Virus record (IMG/VR): IMGVR_UViG_3300030329_000087
Location: 1,810 to 37,973 of that record
DNA length: 36,164 bases
Direction: 5' to 3' (one strand)
Source: a virus
A program made the position numbers and the translations under genes. Numbering within the stretch: the stretch's first letter is position 1; each line of letters starts with the position of its first letter. The notes under the pieces are model-generated. The model saw nothing but the letters and a program-made list of their open reading frames with translations, did no database searches and was not told where the DNA came from. Below, one piece after another: positions 1-36,164 of this stretch.

Positions 1-380
1 AAAATGTATATTCTTAATGATGTTGTTGACCTTACTCTTGTGTCTTGATTCTCAACTGTAAAATTGTAATGTGGATTTCCTCCTGTTGTAGCAGAACAAA
101 GTGCAGACGTTGCATAATCATCATTTGAAAAGGCAGAAGTTCTTGCAGATGTGTAATCACCTTCACCATTGTCTGTTGCACTTGCTGTATTATGACTATC
201 TTGAATACCAAAAGTGTCATTACCTTTTAAATATATCCAAGACTTACACAAACTCTGCACAGTATTCTGTGTAACATTACCACCATCTGAAACATAGGTA
301 GATGTATTAGCCATCTTAACATTAGAACCACCACTACCTGCTTTATCTACGATTGTGTCTACATTTAATTGACTGGTCAT
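1..380 (-). CDS. Partial tail-fibre-type protein, 3' end beyond the window
   Basis: The ATG is at 380 and overlaps the TGA of the preceding gene (ATGA, 377-380). The frame is open to the left edge, giving about 126 residues without a stop. The start MTSQLNVDTIVDK, then VTQNTVQSLCKSWIYLK at about residues 36-52, a DNGEGDYT segment and SNDDYAT, match the layout of the complete genes at 2900-3349 and 2496-2903: a short N-terminal head, a Q-x-L-x-K-x-W motif, then a beta-rich 'TD-x-G-x-G / NxxYA' part. Such modules are common in marine phage tail fibres. The role in host recognition is inferred from this resemblance and from the position at the end of the structural operon. Confidence 0.8.
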   Translation of the reverse strand, partial: MTSQLNVDTIVDKAGSGGSNVKMANTSTYVSDGGNVTQNTVQSLCKSWIYLKGNDTFGIQDSHNTASATDNGEGDYTSARTSAFSNDDYATSALCSATTGGNPHYNFTVENQDTRVRSTTSLRIYI

Positions 381-835
381 ACTATACTCCAATAACCATT
401 AACAGTTACTGTAGCGTTCTGTGTTATAGGACCTGCACTCACACCATTTTCATCGCTGTCAATTGTAATGTCTGCCGATATAGTTTGACCATTTAATCTT
501 ATAATACTGTTGTTGCCTTTAAACGGATAGCGTGTATCTGATTCAGTTTTAGTGTAGGTATTGTTTACACTAAACACATCATATACAATCATCTCAACAA
601 TGTCATTTACATTTGCACCTGTGACAAGCACGACTGATGTGCCTGTTGTCGCTGCGTAATCTGTTCCTGCCTTTAACAACACACCATTCTGATATACATC
701 CATATACAAACTATCGTTATAAGATAATGTTAAAGAGTTAGCATCACTGCCACTGAAAGATGTTTGTCCTGTTGTAGCTTGATATACAAATCTACTTCTT
801 ACTCCAAAGTTTGGTGCTTTTCCTATATATGGCAT
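377..835 (-). CDS. MPYIGK-type tail-fibre/adhesin module, copy 2
   Basis: 152 residues starting MPYIGKAPNFGV. A beta-rich region follows with a 'V-x-Q-NGVLL..GTDYAA' hairpin, as seen in many phage fibre modules, and a C-terminal segment (ISADITIDSDENGV..GPITQNATVTV) typical of beta-helical fibre ends. It is paralogous to 3346-3795, which shares the MPYIGK start, the FKG-N linker and the 'NxxVxxGPxTxN' ending. The start overlaps the TAA of the upstream gene (TAATG) and the stop overlaps the next start (ATGA). It is likely a tail-fibre or receptor-binding component; the exact role is not known. Confidence 0.8.
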   Translation of the reverse strand: MPYIGKAPNFGVRSRFVYQATTGQTSFSGSDANSLTLSYNDSLYMDVYQNGVLLKAGTDYAATTGTSVVLVTGANVNDIVEMIVYDVFSVNNTYTKTESDTRYPFKGNNSIIRLNGQTISADITIDSDENGVSAGPITQNATVTVNGYWSIV

Positions 836-1236
836 TACGCTAAATCTCCATGTACTGTTAAATTTCCGTTGGAGTTTGATTCAAGGTCAATAGCAATATG
901 CTTTCCCTCTGTATTAACAAAGGCAATTTCCAAATCTAAGCTAGTAGCACCCTTTGCTCTTACGTTTACTACTCTAAGACCAGAAGTGTCATCATGGTCT
1001 TTAGTAACACCAGCAGTTGCAGAATAGTTTGCACTACTCATATCATTAACAATTGTAACAGTGCAATGTCCTTGACTATTGTCAGTAATACTTGTTGTAT
1101 TAAAACTATCACCATATGACCCTTGACCTGCATTAACATGAGCAAAAAGTTTTGCCAAACCCTGTGCAAGATTAGTAGTCGCAGAACCACCTTCAGAATC
1201 TACAGTTAGACCTTTTGTTAAATTAGTTAAAGGCAT
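835..1236 (-). CDS. Tail-fibre-type repeat-family protein (D), ends GDLA
   Basis: 133 residues. It has the family layout: a short head (MPLTNLTKGLTVDSEGG), a TTNLAQGLAK segment, DSFNTTSITDNSQGHCTV, a SSANYSAT segment, and the C-terminal tetrapeptide GDLA. The same ending closes the genes at 2098-2496, 2496-2903 and 2900-3349. The stop overlaps the next ATG. This is one of at least five related short proteins in the first 3.4 kb. A virion or fibre role is inferred from family resemblance and context. Confidence 0.8.
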   Translation of the reverse strand: MPLTNLTKGLTVDSEGGSATTNLAQGLAKLFAHVNAGQGSYGDSFNTTSITDNSQGHCTVTIVNDMSSANYSATAGVTKDHDDTSGLRVVNVRAKGATSLDLEIAFVNTEGKHIAIDLESNSNGNLTVHGDLA

Positions 1237-1245
1237 GATTACTCC

Positions 1246-1617
1246 TTATGCGTAAGGACTGTCACCAAGTACAGATGTATCCCACGCTGCTTTTAACTTA
1301 TCAATAGTATCTGCATCTGTAATTGCTTTTGCTGCAGGTGCATCTCTTAATGCTTTCTTTTTATTAACACTTGCAGTTTTAGCAGAAGCATCATCTGCTT
1401 CTAATGCTTTCATATATGCTACATCTTCAGCTTCTAATAAAGGTGTTCTTACTTCCCTTATCTTATCTTTAAATATTTCTTTAGCCTTAGTCATGTCTTC
1501 AGCTATAACTTTACCAGAAATCGCCCAAGCATTTCTAAAATGTCGGTCTGATGGCTTTGATGTTACTGTTGAAGCATCAATCTGGTTGCCATCCTTATCT
1601 ACGATAAAACTTGTCAT
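1246..1617 (-). CDS. Small charged protein with RHFRNAW motif, possible fibre-assembly factor
   Basis: 123 residues, rich in Ala, Lys, Asp and Glu and largely alpha-helical in appearance. Residues about 25-34 read RHFRNAWAIS, followed by KAKEIFKDKIREVRTPLLE. Proteins of this kind sit beside tail-fibre genes in many marine phages and resemble tail-fibre assembly chaperones. That assignment is inference. The upstream neighbour (1628-2101) carries a related QWRNAWQI motif near its C-terminus, so the two may act together or share ancestry over this patch. Confidence 0.75.
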   Translation of the reverse strand: MTSFIVDKDGNQIDASTVTSKPSDRHFRNAWAISGKVIAEDMTKAKEIFKDKIREVRTPLLEAEDVAYMKALEADDASAKTASVNKKKALRDAPAAKAITDADTIDKLKAAWDTSVLGDSPYA

Positions 1618-1627
1618 ATTTTTCTCC

Positions 1628-2101
1628 TTATGCTGCTAGTTCTATATCTTCTCTAATTTGCCATGCGTTTCGCCATTGACGATGCTCTGGCAGTTGATGT
1701 AAACGGCAGATCACCATCTTTGGTTTATTGCCTTCATCCCATGTACGCCATACACGTTGTGGAATATCTTTCATAATTAAGTATTCTATTGCCTGTTCTT
1801 CTGTCATTGCTTCAATCGGTTTAGTGTTATGCAACAAATACCCTCTCGTATGTTTTTCAAAACCAGGTTGTGCTTCGTCTTTTGCTAATTCCCAATATAC
1901 TTCAACAGGTGGTAAAATGCCACCCTGTAATGCACAAGCCATCCAATTAGGATCAGGAACTAGCACTTTTGCAGGATTGTCCATATCTTCAGGGTCTTCA
2001 TATACTACTCGTATATCTGATTGCACTTTTTCTAAGTTATCTTTCGCCCAATGTAATCGTTCCCATAAATGTGTTCCTTGAAACTCTGGTGTTTTTATCA
2101 T
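1628..2101 (-). CDS. Conserved phage protein with RQWRNAW motif
   Basis: 157 residues, soluble, with no signal or membrane segment. The N-terminus (TPEFQGTHLWERLHWAKDN) is aromatic and charged. The middle has LVPDPNWMACALQGGILPP, and the C-terminus reads HRQWRNAWQIRED. Its ATG overlaps the stop of the GDLA-ending gene upstream by 4 bp. It lies within the tail-fibre cassettes beside 1246-1617, which shares the RNAW patch. A fibre-assembly or accessory role is plausible but unproven. Confidence 0.75.
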   Translation of the reverse strand: MIKTPEFQGTHLWERLHWAKDNLEKVQSDIRVVYEDPEDMDNPAKVLVPDPNWMACALQGGILPPVEVYWELAKDEAQPGFEKHTRGYLLHNTKPIEAMTEEQAIEYLIMKDIPQRVWRTWDEGNKPKMVICRLHQLPEHRQWRNAWQIREDIELAA

Positions 2102-2496
2102 GCTAAATCTCCCATAGACATATAAAATCCAAACTCAACATCTCTAGCTGTATTTGTAGCACTAGCACTTAAAATATTTACAAATGATGTTGAAGGGTTT
2201 GATACTTGTTGCATCATACCATGATAATCAGAACTGTCCTCACACGACATAGTTGTTGCATAATTAGCACTTGCAAAGACACTAGCCCAATTAGGTCTTG
2301 CACTGCCAGTTCCTGAATCTGTAATACTAGAAGTATTAAATAAATCATTTTCAATAAATGTACCTTCACTTGTAAAACTACCCCATGCTTTACAACTGCC
2401 ATTAAACAAATAACTTGTATCAATAGACTTTTCTGTGTTTGTATTTGCTGAATCAGAAGTTGTCAGCGTATCAAATTTTAAATTACCAAAAGCCAT
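2098..2496 (-). CDS. Tail-fibre-type repeat-family protein (C), ends GDLA
   Basis: 132 residues: MAFGNLKFDTLTTSD head, FNGSCKAWGSF (the K-x-W position), then FNTSSITDSGTGSARP, a SANYATT segment and the ending SMGDLA. The ATG overlaps the upstream TAA by one base (TAATG), and the TGA overlaps the next ATG by 4 bp. It is a close structural analogue of 2496-2903 and 2900-3349. A fibre or spike component is inferred. Confidence 0.8.
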   Translation of the reverse strand: MAFGNLKFDTLTTSDSANTNTEKSIDTSYLFNGSCKAWGSFTSEGTFIENDLFNTSSITDSGTGSARPNWASVFASANYATTMSCEDSSDYHGMMQQVSNPSTSFVNILSASATNTARDVEFGFYMSMGDLA

Positions 2497-2903
2497 TATG
2501 CTAAGTCTCCTAAAATTGCTCCATTTGCATCATCAACATCGTATAAGTTTCCATTCATAGATTCTGTTATTATAACTGCTAAGACTGTAGTGTGTGAAGC
2601 TGCTGCACCTGTGTCTGCTACTCTTCTTACTCCAGAATCTCCTGCTGAAACTAGTCTAGCATAATCATCGTTAGCCATAGCATTTGTAATTGCATAGTTA
2701 ATTTGACCTGCTGATACGTCAGTTATTGAACCTACATTAAATGAATCTCTTGATGCAGGACCACTTGCTTCTCCATTAATATTTGTCCAAGCCTTTGCTA
2801 AACCCTGTTGCAAATTAGTCGTAGTAGAATTACCTTCACCTGTTACGGAGATTGAACCTGCTGTGGTTGTGCCTGTAAGGGTGTTGACTTTAACTGTACT
2901 CAT
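2496..2903 (-). CDS. Tail-fibre-type repeat-family protein (B), ends GDLA
   Basis: 135 residues: head MSTVKVNTLTGTTTAG, then TTNLQQGLAKAWTNING at about residues 27-43, RDSFNVGSITDVSAGQ, MANDDYARL and the ending ILGDLA. The DSFN-x-x-S-[IL]-TD and NxxYA signatures are the kind found in the tail-fibre regions of many marine phages. Start and stop both overlap the neighbouring genes, so translation is probably coupled across the A-B-C series. Confidence 0.82.
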   Translation of the reverse strand: MSTVKVNTLTGTTTAGSISVTGEGNSTTTNLQQGLAKAWTNINGEASGPASRDSFNVGSITDVSAGQINYAITNAMANDDYARLVSAGDSGVRRVADTGAAASHTTVLAVIITESMNGNLYDVDDANGAILGDLA

Positions 2904-3349
2904 GCTAAGTCACCATGTGCTACAGTATAATTATACTTTCCATCTACTAATGCTGAACCACCATAACAAACTACATCATATGCACCAGTTTCAAAACCAC
3001 CAGAATAATATTCAAATTTTGCTACACAAGTAACATTAGCTGGGAAACTTTCTCCTGCATAAGCATTTCCAGTATAGTTTACTGCGTAACTCGTATTAGC
3101 AAAGTTATTGGTCATATTTACTAAAAATCTTCCAGTAGCTTCGTCTGTAAGGCTACCAACATTAAATGAATCAACAGCAGTTGTACTTGCATAATTAAAA
3201 TACACCCATTGTTTTGACAAACTTTGCACCATATTCTGTGTAACACTTGTGCCACCATCTGATTCATATACAGAATTATTTTTAACTCTTATATCTACTC
3301 CTAATGAACCACCAGTTTTTCTAATTGTATCTGTTAGTAATGTACTCAT
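2900..3349 (-). CDS. Tail-fibre-type repeat-family protein (A), ends GDLA
   Basis: 149 residues: MSTLLTDTIRKTGG head, SVTQNMVQSLSKQWVYFNY at about residues 35-53, VDSFNVGSLTDEATGRF, FANTSYAV and the ending AHGDLA. It is the complete member most like the truncated gene at 1-380, sharing VTQN-x-VQSL-x-K-x-W. It is the first of three consecutive family members that follow the MPYIGK gene at 3346-3795. A tail-fibre role is inferred. Confidence 0.82.
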   Translation of the reverse strand: MSTLLTDTIRKTGGSLGVDIRVKNNSVYESDGGTSVTQNMVQSLSKQWVYFNYASTTAVDSFNVGSLTDEATGRFLVNMTNNFANTSYAVNYTGNAYAGESFPANVTCVAKFEYYSGGFETGAYDVVCYGGSALVDGKYNYTVAHGDLA

Positions 3350-3795
3350 ATAGTCACCAATGTTCCACCTGATTCTATTGTAAGTGTCACTCCACTATTG
3401 ATAGTAAAAGGTCCTGTCACGTTAGCATTTTCTGTAGCAAGTATTGTTATGTTCGCTGTTAATGATTGAGCATTTGTTCTAAACAATCCACCACCTTTAA
3501 AGTTACCTTTGTTCTCAGCAGCAGGTGTTATTGTAGATGCTTGAGGAGCTAGATAGTTTACAAATATATTTCCTGTTCCACTTGAAGGTGCAGCAGTAAA
3601 TGTTAAAGTTGTACCATCAGGTATTGTATAAGCTGCAGTATCTTGTACCACGCCATCTACAGATACAAGAACGTCTTGTACAGAACTTACGGCTGTTGTT
3701 AATGTAAATGTTGTATCACTTCCGTCACCATTAAATCTTTGTACGGCTGTTGTACTTTGATACGCTGTTGCTACATCTTTACCTATGTATGGCAT
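3346..3795 (-). CDS. MPYIGK-type tail-fibre/adhesin module, copy 1
   Basis: 149 residues. After MPYIGKDVATAYQ it has the FNGDGSDTTFTLTTAV / VLVSVDGVVQD / YTIPDGTTLTFTAAPSSGT pattern of a beta-sandwich fibre module. The C-terminal segment ANVTGPFTINSGVTLTIESG is seen at the ends of many marine phage adhesin-like proteins. It is paralogous to 377-835. Position and architecture support a virion tail or fibre role. Confidence 0.82.
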   Translation of the reverse strand: MPYIGKDVATAYQSTTAVQRFNGDGSDTTFTLTTAVSSVQDVLVSVDGVVQDTAAYTIPDGTTLTFTAAPSSGTGNIFVNYLAPQASTITPAAENKGNFKGGGLFRTNAQSLTANITILATENANVTGPFTINSGVTLTIESGGTLVTI

Positions 3796-4142
3796 TAGGT
3801 TATCTCCATGTAAGATAAGGCAACATCGGTAGCACCTGTTGCAGTTACTGATATACTGTCTGTAGCTTCTAAAACAACTTTGTTACCAGCCAAAAGCTCT
3901 AATGATGATCCTGCTGGAATGGGTGCATTAGTAATAAGTTCTACTGGTTGGTTAACTTCATCATTATCGTTTGTTCTATTACCTGTGTCAGATGTTAATG
4001 TAACTGTGGCAGTAACTTGACTTGTTGTTGTATTTCCTAATACCAAACCTAGTATTATCGTTGTTGTGCTACTAGCTACTGTGTAGATTACATCTGCACT
4101 TGTTACTCCTGCTTTGCTTGATAATTTAAATGTATTTGCCAT
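3795..4142 (-). CDS. Small beta-rich virion protein
   Basis: 115 residues, almost entirely Thr/Ser/Val-rich beta pattern (MANTFKLSSKAGVTSADVIY..). It includes LGNTTTSQVTATVTL and PIPAGSSLELLAGNKVVLE, as in small marine phage structural proteins of immunoglobulin-like or jelly-roll appearance. It lies between the large fibre gene and the MPYIGK gene, with a one-base overlap downstream. A structural role is likely; the precise function is unknown. Confidence 0.75.
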   Translation of the reverse strand: MANTFKLSSKAGVTSADVIYTVASSTTTIILGLVLGNTTTSQVTATVTLTSDTGNRTNDNDEVNQPVELITNAPIPAGSSLELLAGNKVVLEATDSISVTATGATDVALSYMEIT

Positions 4143-4145
4143 ATA

Positions 4146-6491
4146 CTATCCTAACGCTATTGCTAATGCTGTTGCTTCATTTGCTGCGGCTGTTGCTGTT
4201 GTTTTTGCATCTAGTTGTGTTTGTATTGCTGATGTCACACCATCTAAGTGACCTATTTCTGTAGATGTAACAGCACTGACAGAAAGATCACCACTGCCAT
4301 CTGATATTAACGCTCTATTTACTGTCAAACTTTCCATCTTACTAAATGCTATCGCTGCATTAGACGCTACACTTGCATTGACCACAGCGTTTGACGCTAA
4401 CTTATCTGCATCAACTGCATCATCAGCTAACTCAGCAGTTACAACGCCACCATCTTTAATTGTTACTGCACCACTTGATACAGAAAAATTATCTGAACTA
4501 AATGAAGCTACTCCTTTATTAGATGTAGTTGCATTTTCACCACTAAATGTAACTGTGCCAGAACTCTCAGCAACATCTAAACCTTCACCTGCTGCAAAAG
4601 TTGCAGTGCCACCTAATGCAATATCTGTGGTATTAGAACCATCAGATAGAGTTATAGACGAATTAGATAATTTAGCATTTGCTATTGATCCTGCAAGTTG
4701 TGCATTTGTAATTGTTCCTGATAAAGAACTTGTTGGGTAGTTAGTAGCATCAGATAAATCAAAAGCAGGGCTAGTATCACTCTCACCTAACGCTAAAGTT
4801 ATACCACCAAAATTAATATCTGAATTAGACAACTTAGAGTTTGCTATGGACCCAGCAAGTTGTGTATTACTAACACCACTCGATTTAATAGTAACAGCAC
4901 CAGAAGAAACACTAAAATCACTAGAAGAGAATGATGCTATACCTTTGTTTGATGTGGTAGCATTTTCACCTGCAATAGTTATTGTGTTACTCGATCCTGA
5001 TGTGTCTATTCCCTCGCCACCTGCAATTGTTAATGTCTCACTATCTAAGTCAATAGATAAAGCACCACCTGAGTCACCTTGAATATCTAAATCTTGTGCA
5101 GTAACTTGAGCATCAACATAAGTTTTAATTGCTTTAGCTGATGCTAATGTGTCGTCACTCCCAGAGACACTGCTAATATCAGTGTCTAATACACCTGTTT
5201 TTAAATTATCTACCTCAATGTTAGATACAGTATTATTGTCTACATCAATTGTTTTATTAGTTAAGGTATCTGTTGTTCCTGTACCTACAAGAGTAGTTGT
5301 TGAACCTGCTGATATTGTTGGAAAACTAATTAATCCTTCAGTATGATTTACAACATTAGACCCAAGAACGATTGCATGATTACCCATGTAGGCATGTTGA
5401 CTACATTGATAATACAATATGTTTGGTGTGTCTTCATCAACATTTATTTGTGTATATGCTCCACTGCTTCCTGGAGTACCATCTGTTGTTACACCTGTGT
5501 TATATGCAGTACTTTTGTCTGCATCTAAATAGAACCTTAGTGGGTGTCCTAAGTTACTGCTATCAGATTGGTCAAATCTATAATAATATCCTGAGTCAGA
5601 TGTTACATTATCTACACCATGCAATGTTAAAGCTGGTGCTTGAACTCCGTTTATAACATAACCTAGACCACTACCATCACCTTGATATGGATGTCCTGAC
5701 TTAGATGCTACAGTAACTGTAAAAGTAATAGGAGAACTTGAGCTTCCGTATTCACCTGCGTGTGTGTCAGCAGAACTAACTCCTGTGTTAATAATATCTT
5801 GTCCACCCACGTTAAGATCACTAGCTAGTGTTCCAAGACTTGTTAAACTAGATGCTGTTACTGTTGAATTAAGTGTGTTGCCAGTTAATGTTCCTGCCGC
5901 AGCAGTTACAGTTATATCTGCACTTCCATTAAAACTTGTTCCGTTAATGTCTCTAGCAGTTTGTAACGTAGTGGCTGTCGCAGCATTGCCAGAAGTGTCT
6001 TGATTGCCTGATGTGTTTACACCCGATAGATTAATATTTCCTGTACCATCAAAAGACACACCACCTATTGTTCTAGCTGTTTCCAAAGCTGTGGCTGTTG
6101 CAGCATTTCCTGTAACATTACCAGTGATATTACCTACAAATGTGCCGTTAATATTATTACTTGCATCTTTAAATACTGCTTTATCAGCAGGGTAAGTACA
6201 GAATATTGTTCTTGTTCCAGAACCCCAATCTACTTTTTGATCTGTCGTGCTATTTGGAACGTCTTTAGCTTGTAGTATTGTATCTCTTGAAAGAGTATCA
6301 GGATCACCATCAGTAAATGTTCCTATACCAATTTCAAAACTTGTATTGTCTGTACAAACATAATAAACAGTGTTACCATCACCAACTTGGATAAAACCTT
6401 CAAAACCACTTACTGCACCAGCTAAGTTAAATGTTCCAGTGCCTGTAGTGGTTGTGGTTTCTTTAACTCTGTCTTTTATTACTAATGCCAT
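4146..6491 (-). CDS. Large tail fibre protein
   Basis: 781 residues, Ser/Thr/Gly/Asn-rich. The N-terminal ~100 residues (MALVIKDRVKETTTTTGTG.., FIQVGDGNTVYYVC) are a typical fibre attachment-like segment. At about 125-200 are GNAATATALETAR-type repeats. Later, two near-identical blocks contain ATTSNKG[IV]ASFSS and FSVSSGAVTIK, interleaved with repeated TNAQLAGSIANAKLSNS units. The end is a coiled-coil-like TAAANEATALAIALG. These repeats are common in marine phage trimeric fibres. It is the largest tail gene here and probably the main fibre shaft, followed by the small receptor-type modules downstream. Confidence 0.88.
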   Translation of the reverse strand: MALVIKDRVKETTTTTGTGTFNLAGAVSGFEGFIQVGDGNTVYYVCTDNTSFEIGIGTFTDGDPDTLSRDTILQAKDVPNSTTDQKVDWGSGTRTIFCTYPADKAVFKDASNNINGTFVGNITGNVTGNAATATALETARTIGGVSFDGTGNINLSGVNTSGNQDTSGNAATATTLQTARDINGTSFNGSADITVTAAAGTLTGNTLNSTVTASSLTSLGTLASDLNVGGQDIINTGVSSADTHAGEYGSSSSPITFTVTVASKSGHPYQGDGSGLGYVINGVQAPALTLHGVDNVTSDSGYYYRFDQSDSSNLGHPLRFYLDADKSTAYNTGVTTDGTPGSSGAYTQINVDEDTPNILYYQCSQHAYMGNHAIVLGSNVVNHTEGLISFPTISAGSTTTLVGTGTTDTLTNKTIDVDNNTVSNIEVDNLKTGVLDTDISSVSGSDDTLASAKAIKTYVDAQVTAQDLDIQGDSGGALSIDLDSETLTIAGGEGIDTSGSSNTITIAGENATTSNKGIASFSSSDFSVSSGAVTIKSSGVSNTQLAGSIANSKLSNSDINFGGITLALGESDTSPAFDLSDATNYPTSSLSGTITNAQLAGSIANAKLSNSSITLSDGSNTTDIALGGTATFAAGEGLDVAESSGTVTFSGENATTSNKGVASFSSDNFSVSSGAVTIKDGGVVTAELADDAVDADKLASNAVVNASVASNAAIAFSKMESLTVNRALISDGSGDLSVSAVTSTEIGHLDGVTSAIQTQLDAKTTATAAANEATALAIALG

Positions 6492-6973
6492 TATTTTAAC
6501 TCAATACTCAAGTTTGTTGCGTTTATTCTAAATATGTCACCTTCTGCTAATGTCTTACTTGCATCTAATGCTCCAATAAACAAAAAGTTACCAGAACTAG
6601 AAGCATCGTTAATAAACACATGGGTTATTGTTTGCGTTCCACTATCTGTCTTAGCTGCAAAATCAATTGCATTTGTATTCTTTGCAGTTTGTTGATTTGC
6701 TGTAGGCGATACCAGTGTCCAAGCAGTAGTTTGTACTCTTGCGTATCCACCAAAAGTTGCTTCTGTAACCGATACAGAACCTGCATCTGCTGATTCACCT
6801 GTACTATCATCAAAGTTTGAAACAGCCGTAGCCAATCCAACATATATATTACTTCCTAATCCGTTTGAATTACCACTACCAAAGTTGGCACTGGATACTT
6901 GTGCGTTATTATTAAATATAAAATTAAGTATCCTATGCTCTAAATAAGTGGTTGCTGCATTTGAGGTTGCCAT
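6491..6973 (-). CDS. Phage tail/virion protein with YLEHRILNFIF start
   Basis: 160 residues. N-terminal ATTYLEHRILNFIFN, then NIYVGLATAV, GGYARVQTTAWTL, an ITHVFINDASSSGNFLFIGAL strand and the closing EGDIFRINATNLSIEL. This order (attachment helix, 'YVGL', 'GGYARV', 'GxxLxxGAL', 'GDxFRxxxxxL') fits a widespread phage tail-associated family. The stop overlaps the large fibre ATG. Function beyond being virion-associated is not known to me. Confidence 0.8.
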   Translation of the reverse strand: MATSNAATTYLEHRILNFIFNNNAQVSSANFGSGNSNGLGSNIYVGLATAVSNFDDSTGESADAGSVSVTEATFGGYARVQTTAWTLVSPTANQQTAKNTNAIDFAAKTDSGTQTITHVFINDASSSGNFLFIGALDASKTLAEGDIFRINATNLSIELK

Positions 6974-6983
6974 AATTTATCTC

Positions 6984-7838
6984 CTATGTCCTTGCTCTTC
7001 TAGGTAATCCTTGCCTGTAAGCATCAGCATTTTCCCTAGCCTCACCTAAATCTTTTAATCTCATAAGTTCTTCATTAAATCTTTTTTCATACAAAGTCAA
7101 AACGTCTGGTTCACCTTTCATAAAAATATAACTTTCATAAAGCGATCCGTAAAGTAAAGCACTCCTAGCGTTTGTACTTAACCAAGTTGTTGTTGTATCA
7201 CTTGATATGGCAGATATGGCAGATGAAGCACCTGTTGTGCCACCTGTCACTGTCTCACCACTTGTAAACGCAGTTGTAGGTACAATGATTGTTAACTTGT
7301 TTGTACTGTCGTTTTTGCTTTGTATTGTAGCTGTAGCACCACTAGAAGCACCTGTTATTACTTCATTAACAGCAAGACTAGATGAAGATGCGACTGTTAT
7401 TTCAATTGTACTATCTGCTAAACTTGTCGGTCTATGATAATAATGTAATTCAACGGAATAATTACTATCAGGTGTTGGTGCGAGTATAAAATTATTTACA
7501 TCAAATCGTGCATAATATTTTGGTGCACCTGTAGTAGAACTGTTTGGATTGTACTCTTGTATAAAATTTACATCTTTTTCTAATAAAAATTCTATGTTGC
7601 TTGAATTTGTTATAGATAAACTAAAAGAAGCTAAATAATCATCTGGTACAGATAAAAATCTATCTGATGATGTTGTGGCACTTGTCACGTTTTTACGAAA
7701 TACTTCAAAGTCAACAGTTTTAAATATTCTGTTCTCTGCTGCTCTTATAAATTCTCTAAGATTATTAACAAAAGTTGTTTCGGTATTCTCAGAGTAATCT
7801 TGTATGGTTGATTTTAATGTCGTTAATGTAAAACTCAT
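6984..7838 (-). CDS. Head-tail adaptor-type protein with inserted beta domain
   Basis: 284 residues. The first ~145 (LREFIRAAENRIFKTVDFE, SVPDDYLASFSLSI, GAPKYYARFDV, FILAPTPDSNYSVELHYYHRP) match the pattern of phage adaptor/neck proteins (SU10-like). Residues about 148-222 look like an insertion of two similar beta units (VNEVITGASSGATATI and SGETVTGGTTGASSAI). The C-terminal helices (TNARSALLYGSLYESYIFMKGEPD, YEKRFNEELMRLKD) resume the adaptor fold. It probably sits at the portal-tail interface. Confidence 0.75.
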   Translation of the reverse strand: MSFTLTTLKSTIQDYSENTETTFVNNLREFIRAAENRIFKTVDFEVFRKNVTSATTSSDRFLSVPDDYLASFSLSITNSSNIEFLLEKDVNFIQEYNPNSSTTGAPKYYARFDVNNFILAPTPDSNYSVELHYYHRPTSLADSTIEITVASSSSLAVNEVITGASSGATATIQSKNDSTNKLTIIVPTTAFTSGETVTGGTTGASSAISAISSDTTTTWLSTNARSALLYGSLYESYIFMKGEPDVLTLYEKRFNEELMRLKDLGEARENADAYRQGLPRRART

Positions 7839-8344
7839 TAAGCCTCCAATATGACAGGACCTGCTGAAGCAATCTTGCCACCACCTCTTATTGATCCTAC
7901 AGTTGCAGTATCTGAAACTGTTATGGTGTAATTATTTGTATCAACAACACTAGCAATAGTAAAGCCAGATGAATTTTCCATCACTGATTTTGTTATACCA
8001 TCAAAAGAAACTACGTTCCTAAATCTAACTGTTCCTGATGCAGATCTACCATGACTTTTTTCTGTTACAGTTACTGTACTGCTTCCAGAACTACCTGTTT
8101 TAAATGGATCAAGCTCTAATAAAACTTCAATAGCTGGTTCTGTTCTAGCAGGTCTTGCATCACGCAAAGCCTCTGCATCTGCTTTTTTTGGTCTAGGATC
8201 AAGCTGTGGATGCTTATCTTCGTATTCATCTTTACCTACACGCAGTCCATTCCATTCTTTTCGTGTGTCTTTAGCACGATAACGAAATCCTGAACGATCT
8301 GATATTACATATGAATTACTTGGATTTGCATATTTCGGCATCAA
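7838..8344 (-). CDS. Conserved phage structural protein (SDRSGFRYR type)
   Basis: 168 residues. The first ~75 (SDRSGFRYRAKDTRKEWNG, VGKDEYEDKHPQLDPRPKK, ALRDARPART) are a conserved N-terminal module common beside phage neck genes. The C-terminal half is a beta module (SSTVTVTEKSHGRSASGTVR.., YTITVSDTATVG). It overlaps the gp4-like gene upstream by 4 bp and the adaptor downstream by one base. A virion neck/tail role is likely. Confidence 0.75.
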   Translation of the reverse strand: MMPKYANPSNSYVISDRSGFRYRAKDTRKEWNGLRVGKDEYEDKHPQLDPRPKKADAEALRDARPARTEPAIEVLLELDPFKTGSSGSSTVTVTEKSHGRSASGTVRFRNVVSFDGITKSVMENSSGFTIASVVDTNNYTITVSDTATVGSIRGGGKIASAGPVILEA

Positions 8345-9009
8345 CCAACCCTATAATATGATAAACTAGGAGCAATAGTAAAAGATGATCTATCTCTATC
8401 TTCTGCCATAGCTCTATCAAATTCTTCTTCATATACGTTTTTTAATAATTGTATTCTGTCAGGTGCACGTTTTAATGATATGTAATAAGCCAATCCAGCC
8501 GCTAAACAAGGATAAAACCTAAAAGGCACTTCTAAAGTATTTTGCATAGTGTCAGCGTCTTGTATCCTAGTTAGAGCATCATAATGTATAACGTCTGTGC
8601 TGTTTTCAGGTGTGAGCCAAATTTTTAAATTAGGTGTTATTTGTCTGTCAAGAAAATATTGTGTTGGTCTACCTGTCGTTGTTTTATTGGGTATAGATAG
8701 ATAAGTATCACGACTTATACGTGACATATTAAAATCTGTTCCACTCCTTCTAACAACAACGGACAAAACATCAATCACGTCTGTTCCTAAATCATATTCT
8801 GAATCACCTGCTGTGAGTGCCTGTGTTCTCTGAACAATTGTCCATTGATTAAGTCCACGATTAGCCCACTCAGCCAACATTAAGTTAAGTGATCTTTTTG
8901 CTGTTTTTAAATCATAACCTGTACGTATTTCTAAACCACATCTTTCAAATGCTTCTTCTATATAATCATCAACTGCTAATTCAAAATCGGTAGAGCTTGA
9001 TGTTGCCAT
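8341..9009 (-). CDS. Neck/tail accessory protein, P22 gp4-like
   Basis: 222 residues. The N-terminal helices DDYIEEAFERCGLEIRTGY and LKTAKRSLNLMLAEWANRG, then a beta region (DSEYDLGTDVIDVLSVVV), GRPTQYFLDRQ, LKIWLTPEN and the C-terminal helix YEEEFDRAMAEDRD are the layout of gp4-like tail accessory factors that extend the portal. It lies next to the other neck genes and between capsid and fibre genes, as expected for a podovirus. Family assignment is by pattern recognition only. Confidence 0.75.
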   Translation of the reverse strand: MATSSSTDFELAVDDYIEEAFERCGLEIRTGYDLKTAKRSLNLMLAEWANRGLNQWTIVQRTQALTAGDSEYDLGTDVIDVLSVVVRRSGTDFNMSRISRDTYLSIPNKTTTGRPTQYFLDRQITPNLKIWLTPENSTDVIHYDALTRIQDADTMQNTLEVPFRFYPCLAAGLAYYISLKRAPDRIQLLKNVYEEEFDRAMAEDRDRSSFTIAPSLSYYRVG

Positions 9010-9016
9010 ATTTACC

Positions 9017-9202
9017 TCAAATAGTTTGCGATACGAAAATTAAAACTAATGAACATAATTGAGCGATAGCTAATACAACTATCGCCCATATTTTTTGATT
9101 TAAAGATTTAATATCTTCACGTAAGTGAGTAAGATGATTATTTTCAATAGTATCTAATCTTTGATTAATAACTTTTATATCACCTTGTAATTTTGTAGAC
9201 AT
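9017..9202 (-). CDS. Small membrane protein, XhlA/holin-associated type
   Basis: 61 residues: an N-terminal amphipathic coiled-coil-like helix (LQGDIKVINQRLDTIENNHL..LREDIKSLNQKI) followed by one transmembrane segment (WAIVVLAIAQLCSLVLIFV, about 39-57). This coiled coil plus single membrane span resembles haemolysin XhlA-type lysis accessory proteins. Its start overlaps the upstream stop by one base (TGATG). A lysis role is inferred; other membrane candidates for holin are at 14342-14743 and 15609-16330. Confidence 0.65.
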   Translation of the reverse strand: MSTKLQGDIKVINQRLDTIENNHLTHLREDIKSLNQKIWAIVVLAIAQLCSLVLIFVSQTI

Positions 9203-9603
9203 CAGTAATTTTTTCTCACTTGCATAATAATTGTGTAAGTATCTGCACTAGAATGACCAACAGTAGTAAATTTTATATCACCTGTTTTACCACTACCAGA
9301 ATTGTTTGATAATCCACCAAAAGATGTATAATCGTGATAACCAGATTGATTTTCACCTAATTGTATTGCCAACACATCAGATGTAGCATCAAAAAGAATA
9401 CTAACTTTCATGCCTGTACACTGCCACCATATCTTTTCTATAGTCGCATCTGTACAAGCACGTCCACTTGCATCACTAGCTAAAGCACTTACATCAACTT
9501 TTGTAACGGCACTTTCACCTGTGCCGTCACTTATGTTTGTAAATTTTAAAACAGCCGTCTTTAAGCCATCTTGTATGGTTTGACTTGCAACTGTATCAGC
9601 CAT
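9202..9603 (-). CDS. Conserved beta-rich virion protein
   Basis: 133 residues: MADTVASQTIQDGLKTAVLKFTN.., then GTGESAVTKVDVSALA, IEKIWWQCTGMKVSILFDA, and GKTGDIKFTTVGHSSADTYTI. This compact beta protein is found in many phages of alphaproteobacteria and marine bacteria, with no function known to me. A strong ribosome-binding site (AGGAGGG) precedes the ATG. It lies between the capsid region and the neck genes, suggesting a structural role. Confidence 0.75.
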   Translation of the reverse strand: MADTVASQTIQDGLKTAVLKFTNISDGTGESAVTKVDVSALASDASGRACTDATIEKIWWQCTGMKVSILFDATSDVLAIQLGENQSGYHDYTSFGGLSNNSGSGKTGDIKFTTVGHSSADTYTIIMQVRKNY

Positions 9604-9612
9604 GTTACCCTC

Positions 9613-10242
9613 CTAGTATACAGAGTATTCTATTTCGAGAGTACCCCTAAAAGCTGTTAAAGCTGTATCACAAGTAGAACCTGCACCTAAATATAAGTTT
9701 TTACTTGCAATTGCTGCACTAATATTTGGTTCAAACACATGAAATGTTCCAGCAGTAGCATCTAAATCAATGTCTACTTCTGTTACTGAATCTGTTGCTG
9801 AAATTCTTGGATTAAATGAAGCAACTCCAGCACCCACAATTTCTGTACCAGAAGATATAGCAGCGTTAGTAGCTGTACCTGATGTAGCACTTAATTGTAA
9901 GTTAGCCAATGAATTAGCATCACTTGCTGCAGCAGTTGTAATTCCAAGAACTACTTTGTGAATAAAAAATTTACTTGCTGTCACAAGTGCGTCTGGATGA
10001 TCTGTGTTAAGTTCACCTAATTCTACAAGAACGTCATTGTCTGCATAAGTTGTATCAGCAGCGTTAGTATCTGCCAAACTAATTGCAAATGTTTGAATTT
10101 TTCTTGTTCCTAATGAAATTAACTGTCCAGTTGAATTAACTGAAAAACCAGTTTCTGTGATAGCACCAGTAGTGCTGTTTTCATTTATTACTTTTAAACC
10201 ACTTTTTGATCGAATGGTACTCGAAAAGGTTGTATTAGCCAT
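9613..10242 (-). CDS. Putative capsid-associated or head fibre protein
   Basis: 209 residues, Ser/Thr/Ala-rich and beta in pattern (MANTTFSSTIRSKSGLKVI.., GTRKIQTFAISLADTNA, FFIHKVVLGITTAA, AFRGTLEIEYSVY). It is the first gene after the capsid-gene terminator and has a good ribosome-binding site (AAGGAG). It could be a decoration or head-fibre protein; I cannot assign a family. Confidence 0.65.
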   Translation of the reverse strand: MANTTFSSTIRSKSGLKVINENSTTGAITETGFSVNSTGQLISLGTRKIQTFAISLADTNAADTTYADNDVLVELGELNTDHPDALVTASKFFIHKVVLGITTAAASDANSLANLQLSATSGTATNAAISSGTEIVGAGVASFNPRISATDSVTEVDIDLDATAGTFHVFEPNISAAIASKNLYLGAGSTCDTALTAFRGTLEIEYSVY

Positions 10243-10299
10243 ATTAATCTCCTTATCTTGGCTTGTCTGCTCACGCAGTTAAGGTTTTTTTTAAAGATA
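10243..10299. other. Short gap between capsid terminator and next gene
   Basis: This gap holds the ribosome-binding site of the 9613-10242 gene and a small hairpin (CTGCG-TGA-GCAG on the minus strand). I see no convincing promoter here, so the downstream tail genes probably rely on read-through of the terminator. Confidence 0.4.
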
Positions 10300-10332
10300 T
10301 AAAAAAAAAGGCGACTTGTAAAGTCGCCTTTA
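10300..10332 (-). terminator. Rho-independent terminator after the major capsid gene
   Basis: On the minus strand an 8-bp perfect G+C-rich stem (GGCGACTT / AAGTCGCC, 3-nt loop), extended by A-T pairs, is followed by nine T residues. It lies directly downstream of the capsid stop at 10350. Partial termination here would raise capsid mRNA relative to the tail genes further left. Confidence 0.85.
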
Positions 10333-10344
10333 ACAATTGTTCGG
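10332..10344. repeat. CCCGAA-N6-TTCGGG family partial site
   Basis: AACAATTGTTCGG carries the centre and right arm of the dispersed palindrome. It lies between the capsid stop and the terminator stem. It is the only intergenic copy I found in the left 25 kb. Confidence 0.6.
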
Positions 10345-10349
10345 TTTAT

Positions 10350-11258
10350 TTAAGCACCTGGTGATCCAAATACACATCTTGGATCAGAAAATCCAAATGA
10401 ATATCTTTCTCTGGCTTTAAACCTCATATTACCAGTTGTGAAATCATCTTCCATTGATGTTGCAAGAGGTGCTCTTTCAAAATGTACGAAACCTCTTGGT
10501 GCATCTGTCTTAATGAAAAACGCATCAGTATCTGTTAAGAAGTGATTTACAACATAACCATCTGGTAACATACCCATATTTCTATGAGCATTTACATCAT
10601 TGTCTGTTGTACCTGGTCTTAGAGTTGACTCTAATAAACGATCAGCAACAAATTGTAATTGAGGTGGAACAATAACTTTCATGCCACGAAGAGCAATAAT
10701 CATGTTTCTCTCATCAACAAATGTTGAAATGTCAATTAAAGCGTTCTCTAATGAAGTTTCATTTAGATCAGCAGCTGTACTTGGCTCATTTCTAAATGTA
10801 CCACCTCCACCTAGTGGGTGATCAGTTGCACAAAGCTCCTTACCATCACCACCAGTGAATGAACTGTCAAACGCATTATTCAATACTGCCGCAGCTTTTA
10901 CTTGCTTACTGTGAGCCATAGAACGAGCTAATGCTCTTGTATATCTTGCACCTAATCTGTCGTACAAGTTATCTTCCATAGCTTCTTGTGTTAAAGCAAA
11001 CGCTAATGCAATTGTTTCATGCGTATAACGTGCAGTGTAAACTTCATTTGCTGTGTCAAAATTAACACCAGCACCTTCAGCTTTAGTTGGTGCGTTACCA
11101 AAACCTGATAACATCACTTCTTCTTCAAATGCTCTATCAGAAGATTCTGTGTCAAATATTTCTGCGTGTTCTGCATCATATCTGTCGTATTCCATTCCAA
11201 ACAATGCGTTCAGACCTGGTTCTAGCTCTTTCGCTAGTTGTGCTCTACTTATTGCCAT
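10350..11258 (-). CDS. Major capsid protein (HK97-fold type)
   Basis: 302 residues. N-terminal helix (AQLAKELEPGLNALFGMEYDR), E-loop-like region, TARYTHETIALAFALTQEAMED, a long helix DRLGARYTRALARSMAHSK, LCATDHPLGGGGTF, LRGMKVIVPPQLQFVADRLL, and a C-terminal strand (MRFKARERYSFGFSDPRCVFG). These features and the order scaffold - small head protein - capsid fit phage major head proteins. It has a strong AGGAGG ribosome-binding site and is followed by a terminator, consistent with high expression. No separate protease was recognised. Confidence 0.85.
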   Translation of the reverse strand: MAISRAQLAKELEPGLNALFGMEYDRYDAEHAEIFDTESSDRAFEEEVMLSGFGNAPTKAEGAGVNFDTANEVYTARYTHETIALAFALTQEAMEDNLYDRLGARYTRALARSMAHSKQVKAAAVLNNAFDSSFTGGDGKELCATDHPLGGGGTFRNEPSTAADLNETSLENALIDISTFVDERNMIIALRGMKVIVPPQLQFVADRLLESTLRPGTTDNDVNAHRNMGMLPDGYVVNHFLTDTDAFFIKTDAPRGFVHFERAPLATSMEDDFTTGNMRFKARERYSFGFSDPRCVFGSPGA

Positions 11259-11268
11259 TATCTACCTC

Positions 11269-11853
11269 CTACGCTAAGCCTGCACCTTTTTGACCAAAAA
11301 TAGAATTTTGGATCACAACGTGCACATTGGTTGCATCTGACGAAACATCAGAATTTTCAGGGTCTTGCGAAATGTCAATACATTTTAAAGGTAAACCAGC
11401 AGTTGTGGCACCAGTTGCTACATCTAACTCAGCACCAGAAATACCAGTAGTGGTACTGCCAGAACTTGTGTAGACAATATCAAAGTTACCAAATAAGTCT
11501 GCAACTGGAAAAGCTGCATTGCATTGAATTTCATAGATAACATTTGGGTCATCTATAACGAAAGCAATAATGTCAGAAGCATTAGTACTTGCAGGATAGA
11601 AATTACTAAATTTCTGTTCCTTAGTTGTTGGGTCAGTATACTGAACACCATTGAATACGCCTACAATAGGAACTGTACCACCATCAGCGTGTACCTCTAC
11701 AGTACCACCAGTGACTTGAGCTACCATGTCACCTTGAAAGATTGATGTTCCATAATTTGCGGCGATTCTATATCGGCTTTGTCCACCAGTGAAAGGCATA
11801 CCACCTATTCTACCTACAGGACGCATACCAAAAGCGGCATCTTGATTTGCCAT
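11269..11853 (-). CDS. Head decoration-like protein
   Basis: 194 residues. It opens with MANQDAAFGMRPVGRIGG, followed by SRYRIAANYGTSIFQGDMV, a pattern common in marine phages upstream of or beside the capsid gene. The rest is beta-rich (VPIVGVFNGVQYTD..). It lies directly upstream of the capsid gene with an AAGGAG ribosome-binding site. Probable capsid decoration or stabilisation protein by context. Confidence 0.75.
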   Translation of the reverse strand: MANQDAAFGMRPVGRIGGMPFTGGQSRYRIAANYGTSIFQGDMVAQVTGGTVEVHADGGTVPIVGVFNGVQYTDPTTKEQKFSNFYPASTNASDIIAFVIDDPNVIYEIQCNAAFPVADLFGNFDIVYTSSGSTTTGISGAELDVATGATTAGLPLKCIDISQDPENSDVSSDATNVHVVIQNSIFGQKGAGLA

Positions 11854-11868
11854 AATTAGATCTCCTTA

Positions 11869-12339
11869 TTAATCATCATTTAAATTTCGGTTATTCCCAA
11901 AGGAAACATTACTGCTTCTTTGAGGTTTTAATTTTGGCATGACAGGATTATTTTCTCTCATCCAATCACGATCCACAGCATCCATTTGTGTCTGTGTTTT
12001 ATTTTCAAAATAATTCTTACGTTGTTCCACAATTTCTTCTGGAATCCTAGCAAGCAATAATCCACCAGTGCCTATAACCCCAGCGTTTTTACCTTCATCA
12101 ATGACAGGAGCATCAAAATCTGGATAATCTTCTGCCTTAACAAGTTCATAACCTTCACGTCTTCTTTTGTGAATATTGTTTTTATCGTCATACTCCATGA
12201 CGGATTCACGTATCCACCTATGTTTATACCCTATAGGTGCTTCAGGAGCATCTAATGCAGATGGTGGCTTCCAATCATTTACTCGCTCTGTTTTTTCACG
12301 AGATTGCGAATCTCGACTTTTTCTATCAATTTCAGCCAT
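11869..12339 (-). CDS. Conserved head-region protein, charged
   Basis: 156 residues, highly charged. It has PIGYKHRWIRESVMEYDDKNN at about residues 36-56, a RRREGYELVKAEDYPDF segment, then GVIGTGGLLLARIPEEIVEQR. This set recurs in marine phages between scaffold and capsid genes. Function unknown; an assembly role is inferred from position. Confidence 0.75.
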   Translation of the reverse strand: MAEIDRKSRDSQSREKTERVNDWKPPSALDAPEAPIGYKHRWIRESVMEYDDKNNIHKRRREGYELVKAEDYPDFDAPVIDEGKNAGVIGTGGLLLARIPEEIVEQRKNYFENKTQTQMDAVDRDWMRENNPVMPKLKPQRSSNVSFGNNRNLNDD

Positions 12340-13280
12340 TAAGTTCTCCTGTTTTCTATTTTAGCCACTTCTTTTGCATAACGCTCAAGAGGTATATTCA
12401 TCTTGTTTGCAAAAGCGACTTGACCTGGCGTTAGTTGCACAGTTTTTTTCCGTCCAGATTTTACTTGTCCAGAGGACGTGGCAGGAGCAACAGCTTGGAC
12501 GTTTTGCCGTTTATCCTGAAACTTGTTCGGAAAACTATCACGCATCCTTTTATCTATCTCTGCGTAATAATCGTCAGAAGTTGGATCAAATCCTTCAGCA
12601 CCAACTAATTGTTGATGTAATCCTTGAGCAGCACCTGTCATAATCATATCTGATCCAAACCATTCATTGTTCTTCATCCATGTTTGCAATTTTGGATCAA
12701 GGTCTTCTACTTTAGGCACTTGTTGTTTTTGAGGGATTTGTTCTTGTTGTTTTGGTTCTTGACTTTGCTGATTATCATATTGATCAGTTCTAGCCTTTTG
12801 AATCCTAAGTCTTTCTTTTTCAACAGCTAATCTTGCCATGATTGACTGAGCCTCTGCCATTTTTTCAGCATCGCCAGCGTCATGTGCTTCTTTATATATT
12901 TTTTTAACTTGATCTTCTTGGCTCTCAACACGAGTGCTATACTCTTGTGTATAACCTTTATCTAAAGCCTCTAACTGTTTTTTAAGTTTTTCGTTCTCTT
13001 GTTTTTGCTGTTGTGCATATTGAACAGCAGCTTCAGCCTCTTCAATAGCTTGTTTTCTCTTAGCAGTTAATTGATTGATTCTTTTTTTAACATTATCAGA
13101 ATAATCAGATAACTCATCACCTTGTTCTGAAGTTTGTTTTTCCTGAACATTTGTTCGGGTTTCTTCTTTTTCCTCAACAACTGGTATCTCAGGTGTAGGT
13201 GTTTGTTCTAATACTTCTTCAACATCTACAGAAACAACTTCATCTTGTTGAACAGAATTTTGATTTTCTATATTCATCAT
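12339..13280 (-). CDS. Scaffolding protein
   Basis: 313 residues. Acidic N-terminus (about 1-60, Glu/Val-rich), then a long coiled coil (about 65-175: VKKRINQLTAKRKQAIEEAE.., KQENEKLKKQLEALDKGY, MARLAVEKERLRIQKAR), a Gln-rich linker (about 180-200), and a C-terminal part with NEWFGSDMIMTGAAQGLHQ. This is the usual scaffold layout, and it precedes the head genes. Two partial copies of the dispersed palindrome lie in it (13145-13159 and near 12524-12530). Confidence 0.82.
   Translation of the reverse strand: MMNIENQNSVQQDEVVSVDVEEVLEQTPTPEIPVVEEKEETRTNVQEKQTSEQGDELSDYSDNVKKRINQLTAKRKQAIEEAEAAVQYAQQQKQENEKLKKQLEALDKGYTQEYSTRVESQEDQVKKIYKEAHDAGDAEKMAEAQSIMARLAVEKERLRIQKARTDQYDNQQSQEPKQQEQIPQKQQVPKVEDLDPKLQTWMKNNEWFGSDMIMTGAAQGLHQQLVGAEGFDPTSDDYYAEIDKRMRDSFPNKFQDKRQNVQAVAPATSSGQVKSGRKKTVQLTPGQVAFANKMNIPLERYAKEVAKIENRRT
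13145..13159. repeat. CCCGAA-N6-TTCGGG family site inside the scaffold gene
   Basis: GAACATTTGTTCGGG matches the centre and right arm of the dispersed palindrome. It is one of very few copies left of 25.9 kb. Confidence 0.55.
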
Positions 13281-13295
13281 TTTTCTCCAATTTCT

Positions 13296-13781
13296 TTATA
13301 CATAGGAAATATCACTAGGGTCAAGTATTGTTGCGATAATATTGTCATCATTTATCAATCTTACCTCTAAATTCTCAACTTTAAAGCGATTTCCAGCATA
13401 TCTTCCCATAAGAACCCAACTTTTCTCAGAACACCAAGCACCTGTTGGGAATTTATTTTCATCAGTATAAGCATCTGGTCCTAATTTTACGACATACGCT
13501 GCGACTGTTGCAAAACTTTCACGATCTCGTGTCGCATCAGGAATGTAGATACCTCCTTTAGTTTGTGACTTCATATAGTAGGGTATAACAAGTATTCTAT
13601 ATCCTACTGGTTGAGGAAGTCTTTCTAAAGCAGATGCTTCTAACTTAGAGGGGTCTTTAGAATTTGGATTATCTTGTATGTTTTGAAATCCTTTTTTAAC
13701 TGCATCAGGTATTTCCATACTTATTGCTTGTTTTTTACGTGCATTAGCAATTCTCTCAGGCACGAATAGTTTTTTAGCCAT
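13296..13781 (-). CDS. GroES-like co-chaperonin
   Basis: 161 residues. Residues about 55-158 match the GroES/Cpn10 pattern: LPQPVGYRILVIPYY, the mobile-loop-like TKGGIYIPDATRDRESF, an AAYVVKLGPDAY strand, then a V-L-M-G-R-YAG-N-R-F-K-V segment and RLINDDNIIATI, close to the usual 'E-DDI-L-A-V' ending. The first ~50 residues are an extra basic extension. Phages such as T4 use a GroES substitute (gp31) to fold their capsid protein. Its place in the head gene cluster, just upstream of the scaffold, suggests the same job. The ATG lies inside the end of the upstream gene. Confidence 0.85.
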   Translation of the reverse strand: MAKKLFVPERIANARKKQAISMEIPDAVKKGFQNIQDNPNSKDPSKLEASALERLPQPVGYRILVIPYYMKSQTKGGIYIPDATRDRESFATVAAYVVKLGPDAYTDENKFPTGAWCSEKSWVLMGRYAGNRFKVENLEVRLINDDNIIATILDPSDISYV

Positions 13782-13971
13782 CTTCTAGCTCTATTCCTTT
13801 CATCGCGGCTTTTATTTCTTCTTCAGCGTAAGTCATGCCACGTATTTGACCTACAATGAACCGATAGTCCTCTATGGATTCTACCGAACCATTAGAGAGT
13901 GTAATCGTAAAATCTTGTTTACGCTCTCTTATGTTCTTTAATAAATGTTCAGCTAGTTTTATTCCGTCCAC
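13774..13971 (-). CDS. Small conserved phage protein, GTG start
   Basis: 65 residues (LAEHLLKNIRERKQDFT.., SVESIEDYRFIVGQIRG, YAEEEIKAAMKG). The GTG at 13971 is supported by an AAGGA ribosome-binding site six bases upstream. It overlaps the gene upstream by 23 bp and the GroES-like gene by 8 bp. Small helical protein of unknown function, commonly next to head genes in marine phages. Confidence 0.75.
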   Translation of the reverse strand: MDGIKLAEHLLKNIRERKQDFTITLSNGSVESIEDYRFIVGQIRGMTYAEEEIKAAMKGIELEDG

Positions 13972-14248
13972 TTTGTTTCCTTATAGCTTCCTTGCCTTTT
14001 TTAAAAATACTAGCAACCTGAGTTTTACCCATCACTTTTGCTCTTTGTTCTCCAACTGTGAGGATTTGAATTTTTCTTGCATATGATTTATTGACTTTTT
14101 TAACCTTTGCAACTGTTGCTCTTGCGTCAGATGGAGTTGCGAATTTGATTCTAACAGTGTCTTTAGGATTTTCATCCGTATATAAACGTCTGCCACTTCC
14201 TTTTGGTTTCTTACCTGTTCCTACTTTTGGGTCTTTTCTTTTTGCCAT
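13949..14248 (-). CDS. Small basic conserved protein (MAKRKDPKVG)
   Basis: 99 residues from the ATG at 14248. A GTG nine bases upstream would add three residues but fits less well. Very basic: MAKRKDPKVGTGKKPKGSGR, then LYTDENPKDTVRIKF, SDARATVAKVKKVNKSYARK and a KGKEAIRKQSG tail. I recognise this as a conserved marine phage head-region protein; its charge suggests binding to DNA or to the acidic scaffold, which is inference. Confidence 0.78.
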   Translation of the reverse strand: MAKRKDPKVGTGKKPKGSGRRLYTDENPKDTVRIKFATPSDARATVAKVKKVNKSYARKIQILTVGEQRAKVMGKTQVASIFKKGKEAIRKQSGRNKTS

Positions 14249-14342
14249 TAATAACACTTTTTAGAGTTTTAGCTTGTGAAGCGTGTAATTTAGAGGCTTT
14301 TTTTAAACCTTTAATTACTTTTTTTATTTTTTTTGCAACCAT
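14211..14342 (-). CDS. Tiny basic protein (43 aa) overlapping two genes
   Basis: ATG at 14342 overlaps the stop of the holin-like gene (TAATG) and the frame ends with TAA at 14211, inside the next gene in another frame. The peptide starts MVAKKIKKVIKGLKKASKLH and continues ASQAKTLKSVINGKKK. The KGLKKASKLHA-x-QAKTL pattern recurs in marine phages, so I think it is real despite its size and Lys bias. Function unknown. Confidence 0.65.
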   Translation of the reverse strand: MVAKKIKKVIKGLKKASKLHASQAKTLKSVINGKKKRPKSRNR

Positions 14343-14743
14343 TACTTACCCCTTTTATTTATCATTTGCAATCCTTGTTTACCAAACCTATATCCAAATG
14401 AGCTGCCTATTATAATATATAACATATTCGCAAACCAATTTGGAGTTGATTCCTCTAAAAATATAAACCCTTCTTTAACAAATGGTTGTGTCCAAGGCAA
14501 AAATGAAGCCACAAGGATTGCTCCAAAAATAAGTGACCAAAACTCGTCCTTCCAACTTTCACCCATTTGATTTGTAAGAGCTTGCTCATTAAGAAAACTA
14601 GATGTAGCCTCAGTCTCGTAAACTTTCGCTTCAGCTCTGGCTTTTGCTACTTTTACTTCTGTTTCAGCTTTTGCTTTATCAACTCGACCTTGTAACCATG
14701 TTCCAGCGAGGCTACTTATAGGTCCTATTATGCTCCCTAACAT
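14342..14743 (-). CDS. Holin, 3TM gene-transfer-agent type
   Basis: 133 residues. An N-terminal hydrophobic stretch (MLGSIIGPISSLAGTWLQG), a coiled-coil segment (KAKAETEVKVAKARAEAKVYE), then WKDEFWSLIFGAILVASFLPW and FANMLYIIIGSSFGYRFGKQG as two further membrane segments. This matches the 3TM holin family described from gene transfer agents. It would form the membrane lesion that releases the SleB-type endolysin encoded at 31313-31750. Confidence 0.82.
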   Translation of the reverse strand: MLGSIIGPISSLAGTWLQGRVDKAKAETEVKVAKARAEAKVYETEATSSFLNEQALTNQMGESWKDEFWSLIFGAILVASFLPWTQPFVKEGFIFLEESTPNWFANMLYIIIGSSFGYRFGKQGLQMINKRGK

Positions 14744-14761
14744 ATTATTCTCCTATTTTGG

Positions 14762-14795
14762 TGAGGAAGGATAGCACCCTTGCGAACCTTCCTCA
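14762..14795 (-). other. Intergenic stem-loop
   Basis: A perfect 9-bp inverted repeat (TGAGGAAGG / CCTTCCTCA) with a 16-nt loop lies between the 14800-15093 gene and the holin gene. No T tract follows on the minus strand, so a processing or attenuation site is more likely than a full terminator. Confidence 0.55.
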
Positions 14796-14799
14796 AAAT

Positions 14800-15093
14800 T
14801 TAACATTTCCACCTTCTTCTTGCTTGTCTTATTCTTGAATTAGGATCATTTCTTGTTTTTGCTGAACTTCTTTTAAGTTGTCCTAATGATCTTGCACAAT
14901 ATGATTTTCTTCTTTTAGCAGCTTTACTACCAGGTTTTACTTTACCAGTAACAGCAGTTTTTAATTTACTACCAGGATTTTCACGTCTGTATCTAGCAAC
15001 ACCTTTGGCAGTCATTCCTGCACCTTTTTTAGTAGGTCTTTTATCACCACTCTTTATGGTGTAACCTTTCATGCTACCCTTTTTTCGTGCCAC
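14800..15093 (-). CDS. Small basic protein, DUF6321-like
   Basis: 97 residues, Arg/Lys-rich. It has KKGAGMTAKGVARYRRENPGS, LKTAVTGKVKPGSKAAKRRK and SYCARSLGQLK, then an Arg-rich end RQARRRWKC. The 'GSKLKTAVT..GSKAAKRRKS[YF]CAR' signature is what I recall for DUF6321 in cyanophages. The start overlaps the upstream gene by 20 bp in another frame. Possibly a DNA-condensing or packaged protein; function unproven. Confidence 0.8.
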   Translation of the reverse strand: MARKKGSMKGYTIKSGDKRPTKKGAGMTAKGVARYRRENPGSKLKTAVTGKVKPGSKAAKRRKSYCARSLGQLKRSSAKTRNDPNSRIRQARRRWKC

Positions 15094-15367
15094 GCTTCTT
15101 TCTCCTTGCTGCCTCTACTCTTCTAGGCTTACCTGCTGGTTGACCTAATCTTTTCTTTTGAGCAACTCTTTTGGCTTTTTCAGAGCTTGACATCTCTCCA
15201 GCAGTTTTTGGGGTTTTAGAAGAGATCCTCTTTGAGGGTCGGCAATATGGAGTACCCCGTTTCTCACCTTTGCGTCTCCCACAAGCCTTACCCGTCCTGA
15301 CATCTTTCCAATCCTCCTTAAACCAACGCTTTAACGCTAAACCTGATTTTGTTTTACGAACAGCCAT
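15074..15367 (-). CDS. Small basic protein, DUF5872-like
   Basis: 97 residues. Signature ALKRWFKEDWKDVRTGKACG, GTPYCRPSKRISSKTPKT, then a KR-rich tail. The 'LKRWFxExWxDV..CGR..YCRPSKR.S..TPKT' core is what I recall as DUF5872. Two conserved cysteines (in KACGR and YCRP) could form a metal site. It is coupled to the next gene upstream by TAATG. Function unknown. Confidence 0.82.
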   Translation of the reverse strand: MAVRKTKSGLALKRWFKEDWKDVRTGKACGRRKGEKRGTPYCRPSKRISSKTPKTAGEMSSSEKAKRVAQKKRLGQPAGKPRRVEAARRKKRGTKKG

Positions 15368-15606
15368 TAAAAAGTCCTAGTGCGTTTTCGCCTTGAATTT
15401 TCAACTTGACCACAACCTCTAGCAATAAATCCACCTTTAGCCATTTTTACAACGCCACCAGTGGCTTTTTTCTTTGCTTTTTTAGAAGATTTACCATAGT
15501 TGGCTGCACCAACTTTTCTACATTTAGCAATAGCTCCTGAAGCATACGCTGATGGAAAAACTCTATATCGAGCTTTGACTTTATGATAACAAGCGTCTTT
15601 TGGCAT
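15367..15606 (-). CDS. Small Cys/Lys protein with KGG tail
   Basis: 79 residues. N-terminal CYHKVKARYRVFPSAYASGA with IAKCRKVGAANYGKSS is a conserved marine phage motif related in style to the neighbouring DUF proteins. The C-terminus has TGGVVKMAKGGFIARGCGQV and ends RRKRTRTF. It carries the GG-x-V/I motif seen in several small proteins here (17109-17719, 20364-20588, 22730-23023). Function unknown. Confidence 0.8.
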   Translation of the reverse strand: MPKDACYHKVKARYRVFPSAYASGAIAKCRKVGAANYGKSSKKAKKKATGGVVKMAKGGFIARGCGQVENSRRKRTRTF

Positions 15607-15608
15607 AA

Positions 15609-15809
15609 CTACCCCTTTATTGTTTTAGTAATCCATAAAAATAGTGCATATACAACTAAACCATATACTGTTGCAATTCCAATATCAACTAAATGTTCAC
15701 GCATATGATAGATGAATTGAATACCAGCTTCAACATCACTGCCACCACCTTCGTTAAAATTAACTGTTTTAGTTAAGTTTTCTACATCACTTATTGTTTG
15801 TTCCATCAT
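15609..15809 (-). CDS. Small single-span membrane protein
   Basis: 66 residues. Soluble Asp/Glu-rich N-terminus (EQTISDVENLTKTVNFNEGG), then one membrane segment (DIGIATVYGLVVYALFLWIT, about 42-61) and a TKTIKG tail. Two ATGs in tandem make the exact start uncertain (15809 or 15806). Its place in a run of small membrane proteins suggests a role at the membrane in lysis; unproven. Confidence 0.65.
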   Translation of the reverse strand: MMEQTISDVENLTKTVNFNEGGGSDVEAGIQFIYHMREHLVDIGIATVYGLVVYALFLWITKTIKG

Positions 15810-15815
15810 TTTTTC

Positions 15816-16004
15816 TTACTCTTTTTTTGGAACCGATTTAGGAACGCAATAAGCCTTAACCCAAATTTTGCTATCCCCTGCGAGGGAAGGATCGTAGTTT
15901 TGCGACCTAATTTTCTGTGCAATTCTAAGACACGCATCCAAATCACTGAAGTAGACACTTTCCTGCACTGTTCCTGATAAAAATACAACTAACAACCATG
16001 TCAT
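15816..16004 (-). CDS. Small exported-type protein
   Basis: 62 residues. A short hydrophobic N-terminus (MTWLLVVFLSGTVQES), then VYFSDLDACLRIAQKIRSQN and VKAYCVPKSVPKK. The 'SGTVQ-x-SVYFxDLxxCL..AYCVPK' pattern is frequent in marine phages. Two cysteines could form a disulphide in the periplasm. It overlaps the next gene upstream by 4 bp. The overlapping frame at 15806-15988 lacks this pattern and was not chosen. A spanin-like role is possible but weakly supported. Confidence 0.72.
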   Translation of the reverse strand: MTWLLVVFLSGTVQESVYFSDLDACLRIAQKIRSQNYDPSLAGDSKIWVKAYCVPKSVPKKE

Positions 16005-16330
16005 TTACCATTTTCTTTCGACCTTGTAAAAGCTGTCGTACCCATAAAAGTAGCTACTATACCTAAATTTGCCACAACATATGTTGAAAGTAAAGCTGTG
16101 ACCATCTCAACTCGTGCATCTGGTATAGCTGGTGACATAACTAAAACTATTAAAATAATAGATGATACAGATGATACCCAACAGAGCATACGCTGTTGAT
16201 CTTGCATCTTGTCAGAGTTTTCAAGTCGTATCATATGTTCAGATCGTGACAGTTCCTGATCACTTACAACTCCGTCTCCATCTAAGTCAAATTTTTCATA
16301 TTGACTGCCTTTTTGTAATTTTTTGCTCAT
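16001..16330 (-). CDS. Membrane protein with a perfect EF-hand loop
   Basis: 109 residues. Residues 15-26 read DLDGDGVVSDQE, a canonical calcium-binding EF-hand loop (D1, D3, D5, G6, S9, E12). A helix with DKMQDQQRMLCW follows, then two membrane segments (about 51-70, VSSVSSIILIVLVMSPAIP, and about 82-98, YVVANLGIVATFMGTTA). Similar proteins occur in marine phages with no assigned function. A holin or membrane sensor role is possible; calcium binding is inferred from the loop only. Confidence 0.75.
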   Translation of the reverse strand: MSKKLQKGSQYEKFDLDGDGVVSDQELSRSEHMIRLENSDKMQDQQRMLCWVSSVSSIILIVLVMSPAIPDARVEMVTALLSTYVVANLGIVATFMGTTAFTRSKENGK

Positions 16331-16620
16331 TTAAAACTGTCCTTTATACTTCTTATCACGTTTTTAAGAGTAAATGGTTTTTCATTAGGTCTATACTTAC
16401 ACTGTATCTCTCGTGGACACTCACCTGCACCAATTGGTACAAATTCATTCCACTGTGTATAGTTTGCACCTACATAAACACAAACTCTTGTTTTATCTTC
16501 TAACAGTTGTTTTGCTAATCTGCAAGTCGTATGCTCTTTGTCTCTAGCAAATACTACAATTGCTAAAATAGAAAAAACACATATAAATAAAAGTAAATAA
16601 TACAGTAAACTATATAACAT
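16327..16620 (-). CDS. Membrane-anchored protein with YVGANYT motif
   Basis: 97 residues from the ATG at 16620, which overlaps the upstream TAA (TAATG). A longer reading would begin at 16677 inside the neighbouring gene and is less likely. One N-terminal membrane segment (LLYYLLLFICVFSILAIVVF), then TTCRLAKQLLED, VCVYVGANYTQWNEF and ECPREIQCKYRPNE. Four to five cysteines after the membrane span suggest a periplasmic disulphide domain. Conserved in marine phages; function unknown. Confidence 0.7.
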   Translation of the reverse strand: MLYSLLYYLLLFICVFSILAIVVFARDKEHTTCRLAKQLLEDKTRVCVYVGANYTQWNEFVPIGAGECPREIQCKYRPNEKPFTLKNVIRSIKDSFK

Positions 16621-17108
16621 TATCTTGACGTAACTGCTACAGACACAAACCAAATCCCCCAAAAAATACAAGCACAACCTACAAACAAAGCGATACCCAT
16701 GATGGTGTAATCTCTCATTTTTCTTTTTTGTTCTTCACGTTGATATATAGCTTCACTTCTCTGCCGTCTTATACGACCTTCTTCTTTTAACAAGTTCTCC
16801 CATCCTGCCATACCATAATGACCTACAATCCAGTTTTTAAGTTCTTCTCTTTGTTTTTGTATTTGTAATTTTGCTGAATAGCTTTTAAGAGCAACTTCTT
16901 CTATAGAGCCGTTGAATAATTTATCAAATGTTGAGGGATTACTAGAGTTTTTGTTGATGTTATCAATGTCTGATACAGCACCCATCCATTTTCCGAGACT
17001 TTCAGAAATCTCTTCAAATTCTTTTCCTGCCTGAACTAATCGTTTGACTTGTCCATATGCCGCACTTGCTGCACTGACGGCTGTGGTTAAGGTTAATGGA
17101 TCAATCAT
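16620..17108 (-). CDS. Conserved helical virion-associated candidate with C-terminal TM
   Basis: 162 residues. N-terminal DPLTLTTAVSAASAAYGQVK, then SESLGKWMGAVSDID, a charged coiled coil (about 78-130, including YSAKLQIQKQREELKNWI and WENLLKEEGRIRRQRSEAIY), and one C-terminal membrane span (YTIMGIALFVGCACIFWGIW). I have seen this pattern in many marine and cyanophage genomes, but no function is established to my knowledge. An internal virion or lysis-associated role is possible. Confidence 0.78.
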   Translation of the reverse strand: MIDPLTLTTAVSAASAAYGQVKRLVQAGKEFEEISESLGKWMGAVSDIDNINKNSSNPSTFDKLFNGSIEEVALKSYSAKLQIQKQREELKNWIVGHYGMAGWENLLKEEGRIRRQRSEAIYQREEQKRKMRDYTIMGIALFVGCACIFWGIWFVSVAVTSR

Positions 17109-17333
17109 TTAAAAATACTTTGTTTGTTTTACTCTACTAACTATTCCCCCCTTGTTAAAACGAAAACCCATTTGTCCTGAAAATGGGTCTATATCATATT
17201 TTACTTTTCTTTTTTTATTTGCTCTTGCGTTTTCAATACCTCTACGCATAGCTTGTCTTTGTGCTGGTGTCATACCCTCAAAAAATTTAATCGACTCTTC
17301 TATAGTCGGAAAACCTTTTCTTCGTTTAGACAC
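17109..17333 (-). CDS. Small basic protein ending FNKGGIVSRVKQTKYF
   Basis: 74 residues, basic. FPTIEESIKFFEGMTPAQRQ, then AMRRGIENARANKKRKVKYD and a C-terminal FNKGGIVSRVKQTKYF. The ending matches the tail of the 20364-20588 protein (FNKGGVVANTKSKFKGHF) in position, GG-x-V motif and final aromatic. Likely part of the small head-region basic set; function unknown. Confidence 0.75.
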   Translation of the reverse strand: MSKRRKGFPTIEESIKFFEGMTPAQRQAMRRGIENARANKKRKVKYDIDPFSGQMGFRFNKGGIVSRVKQTKYF

Positions 17334-17719
17334 TAGAAAATACCTTTGAACTCCTTACCTGTCATTTGTGAAGATGTACCACCTTTGACCATTCCACCTT
17401 TTTTCATACCTCTTGGTTTTAACATCCCTTTAATTTTTCTTCTGTCTGCATCAGAGATAGTTTTACCAGACATATCATCAATTCTTGTTTTATTTGCATC
17501 AGATACTTTTAATGACATTTGACTTAGTAATCCAGAAACTTCAGGATCTAGTTTATCTTTTCCTAACATATCATCAATTCTTGCCCTATCTGCATCAGAT
17601 ATGTTTTTACCCGTAACTTTACCACCTTTTTTCATAAAGCCCATCTTATTACGAACTTCAGTTGGTAGTTTGCCTAAACCTTTGTTACCTTCAGGAACTG
17701 GCTTTAGTTTTTTTCCCAT
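17333..17719 (-). CDS. Small basic repeat protein with KKGG motifs
   Basis: 128 residues. Three internal copies of a 12-15 residue unit: ISDADRARIDDMLGK, VSDANKTRIDDMSGK and ISDADRRKIKGMLKP. Two KKGG motifs (FMKKGGKVTG and MKKGGMVKGG) flank them, and the end is TGKEFKGIF. The start lies inside the gene upstream, giving a 29-bp overlap. Function unknown; the KGG motif links it to five other proteins here. Confidence 0.75.
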   Translation of the reverse strand: MGKKLKPVPEGNKGLGKLPTEVRNKMGFMKKGGKVTGKNISDADRARIDDMLGKDKLDPEVSGLLSQMSLKVSDANKTRIDDMSGKTISDADRRKIKGMLKPRGMKKGGMVKGGTSSQMTGKEFKGIF

Positions 17720-17930
17720 TTGACTCTCCTTTTTTCTTTTTCTTTACCTTTGGTTTTGCAACTTTAGGTGTAGCTTTTACTTCACCACTGTCAACTACTT
17801 TCTCAACCTCTGGTTCTTTTACTTCTTTAAATACTGGTTCAGGAGCATTAGCAGCTTCTTTAGCTTTTCTTCTCTCAACCTTTTTTTCTTTTTCTACTTG
17901 ATATATTTTTTCTCTAATTGAACTAACCAC
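17691..17930 (-). CDS. Lys/Glu-rich small protein downstream of the portal, GTG start
   Basis: 79 residues from GTG at 17930. An AGGAG ribosome-binding site nine bases upstream supports this start, within the last codons of the portal gene (8-bp overlap). A longer reading to 18011 would lie entirely inside the portal gene. Charged coiled coil (IREKIYQVEKEKKVERRKAK), then an acidic/Pro stretch and a Lys-rich end (KPKVKKKKKGES). Function unknown. Confidence 0.72.
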   Translation of the reverse strand: MVSSIREKIYQVEKEKKVERRKAKEAANAPEPVFKEVKEPEVEKVVDSGEVKATPKVAKPKVKKKKKGESNGKKTKASS

Positions 17931-20364
17931 TTTGGTTTCTCCTATTAATGTTAGCACTCGCAATATCTCTTTGAGCTTCAATACGCTCTTCTGCAATACG
18001 TGTTTTATCATTCAATGCCTCTTCTGAAATGTCAATTCTTTGTTGATCAACTAATCGTTGATTTCTTTCTTTTTCTTTATCAAACTCTTGCTTTTCTTCA
18101 AATTCTTTAGCTTTTCTCTCTATATCCTGTCCTCTGAGAGCAAGTTCTTGTTTTCTTATTGTAACTAACGGATCTTCAGATGATGCAGGTGATACAGTTT
18201 GTGCATACTGTTCTGTCAAATCACCAATAATTTCAGCAGCTTTGTTTTGAATATCATTCTGCATCTGTTGTTGCATCTGTGGATTTTGTTGCATCATCAT
18301 TTGTTGTTCTGGTGGTATACTAGCCATAATCTCTTGTTGTGCCATAGCTTCTGCCATCATACCTATATGTTCTTGTATATGACCTTGTAATGTCATGGCA
18401 ACACTTGCATTGATTTGTGCGGCACTTGTTGAAAACATAGCTAAATGTGCTTCAATATGTGCTGAATGATTTTGTTGTGGAAATGCTTGTAACCTACCAC
18501 CTCTCAATGCCTCTTGGTTCTCTTTTGCAGGATTAACAGGCATAGGCTGTGGAGGAGGTGGCAACATCTGATCTATGTTCGACACACCTAATGCCTCATA
18601 CATTTTACGATACGCTTGATATAGTCCTTGAGGTCCACCATGAACTTCTGGATTACTTTGAACTAATTGTAACTGTGTCTGTGCCAAAGCTATTCTCTGT
18701 GACATAGAGAATATATTAGGATCACTAACAGGCATGACATCTATACGATCATCAAAGTCTGTTTGCTTAATCGTTGGTGGAGCACCAGTAGTCATATAAG
18801 GATATGGTGTTGGATTCATAGCAAATACTTTTGCTAATAACTTAAACTCTTGTTTTTGTGCATAATGTAGACGTTTATGTATAGCACTCATAACTTTTGT
18901 GCCACGTTCCATAACAGCCATTGTTGTACCAACAGGTGTTTGTCCTGACATCTCACCTATCTTCTGGTCAGCAGCAGAGGCAAAACGTCTACCAGAGTCT
19001 ATCAACGCACCTAAAAGATTATATAAAGTACCTGACGGCTCTTTAAACGGCAATGGCATCAATGATTGTCTTATATCTGCACCTGCACTATCAATATCTC
19101 TAAATTCACCTGGTGCCAAAGGTGTATCTTCATCTCTTATTCTTGCACCTCTAGCCTTGAATCCAGCAGGTAAATTACTTAATGTTCCTGCATCAATGAG
19201 CTGTCTGAGTAAACTGGTTGATGCTTTTGATAACCCACCCATCATATGTGTTAAACCAAATCCATAGAAACCTAAACCTGGCAAGAACTTATAATGAACA
19301 AAATACTGTTTCTTCATCATCAACGGATCGTTTTGGTCATAATTTCTACGGACAGCCAAAACTTCTCCTGTTTTTTCTAATACAGAAACAATGTAAGGCA
19401 GTTTTAAACCACTTGGTTCACCCTGCTCATTCATGTCTTGGAAACCTTCTATGTCAAGATTTGTATGTATTTCGTATATAACGATTTCTTCTTGCTCATT
19501 AGAATTATATATACCATCAGCTTTATCTATCTCTTCTTGTATATCAGAGTATTCAGTAGAGCCTGTTCCATAAGAAGGTAAGTCTGTTTCTTTATAGAAA
19601 CCTGATAGTTGCATTTTTAAAACATCATTTTTACTCATCTTAACAACATGAGTAATACGTGATGCAGTCAGTAAGTCTGTTGCAGAATAGGGGACAACTA
19701 TATCTTCAGCGTGGACAAACTTACTGACAGCTCTTTGAAGTAAAGGATCAAAATAAATTTTTTTAAATGTTGAACCTACTATTGGTAAATAAAATAACAT
19801 CTGGTCAAGCTCTGGATCAAACTCTTCCATAACGTATGTTATTTCATAATTCATATAATTTTTAACACGTTCTGCTTGTGCAACGACAGCAGGATTCTCA
19901 TCTCCTACAATATCAACTCTTACAGGACCTCCTGCTGGCAGTAACTCTCTATAAGCCTGTGCTTGAAACTGTGTAATACTCTCAGACAGCAATGGATGTA
20001 CGATACCAGATGCACCCTCAAAAGGCTCAGTTCTATCTTCATACTTGATACCAAGTAACTCAATGCCAGATTTATATATCTTTTCCCACTCTTCACGAGA
20101 AGTCATATCATCTTTAACAGAAGACATTAAATCAGTGGATATTCTACCAAGCTCATCTTCTTCTATAAATTCTGCAAGGTTAGCATCAAAAGGTATTTGT
20201 TCTTTAGGAATAACTTCTTCTTGTGGTAACTCTCCAATCAACGCACTGCCATCTTCCATTTGTGCAATGCCAGGCTGTTGTGGTAACTCTACAATATCAA
20301 TGGGTGTGTCGTCAGTCTCTGGTGTAAGTTCTATCGGTCCACCTGGTCCGAGTGGTTCTGCCAT
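17923..20364 (-). CDS. Portal protein
   Basis: 813 residues. The N-terminal ~60 are acidic/Pro-rich. The core includes MTSREEWEKIYKSGIELLG, PFEGASGIVHPLLSESITQF, LLPAGGPVRVDIVGDE, YYxDP-like KIYFDPLLQRAVSKFVHAED, a GFYGFGLTHMMGGLSKAS segment and ATxLLRQLIDAGTLSN-type helices. The C-terminal ~120 residues are Gln/Met-rich and coiled (QMLPPPPQ.., FEEKQEFDKEKERNQRLV). It forms the ring through which TerL packages DNA. Its size and 'EGAS..HPLLSE' pattern match large podovirus-type portals. TerL lies one small gene upstream. Confidence 0.9.
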   Translation of the reverse strand: MAEPLGPGGPIELTPETDDTPIDIVELPQQPGIAQMEDGSALIGELPQEEVIPKEQIPFDANLAEFIEEDELGRISTDLMSSVKDDMTSREEWEKIYKSGIELLGIKYEDRTEPFEGASGIVHPLLSESITQFQAQAYRELLPAGGPVRVDIVGDENPAVVAQAERVKNYMNYEITYVMEEFDPELDQMLFYLPIVGSTFKKIYFDPLLQRAVSKFVHAEDIVVPYSATDLLTASRITHVVKMSKNDVLKMQLSGFYKETDLPSYGTGSTEYSDIQEEIDKADGIYNSNEQEEIVIYEIHTNLDIEGFQDMNEQGEPSGLKLPYIVSVLEKTGEVLAVRRNYDQNDPLMMKKQYFVHYKFLPGLGFYGFGLTHMMGGLSKASTSLLRQLIDAGTLSNLPAGFKARGARIRDEDTPLAPGEFRDIDSAGADIRQSLMPLPFKEPSGTLYNLLGALIDSGRRFASAADQKIGEMSGQTPVGTTMAVMERGTKVMSAIHKRLHYAQKQEFKLLAKVFAMNPTPYPYMTTGAPPTIKQTDFDDRIDVMPVSDPNIFSMSQRIALAQTQLQLVQSNPEVHGGPQGLYQAYRKMYEALGVSNIDQMLPPPPQPMPVNPAKENQEALRGGRLQAFPQQNHSAHIEAHLAMFSTSAAQINASVAMTLQGHIQEHIGMMAEAMAQQEIMASIPPEQQMMMQQNPQMQQQMQNDIQNKAAEIIGDLTEQYAQTVSPASSEDPLVTIRKQELALRGQDIERKAKEFEEKQEFDKEKERNQRLVDQQRIDISEEALNDKTRIAEERIEAQRDIASANINRRNQSG

Positions 20365-20588
20365 TAGAAATGTCCTTTAAACTTTGATTTAGTATTAGCC
20401 ACAACACCACCTTTATTGAAAATTGATATAGGAAGAAAATCTATTATACCAAATTTTCTTGATGCTTTTGGTTTTCTTGATCTTCTTTTTCTTTTAAAAG
20501 GTGCTACATTTATAAAACCACCTTTAACAGAATCTAATTCTTTTTTAAAAGGTGGAGTTAAATCTATTTTAAATCCTTTAGTACCCAT
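20364..20588 (-). CDS. Small basic protein between TerL and portal, KGG tail
   Basis: 74 residues: MGTKGFKIDLTPPFKKEL, a strongly basic centre (FKRKRRSRKPKASRKFG), then FNKGGVVANTKSKFKGHF. It is flanked tightly by terminase and portal genes. The basic centre suggests nucleic-acid binding; the KGG tail is shared with 17109-17333. Function unknown. Confidence 0.75.
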   Translation of the reverse strand: MGTKGFKIDLTPPFKKELDSVKGGFINVAPFKRKRRSRKPKASRKFGIIDFLPISIFNKGGVVANTKSKFKGHF

Positions 20589-22066
20589 TAGTAATACTCC
20601 CTTTTCTCTCGGTAATATTCATCTTCTTCATAATCATTTGGAGTGATGATAAACCCTCCTTGACGAAAACGCAAGATGGCTTGTGTCATACTATCAGCTA
20701 AATCGTCATTTTCTCCATTTGGAAACGCTGCACATTCTTCTACAACCTCATCTGCAAAACGCTTCTCAGGTCGCCAAACCATGCCACTTTCAAAGACAGG
20801 AGCACAAGCGTTCATACGTGTGAACTTGTCTGCACCTCTACTTGGTGTAAAAGGTGTCACGGGAATACCCATACGTCTTAACTCATGTGTCAATGGCGTA
20901 CCTGTTGCTTTTTGTTCTATCAATATCATATCAGGATCGTATTCTTTATACAATCTGTAAGCATTATCTTTTAATTCTGGGAAATCCCAGCGTCCTCTTT
21001 CTGCATCAAGAAGTATGATCGCTTCTCCTTCTCCCTCAACAGGTTCAAAGACACCCCAAGTTGTAATTGCAGAAAAATCAGCTCTTTCTGATTTACTGTA
21101 TGCAGTATCATAAGATTGTATGATATAACTTACGTGTGGTGGATCATCGTTCTCCCAGATGTTCCACCACTCCCTTTTAATAATCGCACCTTCTTCAGCA
21201 GTGGGATTCTGCAAATACTGTGCGTTCCATTTAGCTACAGGGATTGACGATTTAACTGCTTCTAGCTCTTCTTTCTTCCAGTATTCAGACCAAAGCACAT
21301 TGCCTGTGTCAGGAAATATGGCAGGAAACTCCACAACTTCCCATTGATCTGCACCACCCTCTGCCTGTTTCTTTAATACTTTGGCAGTCAGGTCACGAAC
21401 ACTCCATCTTGTCATAACAATGATAATGGCTCCACCAGGCTGAAGTCTTTGTCTAGGACCTGAGGTATACCATTCGTATATGTTATCCAACATAGTCGGA
21501 TTAAGTGCATCTTGTTCAGAAACAGGGTCATCAATGATAAGAAGATCAGCACCACGTCCTGCTAACGCACCACCGACACCAACAGCGTAGTATTCACCAC
21601 CCTTGTTTGTAGACCAACGACCAGATGCTTTCGCATCAGATGCTAACGACACATCAGGAAATATGTCAGAGAACTCTGGTGAATCAATTAAGTTCTTAAC
21701 CTTACGACCAAAGCCTACAGCCAACTCAGATGTGTGTGTCGCCTGTATAATCTTACTTGTCGGCTTACGACCCATCAACCAAGCAGGAAACAAATAACTT
21801 GCAAACTCAGATTTGGTGTGTCGTGGTGGCATATTGACAATCAAACGATTTGATTTGCCATCTGCTACATTCTGTAACTTCTCTGCATATATCTTATGAT
21901 GACGACCCTCAATAAATGAAGACCAGATATGTTTTACAAAATCAATAAAGTTAGTTTGAAAAGCATCTCTCTTCTCTAACTCATTTAATCTAGTGACTAT
22001 CTCACCAAGTTTGGACATCTCATCATCAGTGAGATACTCAGTCGGTATGTTGAAATTACTCTTCAT
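20588..22066 (-). CDS. terL: Terminase large subunit
   Basis: 492 residues from ATG at 22066 (a TTG 15 bases upstream is less likely). Walker A-like NMPPRHTKSE at 78-87, with Thr in place of the usual Gly before the Lys; Walker B LLIIDDP at 175-181; coupling-motif region MTRWSVRD at 218-225. Nuclease acids: D320 (SYDTAYSK), E384 (ILIEQKATG) and D454/D455 (GENDDLADSM). It packages and cuts the phage DNA at the portal. The start overlaps the upstream gene by 11 bp. Confidence 0.95.
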   Translation of the reverse strand: MKSNFNIPTEYLTDDEMSKLGEIVTRLNELEKRDAFQTNFIDFVKHIWSSFIEGRHHKIYAEKLQNVADGKSNRLIVNMPPRHTKSEFASYLFPAWLMGRKPTSKIIQATHTSELAVGFGRKVKNLIDSPEFSDIFPDVSLASDAKASGRWSTNKGGEYYAVGVGGALAGRGADLLIIDDPVSEQDALNPTMLDNIYEWYTSGPRQRLQPGGAIIIVMTRWSVRDLTAKVLKKQAEGGADQWEVVEFPAIFPDTGNVLWSEYWKKEELEAVKSSIPVAKWNAQYLQNPTAEEGAIIKREWWNIWENDDPPHVSYIIQSYDTAYSKSERADFSAITTWGVFEPVEGEGEAIILLDAERGRWDFPELKDNAYRLYKEYDPDMILIEQKATGTPLTHELRRMGIPVTPFTPSRGADKFTRMNACAPVFESGMVWRPEKRFADEVVEECAAFPNGENDDLADSMTQAILRFRQGGFIITPNDYEEDEYYREKREYY

Positions 22067-22730
22067 TATACAAGTTATCAAAAATCCTGTTTACATCTAA
22101 TGTGTAATCTAAATCAGATTTTGAATAATGTATATGCTGAGATGGTCTAAAATCTGGTGCACCCTCACCTGTTTCAAACCATGCAGGGTGTGTCACACGC
22201 ACTCTGTTGTTAGGCAAGGCTACAAGATTACCTGTCCACTCTCCAGCGTCTAGCAAATACATCACATGACTCTGCTTATGCTGTGCAGGGTCATCTGCTA
22301 TCTCGCTTTCTGTATAATCAACTGTAAATAAATATTTAGCTGGATACATCTCGCCACCTATCTTTGCAAGCCACGGGCAAGGAGTGGCTCTATCCAAGGT
22401 GTACACAGCATGATAATGCGATGAGCAATCCCAGGGTTGAGCATCATGCGTTTCCATTGGATTAGACCACTCCTCAACTGGTATGTCTGCCATTAAACCT
22501 GTTATTGGCATCCTAGCCCACATTGCTCCCCCATGCACATTAGGACTTTTTGTTCCATCTGTTTCACAGCCTGTAAATATAACCTGAAAACTCAAACAAC
22601 GATTAGGCATAGTCGTTACGGCTATTGCCATTGCGTGTAAGAACTCTCCGTGATATTTGTCGTGATTACAGGTGTACTCCCTCCTCACCCAACACTTGAA
22701 GTGAGGTATATTACTCTGTAAATACGGCAT
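22056..22730 (-). CDS. Conserved protein of unknown function upstream of TerL
   Basis: 224 residues. Striking fixed motifs: CWVRREYTCNHDKYHGEF, HAMAIAVTTMPNRCLSFQV, NVHGGAMWARMPITGL, QPWDCSSHYHAV, YPAKYLFTVDYTESEIADDP and HPAWFETGEGAPDFRPSQ. These strings are nearly invariant in related marine phages as far as I remember, which suggests strong functional constraint. Rich in His, Cys and Trp; a metal site is possible. It precedes terL without a gap. No function is known to me. Confidence 0.85.
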   Translation of the reverse strand: MPYLQSNIPHFKCWVRREYTCNHDKYHGEFLHAMAIAVTTMPNRCLSFQVIFTGCETDGTKSPNVHGGAMWARMPITGLMADIPVEEWSNPMETHDAQPWDCSSHYHAVYTLDRATPCPWLAKIGGEMYPAKYLFTVDYTESEIADDPAQHKQSHVMYLLDAGEWTGNLVALPNNRVRVTHPAWFETGEGAPDFRPSQHIHYSKSDLDYTLDVNRIFDNLYNEE

Positions 22731-23023
22731 TAGGCTTTTACGAGTTTGTACCCTTTGCTCTTAGCAGCTGATCTGATTTTAGCTAAAGACATAACAGCAC
22801 CACCTTTTTTCATGCCTTTGGTCTTTACCTTGCCACCCATCTTCATGCCTTTAGCCATCATTTTGCGTGGTGAAACTTTACCACCAAAATTCATGCCTTT
22901 GACTTTGCCGCCTCTCTTCATGCCTTTGGCTTTGACTTTGCCACCAGCTTTATAACCCTTTTTCTTCATCTTATTTACTCCTTTAATGATTTGTTGAGGG
23001 ATTTGTGATCTCGATATTGCCAT
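22730..23023 (-). CDS. Lys/Gly repeat protein (GGKV repeats)
   Basis: 97 residues. After a short head, residues about 22-75 are at least five repeats of a [KM]-x-GGKVK-x-KGMK unit (KAGGKVKAKGMKRGGKVKG, NFGGKVSPRKMMAKG, KMGGKVKTKGMKKGGAV), then SLAKIRSAAKSKGYKLVKA. Highly basic and disordered-looking. It is coupled to the genes on both sides. Possible DNA-condensing protein; unproven. It is the richest carrier of the GG-x-V motif. Confidence 0.78.
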   Translation of the reverse strand: MAISRSQIPQQIIKGVNKMKKKGYKAGGKVKAKGMKRGGKVKGMNFGGKVSPRKMMAKGMKMGGKVKTKGMKKGGAVMSLAKIRSAAKSKGYKLVKA

Positions 23024-25038
23024 TATCTATACGCATTAATAAAATTGTCAATCGCAGAATCTAACTGATTGACAGAACCACCTTCTTGCATCTTATTAAC
23101 ACCTATATTCTTAAATAAATCTCTGAAGTAATCTGCCGACAGAGATGAGGGGAAAACAGGTTCAAACTCTGTCGGCATCCTGAATTGTGGGAAAGGTGAG
23201 ATATTACCCACGTCAAAACCTGGCACTCTATCTGACGGAACAACAACGCTACTGTAATCAGGTGTAGCAGGAGTAGCAGTCGGAGCATCTGGAGTAGTTG
23301 GTGCAGGAGTCGCTGCTGTCTTAGGCATCATGCCAGCGATCATGTCACGCATCCTCTGCTCTTCTGCTAACTTTGCCGCTTCTCTGTCTTGATCTCTACG
23401 CCTTGCTTCAGCAGCCCTTTCAGACGCTTCTTTTGTCTGTTGTGTTAAGTTGTAATAATCATAACGATCAGATGTGTTTGACATATCAAACTTTTGACCT
23501 GTATTAGGATTTGTCTGTAAACCAGCTATAAAATTTGTTACAGGAGCAACATATTTATTTAAAGGATTAGCTTCAGCTTTTGCAAACCCTGCATCTGCGT
23601 AAGGTGTTGAAAAAACGTCACTTCCACCAAATGCTAAATTAGCATCAACTATTGGTTCTTTTTGTGGAAGCATATAACTAGCGGCTCTTTCTCCTGCATC
23701 AAATTCAGGATACTTAAATACAGGAGTAGCACTACCTAAATCATCGCTATCTCTTTCTTGAAAGATAGGAGTGGCACTACCTAAGTCATCACTGTCTCTA
23801 TCATCACGACCACCAACATTACCACTTATGTTACTAGAAAAACTACCTCTATCTTCATATTTGTCTTTAGCAACACCACCACGTCTAAACCCCTGAACAA
23901 TGCCACCATCGTTAAACTGTGTAGAATCTTGATTTAAAAAAGGTCTTCGATCTACTCCTATTTCTTCACCAAAACCCATACGATTATATCGAGGACGGAG
24001 TGCATTTAAAATTTTAGCTAATAAACTAATACCTTGTTCCTCTTCTTCATTTGAAAATCTGTCTGGAATATTTTCGTTCATTGCATCGAGAGTTTGCTCT
24101 GGCATCAAAGAGTCTATTAAAAATAATTGCTCATCTGTTAATTCAAAAGGATACTTACCTCTTACATTTGCACGAGGAACATCAAAAGTTTCTGTGTCAG
24201 GACCTGAAATTTTTTCGCCTTCTGATAACATTCTTTTAATCATGTCAGCAGCGTTTAATTCATCTCTATTCGTTAAATCAAATTCATCTCCTGTGGTATC
24301 ACCTTCAAATATTCGATAATTAGGTATATCGGTGTAATCTGCCTTAAATCTTTCATAACTAGGAGTATCAGTAAAATCTTCACTTACTACACTAGGCTTT
24401 GAAACAGGCAACTGTATAACAGGTTTTGTTACTGGTAAATCTATACTAGATCTTCTAGGACCTTTTACATCAGTGTCTGATAAAATAGGCTTTTGAACTG
24501 GTAGTGATATTGTAGTTTCTGTTGTAGGTTCTGTTGTTACAGGTTGCATAGTTTCAGCAAAACCCTTACCTGACTCATAATCATCTTCTAACATTTCTTT
24601 TATAGCAACAAGTTTTGACTCTGGCTCAACTACCATAGGTGGTGGAGCTGGCTCTGGCTGGTTTGCTTTCGCCATAGCTGCTTTCGCCATGTCATCAACC
24701 ATGTCACGAGACAGTATCTGCGATACCATACGACCTCTATCCTCACTAAATACAGGTCTAGTCCTTATTTTACCAGAATCATCAGTAGAAATAACAAAAC
24801 CACCCTGATTCATGTACATTGGATCAAAAACATCGACCATACCACCCATATTCATTGGCTGTGGCATCATAGGAGGTTGTGGCGGCACAGCATTTGCTGA
24901 CATACCTTGTAAATATCCTGTAAATTTAGCCCTTTTAATAGGATCTATATCGCTAGTAAGAGAAGTAGTACCAGAAGGAGCTGCTTGAGGAGCTACCCCC
25001 TTTTGTTGTGGCACATTACCAAAAAATGGATTCGTCAT
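23023..25038 (-). CDS. Large low-complexity protein with GG-x-V motifs
   Basis: 671 residues, largely disordered in appearance: Pro/Met-rich N-terminus, Thr/Val/Pro repeats (LPVQKPILSDTDVKGPRR, LPVTKPVIQLPVSKP), two near-identical SDDLGSATP[IV]F units, and a charged helix near 560-600 (KEASERAAEARRRDQDREAA). GG-x-V-type motifs recur (NMGGMVDVF, NQGGFVIS, NDGGIVQGF, MQEGGSVNQL). Ending with GGSVNQLDSAIDNFINAY is frequent in marine phage proteins near terminase genes. It could be an internal virion protein; no family is assigned. Confidence 0.75.
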   Translation of the reverse strand: MTNPFFGNVPQQKGVAPQAAPSGTTSLTSDIDPIKRAKFTGYLQGMSANAVPPQPPMMPQPMNMGGMVDVFDPMYMNQGGFVISTDDSGKIRTRPVFSEDRGRMVSQILSRDMVDDMAKAAMAKANQPEPAPPPMVVEPESKLVAIKEMLEDDYESGKGFAETMQPVTTEPTTETTISLPVQKPILSDTDVKGPRRSSIDLPVTKPVIQLPVSKPSVVSEDFTDTPSYERFKADYTDIPNYRIFEGDTTGDEFDLTNRDELNAADMIKRMLSEGEKISGPDTETFDVPRANVRGKYPFELTDEQLFLIDSLMPEQTLDAMNENIPDRFSNEEEEQGISLLAKILNALRPRYNRMGFGEEIGVDRRPFLNQDSTQFNDGGIVQGFRRGGVAKDKYEDRGSFSSNISGNVGGRDDRDSDDLGSATPIFQERDSDDLGSATPVFKYPEFDAGERAASYMLPQKEPIVDANLAFGGSDVFSTPYADAGFAKAEANPLNKYVAPVTNFIAGLQTNPNTGQKFDMSNTSDRYDYYNLTQQTKEASERAAEARRRDQDREAAKLAEEQRMRDMIAGMMPKTAATPAPTTPDAPTATPATPDYSSVVVPSDRVPGFDVGNISPFPQFRMPTEFEPVFPSSLSADYFRDLFKNIGVNKMQEGGSVNQLDSAIDNFINAYR

Positions 25039-25074
25039 AGGGTACCTTAAAACAAGTTTTTTTAAAAAACTACA

Positions 25075-25464
25075 CTATCTTTTTACTTTTGACAACACCA
25101 TATCAAATTCTTTTAGTGTCTGATTCAAAATCCTCCTCACATGATCGCTCTGACTACCCTCAATCGGCTCATCTAACGCCTTCTCTATGGCATCACGCAA
25201 CTTAACCATGCGTTCATACTCGAAATTCGACAAGTTTTCCATCTCTTGACGTGTTTCTTGCGATAGTTGACTCAGATATTTCATTGCGTACTCCATAGGC
25301 TTCGATATTGGGGTTCTTCCGTTCTCATAGTATCTATACATTCTAGCACTTATGCCTAAAACTTCAGCCATTTTCGCCTGTGTTTTGCCTATTTCTGTAC
25401 GCACATTACGTAAGTCAGAAGAACCCCACTTGCTATATGCAAGTTTTTTATTATTTTTTTGCAT
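25075..25464 (-). CDS. XRE-family HTH transcription regulator
   Basis: 129 residues. A helix-turn-helix domain at about 18-62 (VRTEIGKTQAKMAEVLGISA, RMYRYYENGRTPISKP) is of the Cro/CI (XRE) type. The C-terminal part is helical and may dimerise. It is the third gene of the structural operon. A dimer could bind palindromic DNA, so it is one candidate for reading the dispersed CCCGAA-N6-TTCGGG sites, without direct evidence. The start overlaps the small gene upstream by 14 bp. Confidence 0.82.
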   Translation of the reverse strand: MQKNNKKLAYSKWGSSDLRNVRTEIGKTQAKMAEVLGISARMYRYYENGRTPISKPMEYAMKYLSQLSQETRQEMENLSNFEYERMVKLRDAIEKALDEPIEGSQSDHVRRILNQTLKEFDMVLSKVKR

Positions 25465-25600
25465 TTTCGTCTCTCATCTCCATGATTAACTTTTTGTCAA
25501 AGCGTCTGTCTTTCGCTTTGCCAGCTTTTTTGTATGATTTCTCGACACCCCTACTTAAAGAGTGAGTTTTGTCTCTCTTAACTCTGTATGTCGTGTTCAT
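25451..25600 (-). CDS. Tiny basic protein (49 aa) upstream of the XRE gene
   Basis: ATG at 25600 overlaps the stop of the upstream gene by 4 bp (ATGA), with AGAGAGG as ribosome-binding site; TAA at 25451. The peptide starts MNTTYRVKRDKTHSLSRGVE and is Lys/Arg-rich throughout, ending RDENAKK. The tight coupling on both sides supports a real gene. Function unknown. Confidence 0.65.
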   Translation of the reverse strand: MNTTYRVKRDKTHSLSRGVEKSYKKAGKAKDRRFDKKLIMEMRDENAKK

Positions 25601-25836
25601 TCGACCTCTCTAAGCATACCCAAAGCCATCAAATCCTCGATAAACGAATCTGCTGAGTCAAAACGAATAGGTTTACCAGAGTAGACGCTAAGAACTTCTG
25701 CTTTTGTTCGTATGAAATCATCGCCTGTTGAATTGTCGTATCTAGGAATCTTTTCCATTTCATCAACAATCTTTTCTGGAGAGTCTGCCTCAAAACGAAC
25801 AACCTCCCCACAGTTAAATTCATATAATTTTTTCAT
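25597..25836 (-). CDS. Small acidic protein, first gene of the structural operon
   Basis: 79 residues: KKLYEFNCGEVVRFEADSPEKIVDEMEK.. then LMALGMLREVE. A strong AGGAGG ribosome-binding site precedes the ATG, and a good promoter lies 33-61 bp upstream. The FEADSPE segment resembles VEADSPED in 30137-30415, so the two small proteins may be related. Function unknown. Confidence 0.75.
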   Translation of the reverse strand: MKKLYEFNCGEVVRFEADSPEKIVDEMEKIPRYDNSTGDDFIRTKAEVLSVYSGKPIRFDSADSFIEDLMALGMLREVE

Positions 25837-25868
25837 ATATACCTCCTTTTTTTTATATGTGACCCTTT

Positions 25869-25897
25869 ATTATGAAGTATAGTTCCTCAGATGTCAA
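25869..25897 (-). promoter_or_regulatory. Sigma70-type promoter for the structural operon
   Basis: On the minus strand TTGACA (25892-25897), a 17-bp spacer, then CATAAT (25869-25874). It lies just upstream of the first gene of the long leftward operon. A perfect -35 box and ideal spacing make it a strong candidate for recognition by host RNA polymerase. Confidence 0.75.
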
Positions 25898-26072
25898 GAA
25901 GTTTCTGGTCGTTTGTGGAAAACTCTACTACAGATCGACTATAAATTTTTTTTATATTTTGGGTTGTGGTGGTATATACAGCCCGTTCCGAACCCGTTTC
26001 CATATATACCCATAGGGTACCTGTAAAAATGTACAATTGTTCGGGTTTTAAAGCCCGTGAGCTGGGTAAAAA
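25898..26072. other. Intergenic control region with palindromes
   Basis: No gene. It holds TACCC-ATA-GGGTA (26007-26019), a palindrome-family site ACAATTGTTCGGG (26033-26045) and a near-palindrome CGGGTTTTAAAGCCCG that overlaps the end of it. It lies between the amidoligase terminator and the structural promoter, a likely place for regulator binding. Confidence 0.6.
26033..26045. repeat. CCCGAA-N6-TTCGGG family partial site
   Basis: ACAATTGTTCGGG matches the centre and right arm. It lies about 135 bp upstream of the -35 box of the structural promoter. Confidence 0.65.
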
Positions 26073-26104
26073 AAAGGTTCGGGTAGAATACTAACCGAAC
26101 CTTT
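26068..26104 (-). terminator. Terminator after the amidoligase gene
   Basis: On the minus strand AAAGGTTCGG and CCGAACCTTT form a 10-bp stem with a 12-nt loop, followed by a run of T (plus-strand A tract at 26068-26075). The stem itself contains the CCGAAC / GTTCGG motif. It lies just downstream of the gene ending at 26122. The plus strand also has a short T run after the stem, so it may act in both directions. Confidence 0.82.
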
Positions 26105-26121
26105 GATTTTTGTGTTGTGGG

Positions 26122-27393
26122 TTATGATCGGGTTTCAATCAAATGTTCATTCCATTCCCTAAGTTCATGAGACATACCATTCAAAACATCATATTCTAAA
26201 TTGTCCAGTAATTGCACTGTTGGCATTTCCTCATTGTTGGAATTTACAGTTTCCACCTTTTCAAATCTATGTAAGATTTGATATCTGCAATATATTTGTC
26301 CATCACCATAAACATGATTATTGGCTTGTTGCGTATGAGTGATTATTGCACCTTGTCCATAAGCACGTCTTAACTCAGAAACTCTTGATCTAATATTTTG
26401 ATCTGTTGCACCAGTGACATTCATTATTTCTTCAATTGTTGCACCTTGTCCATTGTTGTGGTTTCTACACATATCATAAACTCTTGCAACAAATGAACGT
26501 CCATTATTGTGTTGTTGTGGTGTTTCAACTTCAATTGTTCGGGTTTCTGTTTGAACTGGAACAACAAGAGTTGTCCAATCACATCTTTGCATTGATTGAA
26601 CATATATCCATTTAATGAACTTTACCCAGTTTAAAAGTTTTAAACCTGACAACGTGCTTGCACCTTGTCTAAATTCAATCGTAAATTTACTGGTAAAAGG
26701 TTTGGTATTGATTGCACGTTGTTTACCTAGATCACTCTCTGTAAATTGTTCAACTCTTGTTGCATTGACAAAACTATTAGAATTTAAGATTGAATTGATT
26801 GGATACGACCACGCATGAAAACGTCTACTTTCTGGCAACGTTGAAGAAATATAATTTTGATTGATTGCATATGATCTAATAACGTCTTTAATCATTTCAA
26901 ATGGTAGCATTTTTGTAAGTTGATTATTTGGTGAGATATATGCACCAGAATTGAAACTGGATAAATCACTGGATAAATGATTTTTAAAATGAGCAATTTG
27001 ATTATTGTTAAATTCACTAGGTGAGTTTAATGCTAACCTTGTTCCAACGTGGATATGTCCACCACAATTTTTACGTATTACACAATTGCACCTTTCAAGC
27101 ACGTTTAAAACTGGTTTAATATACGTTTCAATTGATATTTCATTTATAATCAAAGGTGGAAATATAATCTCGGCATCAACGTTTGCACTTCCATCAGTTG
27201 TCACAATTACATAGTTCAAACCTTGTTCAAGTAATTTATCTCTTATGATACTAGGTGAGATATAATTTCCACGTTGGCTACCAACCTCACATTCATAACC
27301 AACAATCATTTTATTAAGATCATATGATAGTGATGTTTCTCTTGCTAATGCTTGTGGTGTAAGAGCTGTTGTGTTTTGTAATGTATTTGTCAT
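26122..27393 (-). CDS. Amidoligase with C-terminal winged-helix-like domain
   Basis: 423 residues. Amidoligase (COOH-NH2 ligase, glutamine synthetase-like fold) signatures: VGYECEVGSQRG (31-42), TTDGSANVDAEIIFPP (65-80), CGGHIHVG (110-117), IEFRQGASTL with NWVKFIKWI (239-263). The acidic and His residues there correspond to the usual metal/ATP site. Residues about 300-372 (VARVYDMCRNHNNGQGATIEE, IRSRVSELRRAYGQGAII) look like a winged-helix. Amidoligases join amines to carboxyl groups; substrates in phages are predicted, not known. A GGCT-like protein is encoded at 30467-30952. Ribosome-binding site AAAGG precedes the ATG. A palindrome site lies in-frame at 26532-26543. Confidence 0.85.
   Translation of the reverse strand: MTNTLQNTTALTPQALARETSLSYDLNKMIVGYECEVGSQRGNYISPSIIRDKLLEQGLNYVIVTTDGSANVDAEIIFPPLIINEISIETYIKPVLNVLERCNCVIRKNCGGHIHVGTRLALNSPSEFNNNQIAHFKNHLSSDLSSFNSGAYISPNNQLTKMLPFEMIKDVIRSYAINQNYISSTLPESRRFHAWSYPINSILNSNSFVNATRVEQFTESDLGKQRAINTKPFTSKFTIEFRQGASTLSGLKLLNWVKFIKWIYVQSMQRCDWTTLVVPVQTETRTIEVETPQQHNNGRSFVARVYDMCRNHNNGQGATIEEIMNVTGATDQNIRSRVSELRRAYGQGAIITHTQQANNHVYGDGQIYCRYQILHRFEKVETVNSNNEEMPTVQLLDNLEYDVLNGMSHELREWNEHLIETRS
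26532..26543. repeat. CCCGAA-N6-TTCGGG family partial site in the amidoligase gene
   Basis: CAATTGTTCGGG matches the centre and right arm; it encodes part of ETRTIEVE. Confidence 0.55.
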
Positions 27394-27430
27394 TTGTTTA
27401 ACCTTTCATGTTTAATTAATTAATAAATTC

Positions 27431-27458
27431 TTTTTAATATGGTGTATTTTCATGTCAA
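27431..27458 (-). promoter_or_regulatory. Candidate promoter for the amidoligase gene
   Basis: On the minus strand a perfect TTGACA (27453-27458) is followed after 16 bp by a weak TAAAAA (27431-27436). It lies 38-65 bp upstream of the ATG, and the stretch just before the gene resembles the leader of the 27845-28123 gene. Confidence 0.5.
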
Positions 27459-27613
27459 CCCCCATATATTAAAAAAAAGTATATTTCATGTATTTTTAGT
27501 GCATTTTTATAGTTTGCAGCTTATTTTTGTGACATATATGCAACACAATTGTTCTGTATTTTTCATGTAAATTTATTTATTTTTGTTCCTGTTTCGTTCC
27601 TGTTTTATGAGGT

Positions 27614-27633
27614 TTAAAATTTATAAATTTTAA
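27614..27633. repeat. 20-bp perfect AT palindrome
   Basis: TTAAAATTTATAAATTTTAA is self-complementary over all 20 bases, in a very AT-rich stretch. It could be an easily melted or protein-bound site; no function shown. Confidence 0.6.
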
Positions 27634-27660
27634 TTTTGCTATCACATGATATTATTCTTC

Positions 27661-27720
27661 AGAATCCGAACCCCGAACCCGACCCGATACCGACCCGACC
27701 CGATCCCCGAATCCCGAAAC
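27661..27720. repeat. Degenerate tandem CCCGA array
   Basis: Seven or so CCCGA units in about 55 bases, each followed by A, C or T (for example CCCGACCCGATACCGACCCG). No coding frame is evident. The unit is the same as the arm of the dispersed palindrome. Confidence 0.7.
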
Positions 27721-27742
27721 TACGGAATCCAGAGATCCGAAG

Positions 27743-27760
27743 ACCGAACAATTGTTCGGG
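27743..27760. repeat. CCCGAA-N6-TTCGGG palindrome
   Basis: ACCGAACAATTGTTCGGG: 16 of 18 bases form a perfect palindrome with the CAATTG centre. Intergenic. Confidence 0.75.
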
Positions 27761-27789
27761 ATGTGTAGATCCAGCAGGGCAGAGTGCAA

Positions 27790-27822
27790 AAAAAAAACCC
27801 CCAGCCTGTGAAGGCTGGAGGC
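27790..27822 (-). terminator. Terminator after the 27845-28123 gene
   Basis: On the minus strand CCTCCAGCCT pairs with AGGCTGGGGG (10 bp, one G-T wobble, 4-nt loop), followed by at least nine T. It lies about 25 bp past the stop of the gene. Confidence 0.88.
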
Positions 27823-27826
27823 TTTC

Positions 27827-27841
27827 CCCGAACAATTTATC
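27827..27841. repeat. CCCGAA palindrome half-site with variant centre
   Basis: CCCGAACAATTTATC lies just downstream of the stop codon; the same 15 bases recur at 28699-28713. Confidence 0.55.
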
Positions 27842-27844
27842 GTG

Positions 27845-28123
27845 TTATATCCAGTGATGTTTTAACTTGTAACCATCTCCAAAGAGAGCATGGCTTAAAT
27901 CATAGATTACTTTGAATCCCATGTCCATTCCACAACCACGCACAACAATTGAATCTAAATATTTATTAGGTTTATATCCTAAAGTTTTTTCAATTTTGTA
28001 ATTGATCCAACATGGCTTGTTGTCTCTGATTACATAAAATGAAATGTGTCTTGTCATTCCACTTTTTGAAACGTGTCTTGTAAAACAATACACAATGTCG
28101 TCTTTTTTTATCTCTACTGTCAT
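27845..28123 (-). CDS. Small conserved protein, RHVSKSGMTR / GCGMDMGF type
   Basis: 92 residues. Conserved motifs: YCFTRHVSKSGMTRHISFYV (12-31) and VVRGCGMDMGFKVIYDLSHA (60-79), then LFGDGYKLKHHW. I recognise the two motifs from phage and bacterial proteins, but do not know a function. Its own promoter and terminator make it a single-gene unit. Ribosome-binding site AAAGG. Confidence 0.8.
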   Translation of the reverse strand: MTVEIKKDDIVYCFTRHVSKSGMTRHISFYVIRDNKPCWINYKIEKTLGYKPNKYLDSIVVRGCGMDMGFKVIYDLSHALFGDGYKLKHHWI

Positions 28124-28162
28124 TTTTCTAACCTTTCTAGTTTAATATTAATTTATATTCCC

Positions 28163-28191
28163 ATGTTATCCCATAATATATTATAAGTCAA
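28163..28191 (-). promoter_or_regulatory. Sigma70-type promoter of the 27845-28123 gene
   Basis: TTGACT (28186-28191), 17-bp spacer, TAACAT (28163-28168) on the minus strand, 40-68 bp upstream of the ATG. Confidence 0.7.
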
Positions 28192-28261
28192 TACCCTTTT
28201 TTATTTTTTTTTAACTTTTTTTTGCTGGTCTTGCTGGAGCATCTGCTGGTTCATCTGCTGG

Positions 28262-28272
28262 AATTGTTCGGG
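28262..28272. repeat. CCCGAA-N6-TTCGGG family half-site
   Basis: AATTGTTCGGG, right arm only. Confidence 0.5.
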
Positions 28273-28294
28273 TGTTGTGCTGACCTGAAGCACA

Positions 28295-28312
28295 TACGAA
28301 CAATTGTTCGGG
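28295..28312. repeat. CCCGAA-N6-TTCGGG palindrome
   Basis: TACGAACAATTGTTCGGG: 14-bp perfect core with CAATTG centre. Confidence 0.72.
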
Positions 28313-28330
28313 ATGAGCTTCAGGGACGGA

Positions 28331-28385
28331 AGCCGGGCTGTTCCAGGCGAACAATTGTTCGGAAGCCGGGCTTCCAGCCGGGCTG
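28331..28385. repeat. Nested GC-rich palindromes around a palindrome-family site
   Basis: AGCCGGGCT (28331-28339), GGAAGCCGGGCTTCC (28361-28375) and CAGCCGGGCTG (28375-28385) are separate inverted repeats sharing the GCCGGGC core. They bracket the CGAACAATTGTTCG site at 28346-28363. The local G+C is far above the surrounding DNA. Confidence 0.65.
28346..28363. repeat. CCCGAA-N6-TTCGGG palindrome
   Basis: GGCGAACAATTGTTCGGA: 14-bp perfect core. Confidence 0.72.
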
Positions 28386-28396
28386 TACCTTTCTCT

Positions 28397-28414
28397 TCAG
28401 AACAATTGTTCGGG
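28397..28414. repeat. CCCGAA-N6-TTCGGG palindrome
   Basis: TCAGAACAATTGTTCGGG: GAACAATTGTTC core with a full right arm, about 20 bp before the TerS terminator T tract. Confidence 0.68.
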
Positions 28415-28432
28415 TTTTTAGCCTGGCAGGTG

Positions 28433-28483
28433 AGAAAAAAAGACCCCGACCCGAAAAGTAAGCGAGGAAAAACGGGTCAGGGC
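28433..28483 (-). terminator. Terminator downstream of the small terminase gene
   Basis: On the minus strand CCCTGACCCG pairs with CGGGTCGGGG (10 bp, one wobble), with a 19-nt loop, followed by TCTTTTTTT. It lies about 270 bp after the terS stop; the stem is built from CCCGA-type sequence. Confidence 0.8.
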
Positions 28484-28586
28484 GTGGGAGTTCTGGAGGA
28501 AATTAGCCACATTTAGTGTTATTTGTAACCCGAACCACTAGATTTGTCAACCAGCAGTCCCGATCCCGAAGCCCGAAGCCCGATAA

Positions 28587-28604
28587 CCCGAACAATTATT
28601 CGGG
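28587..28604. repeat. CCCGAA-N6-TTCGGG palindrome, complete arms
   Basis: CCCGAACAATTATTCGGG: both 6-base arms perfect. Preceded by several CCCGA units (28560-28586). Confidence 0.78.
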
Positions 28605-28644
28605 ATGGCACGGCTCGAGATGAGAGATGAGAGATGAGGCTGTC

Positions 28645-28662
28645 TCCGAACAATTCTTCGGT
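28645..28662. repeat. CCCGAA-N6-TTCGGG palindrome
   Basis: TCCGAACAATTCTTCGGT: 5-base arms with variant centre. Confidence 0.7.
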
Positions 28663-28698
28663 TTTCTGTCCCCGATCCAGCCCAATATTTCTGGGAAA

Positions 28699-28713
28699 CC
28701 CGAACAATTTATC
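28699..28713. repeat. CCCGAA palindrome half-site with variant centre
   Basis: CCCGAACAATTTATC, identical to 27827-27841. Confidence 0.55.
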
Positions 28714-28751
28714 ACACCGAACCCGATCCGTCAGGATTTTGCTCAACGCCT

Positions 28752-29303
28752 CTACCCCGAAACGGGGTTTTCTGGTAAATTGTCCGAATCTTTGCTATTA
28801 TCGACTATCTCAACCCGAACATCTTTATCTGGCGTTACGTTACGCATACGACCTTCAGCTAATTTTTTAAATTCTTCAAGTTTTTCAACGATTTGCTCCC
28901 TAGTAAGCCCGTTCATATCTTCGTGCATAACGTGTGATTTGTTGACCAGTAGTCCTGTCGCCTTTAATCGCAACTCTTCAGCCCGAATAGCCTCCCCGAT
29001 TTTGCCACTCTGCCAAGCATCATCACGCATCTTTTTTAAATCCCGAACAGATTTCTCCACAGTGACCCCAAACTTTGCGTTAGCCTCCATACGCATCTCT
29101 TGGTATCTTTCCTGTACCACAGGGTTACGCAACAGCCTTACAGCATCAACTGATGGGTTGCTATACCCAGCATCTCGTGCAGACGCAGTTTGCGTCATGT
29201 CCTTATGCATAAAGTTATCTAAAAATTTTTGTTGTTTTTCAGTGAGCCTTTTCCAACCTGCTTTGGTTTGCTCCTTTGTCAGCGTTTGACCTACCTGCAC
29301 CAT
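28752..29303 (-). CDS. terS: Terminase small subunit
   Basis: 183 residues from ATG at 29303. A GGAG ribosome-binding site 11 bases upstream supports this; a GTG at 29339 would coincide with the -10 box. The DNA-binding-like N-terminal domain reads LTEKQQKFLDNFMHKDM, TASARDAGYSNPSVDA, LLRNPVVQERYQEM (about 19-70), typical of TerS (helix-turn-helix with AGY). A helical middle follows (SVRDLKKMRDDAWQSGKIGE). It recognises the packaging site and guides TerL. It lies 6.7 kb upstream of terL, an unusual separation. A palindrome-family partial site lies between ribosome-binding site and start codon. Confidence 0.88.
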   Translation of the reverse strand: MVQVGQTLTKEQTKAGWKRLTEKQQKFLDNFMHKDMTQTASARDAGYSNPSVDAVRLLRNPVVQERYQEMRMEANAKFGVTVEKSVRDLKKMRDDAWQSGKIGEAIRAEELRLKATGLLVNKSHVMHEDMNGLTREQIVEKLEEFKKLAEGRMRNVTPDKDVRVEIVDNSKDSDNLPENPVSG

Positions 29304-29304
29304 A

Positions 29305-29318
29305 CCGAACAATTCTCC
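29305..29318. repeat. CCCGAA palindrome half-site at the terS start
   Basis: CCGAACAATTCTCC covers the gap between the GGAG ribosome-binding site and the ATG. Confidence 0.55.
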
Positions 29319-29337
29319 ATGTTTTGTCGCTACGATC

Positions 29338-29365
29338 ACTATACAAAATGCTACAGAAATATCAA
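29338..29365 (-). promoter_or_regulatory. Candidate promoter for terS
   Basis: TTGATA (29360-29365), 16-bp spacer, TATAGT (29338-29343) on the minus strand, about 35 bp upstream of the ATG. Confidence 0.6.
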
Positions 29366-29373
29366 GTGTATTG

Positions 29374-29618
29374 GGGTGGGGGTGGTGGGTTACTTACCAC
29401 CACCCTATACCCCCTTATAGGGGGGAAGTGATGGTAAGTTGGTAAGTTGCAATAAAATCAATAACTTACAACCCGAAACGTAGTTACCGACTTAACTCGT
29501 AACCTATGTAAGTAAATCTCTGTAACGTAGGCTACATAACAAATATTAACTTACCTACAATTTTACTTACCAAGTAAGTTGGTAACTTGGTAAGTAAATT
29601 AGTTATTTTGGTAAGTTA
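29374..29618. repeat. GTAAGTT repeat block with hairpins upstream of terS
   Basis: At least eight copies of GTAAGTT/AACTTAC-type units in both orientations: 29390-29398, tandem 29433-29440 and 29441-29448, 29463-29469, 29507-29516, 29546-29555 and 29610-29618. A 37-base structure at 29562-29598 has arms TTTACTTACC / GGTAAGTAAA and an inner AAGTT-GGT-AACTT. G-rich hairpins lie at 29381-29400 and 29409-29425 (CCCCC-TTATA-GGGGG). Only its right end (from 29603) is coding. Iteron-like; could be the packaging site read by TerS or a replication origin. Confidence 0.75.
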
Positions 29619-29752
29619 TCAAGTATGGTTTTGAAAGCATCATTAATTTCTTTTTTGCTTTCTTCATTCTCTTTGCAATCCTCACCATAAAATTCATCAC
29701 AGGCAGATTCAAGTTCAGTTCTGATTATTTCAATAGCAATATCTAATTTCAT
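29603..29752 (-). CDS. Small acidic protein (49 aa)
   Basis: ATG at 29752 overlaps the TGA of the upstream gene (ATGA); TAA at 29603. The peptide begins MKLDIAIEIIRTELESACDE and ends FKTILDNLPK. Acidic and helical. Coupling to the upstream gene supports it. The last codons form part of the GTAAGTT repeat block. Function unknown. Confidence 0.68.
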   Translation of the reverse strand: MKLDIAIEIIRTELESACDEFYGEDCKENEESKKEINDAFKTILDNLPK

Positions 29753-29982
29753 TCATTACCCCCTTTCTTTTTCATGTCAGTATATTCTCTTCTATACCGA
29801 CTCAAAATTTCTGGTCTTTCTTTATTAGCAAAGATAAGCACATCATTGTCCTTATCAATCTCGATATAAGACCTCCTATCGTGTACGGGGTGTATAAAGT
29901 CTGGTTCACCCCATATCTTTTTAGCACGATTATATTCATCACCTCTAAAACCAAAGAAGTGAACTATTTTTTTAATCATCAT
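29749..29982 (-). CDS. Small protein, IVHFFGFRGDEYNRAKKIWG type
   Basis: 77 residues: IKKIVHFFGFRGDEYNRAKK, FIHPVHDRRSYIEID, NDVLIFANKERPEI. Tandem ATGs at 29982 and 29979; the AGGAGG ribosome-binding site fits the second better. It overlaps the zinc-ribbon gene upstream. Function unknown; similar small phage proteins are common. Confidence 0.75.
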   Translation of the reverse strand: MMIKKIVHFFGFRGDEYNRAKKIWGEPDFIHPVHDRRSYIEIDKDNDVLIFANKERPEILSRYRREYTDMKKKGGNE

Positions 29983-30133
29983 TACCTCCTTTCTCTCCAG
30001 CAGAAACAGACCCGAACATTTCTTCGGAAACCTCGTCCCTGTTGTCGCAATCCAAGCAGATCAGATTGCCATTTTCATCTTCATGCGAAACCCAATCGGG
30101 TTTCACAAGTTTTTTACATTCCATACAAATCAT
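29972..30133 (-). CDS. Small zinc-ribbon protein (53 aa)
   Basis: ATG at 30133 with AGGAGG ribosome-binding site; TAA at 29972. The peptide begins MICMECKKLVKPDWVSHEDE and has CMEC and CLDC pairs (residues 3-6 and 26-29), the usual zinc-binding knuckles. A palindrome-family site (30011-30028) lies in the coding sequence at SEEMFGS. It may regulate nucleic-acid processes; unproven. Confidence 0.72.
   Translation of the reverse strand: MICMECKKLVKPDWVSHEDENGNLICLDCDNRDEVSEEMFGSVSAGEKGGNDD
30011..30028. repeat. CCCGAA-N6-TTCGGG palindrome in the zinc-ribbon gene
   Basis: CCCGAACATTTCTTCGGA: complete left arm, five of six bases in the right arm. Confidence 0.7.
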
Positions 30134-30136
30134 AAT

Positions 30137-30415
30137 TTAACCTCCTATCTTTTTATAATTGTGTTCAAAAGGGTGAACATAGTCTTCACATTTAATTAAA
30201 GGGTCATCACCTTTACCTATCCATTTGCCATCTTCACCTATTTCCCATATACCATGAAACTTGTTTTCGCTACCATATAGCACTCCTGTTTCTTCATGGT
30301 AATCATATTCTCCAGATTCATACATTTTATAAGCATCTTCTGGGCTATCTGCCTCAACCTTATAATCTTCGTAAGCAATTAAATGAAATCTAATAATATA
30401 ATTTTTTTTACTCAT
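30137..30415 (-). CDS. Small acidic protein with VEADSPEDAYKMY segment
   Basis: 92 residues: NYIIRFHLIAYEDYKVEADS, PEDAYKMYESGEYDYHEE, HGIWEIGEDGKWIGKG. The beta-helix 'V-EADSPEDAY' pattern suggests a small alpha/beta domain seen in many phages; the start of 25597-25836 resembles it. AGGAGG ribosome-binding site. Function unknown. Confidence 0.78.
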   Translation of the reverse strand: MSKKNYIIRFHLIAYEDYKVEADSPEDAYKMYESGEYDYHEETGVLYGSENKFHGIWEIGEDGKWIGKGDDPLIKCEDYVHPFEHNYKKIGG

Positions 30416-30466
30416 GGTTATTAACCTCCTCTCAAAAGAATAAGGTGGGGTATATCCCCACCTATA

Positions 30467-30952
30467 TTAGTTAGTGTTGTTTTCATGTAATAAACGAAAT
30501 GATTTGAACTTACGTTTTGGTTTTGGTTCAGACCAATTATGTTTATTACTCGTATAATGCGACCAACCTAGAGCATCATAGAGGTGGCTAGGATTTAAGC
30601 CAAAGTTTGTATAACCCTCTAGTATCGTATGGAAGTAAGAAGAAGATGGTGGCAATATGTCTTTATTGTTATTCATCTTATAAGTCATAATGCCATTGAC
30701 TTTAACTTTACCATAGAGAGTTGGATAACCCTCATAAAAATCTAAAGCCTTTTCACAATCTTCAGTAATCTCCCAAACACCTACAGGCAACAAGTCCTCT
30801 TTATCATAGCTTGGCACAATATCGGCAACATGGCGAAATACCAATTTCCAATTTGGTATATACATAGCACCCAAATGTTTTGCATTAGGGCATCTAGTCG
30901 CCATGCTACTGTGGTTTAAGTTAGAACCATAAGCAAAATATAATTTTGTCAT
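30467..30952 (-). CDS. Gamma-glutamylcyclotransferase-like (AIG2/GGCT) protein
   Basis: 161 residues. LYFAYGSNLNHSSM (4-17) is the family glycine-rich substrate loop; PNWKLVFRH follows; LPVGVWEITEDCEKALDFYEGYP (55-77) holds the catalytic Glu position (E74). GGCT-fold enzymes cyclise gamma-glutamyl amides, releasing 5-oxoproline, and act on small peptides. In comparative work such proteins occur with amidoligases, here encoded at 26122-27393. The C-terminal ~45 residues (LYDALGWSHYTSNKH.., KPKRKFKSF) are outside the core. Product and substrate are not known. Confidence 0.88.
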   Translation of the reverse strand: MTKLYFAYGSNLNHSSMATRCPNAKHLGAMYIPNWKLVFRHVADIVPSYDKEDLLPVGVWEITEDCEKALDFYEGYPTLYGKVKVNGIMTYKMNNNKDILPPSSSYFHTILEGYTNFGLNPSHLYDALGWSHYTSNKHNWSEPKPKRKFKSFRLLHENNTN

Positions 30953-30956
30953 GTTC

Positions 30957-31121
30957 TTAATTAAACTCCCGTATTAGCTTTGCCACAGCCTTACGTCTAA
31001 TCTTCTCGTAAGAACGTAAGTCTTTTTTAGGCATTGGCACATCAGCATACCCGTAAATAAATTCTTCTTTCAATTTACGCATATTGCGTCTGTCCTTTTT
31101 TGTCATATCTTTTACGTACAT
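30957..31121 (-). CDS. Small basic protein (54 aa) before GGCT
   Basis: ATG at 31121 with AAAGGAG ribosome-binding site; TAA at 30957, four bases before the GGCT start. The peptide begins MYVKDMTKKDRRNMRKLKEE, then YGYADVPMPKKDLRSYEKIR. Basic and helical. First gene after the promoter at 31164-31192. Function unknown. Confidence 0.72.
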   Translation of the reverse strand: MYVKDMTKKDRRNMRKLKEEFIYGYADVPMPKKDLRSYEKIRRKAVAKLIREFN

Positions 31122-31163
31122 AATGTACTCCTTTCTGTTAAGTTAAAATTAAGATATGATGTA

Positions 31164-31192
31164 TATATATATACCCAGAATATATATGTCAA
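31164..31192 (-). promoter_or_regulatory. Sigma70-type promoter of the GGCT operon
   Basis: TTGACA (31187-31192), 17-bp spacer, TATATA (31164-31169) on the minus strand, 43-71 bp upstream of the 30957-31121 gene. It would drive the genes down to 29603 and probably terS. Confidence 0.7.
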
Positions 31193-31259
31193 GTATATTT
31201 ATAAAAAAAAATTATATTTTTATTATTTTGTTAAAAAACGGCTTGTTTTAAAGGGCTAC

Positions 31260-31321
31260 AGGGGGGTGGAAAGAACCCCCCGTGTATGTTTGTACCCCCC
31301 TAATATGAACTATTAGGGCAT
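31260..31321 (-). terminator. Hairpins after the endolysin gene, possible terminator
   Basis: On the minus strand CCCTAATA-GTTCA-TATTAGGG overlaps the stop codon, and a second G/C hairpin (GGGGGG / CCCCCC, 31264-31284) follows. No T tract follows directly, so termination is uncertain; the hairpins may protect the mRNA end. Confidence 0.5.
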
Positions 31322-31750
31322 TTCCCATCTATAAAAGATATGAGCATTAATCCTCACAGTTTGTGTGAAAGCATCTTTCCAATATGGCTGGACGTAGTGA
31401 GCATGGTAGTGAGTAGAACCATCTGTTACATCAATGCTCACATGATTGTTGATAATAGCATACGATAATTCTTCAGCCCAGATATATGCCTGCTGGTCTG
31501 ATATATGTTCGGGTTTTCCATCACAGTAGAAGCTGAAGGCACATTTATTCCGAACAATTTTTCGGGTATCCCATGAGTATCGGAGTCCGTCAGTAACTAC
31601 TTCACAGACAGTATCTGGAAACCTATGATCCGAAACCCGATTCATAATAACTTGCCCGACAGCTAGTTGTCCGACAGTAGACTCCGATCTCGCCTCAAAG
31701 TATATGGCATGAGCCATACACATTAAAGCAGTTGCAGTTTCCAACATCAT
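31313..31750 (-). CDS. SleB-type cell wall hydrolase (endolysin)
   Basis: 145 residues. The family catalytic segment AHAIYFEARSESTVGQLA (13-30, Glu19 the likely acid), VIMNRVSDHRFPDTVCEVV, CAFSFYCDG, and the C-terminal STHYHAHYVQPYW with FYRWEMP. This is a Hydrolase_2 (SleB-like) domain with no signal peptide, expected to degrade peptidoglycan during lysis after holin action. A palindrome-family site is in-frame at 31549-31566 (TRKIVRN). Start coupled to the upstream gene by ATGA. Confidence 0.9.
   Translation of the reverse strand: MMLETATALMCMAHAIYFEARSESTVGQLAVGQVIMNRVSDHRFPDTVCEVVTDGLRYSWDTRKIVRNKCAFSFYCDGKPEHISDQQAYIWAEELSYAIINNHVSIDVTDGSTHYHAHYVQPYWKDAFTQTVRINAHIFYRWEMP
31549..31566. 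repeat. CCCGAA-N6-TTCGGG palindrome in the endolysin gene
   Basis: TCCGAACAATTTTTCGGG: full right arm, five of six left-arm bases; encodes R-K-I-V-R. Confidence 0.7.
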
Positions 31751-31956
31751 TTGACCATCTTATTTTTCACATAGACTATACGTCTAGCCTGTGATTCGGT
31801 TATGTTAAAATGATCTGCCAAGTCCTGCAACCCGAACTTTTTCTTGGTTGTTCTGTCCATGTGAACCCCCGACTTCTCGATATGCTTGAACTTGCCCTTG
31901 TTATCTTCCCAATACTTTTGCACAGCAAAGATAAAAGATTCATGGAATTTAGTCAT
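31747..31956 (-). CDS. Small HTH protein
   Basis: 69 residues from ATG at 31956 (TAATG with the upstream stop); the longer reading to 32019 would overlap the metallopeptidase gene. MTKFHESFIFAVQKYWED start, then LQDLADHFNITESQARRIVYV (43-63), a plausible helix-turn-helix. It could be a regulator or a DNA-binding accessory. A second candidate for binding the dispersed palindrome. Confidence 0.72.
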   Translation of the reverse strand: MTKFHESFIFAVQKYWEDNKGKFKHIEKSGVHMDRTTKKKFGLQDLADHFNITESQARRIVYVKNKMVK

Positions 31957-32393
31957 TAGGCAATTTCCTTTGTGAAAGGTTTGCTCTGTTCTTTTATTGC
32001 ATTGTAATAATTCATACAATCATTCCAGACACCGACCCATTGATCCTCTGTTACACCATAGGACATGAGAGCATTTTTCATAACCCTAGTCGCTGTATCT
32101 GTCCATACAATGGCATTGACCATAGCATATTTCCATGCACCGATCTCCCTTTCCAATGTATCGTTTTCAACACTTTGATTAACACCGAGTAAATGTCCGA
32201 GTTCATGGAGTGCTGATACATAATATCCTGTATTCTTTGTTGGACGAATACAGATTGTCCTGTTGTTTTGGTCAGCATAATATCGTGGCACTTTCTCGCT
32301 TAATGATTGATACCGAACCCGAATGTCATGCCTTGCACATAACTCCTGTATATGCAAAGCCATATCAATACGTTTTACTAATTCTCTAGCCAT
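31956..32393 (-). CDS. IrrE/ImmA-like zinc metallopeptidase
   Basis: 145 residues. ALHELGHLLG (61-70) is the HExxH zinc site (H63, E64, H67), with EREIGAWKYAM downstream giving the third acidic ligand (E81 or E83). This resembles the ImmA/IrrE family, whose members cut XRE-type repressors to switch on genes. No HTH is fused. An XRE protein (25075-25464) is encoded 6.5 kb away, so a switch is conceivable. Other metallopeptidase roles cannot be excluded. Confidence 0.75.
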   Translation of the reverse strand: MARELVKRIDMALHIQELCARHDIRVRYQSLSEKVPRYYADQNNRTICIRPTKNTGYYVSALHELGHLLGVNQSVENDTLEREIGAWKYAMVNAIVWTDTATRVMKNALMSYGVTEDQWVGVWNDCMNYYNAIKEQSKPFTKEIA

Positions 32394-32406
32394 ATAATCC
32401 CCCTTT

Positions 32407-32595
32407 CTATTTTAATCGTGTTATTTTTGTGTAATCTTGACCACTTGATACAAGGCATTGTTGACCTTTGCCTAGATTTTCAAGCATATCAATTTCGTCT
32501 TTATTAAGTTCATTATCCTCAATGAACTCCGACATATTACCTATATGTATGGTATATCCATCTTCCTGTATGGATATTATTTTGTCACTATTCAT
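32407..32595 (-). CDS. Small acidic protein of unknown function
   Basis: 62 residues: IISIQEDGYTIHIGNMSEFI, EDNELNKDEIDMLENLGK, QCLVSSGQDYTKITRLK. GAGG ribosome-binding site. First clear gene after the promoter at 32831-32859. Not recognised. Confidence 0.65.
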   Translation of the reverse strand: MNSDKIISIQEDGYTIHIGNMSEFIEDNELNKDEIDMLENLGKGQQCLVSSGQDYTKITRLK

Positions 32596-32613
32596 ATTTA
32601 ACCTCGCTTTCTC

Positions 32614-32799
32614 TTAATTAATATTAGTGTGAGTGACCTGTAAATTTGATAGAACATGACTTCGGGCAAAACTACTTTGATCGTATATAAGACTGTGTAA
32701 TTTGGTTCTGAAACCCATTTGAGGGCAATCTTTACATACGACATTTACAGTTAGGATACACTCACTTACCCAGAAAGGTCTTTTTTTTGCCTCCCTCAT
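32614..32799 (-). CDS. Weak ORF in leader of the metallopeptidase operon
   Basis: 61 residues beginning MREAKKRPFWVSECI, with a VVCKDCPQMGF segment that could be half a zinc knuckle. No ribosome-binding site is seen upstream. The surrounding leader is closed by GTGAGTG / CACTCAC, so it may instead be a structured RNA. Low confidence. Confidence 0.35.
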   Translation of the reverse strand: MREAKKRPFWVSECILTVNVVCKDCPQMGFRTKLHSLIYDQSSFARSHVLSNLQVTHTNIN

Positions 32800-32830
32800 T
32801 CATTAAATTATTATTAAATCTTACCCATTA

Positions 32831-32859
32831 ATAATATAGGAACAATACTACCTAGTCAA
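32831..32859 (-). promoter_or_regulatory. Sigma70-type promoter for the metallopeptidase-endolysin operon
   Basis: TTGACT (32854-32859), 17-bp spacer, TATTAT (32831-32836) on the minus strand, at the end of the methyltransferase gene. Drives 32407-31313. Confidence 0.72.
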
Positions 32860-33957
32860 TACACTTTTGTTTTTTTTTATTTTCATATCTGTAAACAAAG
32901 GTGCATCACCTAAAATTCTATTTGTTCCTATGTTTAAATAATCCTCATTTAGTTCAATTAATGTTGCATTACGACCAAGCCTGTCAGCAACTAACCCCGT
33001 TGTTCCCGAACCACCAAATGGATCAAGAACATAACCATCTTCTGGACAGCCTGCTAAAATGCAGGGTTCAATTAACTCTGTTGGATACACAGCAAAATGT
33101 GCCTCCTTGAATGGTTTTGGTGATACTGTCCACACCGATCTTTTGTTTTTAGTTTCGTAAGACATCTCTAATCCACTATGGGGAACTAGACCCGTACCCT
33201 CATTATGATACTTACCATTTGTTCTATCACGAGTACCCCAATCTTGTTTAACCTCTTCTTTGATTGCCTCGTTATCATAATAATAGTTTTTCTTTTTACT
33301 CAACAAAAATATATATTCATGTGCCTTTGTGCATCTATCTTGTACGCTTTCAGGCATAGGGTTTGGTTTGTGCCATATAATATCTTGGCGTAAATACCAA
33401 CCATCTTCCTGAAGTCCAAACGCTACACGAAATGGAATACCGACTAAATCTTTTTGTTTTAAGCCTTTAACAACTGGTGGTCTGGTTACGCCATAGTCTG
33501 CATCACCCCGAACAGTCTGGTTTGTTGTTGAAGTCCGACCACCACTGGAGTAACTATCACCTAGATTCAGCCACACAGTACCATCATCACGAAGCACTCT
33601 GCGAATCTCTCTGAAAACCCGAACAAGAGTTCGGACATATTCTGCTGGCGTTGCTTCAAGACCAACCTGTAAATCTTGTCTTACTGCACCACATTTAGGA
33701 CATTTGCTTTTATATATGGCATCACCGACAACATTACCTTGATCGTGCATAGCTTGGTGTCCTGTCGCTGTCTTAACAGTTTTCCCGATCTTTGTAGTCC
33801 TCATATGTGGACAATTAGGATCGCCACCAACCCATGTGCCAGTTTGGTAATCTCTTAACCCCCAGTATGGTGGTGAAGTAACAACTGTATTAAAATGTTT
33901 GTCAGGTAATGTCTTTAAAACCTCCCTGCAATCCCCCGTTAAATATTCTACTGTCAC
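32848..33957 (-). CDS. Solo DNA methyltransferase (beta class)
   Basis: 369 residues. Motif IV TSPPYW (27-32) near the N-terminus and AdoMet motif I DPFGGSGTTG (312-321) near the C-terminus give the beta-class order; SPPY is typical of N4-cytosine methylases though some N6-adenine ones have it. A zinc-knuckle-like insertion has C49 (CPHM) and C86/C89 (CPKCG). No restriction partner is encoded nearby. It may protect phage DNA or mark sites; the target is unknown. A palindrome site lies in-frame (33618-33635, VRTLVRV). Confidence 0.88.
   Translation of the reverse strand: MTVEYLTGDCREVLKTLPDKHFNTVVTSPPYWGLRDYQTGTWVGGDPNCPHMRTTKIGKTVKTATGHQAMHDQGNVVGDAIYKSKCPKCGAVRQDLQVGLEATPAEYVRTLVRVFREIRRVLRDDGTVWLNLGDSYSSGGRTSTTNQTVRGDADYGVTRPPVVKGLKQKDLVGIPFRVAFGLQEDGWYLRQDIIWHKPNPMPESVQDRCTKAHEYIFLLSKKKNYYYDNEAIKEEVKQDWGTRDRTNGKYHNEGTGLVPHSGLEMSYETKNKRSVWTVSPKPFKEAHFAVYPTELIEPCILAGCPEDGYVLDPFGGSGTTGLVADRLGRNATLIELNEDYLNIGTNRILGDAPLFTDMKIKKNKSVLTR
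33618..33635. repeat. CCCGAA-N6-TTCGGG palindrome in the methyltransferase gene
   Basis: CCCGAACAAGAGTTCGGA: full left arm, five of six right-arm bases. Confidence 0.7.
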
Positions 33958-34148
33958 GAATCTAATCTCCCCTTTTCTCGTAATCTTTTCTTTATTGTAT
34001 ATTCTTTTTTAGAGAGCTCTTTTAACTGTCTATCACAAGACCCACAGCTAACATCTGTCCGACCTTTGTAGACCCGACCTCTAGTTAAAGCTCCACACCA
34101 ATCACAATTTATATGATTTTCGTAATACCTCCAGTAACCATCTGTCAT
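33954..34148 (-). CDS. Small zinc-ribbon protein
   Basis: 64 residues with INCDWCGAL and VSCGSCDRQL (two C-x2-C knuckles, 15-18 and 35-38), then a basic tail (YTIKKRLREKGRLD). Overlaps both neighbours by 4 bp (methyltransferase and primase-helicase), so it is probably co-expressed with replication genes. Nucleic-acid binding inferred. Confidence 0.78.
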   Translation of the reverse strand: MTDGYWRYYENHINCDWCGALTRGRVYKGRTDVSCGSCDRQLKELSKKEYTIKKRLREKGRLDS

Positions 34149-36164
34149 ATATTATCCCTCGCTGTTGTTGCCTCATACTCACCTCGACTCATCACACCAC
34201 TCATGGTACCGAGCCACTTACGACCACCAGATGTAGTGAAGCTATATTTACTGATCCTGCCACCGACAATTAATTCCCGAACAATTCCGTCAATCACACG
34301 CTGTGATAGGTGGTGCAACGCTTCAGGTGAGTCAGCATCAGTCATTCGGTTTAGGATACCATCAGCAGTTCCCTGTTGACACAATGCCCGACCTTCTCTT
34401 TCACACCGAGCTATCCACTCGTATAACGCAGTTTTCCTTACATCTCTGTTCGTTCCCATGTTTAACTGTTCTATTTCATCAGTCCGATCTACCAGCAGTC
34501 CAGTGTATGTATCCCGAACAAATCTTCGGATTGTACGATTTGCAGGTCCGTTTGATTTAACAATCGCACCATCAAAACATCTGTTTCTCTGGTACTCTAT
34601 GTTCAGTTCTTTGCATCTTCTCTTGGCTGTTTTCTCGTCCAACTGCCACAGAGTAAAAGCACACCGAACCCCGTCAACCAAAGCTGACGTACCCCGAATA
34701 AGGTTTCTGGCTTGCTCTGGTGTAGATATGACAGCATCATCTTTTACCTTTGTCATGTGGTGGCACATCATCACTGACGCACCAGTTTCTGACCCGATTT
34801 GTGATAGTAAACCAGTGAGTGCGGCTCCTGCCGCTGGATCTGCATTTACATCTGCGTGAACAAAAGAAGCCAATGGATCAAATATAATCAGCTTCAGGTT
34901 ATTAATCTGTAAGATTTGTTCGTATATACGTTCAAACTCCTGTGATGTGCTGTACTCACCATGTATGTTCTGCATGATTGGAAACACCCCACCAAAGTTA
35001 GGTAACGATACAACTCTCAACTCATGGTGGTAGTTAAACCTCTTACCATCTGGATCAAGACGTTCAATACGTCTGTGCATCTCACCTTCATCATCTTCTG
35101 CTGTGAATATAATCACGTTGCCAAACTCTTTAACCAAACCACCAAAAGAGTTTTGACCATAAATACCAGAGGCTACCTTCATGCCTAAATCCAGTGTAAG
35201 CATACCTTTTCCTGCATCTCCAGACGCACTTAATATTATTGGTACGTTCAATGGGAATGTGGCATCAACTAGAAACTTTTGTTCGGGTGCTGTGCCAGTA
35301 AACCTTGATACCAGTAAACTCTCGTCCAGTAGATTTATGTTTTGCTTGGTGTTCTTACTGGTTGTGTTAAGAAAATTATTTATGTCAAAGTCTTCTGATA
35401 TGGCATCTGCCGCATCCCAACCCTCTGGCTTACCTCTTGGTGGTGTCAACATAGTTACTGACCTTGCACCAGCATTAAGCGATAGCTCTTGCACTAGCTC
35501 TGCAACTCTCCTACCAGCAGTGTCATTGTCCTGCCATAAGATAACTTCTTTACCTTGCAGGGGAGAGAAGTCATACTGTGTCGCTGACTTCTTTGTAAGC
35601 ATACCAGCACCTCCCATTGTACAAGTAGCTGTGTGTCCTATGTTATTCAAAGCATCTGCACACTTCTCACCTTCTACCCATATAACTTTATCTGAAGCTA
35701 AAATGTTCGGGATATTGTATAATGGTCTGACATCAGGCATACGAGGATATGGGTGGTCGCCAGTAAACTGTCTGAACTCTTTCTTTGGCTTGCCATGTGA
35801 GTCCAGTATAGGATTGCCTGCTCCATCACGAACAAGATACTTCCTGACCAAACATATAATGTTACCATCAGAGTTATAGTATTTGTACTCTGCATCATAA
35901 GGTGTCTGGTGATTTATCTGTGGCTTAACTGGATTCGCTGGTGCATCTTCCCGAACAAAACTTCGGGTTTCATCTATGTAGTCTGCGAACATATCTTTGA
36001 TTTCAGGCAGTCGCAACCCTTGACCCTCCATCAATATCTTAACAATACCACCGATACCGACACCACCATTAAAATCCTGACCCTTCATAAAGTATGGACT
36101 GCGTGGATTTATATCTATCTTTAATGACTTGCCCGATTCGCCATGTAATGATCCGATAGAGAAT
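34145..36164 (-). CDS. Primase-helicase (Toprim + RepA-like ATPase), 5' truncated
   Basis: The reading frame stays open to the right edge, and the residues before the ATG at 36088 (SLHGESGKSLKIDINPRSPYF) continue primase-type sequence, so the real start is outside. At least 672 residues. Counting from that Met: Toprim-like VIWVEGEKCADAL with LWQDNDTAGRR (135-193); RepA/KaiC-like ATPase with Walker A SGDAGKGML (289-297) and Walker B LKLIIFDPLASF (398-409), then HHMTKVKDD. It would prime and unwind DNA at phage replication forks. Several palindrome-family sites lie in it. Confidence 0.9.
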   Translation of the reverse strand, partial: FSIGSLHGESGKSLKIDINPRSPYFMKGQDFNGGVGIGGIVKILMEGQGLRLPEIKDMFADYIDETRSFVREDAPANPVKPQINHQTPYDAEYKYYNSDGNIICLVRKYLVRDGAGNPILDSHGKPKKEFRQFTGDHPYPRMPDVRPLYNIPNILASDKVIWVEGEKCADALNNIGHTATCTMGGAGMLTKKSATQYDFSPLQGKEVILWQDNDTAGRRVAELVQELSLNAGARSVTMLTPPRGKPEGWDAADAISEDFDINNFLNTTSKNTKQNINLLDESLLVSRFTGTAPEQKFLVDATFPLNVPIILSASGDAGKGMLTLDLGMKVASGIYGQNSFGGLVKEFGNVIIFTAEDDEGEMHRRIERLDPDGKRFNYHHELRVVSLPNFGGVFPIMQNIHGEYSTSQEFERIYEQILQINNLKLIIFDPLASFVHADVNADPAAGAALTGLLSQIGSETGASVMMCHHMTKVKDDAVISTPEQARNLIRGTSALVDGVRCAFTLWQLDEKTAKRRCKELNIEYQRNRCFDGAIVKSNGPANRTIRRFVRDTYTGLLVDRTDEIEQLNMGTNRDVRKTALYEWIARCEREGRALCQQGTADGILNRMTDADSPEALHHLSQRVIDGIVRELIVGGRISKYSFTTSGGRKWLGTMSGVMSRGEYEATTARDNI
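34276..34289. repeat. CCCGAA palindrome half-site in the primase gene
   Basis: CCCGAACAATTCCG; encodes GIVREL. Confidence 0.55.
34513..34530. repeat. CCCGAA-N6-TTCGGG palindrome in the primase gene
   Basis: CCCGAACAAATCTTCGGA; encodes R-R-F-V-R-D. Confidence 0.7.
35950..35967. repeat. CCCGAA-N6-TTCGGG palindrome, complete arms, in the primase gene
   Basis: CCCGAACAAAACTTCGGG, both arms perfect; encodes R-S-F-V-R-E. Confidence 0.75.

What the first reader, a model, noticed from the sequence alone, without database searches (positions are those of the whole stretch)
29374..29618. GTAAGTT repeat block directly upstream of terS
At least eight short repeats in both orientations, two tandem 8-mers, a 37-base double inverted repeat and two G/C hairpins lie in about 245 bp immediately upstream of the terS promoter. 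Packaging (pac/cos) sites bound by TerS often lie in or next to terS, and iterons also mark replication origins. I can see the repeats; the function is inferred.
Basis: partly seen in the sequence, partly recalled or inferred. Interest (0 to 1): 0.65.

Follow-up and report, generated by a model that had tools for sequence, protein, structure and literature searches.

The report
Probable phage DNA-packaging start site
Just in front of the gene for the DNA-packaging protein TerS, this family of uncultured marine phages carries one strongly conserved cluster of short repeats, DNA-bending sites and hairpins, most likely the place where genome packaging into the virus head starts; the kind of element is known, but this particular layout appears undescribed.

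Summary
The repeats are real. Window 29374-29624 holds 13 hits to GTAAGTT/GGTAAGT; no other 236-bp stretch of the window has more than 2. The block is not a local oddity. It lies within about 750 bp upstream of terS in all 69 terS loci examined in IMG/VR. Of 100 contigs found by block DNA alone, 93 have terS directly downstream and the other 7 end within 115 bp. It is the only such cluster in three essentially complete relatives (57-59 kb, one-stranded, circular maps). Upstream neighbour genes vary; the block stays with terS. Repeats and hairpin 2 are 86-92% identical among 16 representatives, against 50% at terS third codon positions and 44-49% in flanking DNA. TerS is of the SF6/SPP1 family. 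In SPP1, pac overlaps the late promoters and start of the terS gene. A related lineage (HTVC023P) has an unrelated repeat (CTAGGAAA) in the same place. Best reading: a pac (TerS-loading) site, IHF-bent, overlapping the late/terS promoter. Late-gene control region and replication origin remain rivals; no binding or virion-end data exist.

The parts
29374..29624 (-). Whole conserved repeat block (proposed pac / TerS-loading site overlapping the terS/late promoter); listed below in + coordinates, sense strand is minus
29380..29405 (-). Hairpin 2 (GGGTGGTGG / CCACCACCC) whose loop carries GGTAAGTAACC; compensatory changes in relatives
29409..29425 (-). Hairpin 1, CCCCC-TATA-GGGGG type palindrome
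29432..29447 (.). Tandem 8-mers TGGTAAGT x2, the most conserved repeat pair (ACTTACCAACTTACC in gene sense)
29456..29468 (+). IHF-consensus site AATCAATAACTTA (WATCAANNNNTTR), conserved register in relatives; a second site 78 bp away in many relatives
29483..29515 (.). Central diverged repeats (GTTACC, GTAACC, GTAAGTAA)
29549..29624 (.). Distal repeat array (ACTTACC, ACTTACC, GTAAGTT, GGTAACT, GGTAAGT, GGTAAGT)
29562..29598 (.). 37-bp imperfect palindrome inside the distal array
29338..29365 (-). Candidate sigma-70-like promoter TTGATA-16-TATAGT between block and terS
   Evidence: count not above shuffles
28752..29303 (-). terS, SF6/SPP1-type small terminase (N-terminal HTH)
20588..22081 (-). 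terL, large terminase, about 7 kb downstream

Best explanation
The block is the packaging initiation (pac-type) site of this phage family. An SF6/SPP1-type TerS ring loads on the GGTAAGT repeats, helped by host IHF (or a similar bender) that folds the DNA at one or two sites 78 bp apart, and positions TerL to make the first headful cut nearby, perhaps at the G/C hairpins. As in SPP1, the site overlaps the promoter of terS and the late operon, so TerS binding may also control that promoter. Shown: the repeats, their uniqueness, conservation and terS linkage, the IHF-consensus register, the hairpin compensation, the TerS family, and genome maps that close at different points. Inferred: TerS binding, IHF binding, cleavage, headful packaging.
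For: Linkage to terS in both directions: 69/69 terS loci have the cluster within about 750 bp upstream; 93/93 evaluable loci found by block DNA pattern alone have terS directly downstream. It is the only cluster of this motif in three complete circular-map genomes. Nearest upstream genes fall into 12 families while the block stays with terS, even where a gene is inserted between block and terS. Selection: 86-92% identity in the repeats and hairpin 2 against 50% at terS third codon positions and 44-49% in flanks. IHF-consensus sites: 77 in 58 distinct blocks at fixed offsets, with variable N positions, against 9-13 per 47-59 kb genome. TerS matches SF6 TerS structures. In SPP1, pac overlaps the PL promoters and the start of gene 1 (PMC6316719). 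Lambda cosB has TerS repeats around an IHF site (PMC4669245). In the HTVC023P lineage a homologous TerS (30% identity) follows a different repeat array, CTAGGAAA, in the same place in 45 of 52 loci. Complete relatives close at different points relative to terS, so no fixed end was found.
Against: No virion-end or binding data. The isolated SF6 DNA-binding domain showed no specificity for pac repeats (PMC4737164). The HTVC027P lineage has no comparable array upstream of its terS. The IHF and array features would equally suit an origin or an activator-dependent promoter. Host and presence of IHF are unknown. Assembled contig circularity does not prove headful packaging.
Confidence: 0.6

Rival explanations
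1. Late-operon control region: a phage or host activator or repressor binds the repeat array with IHF and switches on the promoter of terS and the single co-directional late gene set; hairpin 2 ends early transcription.
For: Block sits at the boundary between the replication/early region and the late genes, all on one strand. A candidate promoter lies just downstream. In one subgroup hairpin 2 is followed by a run of eight T. In some relatives an extra gene lies between block and terS, so the block heads the operon.
Against: Ten to thirteen sites are many for one promoter. The T-run is missing in most subgroups, including the window. No adjacent regulator gene is conserved. The sigma-70 count is not above shuffles.
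Confidence: 0.2
2. Replication origin: repeats are iterons for a phage initiator, with IHF assisting melting.
For: Iteron-like array, IHF sites and inverted repeats are classic origin parts. [quoted passage not shown]
Against: Linked to terS, not to replication genes. GC skew is monotonic around complete genomes, with no inflection. No DnaA boxes at intergenic gaps and no marked AT-rich element: block GC is 0.36, like the genome. A separate GGCAGTT-rich non-coding region lies directly before the helicase gene in the window's subgroup.
Confidence: 0.12
3. cos site with fixed cohesive ends (lambda-like), the block being cosB.
For: TerS repeats with an IHF site next to terS resemble lambda cosB. 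Contig ends are frequent near the hairpins.
Against: Large contigs run through the block and complete ones close at other points. Contig ends near the block are not at one nucleotide, and a similar pile-up lies at the palindrome-rich zone downstream of terS, so assembly breaks explain them better.
Confidence: 0.06

Closest known systems
Bacillus phage SPP1/SF6 pac site
   Same: Same TerS family by profile and DNA-binding-domain fold; repeats at and before the terS start; overlaps the late promoters of terS
   Different: Repeat sequence unrelated; here the whole array lies 5' of the terS coding region; no IHF-consensus sites or double G/C hairpin are described for SPP1 pac in the passages read; terL is about 7 kb away here
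Lambda cosB (R3-I1-R2-R1)
   Same: TerS-site repeats in both orientations with an IHF site between them, directly upstream of terS
   Different: TerS of lambda is of another kind; no fixed cohesive end found here; more repeats and up to two IHF-consensus sites
Repeat array upstream of terS in HTVC023P-type pelagiphages
   Same: Same position, homologous TerS, lineage-restricted short repeats
   Different: Motif is CTAGGAAA, not GGTAAGT; no strict IHF consensus seen in the examples read; found here, no published description located

Membership tests
pac site (headful, SPP1-like) | TerS of matching family encoded next to the site | tested here: met
   Terminase_2 E 1.9e-8; profile hit to SF6 TerS 3zqp E 1.9e-5; fold match to 4zc3, TMt 0.85 over the DNA-binding domain, but whole-model pLDDT only 59.6 and E-value 0.41
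pac site (headful, SPP1-like) | Repeats in or beside terS and its promoter | tested here: met
pac site (headful, SPP1-like) | Unique site per genome | tested here: met
   one cluster in each of three complete genomes
pac site (headful, SPP1-like) | Circularly permuted, terminally redundant virion DNA | tested here: inconclusive
   assemblies close at different points; virion DNA not available
pac site (headful, SPP1-like) | TerS binding and TerL cut at the site | not testable with these tools
   needs protein and reads
lambda-type cos | TerS repeats with an intervening IHF site | tested here: met
   consensus match only
lambda-type cos | Fixed genome end beside the repeats | tested here: not met
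   contigs run through; no single end position
iteron replication origin | Initiator gene or replication module adjacent | tested here: not met
   adjacent gene is terS in all evaluable loci; upstream genes vary
iteron replication origin | Skew inflection or AT-rich melting element | tested here: not met
   a unidirectional origin would not need an inflection

The most novel reading that the evidence does not exclude
A packaging site of a new layout: two repeat modules, each with its own IHF bend exactly 78 bp apart, plus a paired G/C hairpin that marks the first cut, serving at the same time as the switch for all late genes, with its recognition word replaced wholesale (GGTAAGT to CTAGGAAA) between related marine phage lineages.
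Probability: 0.2. Interest if true: 0.65.

Novelty: new variant of a known kind. Interest (0 to 1): 0.5.

Why it matters
Packaging sites are known in detail for few phages, and how TerS picks its own genome is debated: the SF6 domain shows little sequence preference, while HK97 TerS reads a defined 15-bp site (PMC4737164; PMC11331095). This family gives dozens of natural variants of one candidate site beside its own TerS, and a related lineage with a different repeat word at the same place, so recognition can be tested by swapping sites and proteins. The phages are related to the abundant HTVC023P-type pelagiphages, for which no packaging site was found in the papers read.

Tried and rejected
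Rfam search of the region: nothing near gathering score. Genome-contig scan with ACTTACCAACTTACC: mostly chance 15-mers; three loci with dense arrays (L101, L145, L162) were not followed up. Contig-end clustering as evidence for packaging cuts: rejected, because ends also pile up at another hairpin-rich zone and are not at one base. Simple terminator for hairpin 2: T-run only in one subgroup. HTVC027P, 023Pt_psg01 and DSL-LC04 terS regions: no matching array.

Full report
Observation. The window is part of a 42.8-kb uncultured virus record coding almost wholly on the minus strand. The block 29374-29624 carries 13 GTAAGTT/GGTAAGT hits in 236 bp, against at most 2 in any other stretch of that size in the window. 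The tandem 8-mers, the 37-bp palindrome and both G/C hairpins are present as described. terS probably starts at ATG 29303, the start kept in relatives.

Conservation and linkage. A terS search of IMG/VR gave 80 loci. In all 69 with enough upstream sequence to scan, the motif cluster lies within about 750 bp upstream of terS; in some of these the contig begins inside the block, so only part of it is seen. The reverse search, with two DNA patterns from the block only, gave 100 loci; 93 have terS downstream and the other 7 end within 115 bp. In three relatives whose contig ends overlap (58,963, 58,051 and 56,727 bp after joining) it is the only cluster of this motif. The nearest gene upstream belongs to 12 different families, and in one subgroup a gene of about 150 aa lies between block and terS, yet block and terS stay together. 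Among 16 representatives the repeats and hairpin 2 are 86-92% identical, terS third codon positions 50%, and DNA on either side 44-49%: strong selection on non-coding DNA.

Anatomy. In gene sense the order is: a repeat array with a palindrome, a first IHF-consensus site (many relatives), diverged repeats, a second IHF-consensus site, tandem ACTTACCA, hairpin 1 (CCCCC-TATA-GGGGG), and hairpin 2 with GGTAAGTAACC in its loop. Strict WATCAANNNNTTR occurs 77 times in 58 distinct blocks, mostly at offsets 58/59 and 136/137, 78 bp apart, and 9-13 times per 47-59 kb genome. At the first site the unconstrained positions vary (TGAC, CAAC, AACA, CAAG, TGTT, CATC) while the consensus positions stay. Part of the consensus (CTTA) overlaps the repeat word, and the blocks are related by descent, so the counts are not independent; the window itself has one strict site. 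Hairpin 2 shows two pairs with changes on both sides among five alleles, 100% paired against 37-63% for most shifted registers (+3, with only 2 pairs left, also gave 100%); the alleles were chosen and framed by hand and are few.

TerS. The protein is Terminase_2. A profile of 14 relatives finds SF6 TerS in PDB (E 1.9e-5), and the predicted DNA-binding domain matches SF6 4zc3 (TMt 0.85, probability 1.00, but Foldseek E 0.41; whole-model pLDDT 59.6). SPP1, the relative of SF6, has a pac that overlaps its late promoters and the start of gene 1 (PMC6316719). Lambda cosB combines TerS repeats with an IHF site (PMC4669245). Against a simple repeat code, the SF6 domain alone binds pac DNA without clear sequence preference (PMC4737164).

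Sister lineages. The nearest isolates by TerL and portal are pelagiphages HTVC027P and HTVC023P, with the records 023Pt_psg01 and DSL-LC04. HTVC023P TerS is homologous to that of the window (30%). Its upstream region carries a different repeat, CTAGGAAA, at 4-5 copies per locus, with at least 3 copies in 45 of 52 distinct loci, and nearly absent from adjacent DNA. HTVC027P-type loci, where terS lies on the opposite strand to terL, have none. A TerS-linked site whose word changes with the TerS lineage is what recognition would predict, but this is a correlation over two lineages.

Alternatives. An origin is less likely: no skew inflection, no link to replication genes, ordinary GC, and a distinct G/T-rich region with 9-10 GGCAGTT copies before the helicase gene in the window's own subgroup, though this region is absent in the other two complete relatives. 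A late-gene control region is the strongest rival, since the block heads the single late unit; in SPP1 both roles share one place, so the two are not exclusive. A fixed cos end is disfavoured by contigs that run through and close elsewhere.

Verdict. Observation confirmed; packaging reading favoured at about 0.6; a new variant of a known kind. Function rests on linkage, conservation and analogy, with no binding or virion-end data.

Noticed in passing
window 27541-28715, with single copies at 10329, 13143, 26029, 29305, 30012, 31550, 33619, 34514, 35951: A second conserved repeat family, the palindrome CCGAACAATTGTTCGG, dense downstream of terS in a GC-richer zone with CCCGA repeats, and scattered elsewhere, partly inside genes; present in nearly all relatives. 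It resembles a dimeric regulator operator; function unknown.
   Followed up: partly
L084 about 3250-4000 (outside the window, same contig); complete relative G004, 47.7-48.5 kb after terS: A non-coding region of about 750 bp, G/T-rich on the coding strand, with 9-10 copies of GGCAGTT directly before the helicase gene; candidate replication origin or recombination element; absent in G017 and G018.
   Followed up: partly
L220 11672-11780 (HTVC023P) and L327-L406: CTAGGAAA repeat array directly upstream of terS in HTVC023P-type pelagiphages, apparently the counterpart of the block.
   Followed up: partly
window 26122-27393 and 30467-30952: Amidoligase-like and gamma-glutamyl cyclotransferase-like genes in the same phage.
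   Followed up: no
L217 7547-7840 (DSL-LC04): GC-rich GGCCCACGG repeats between terL and terS in a distant relative.
   Followed up: no
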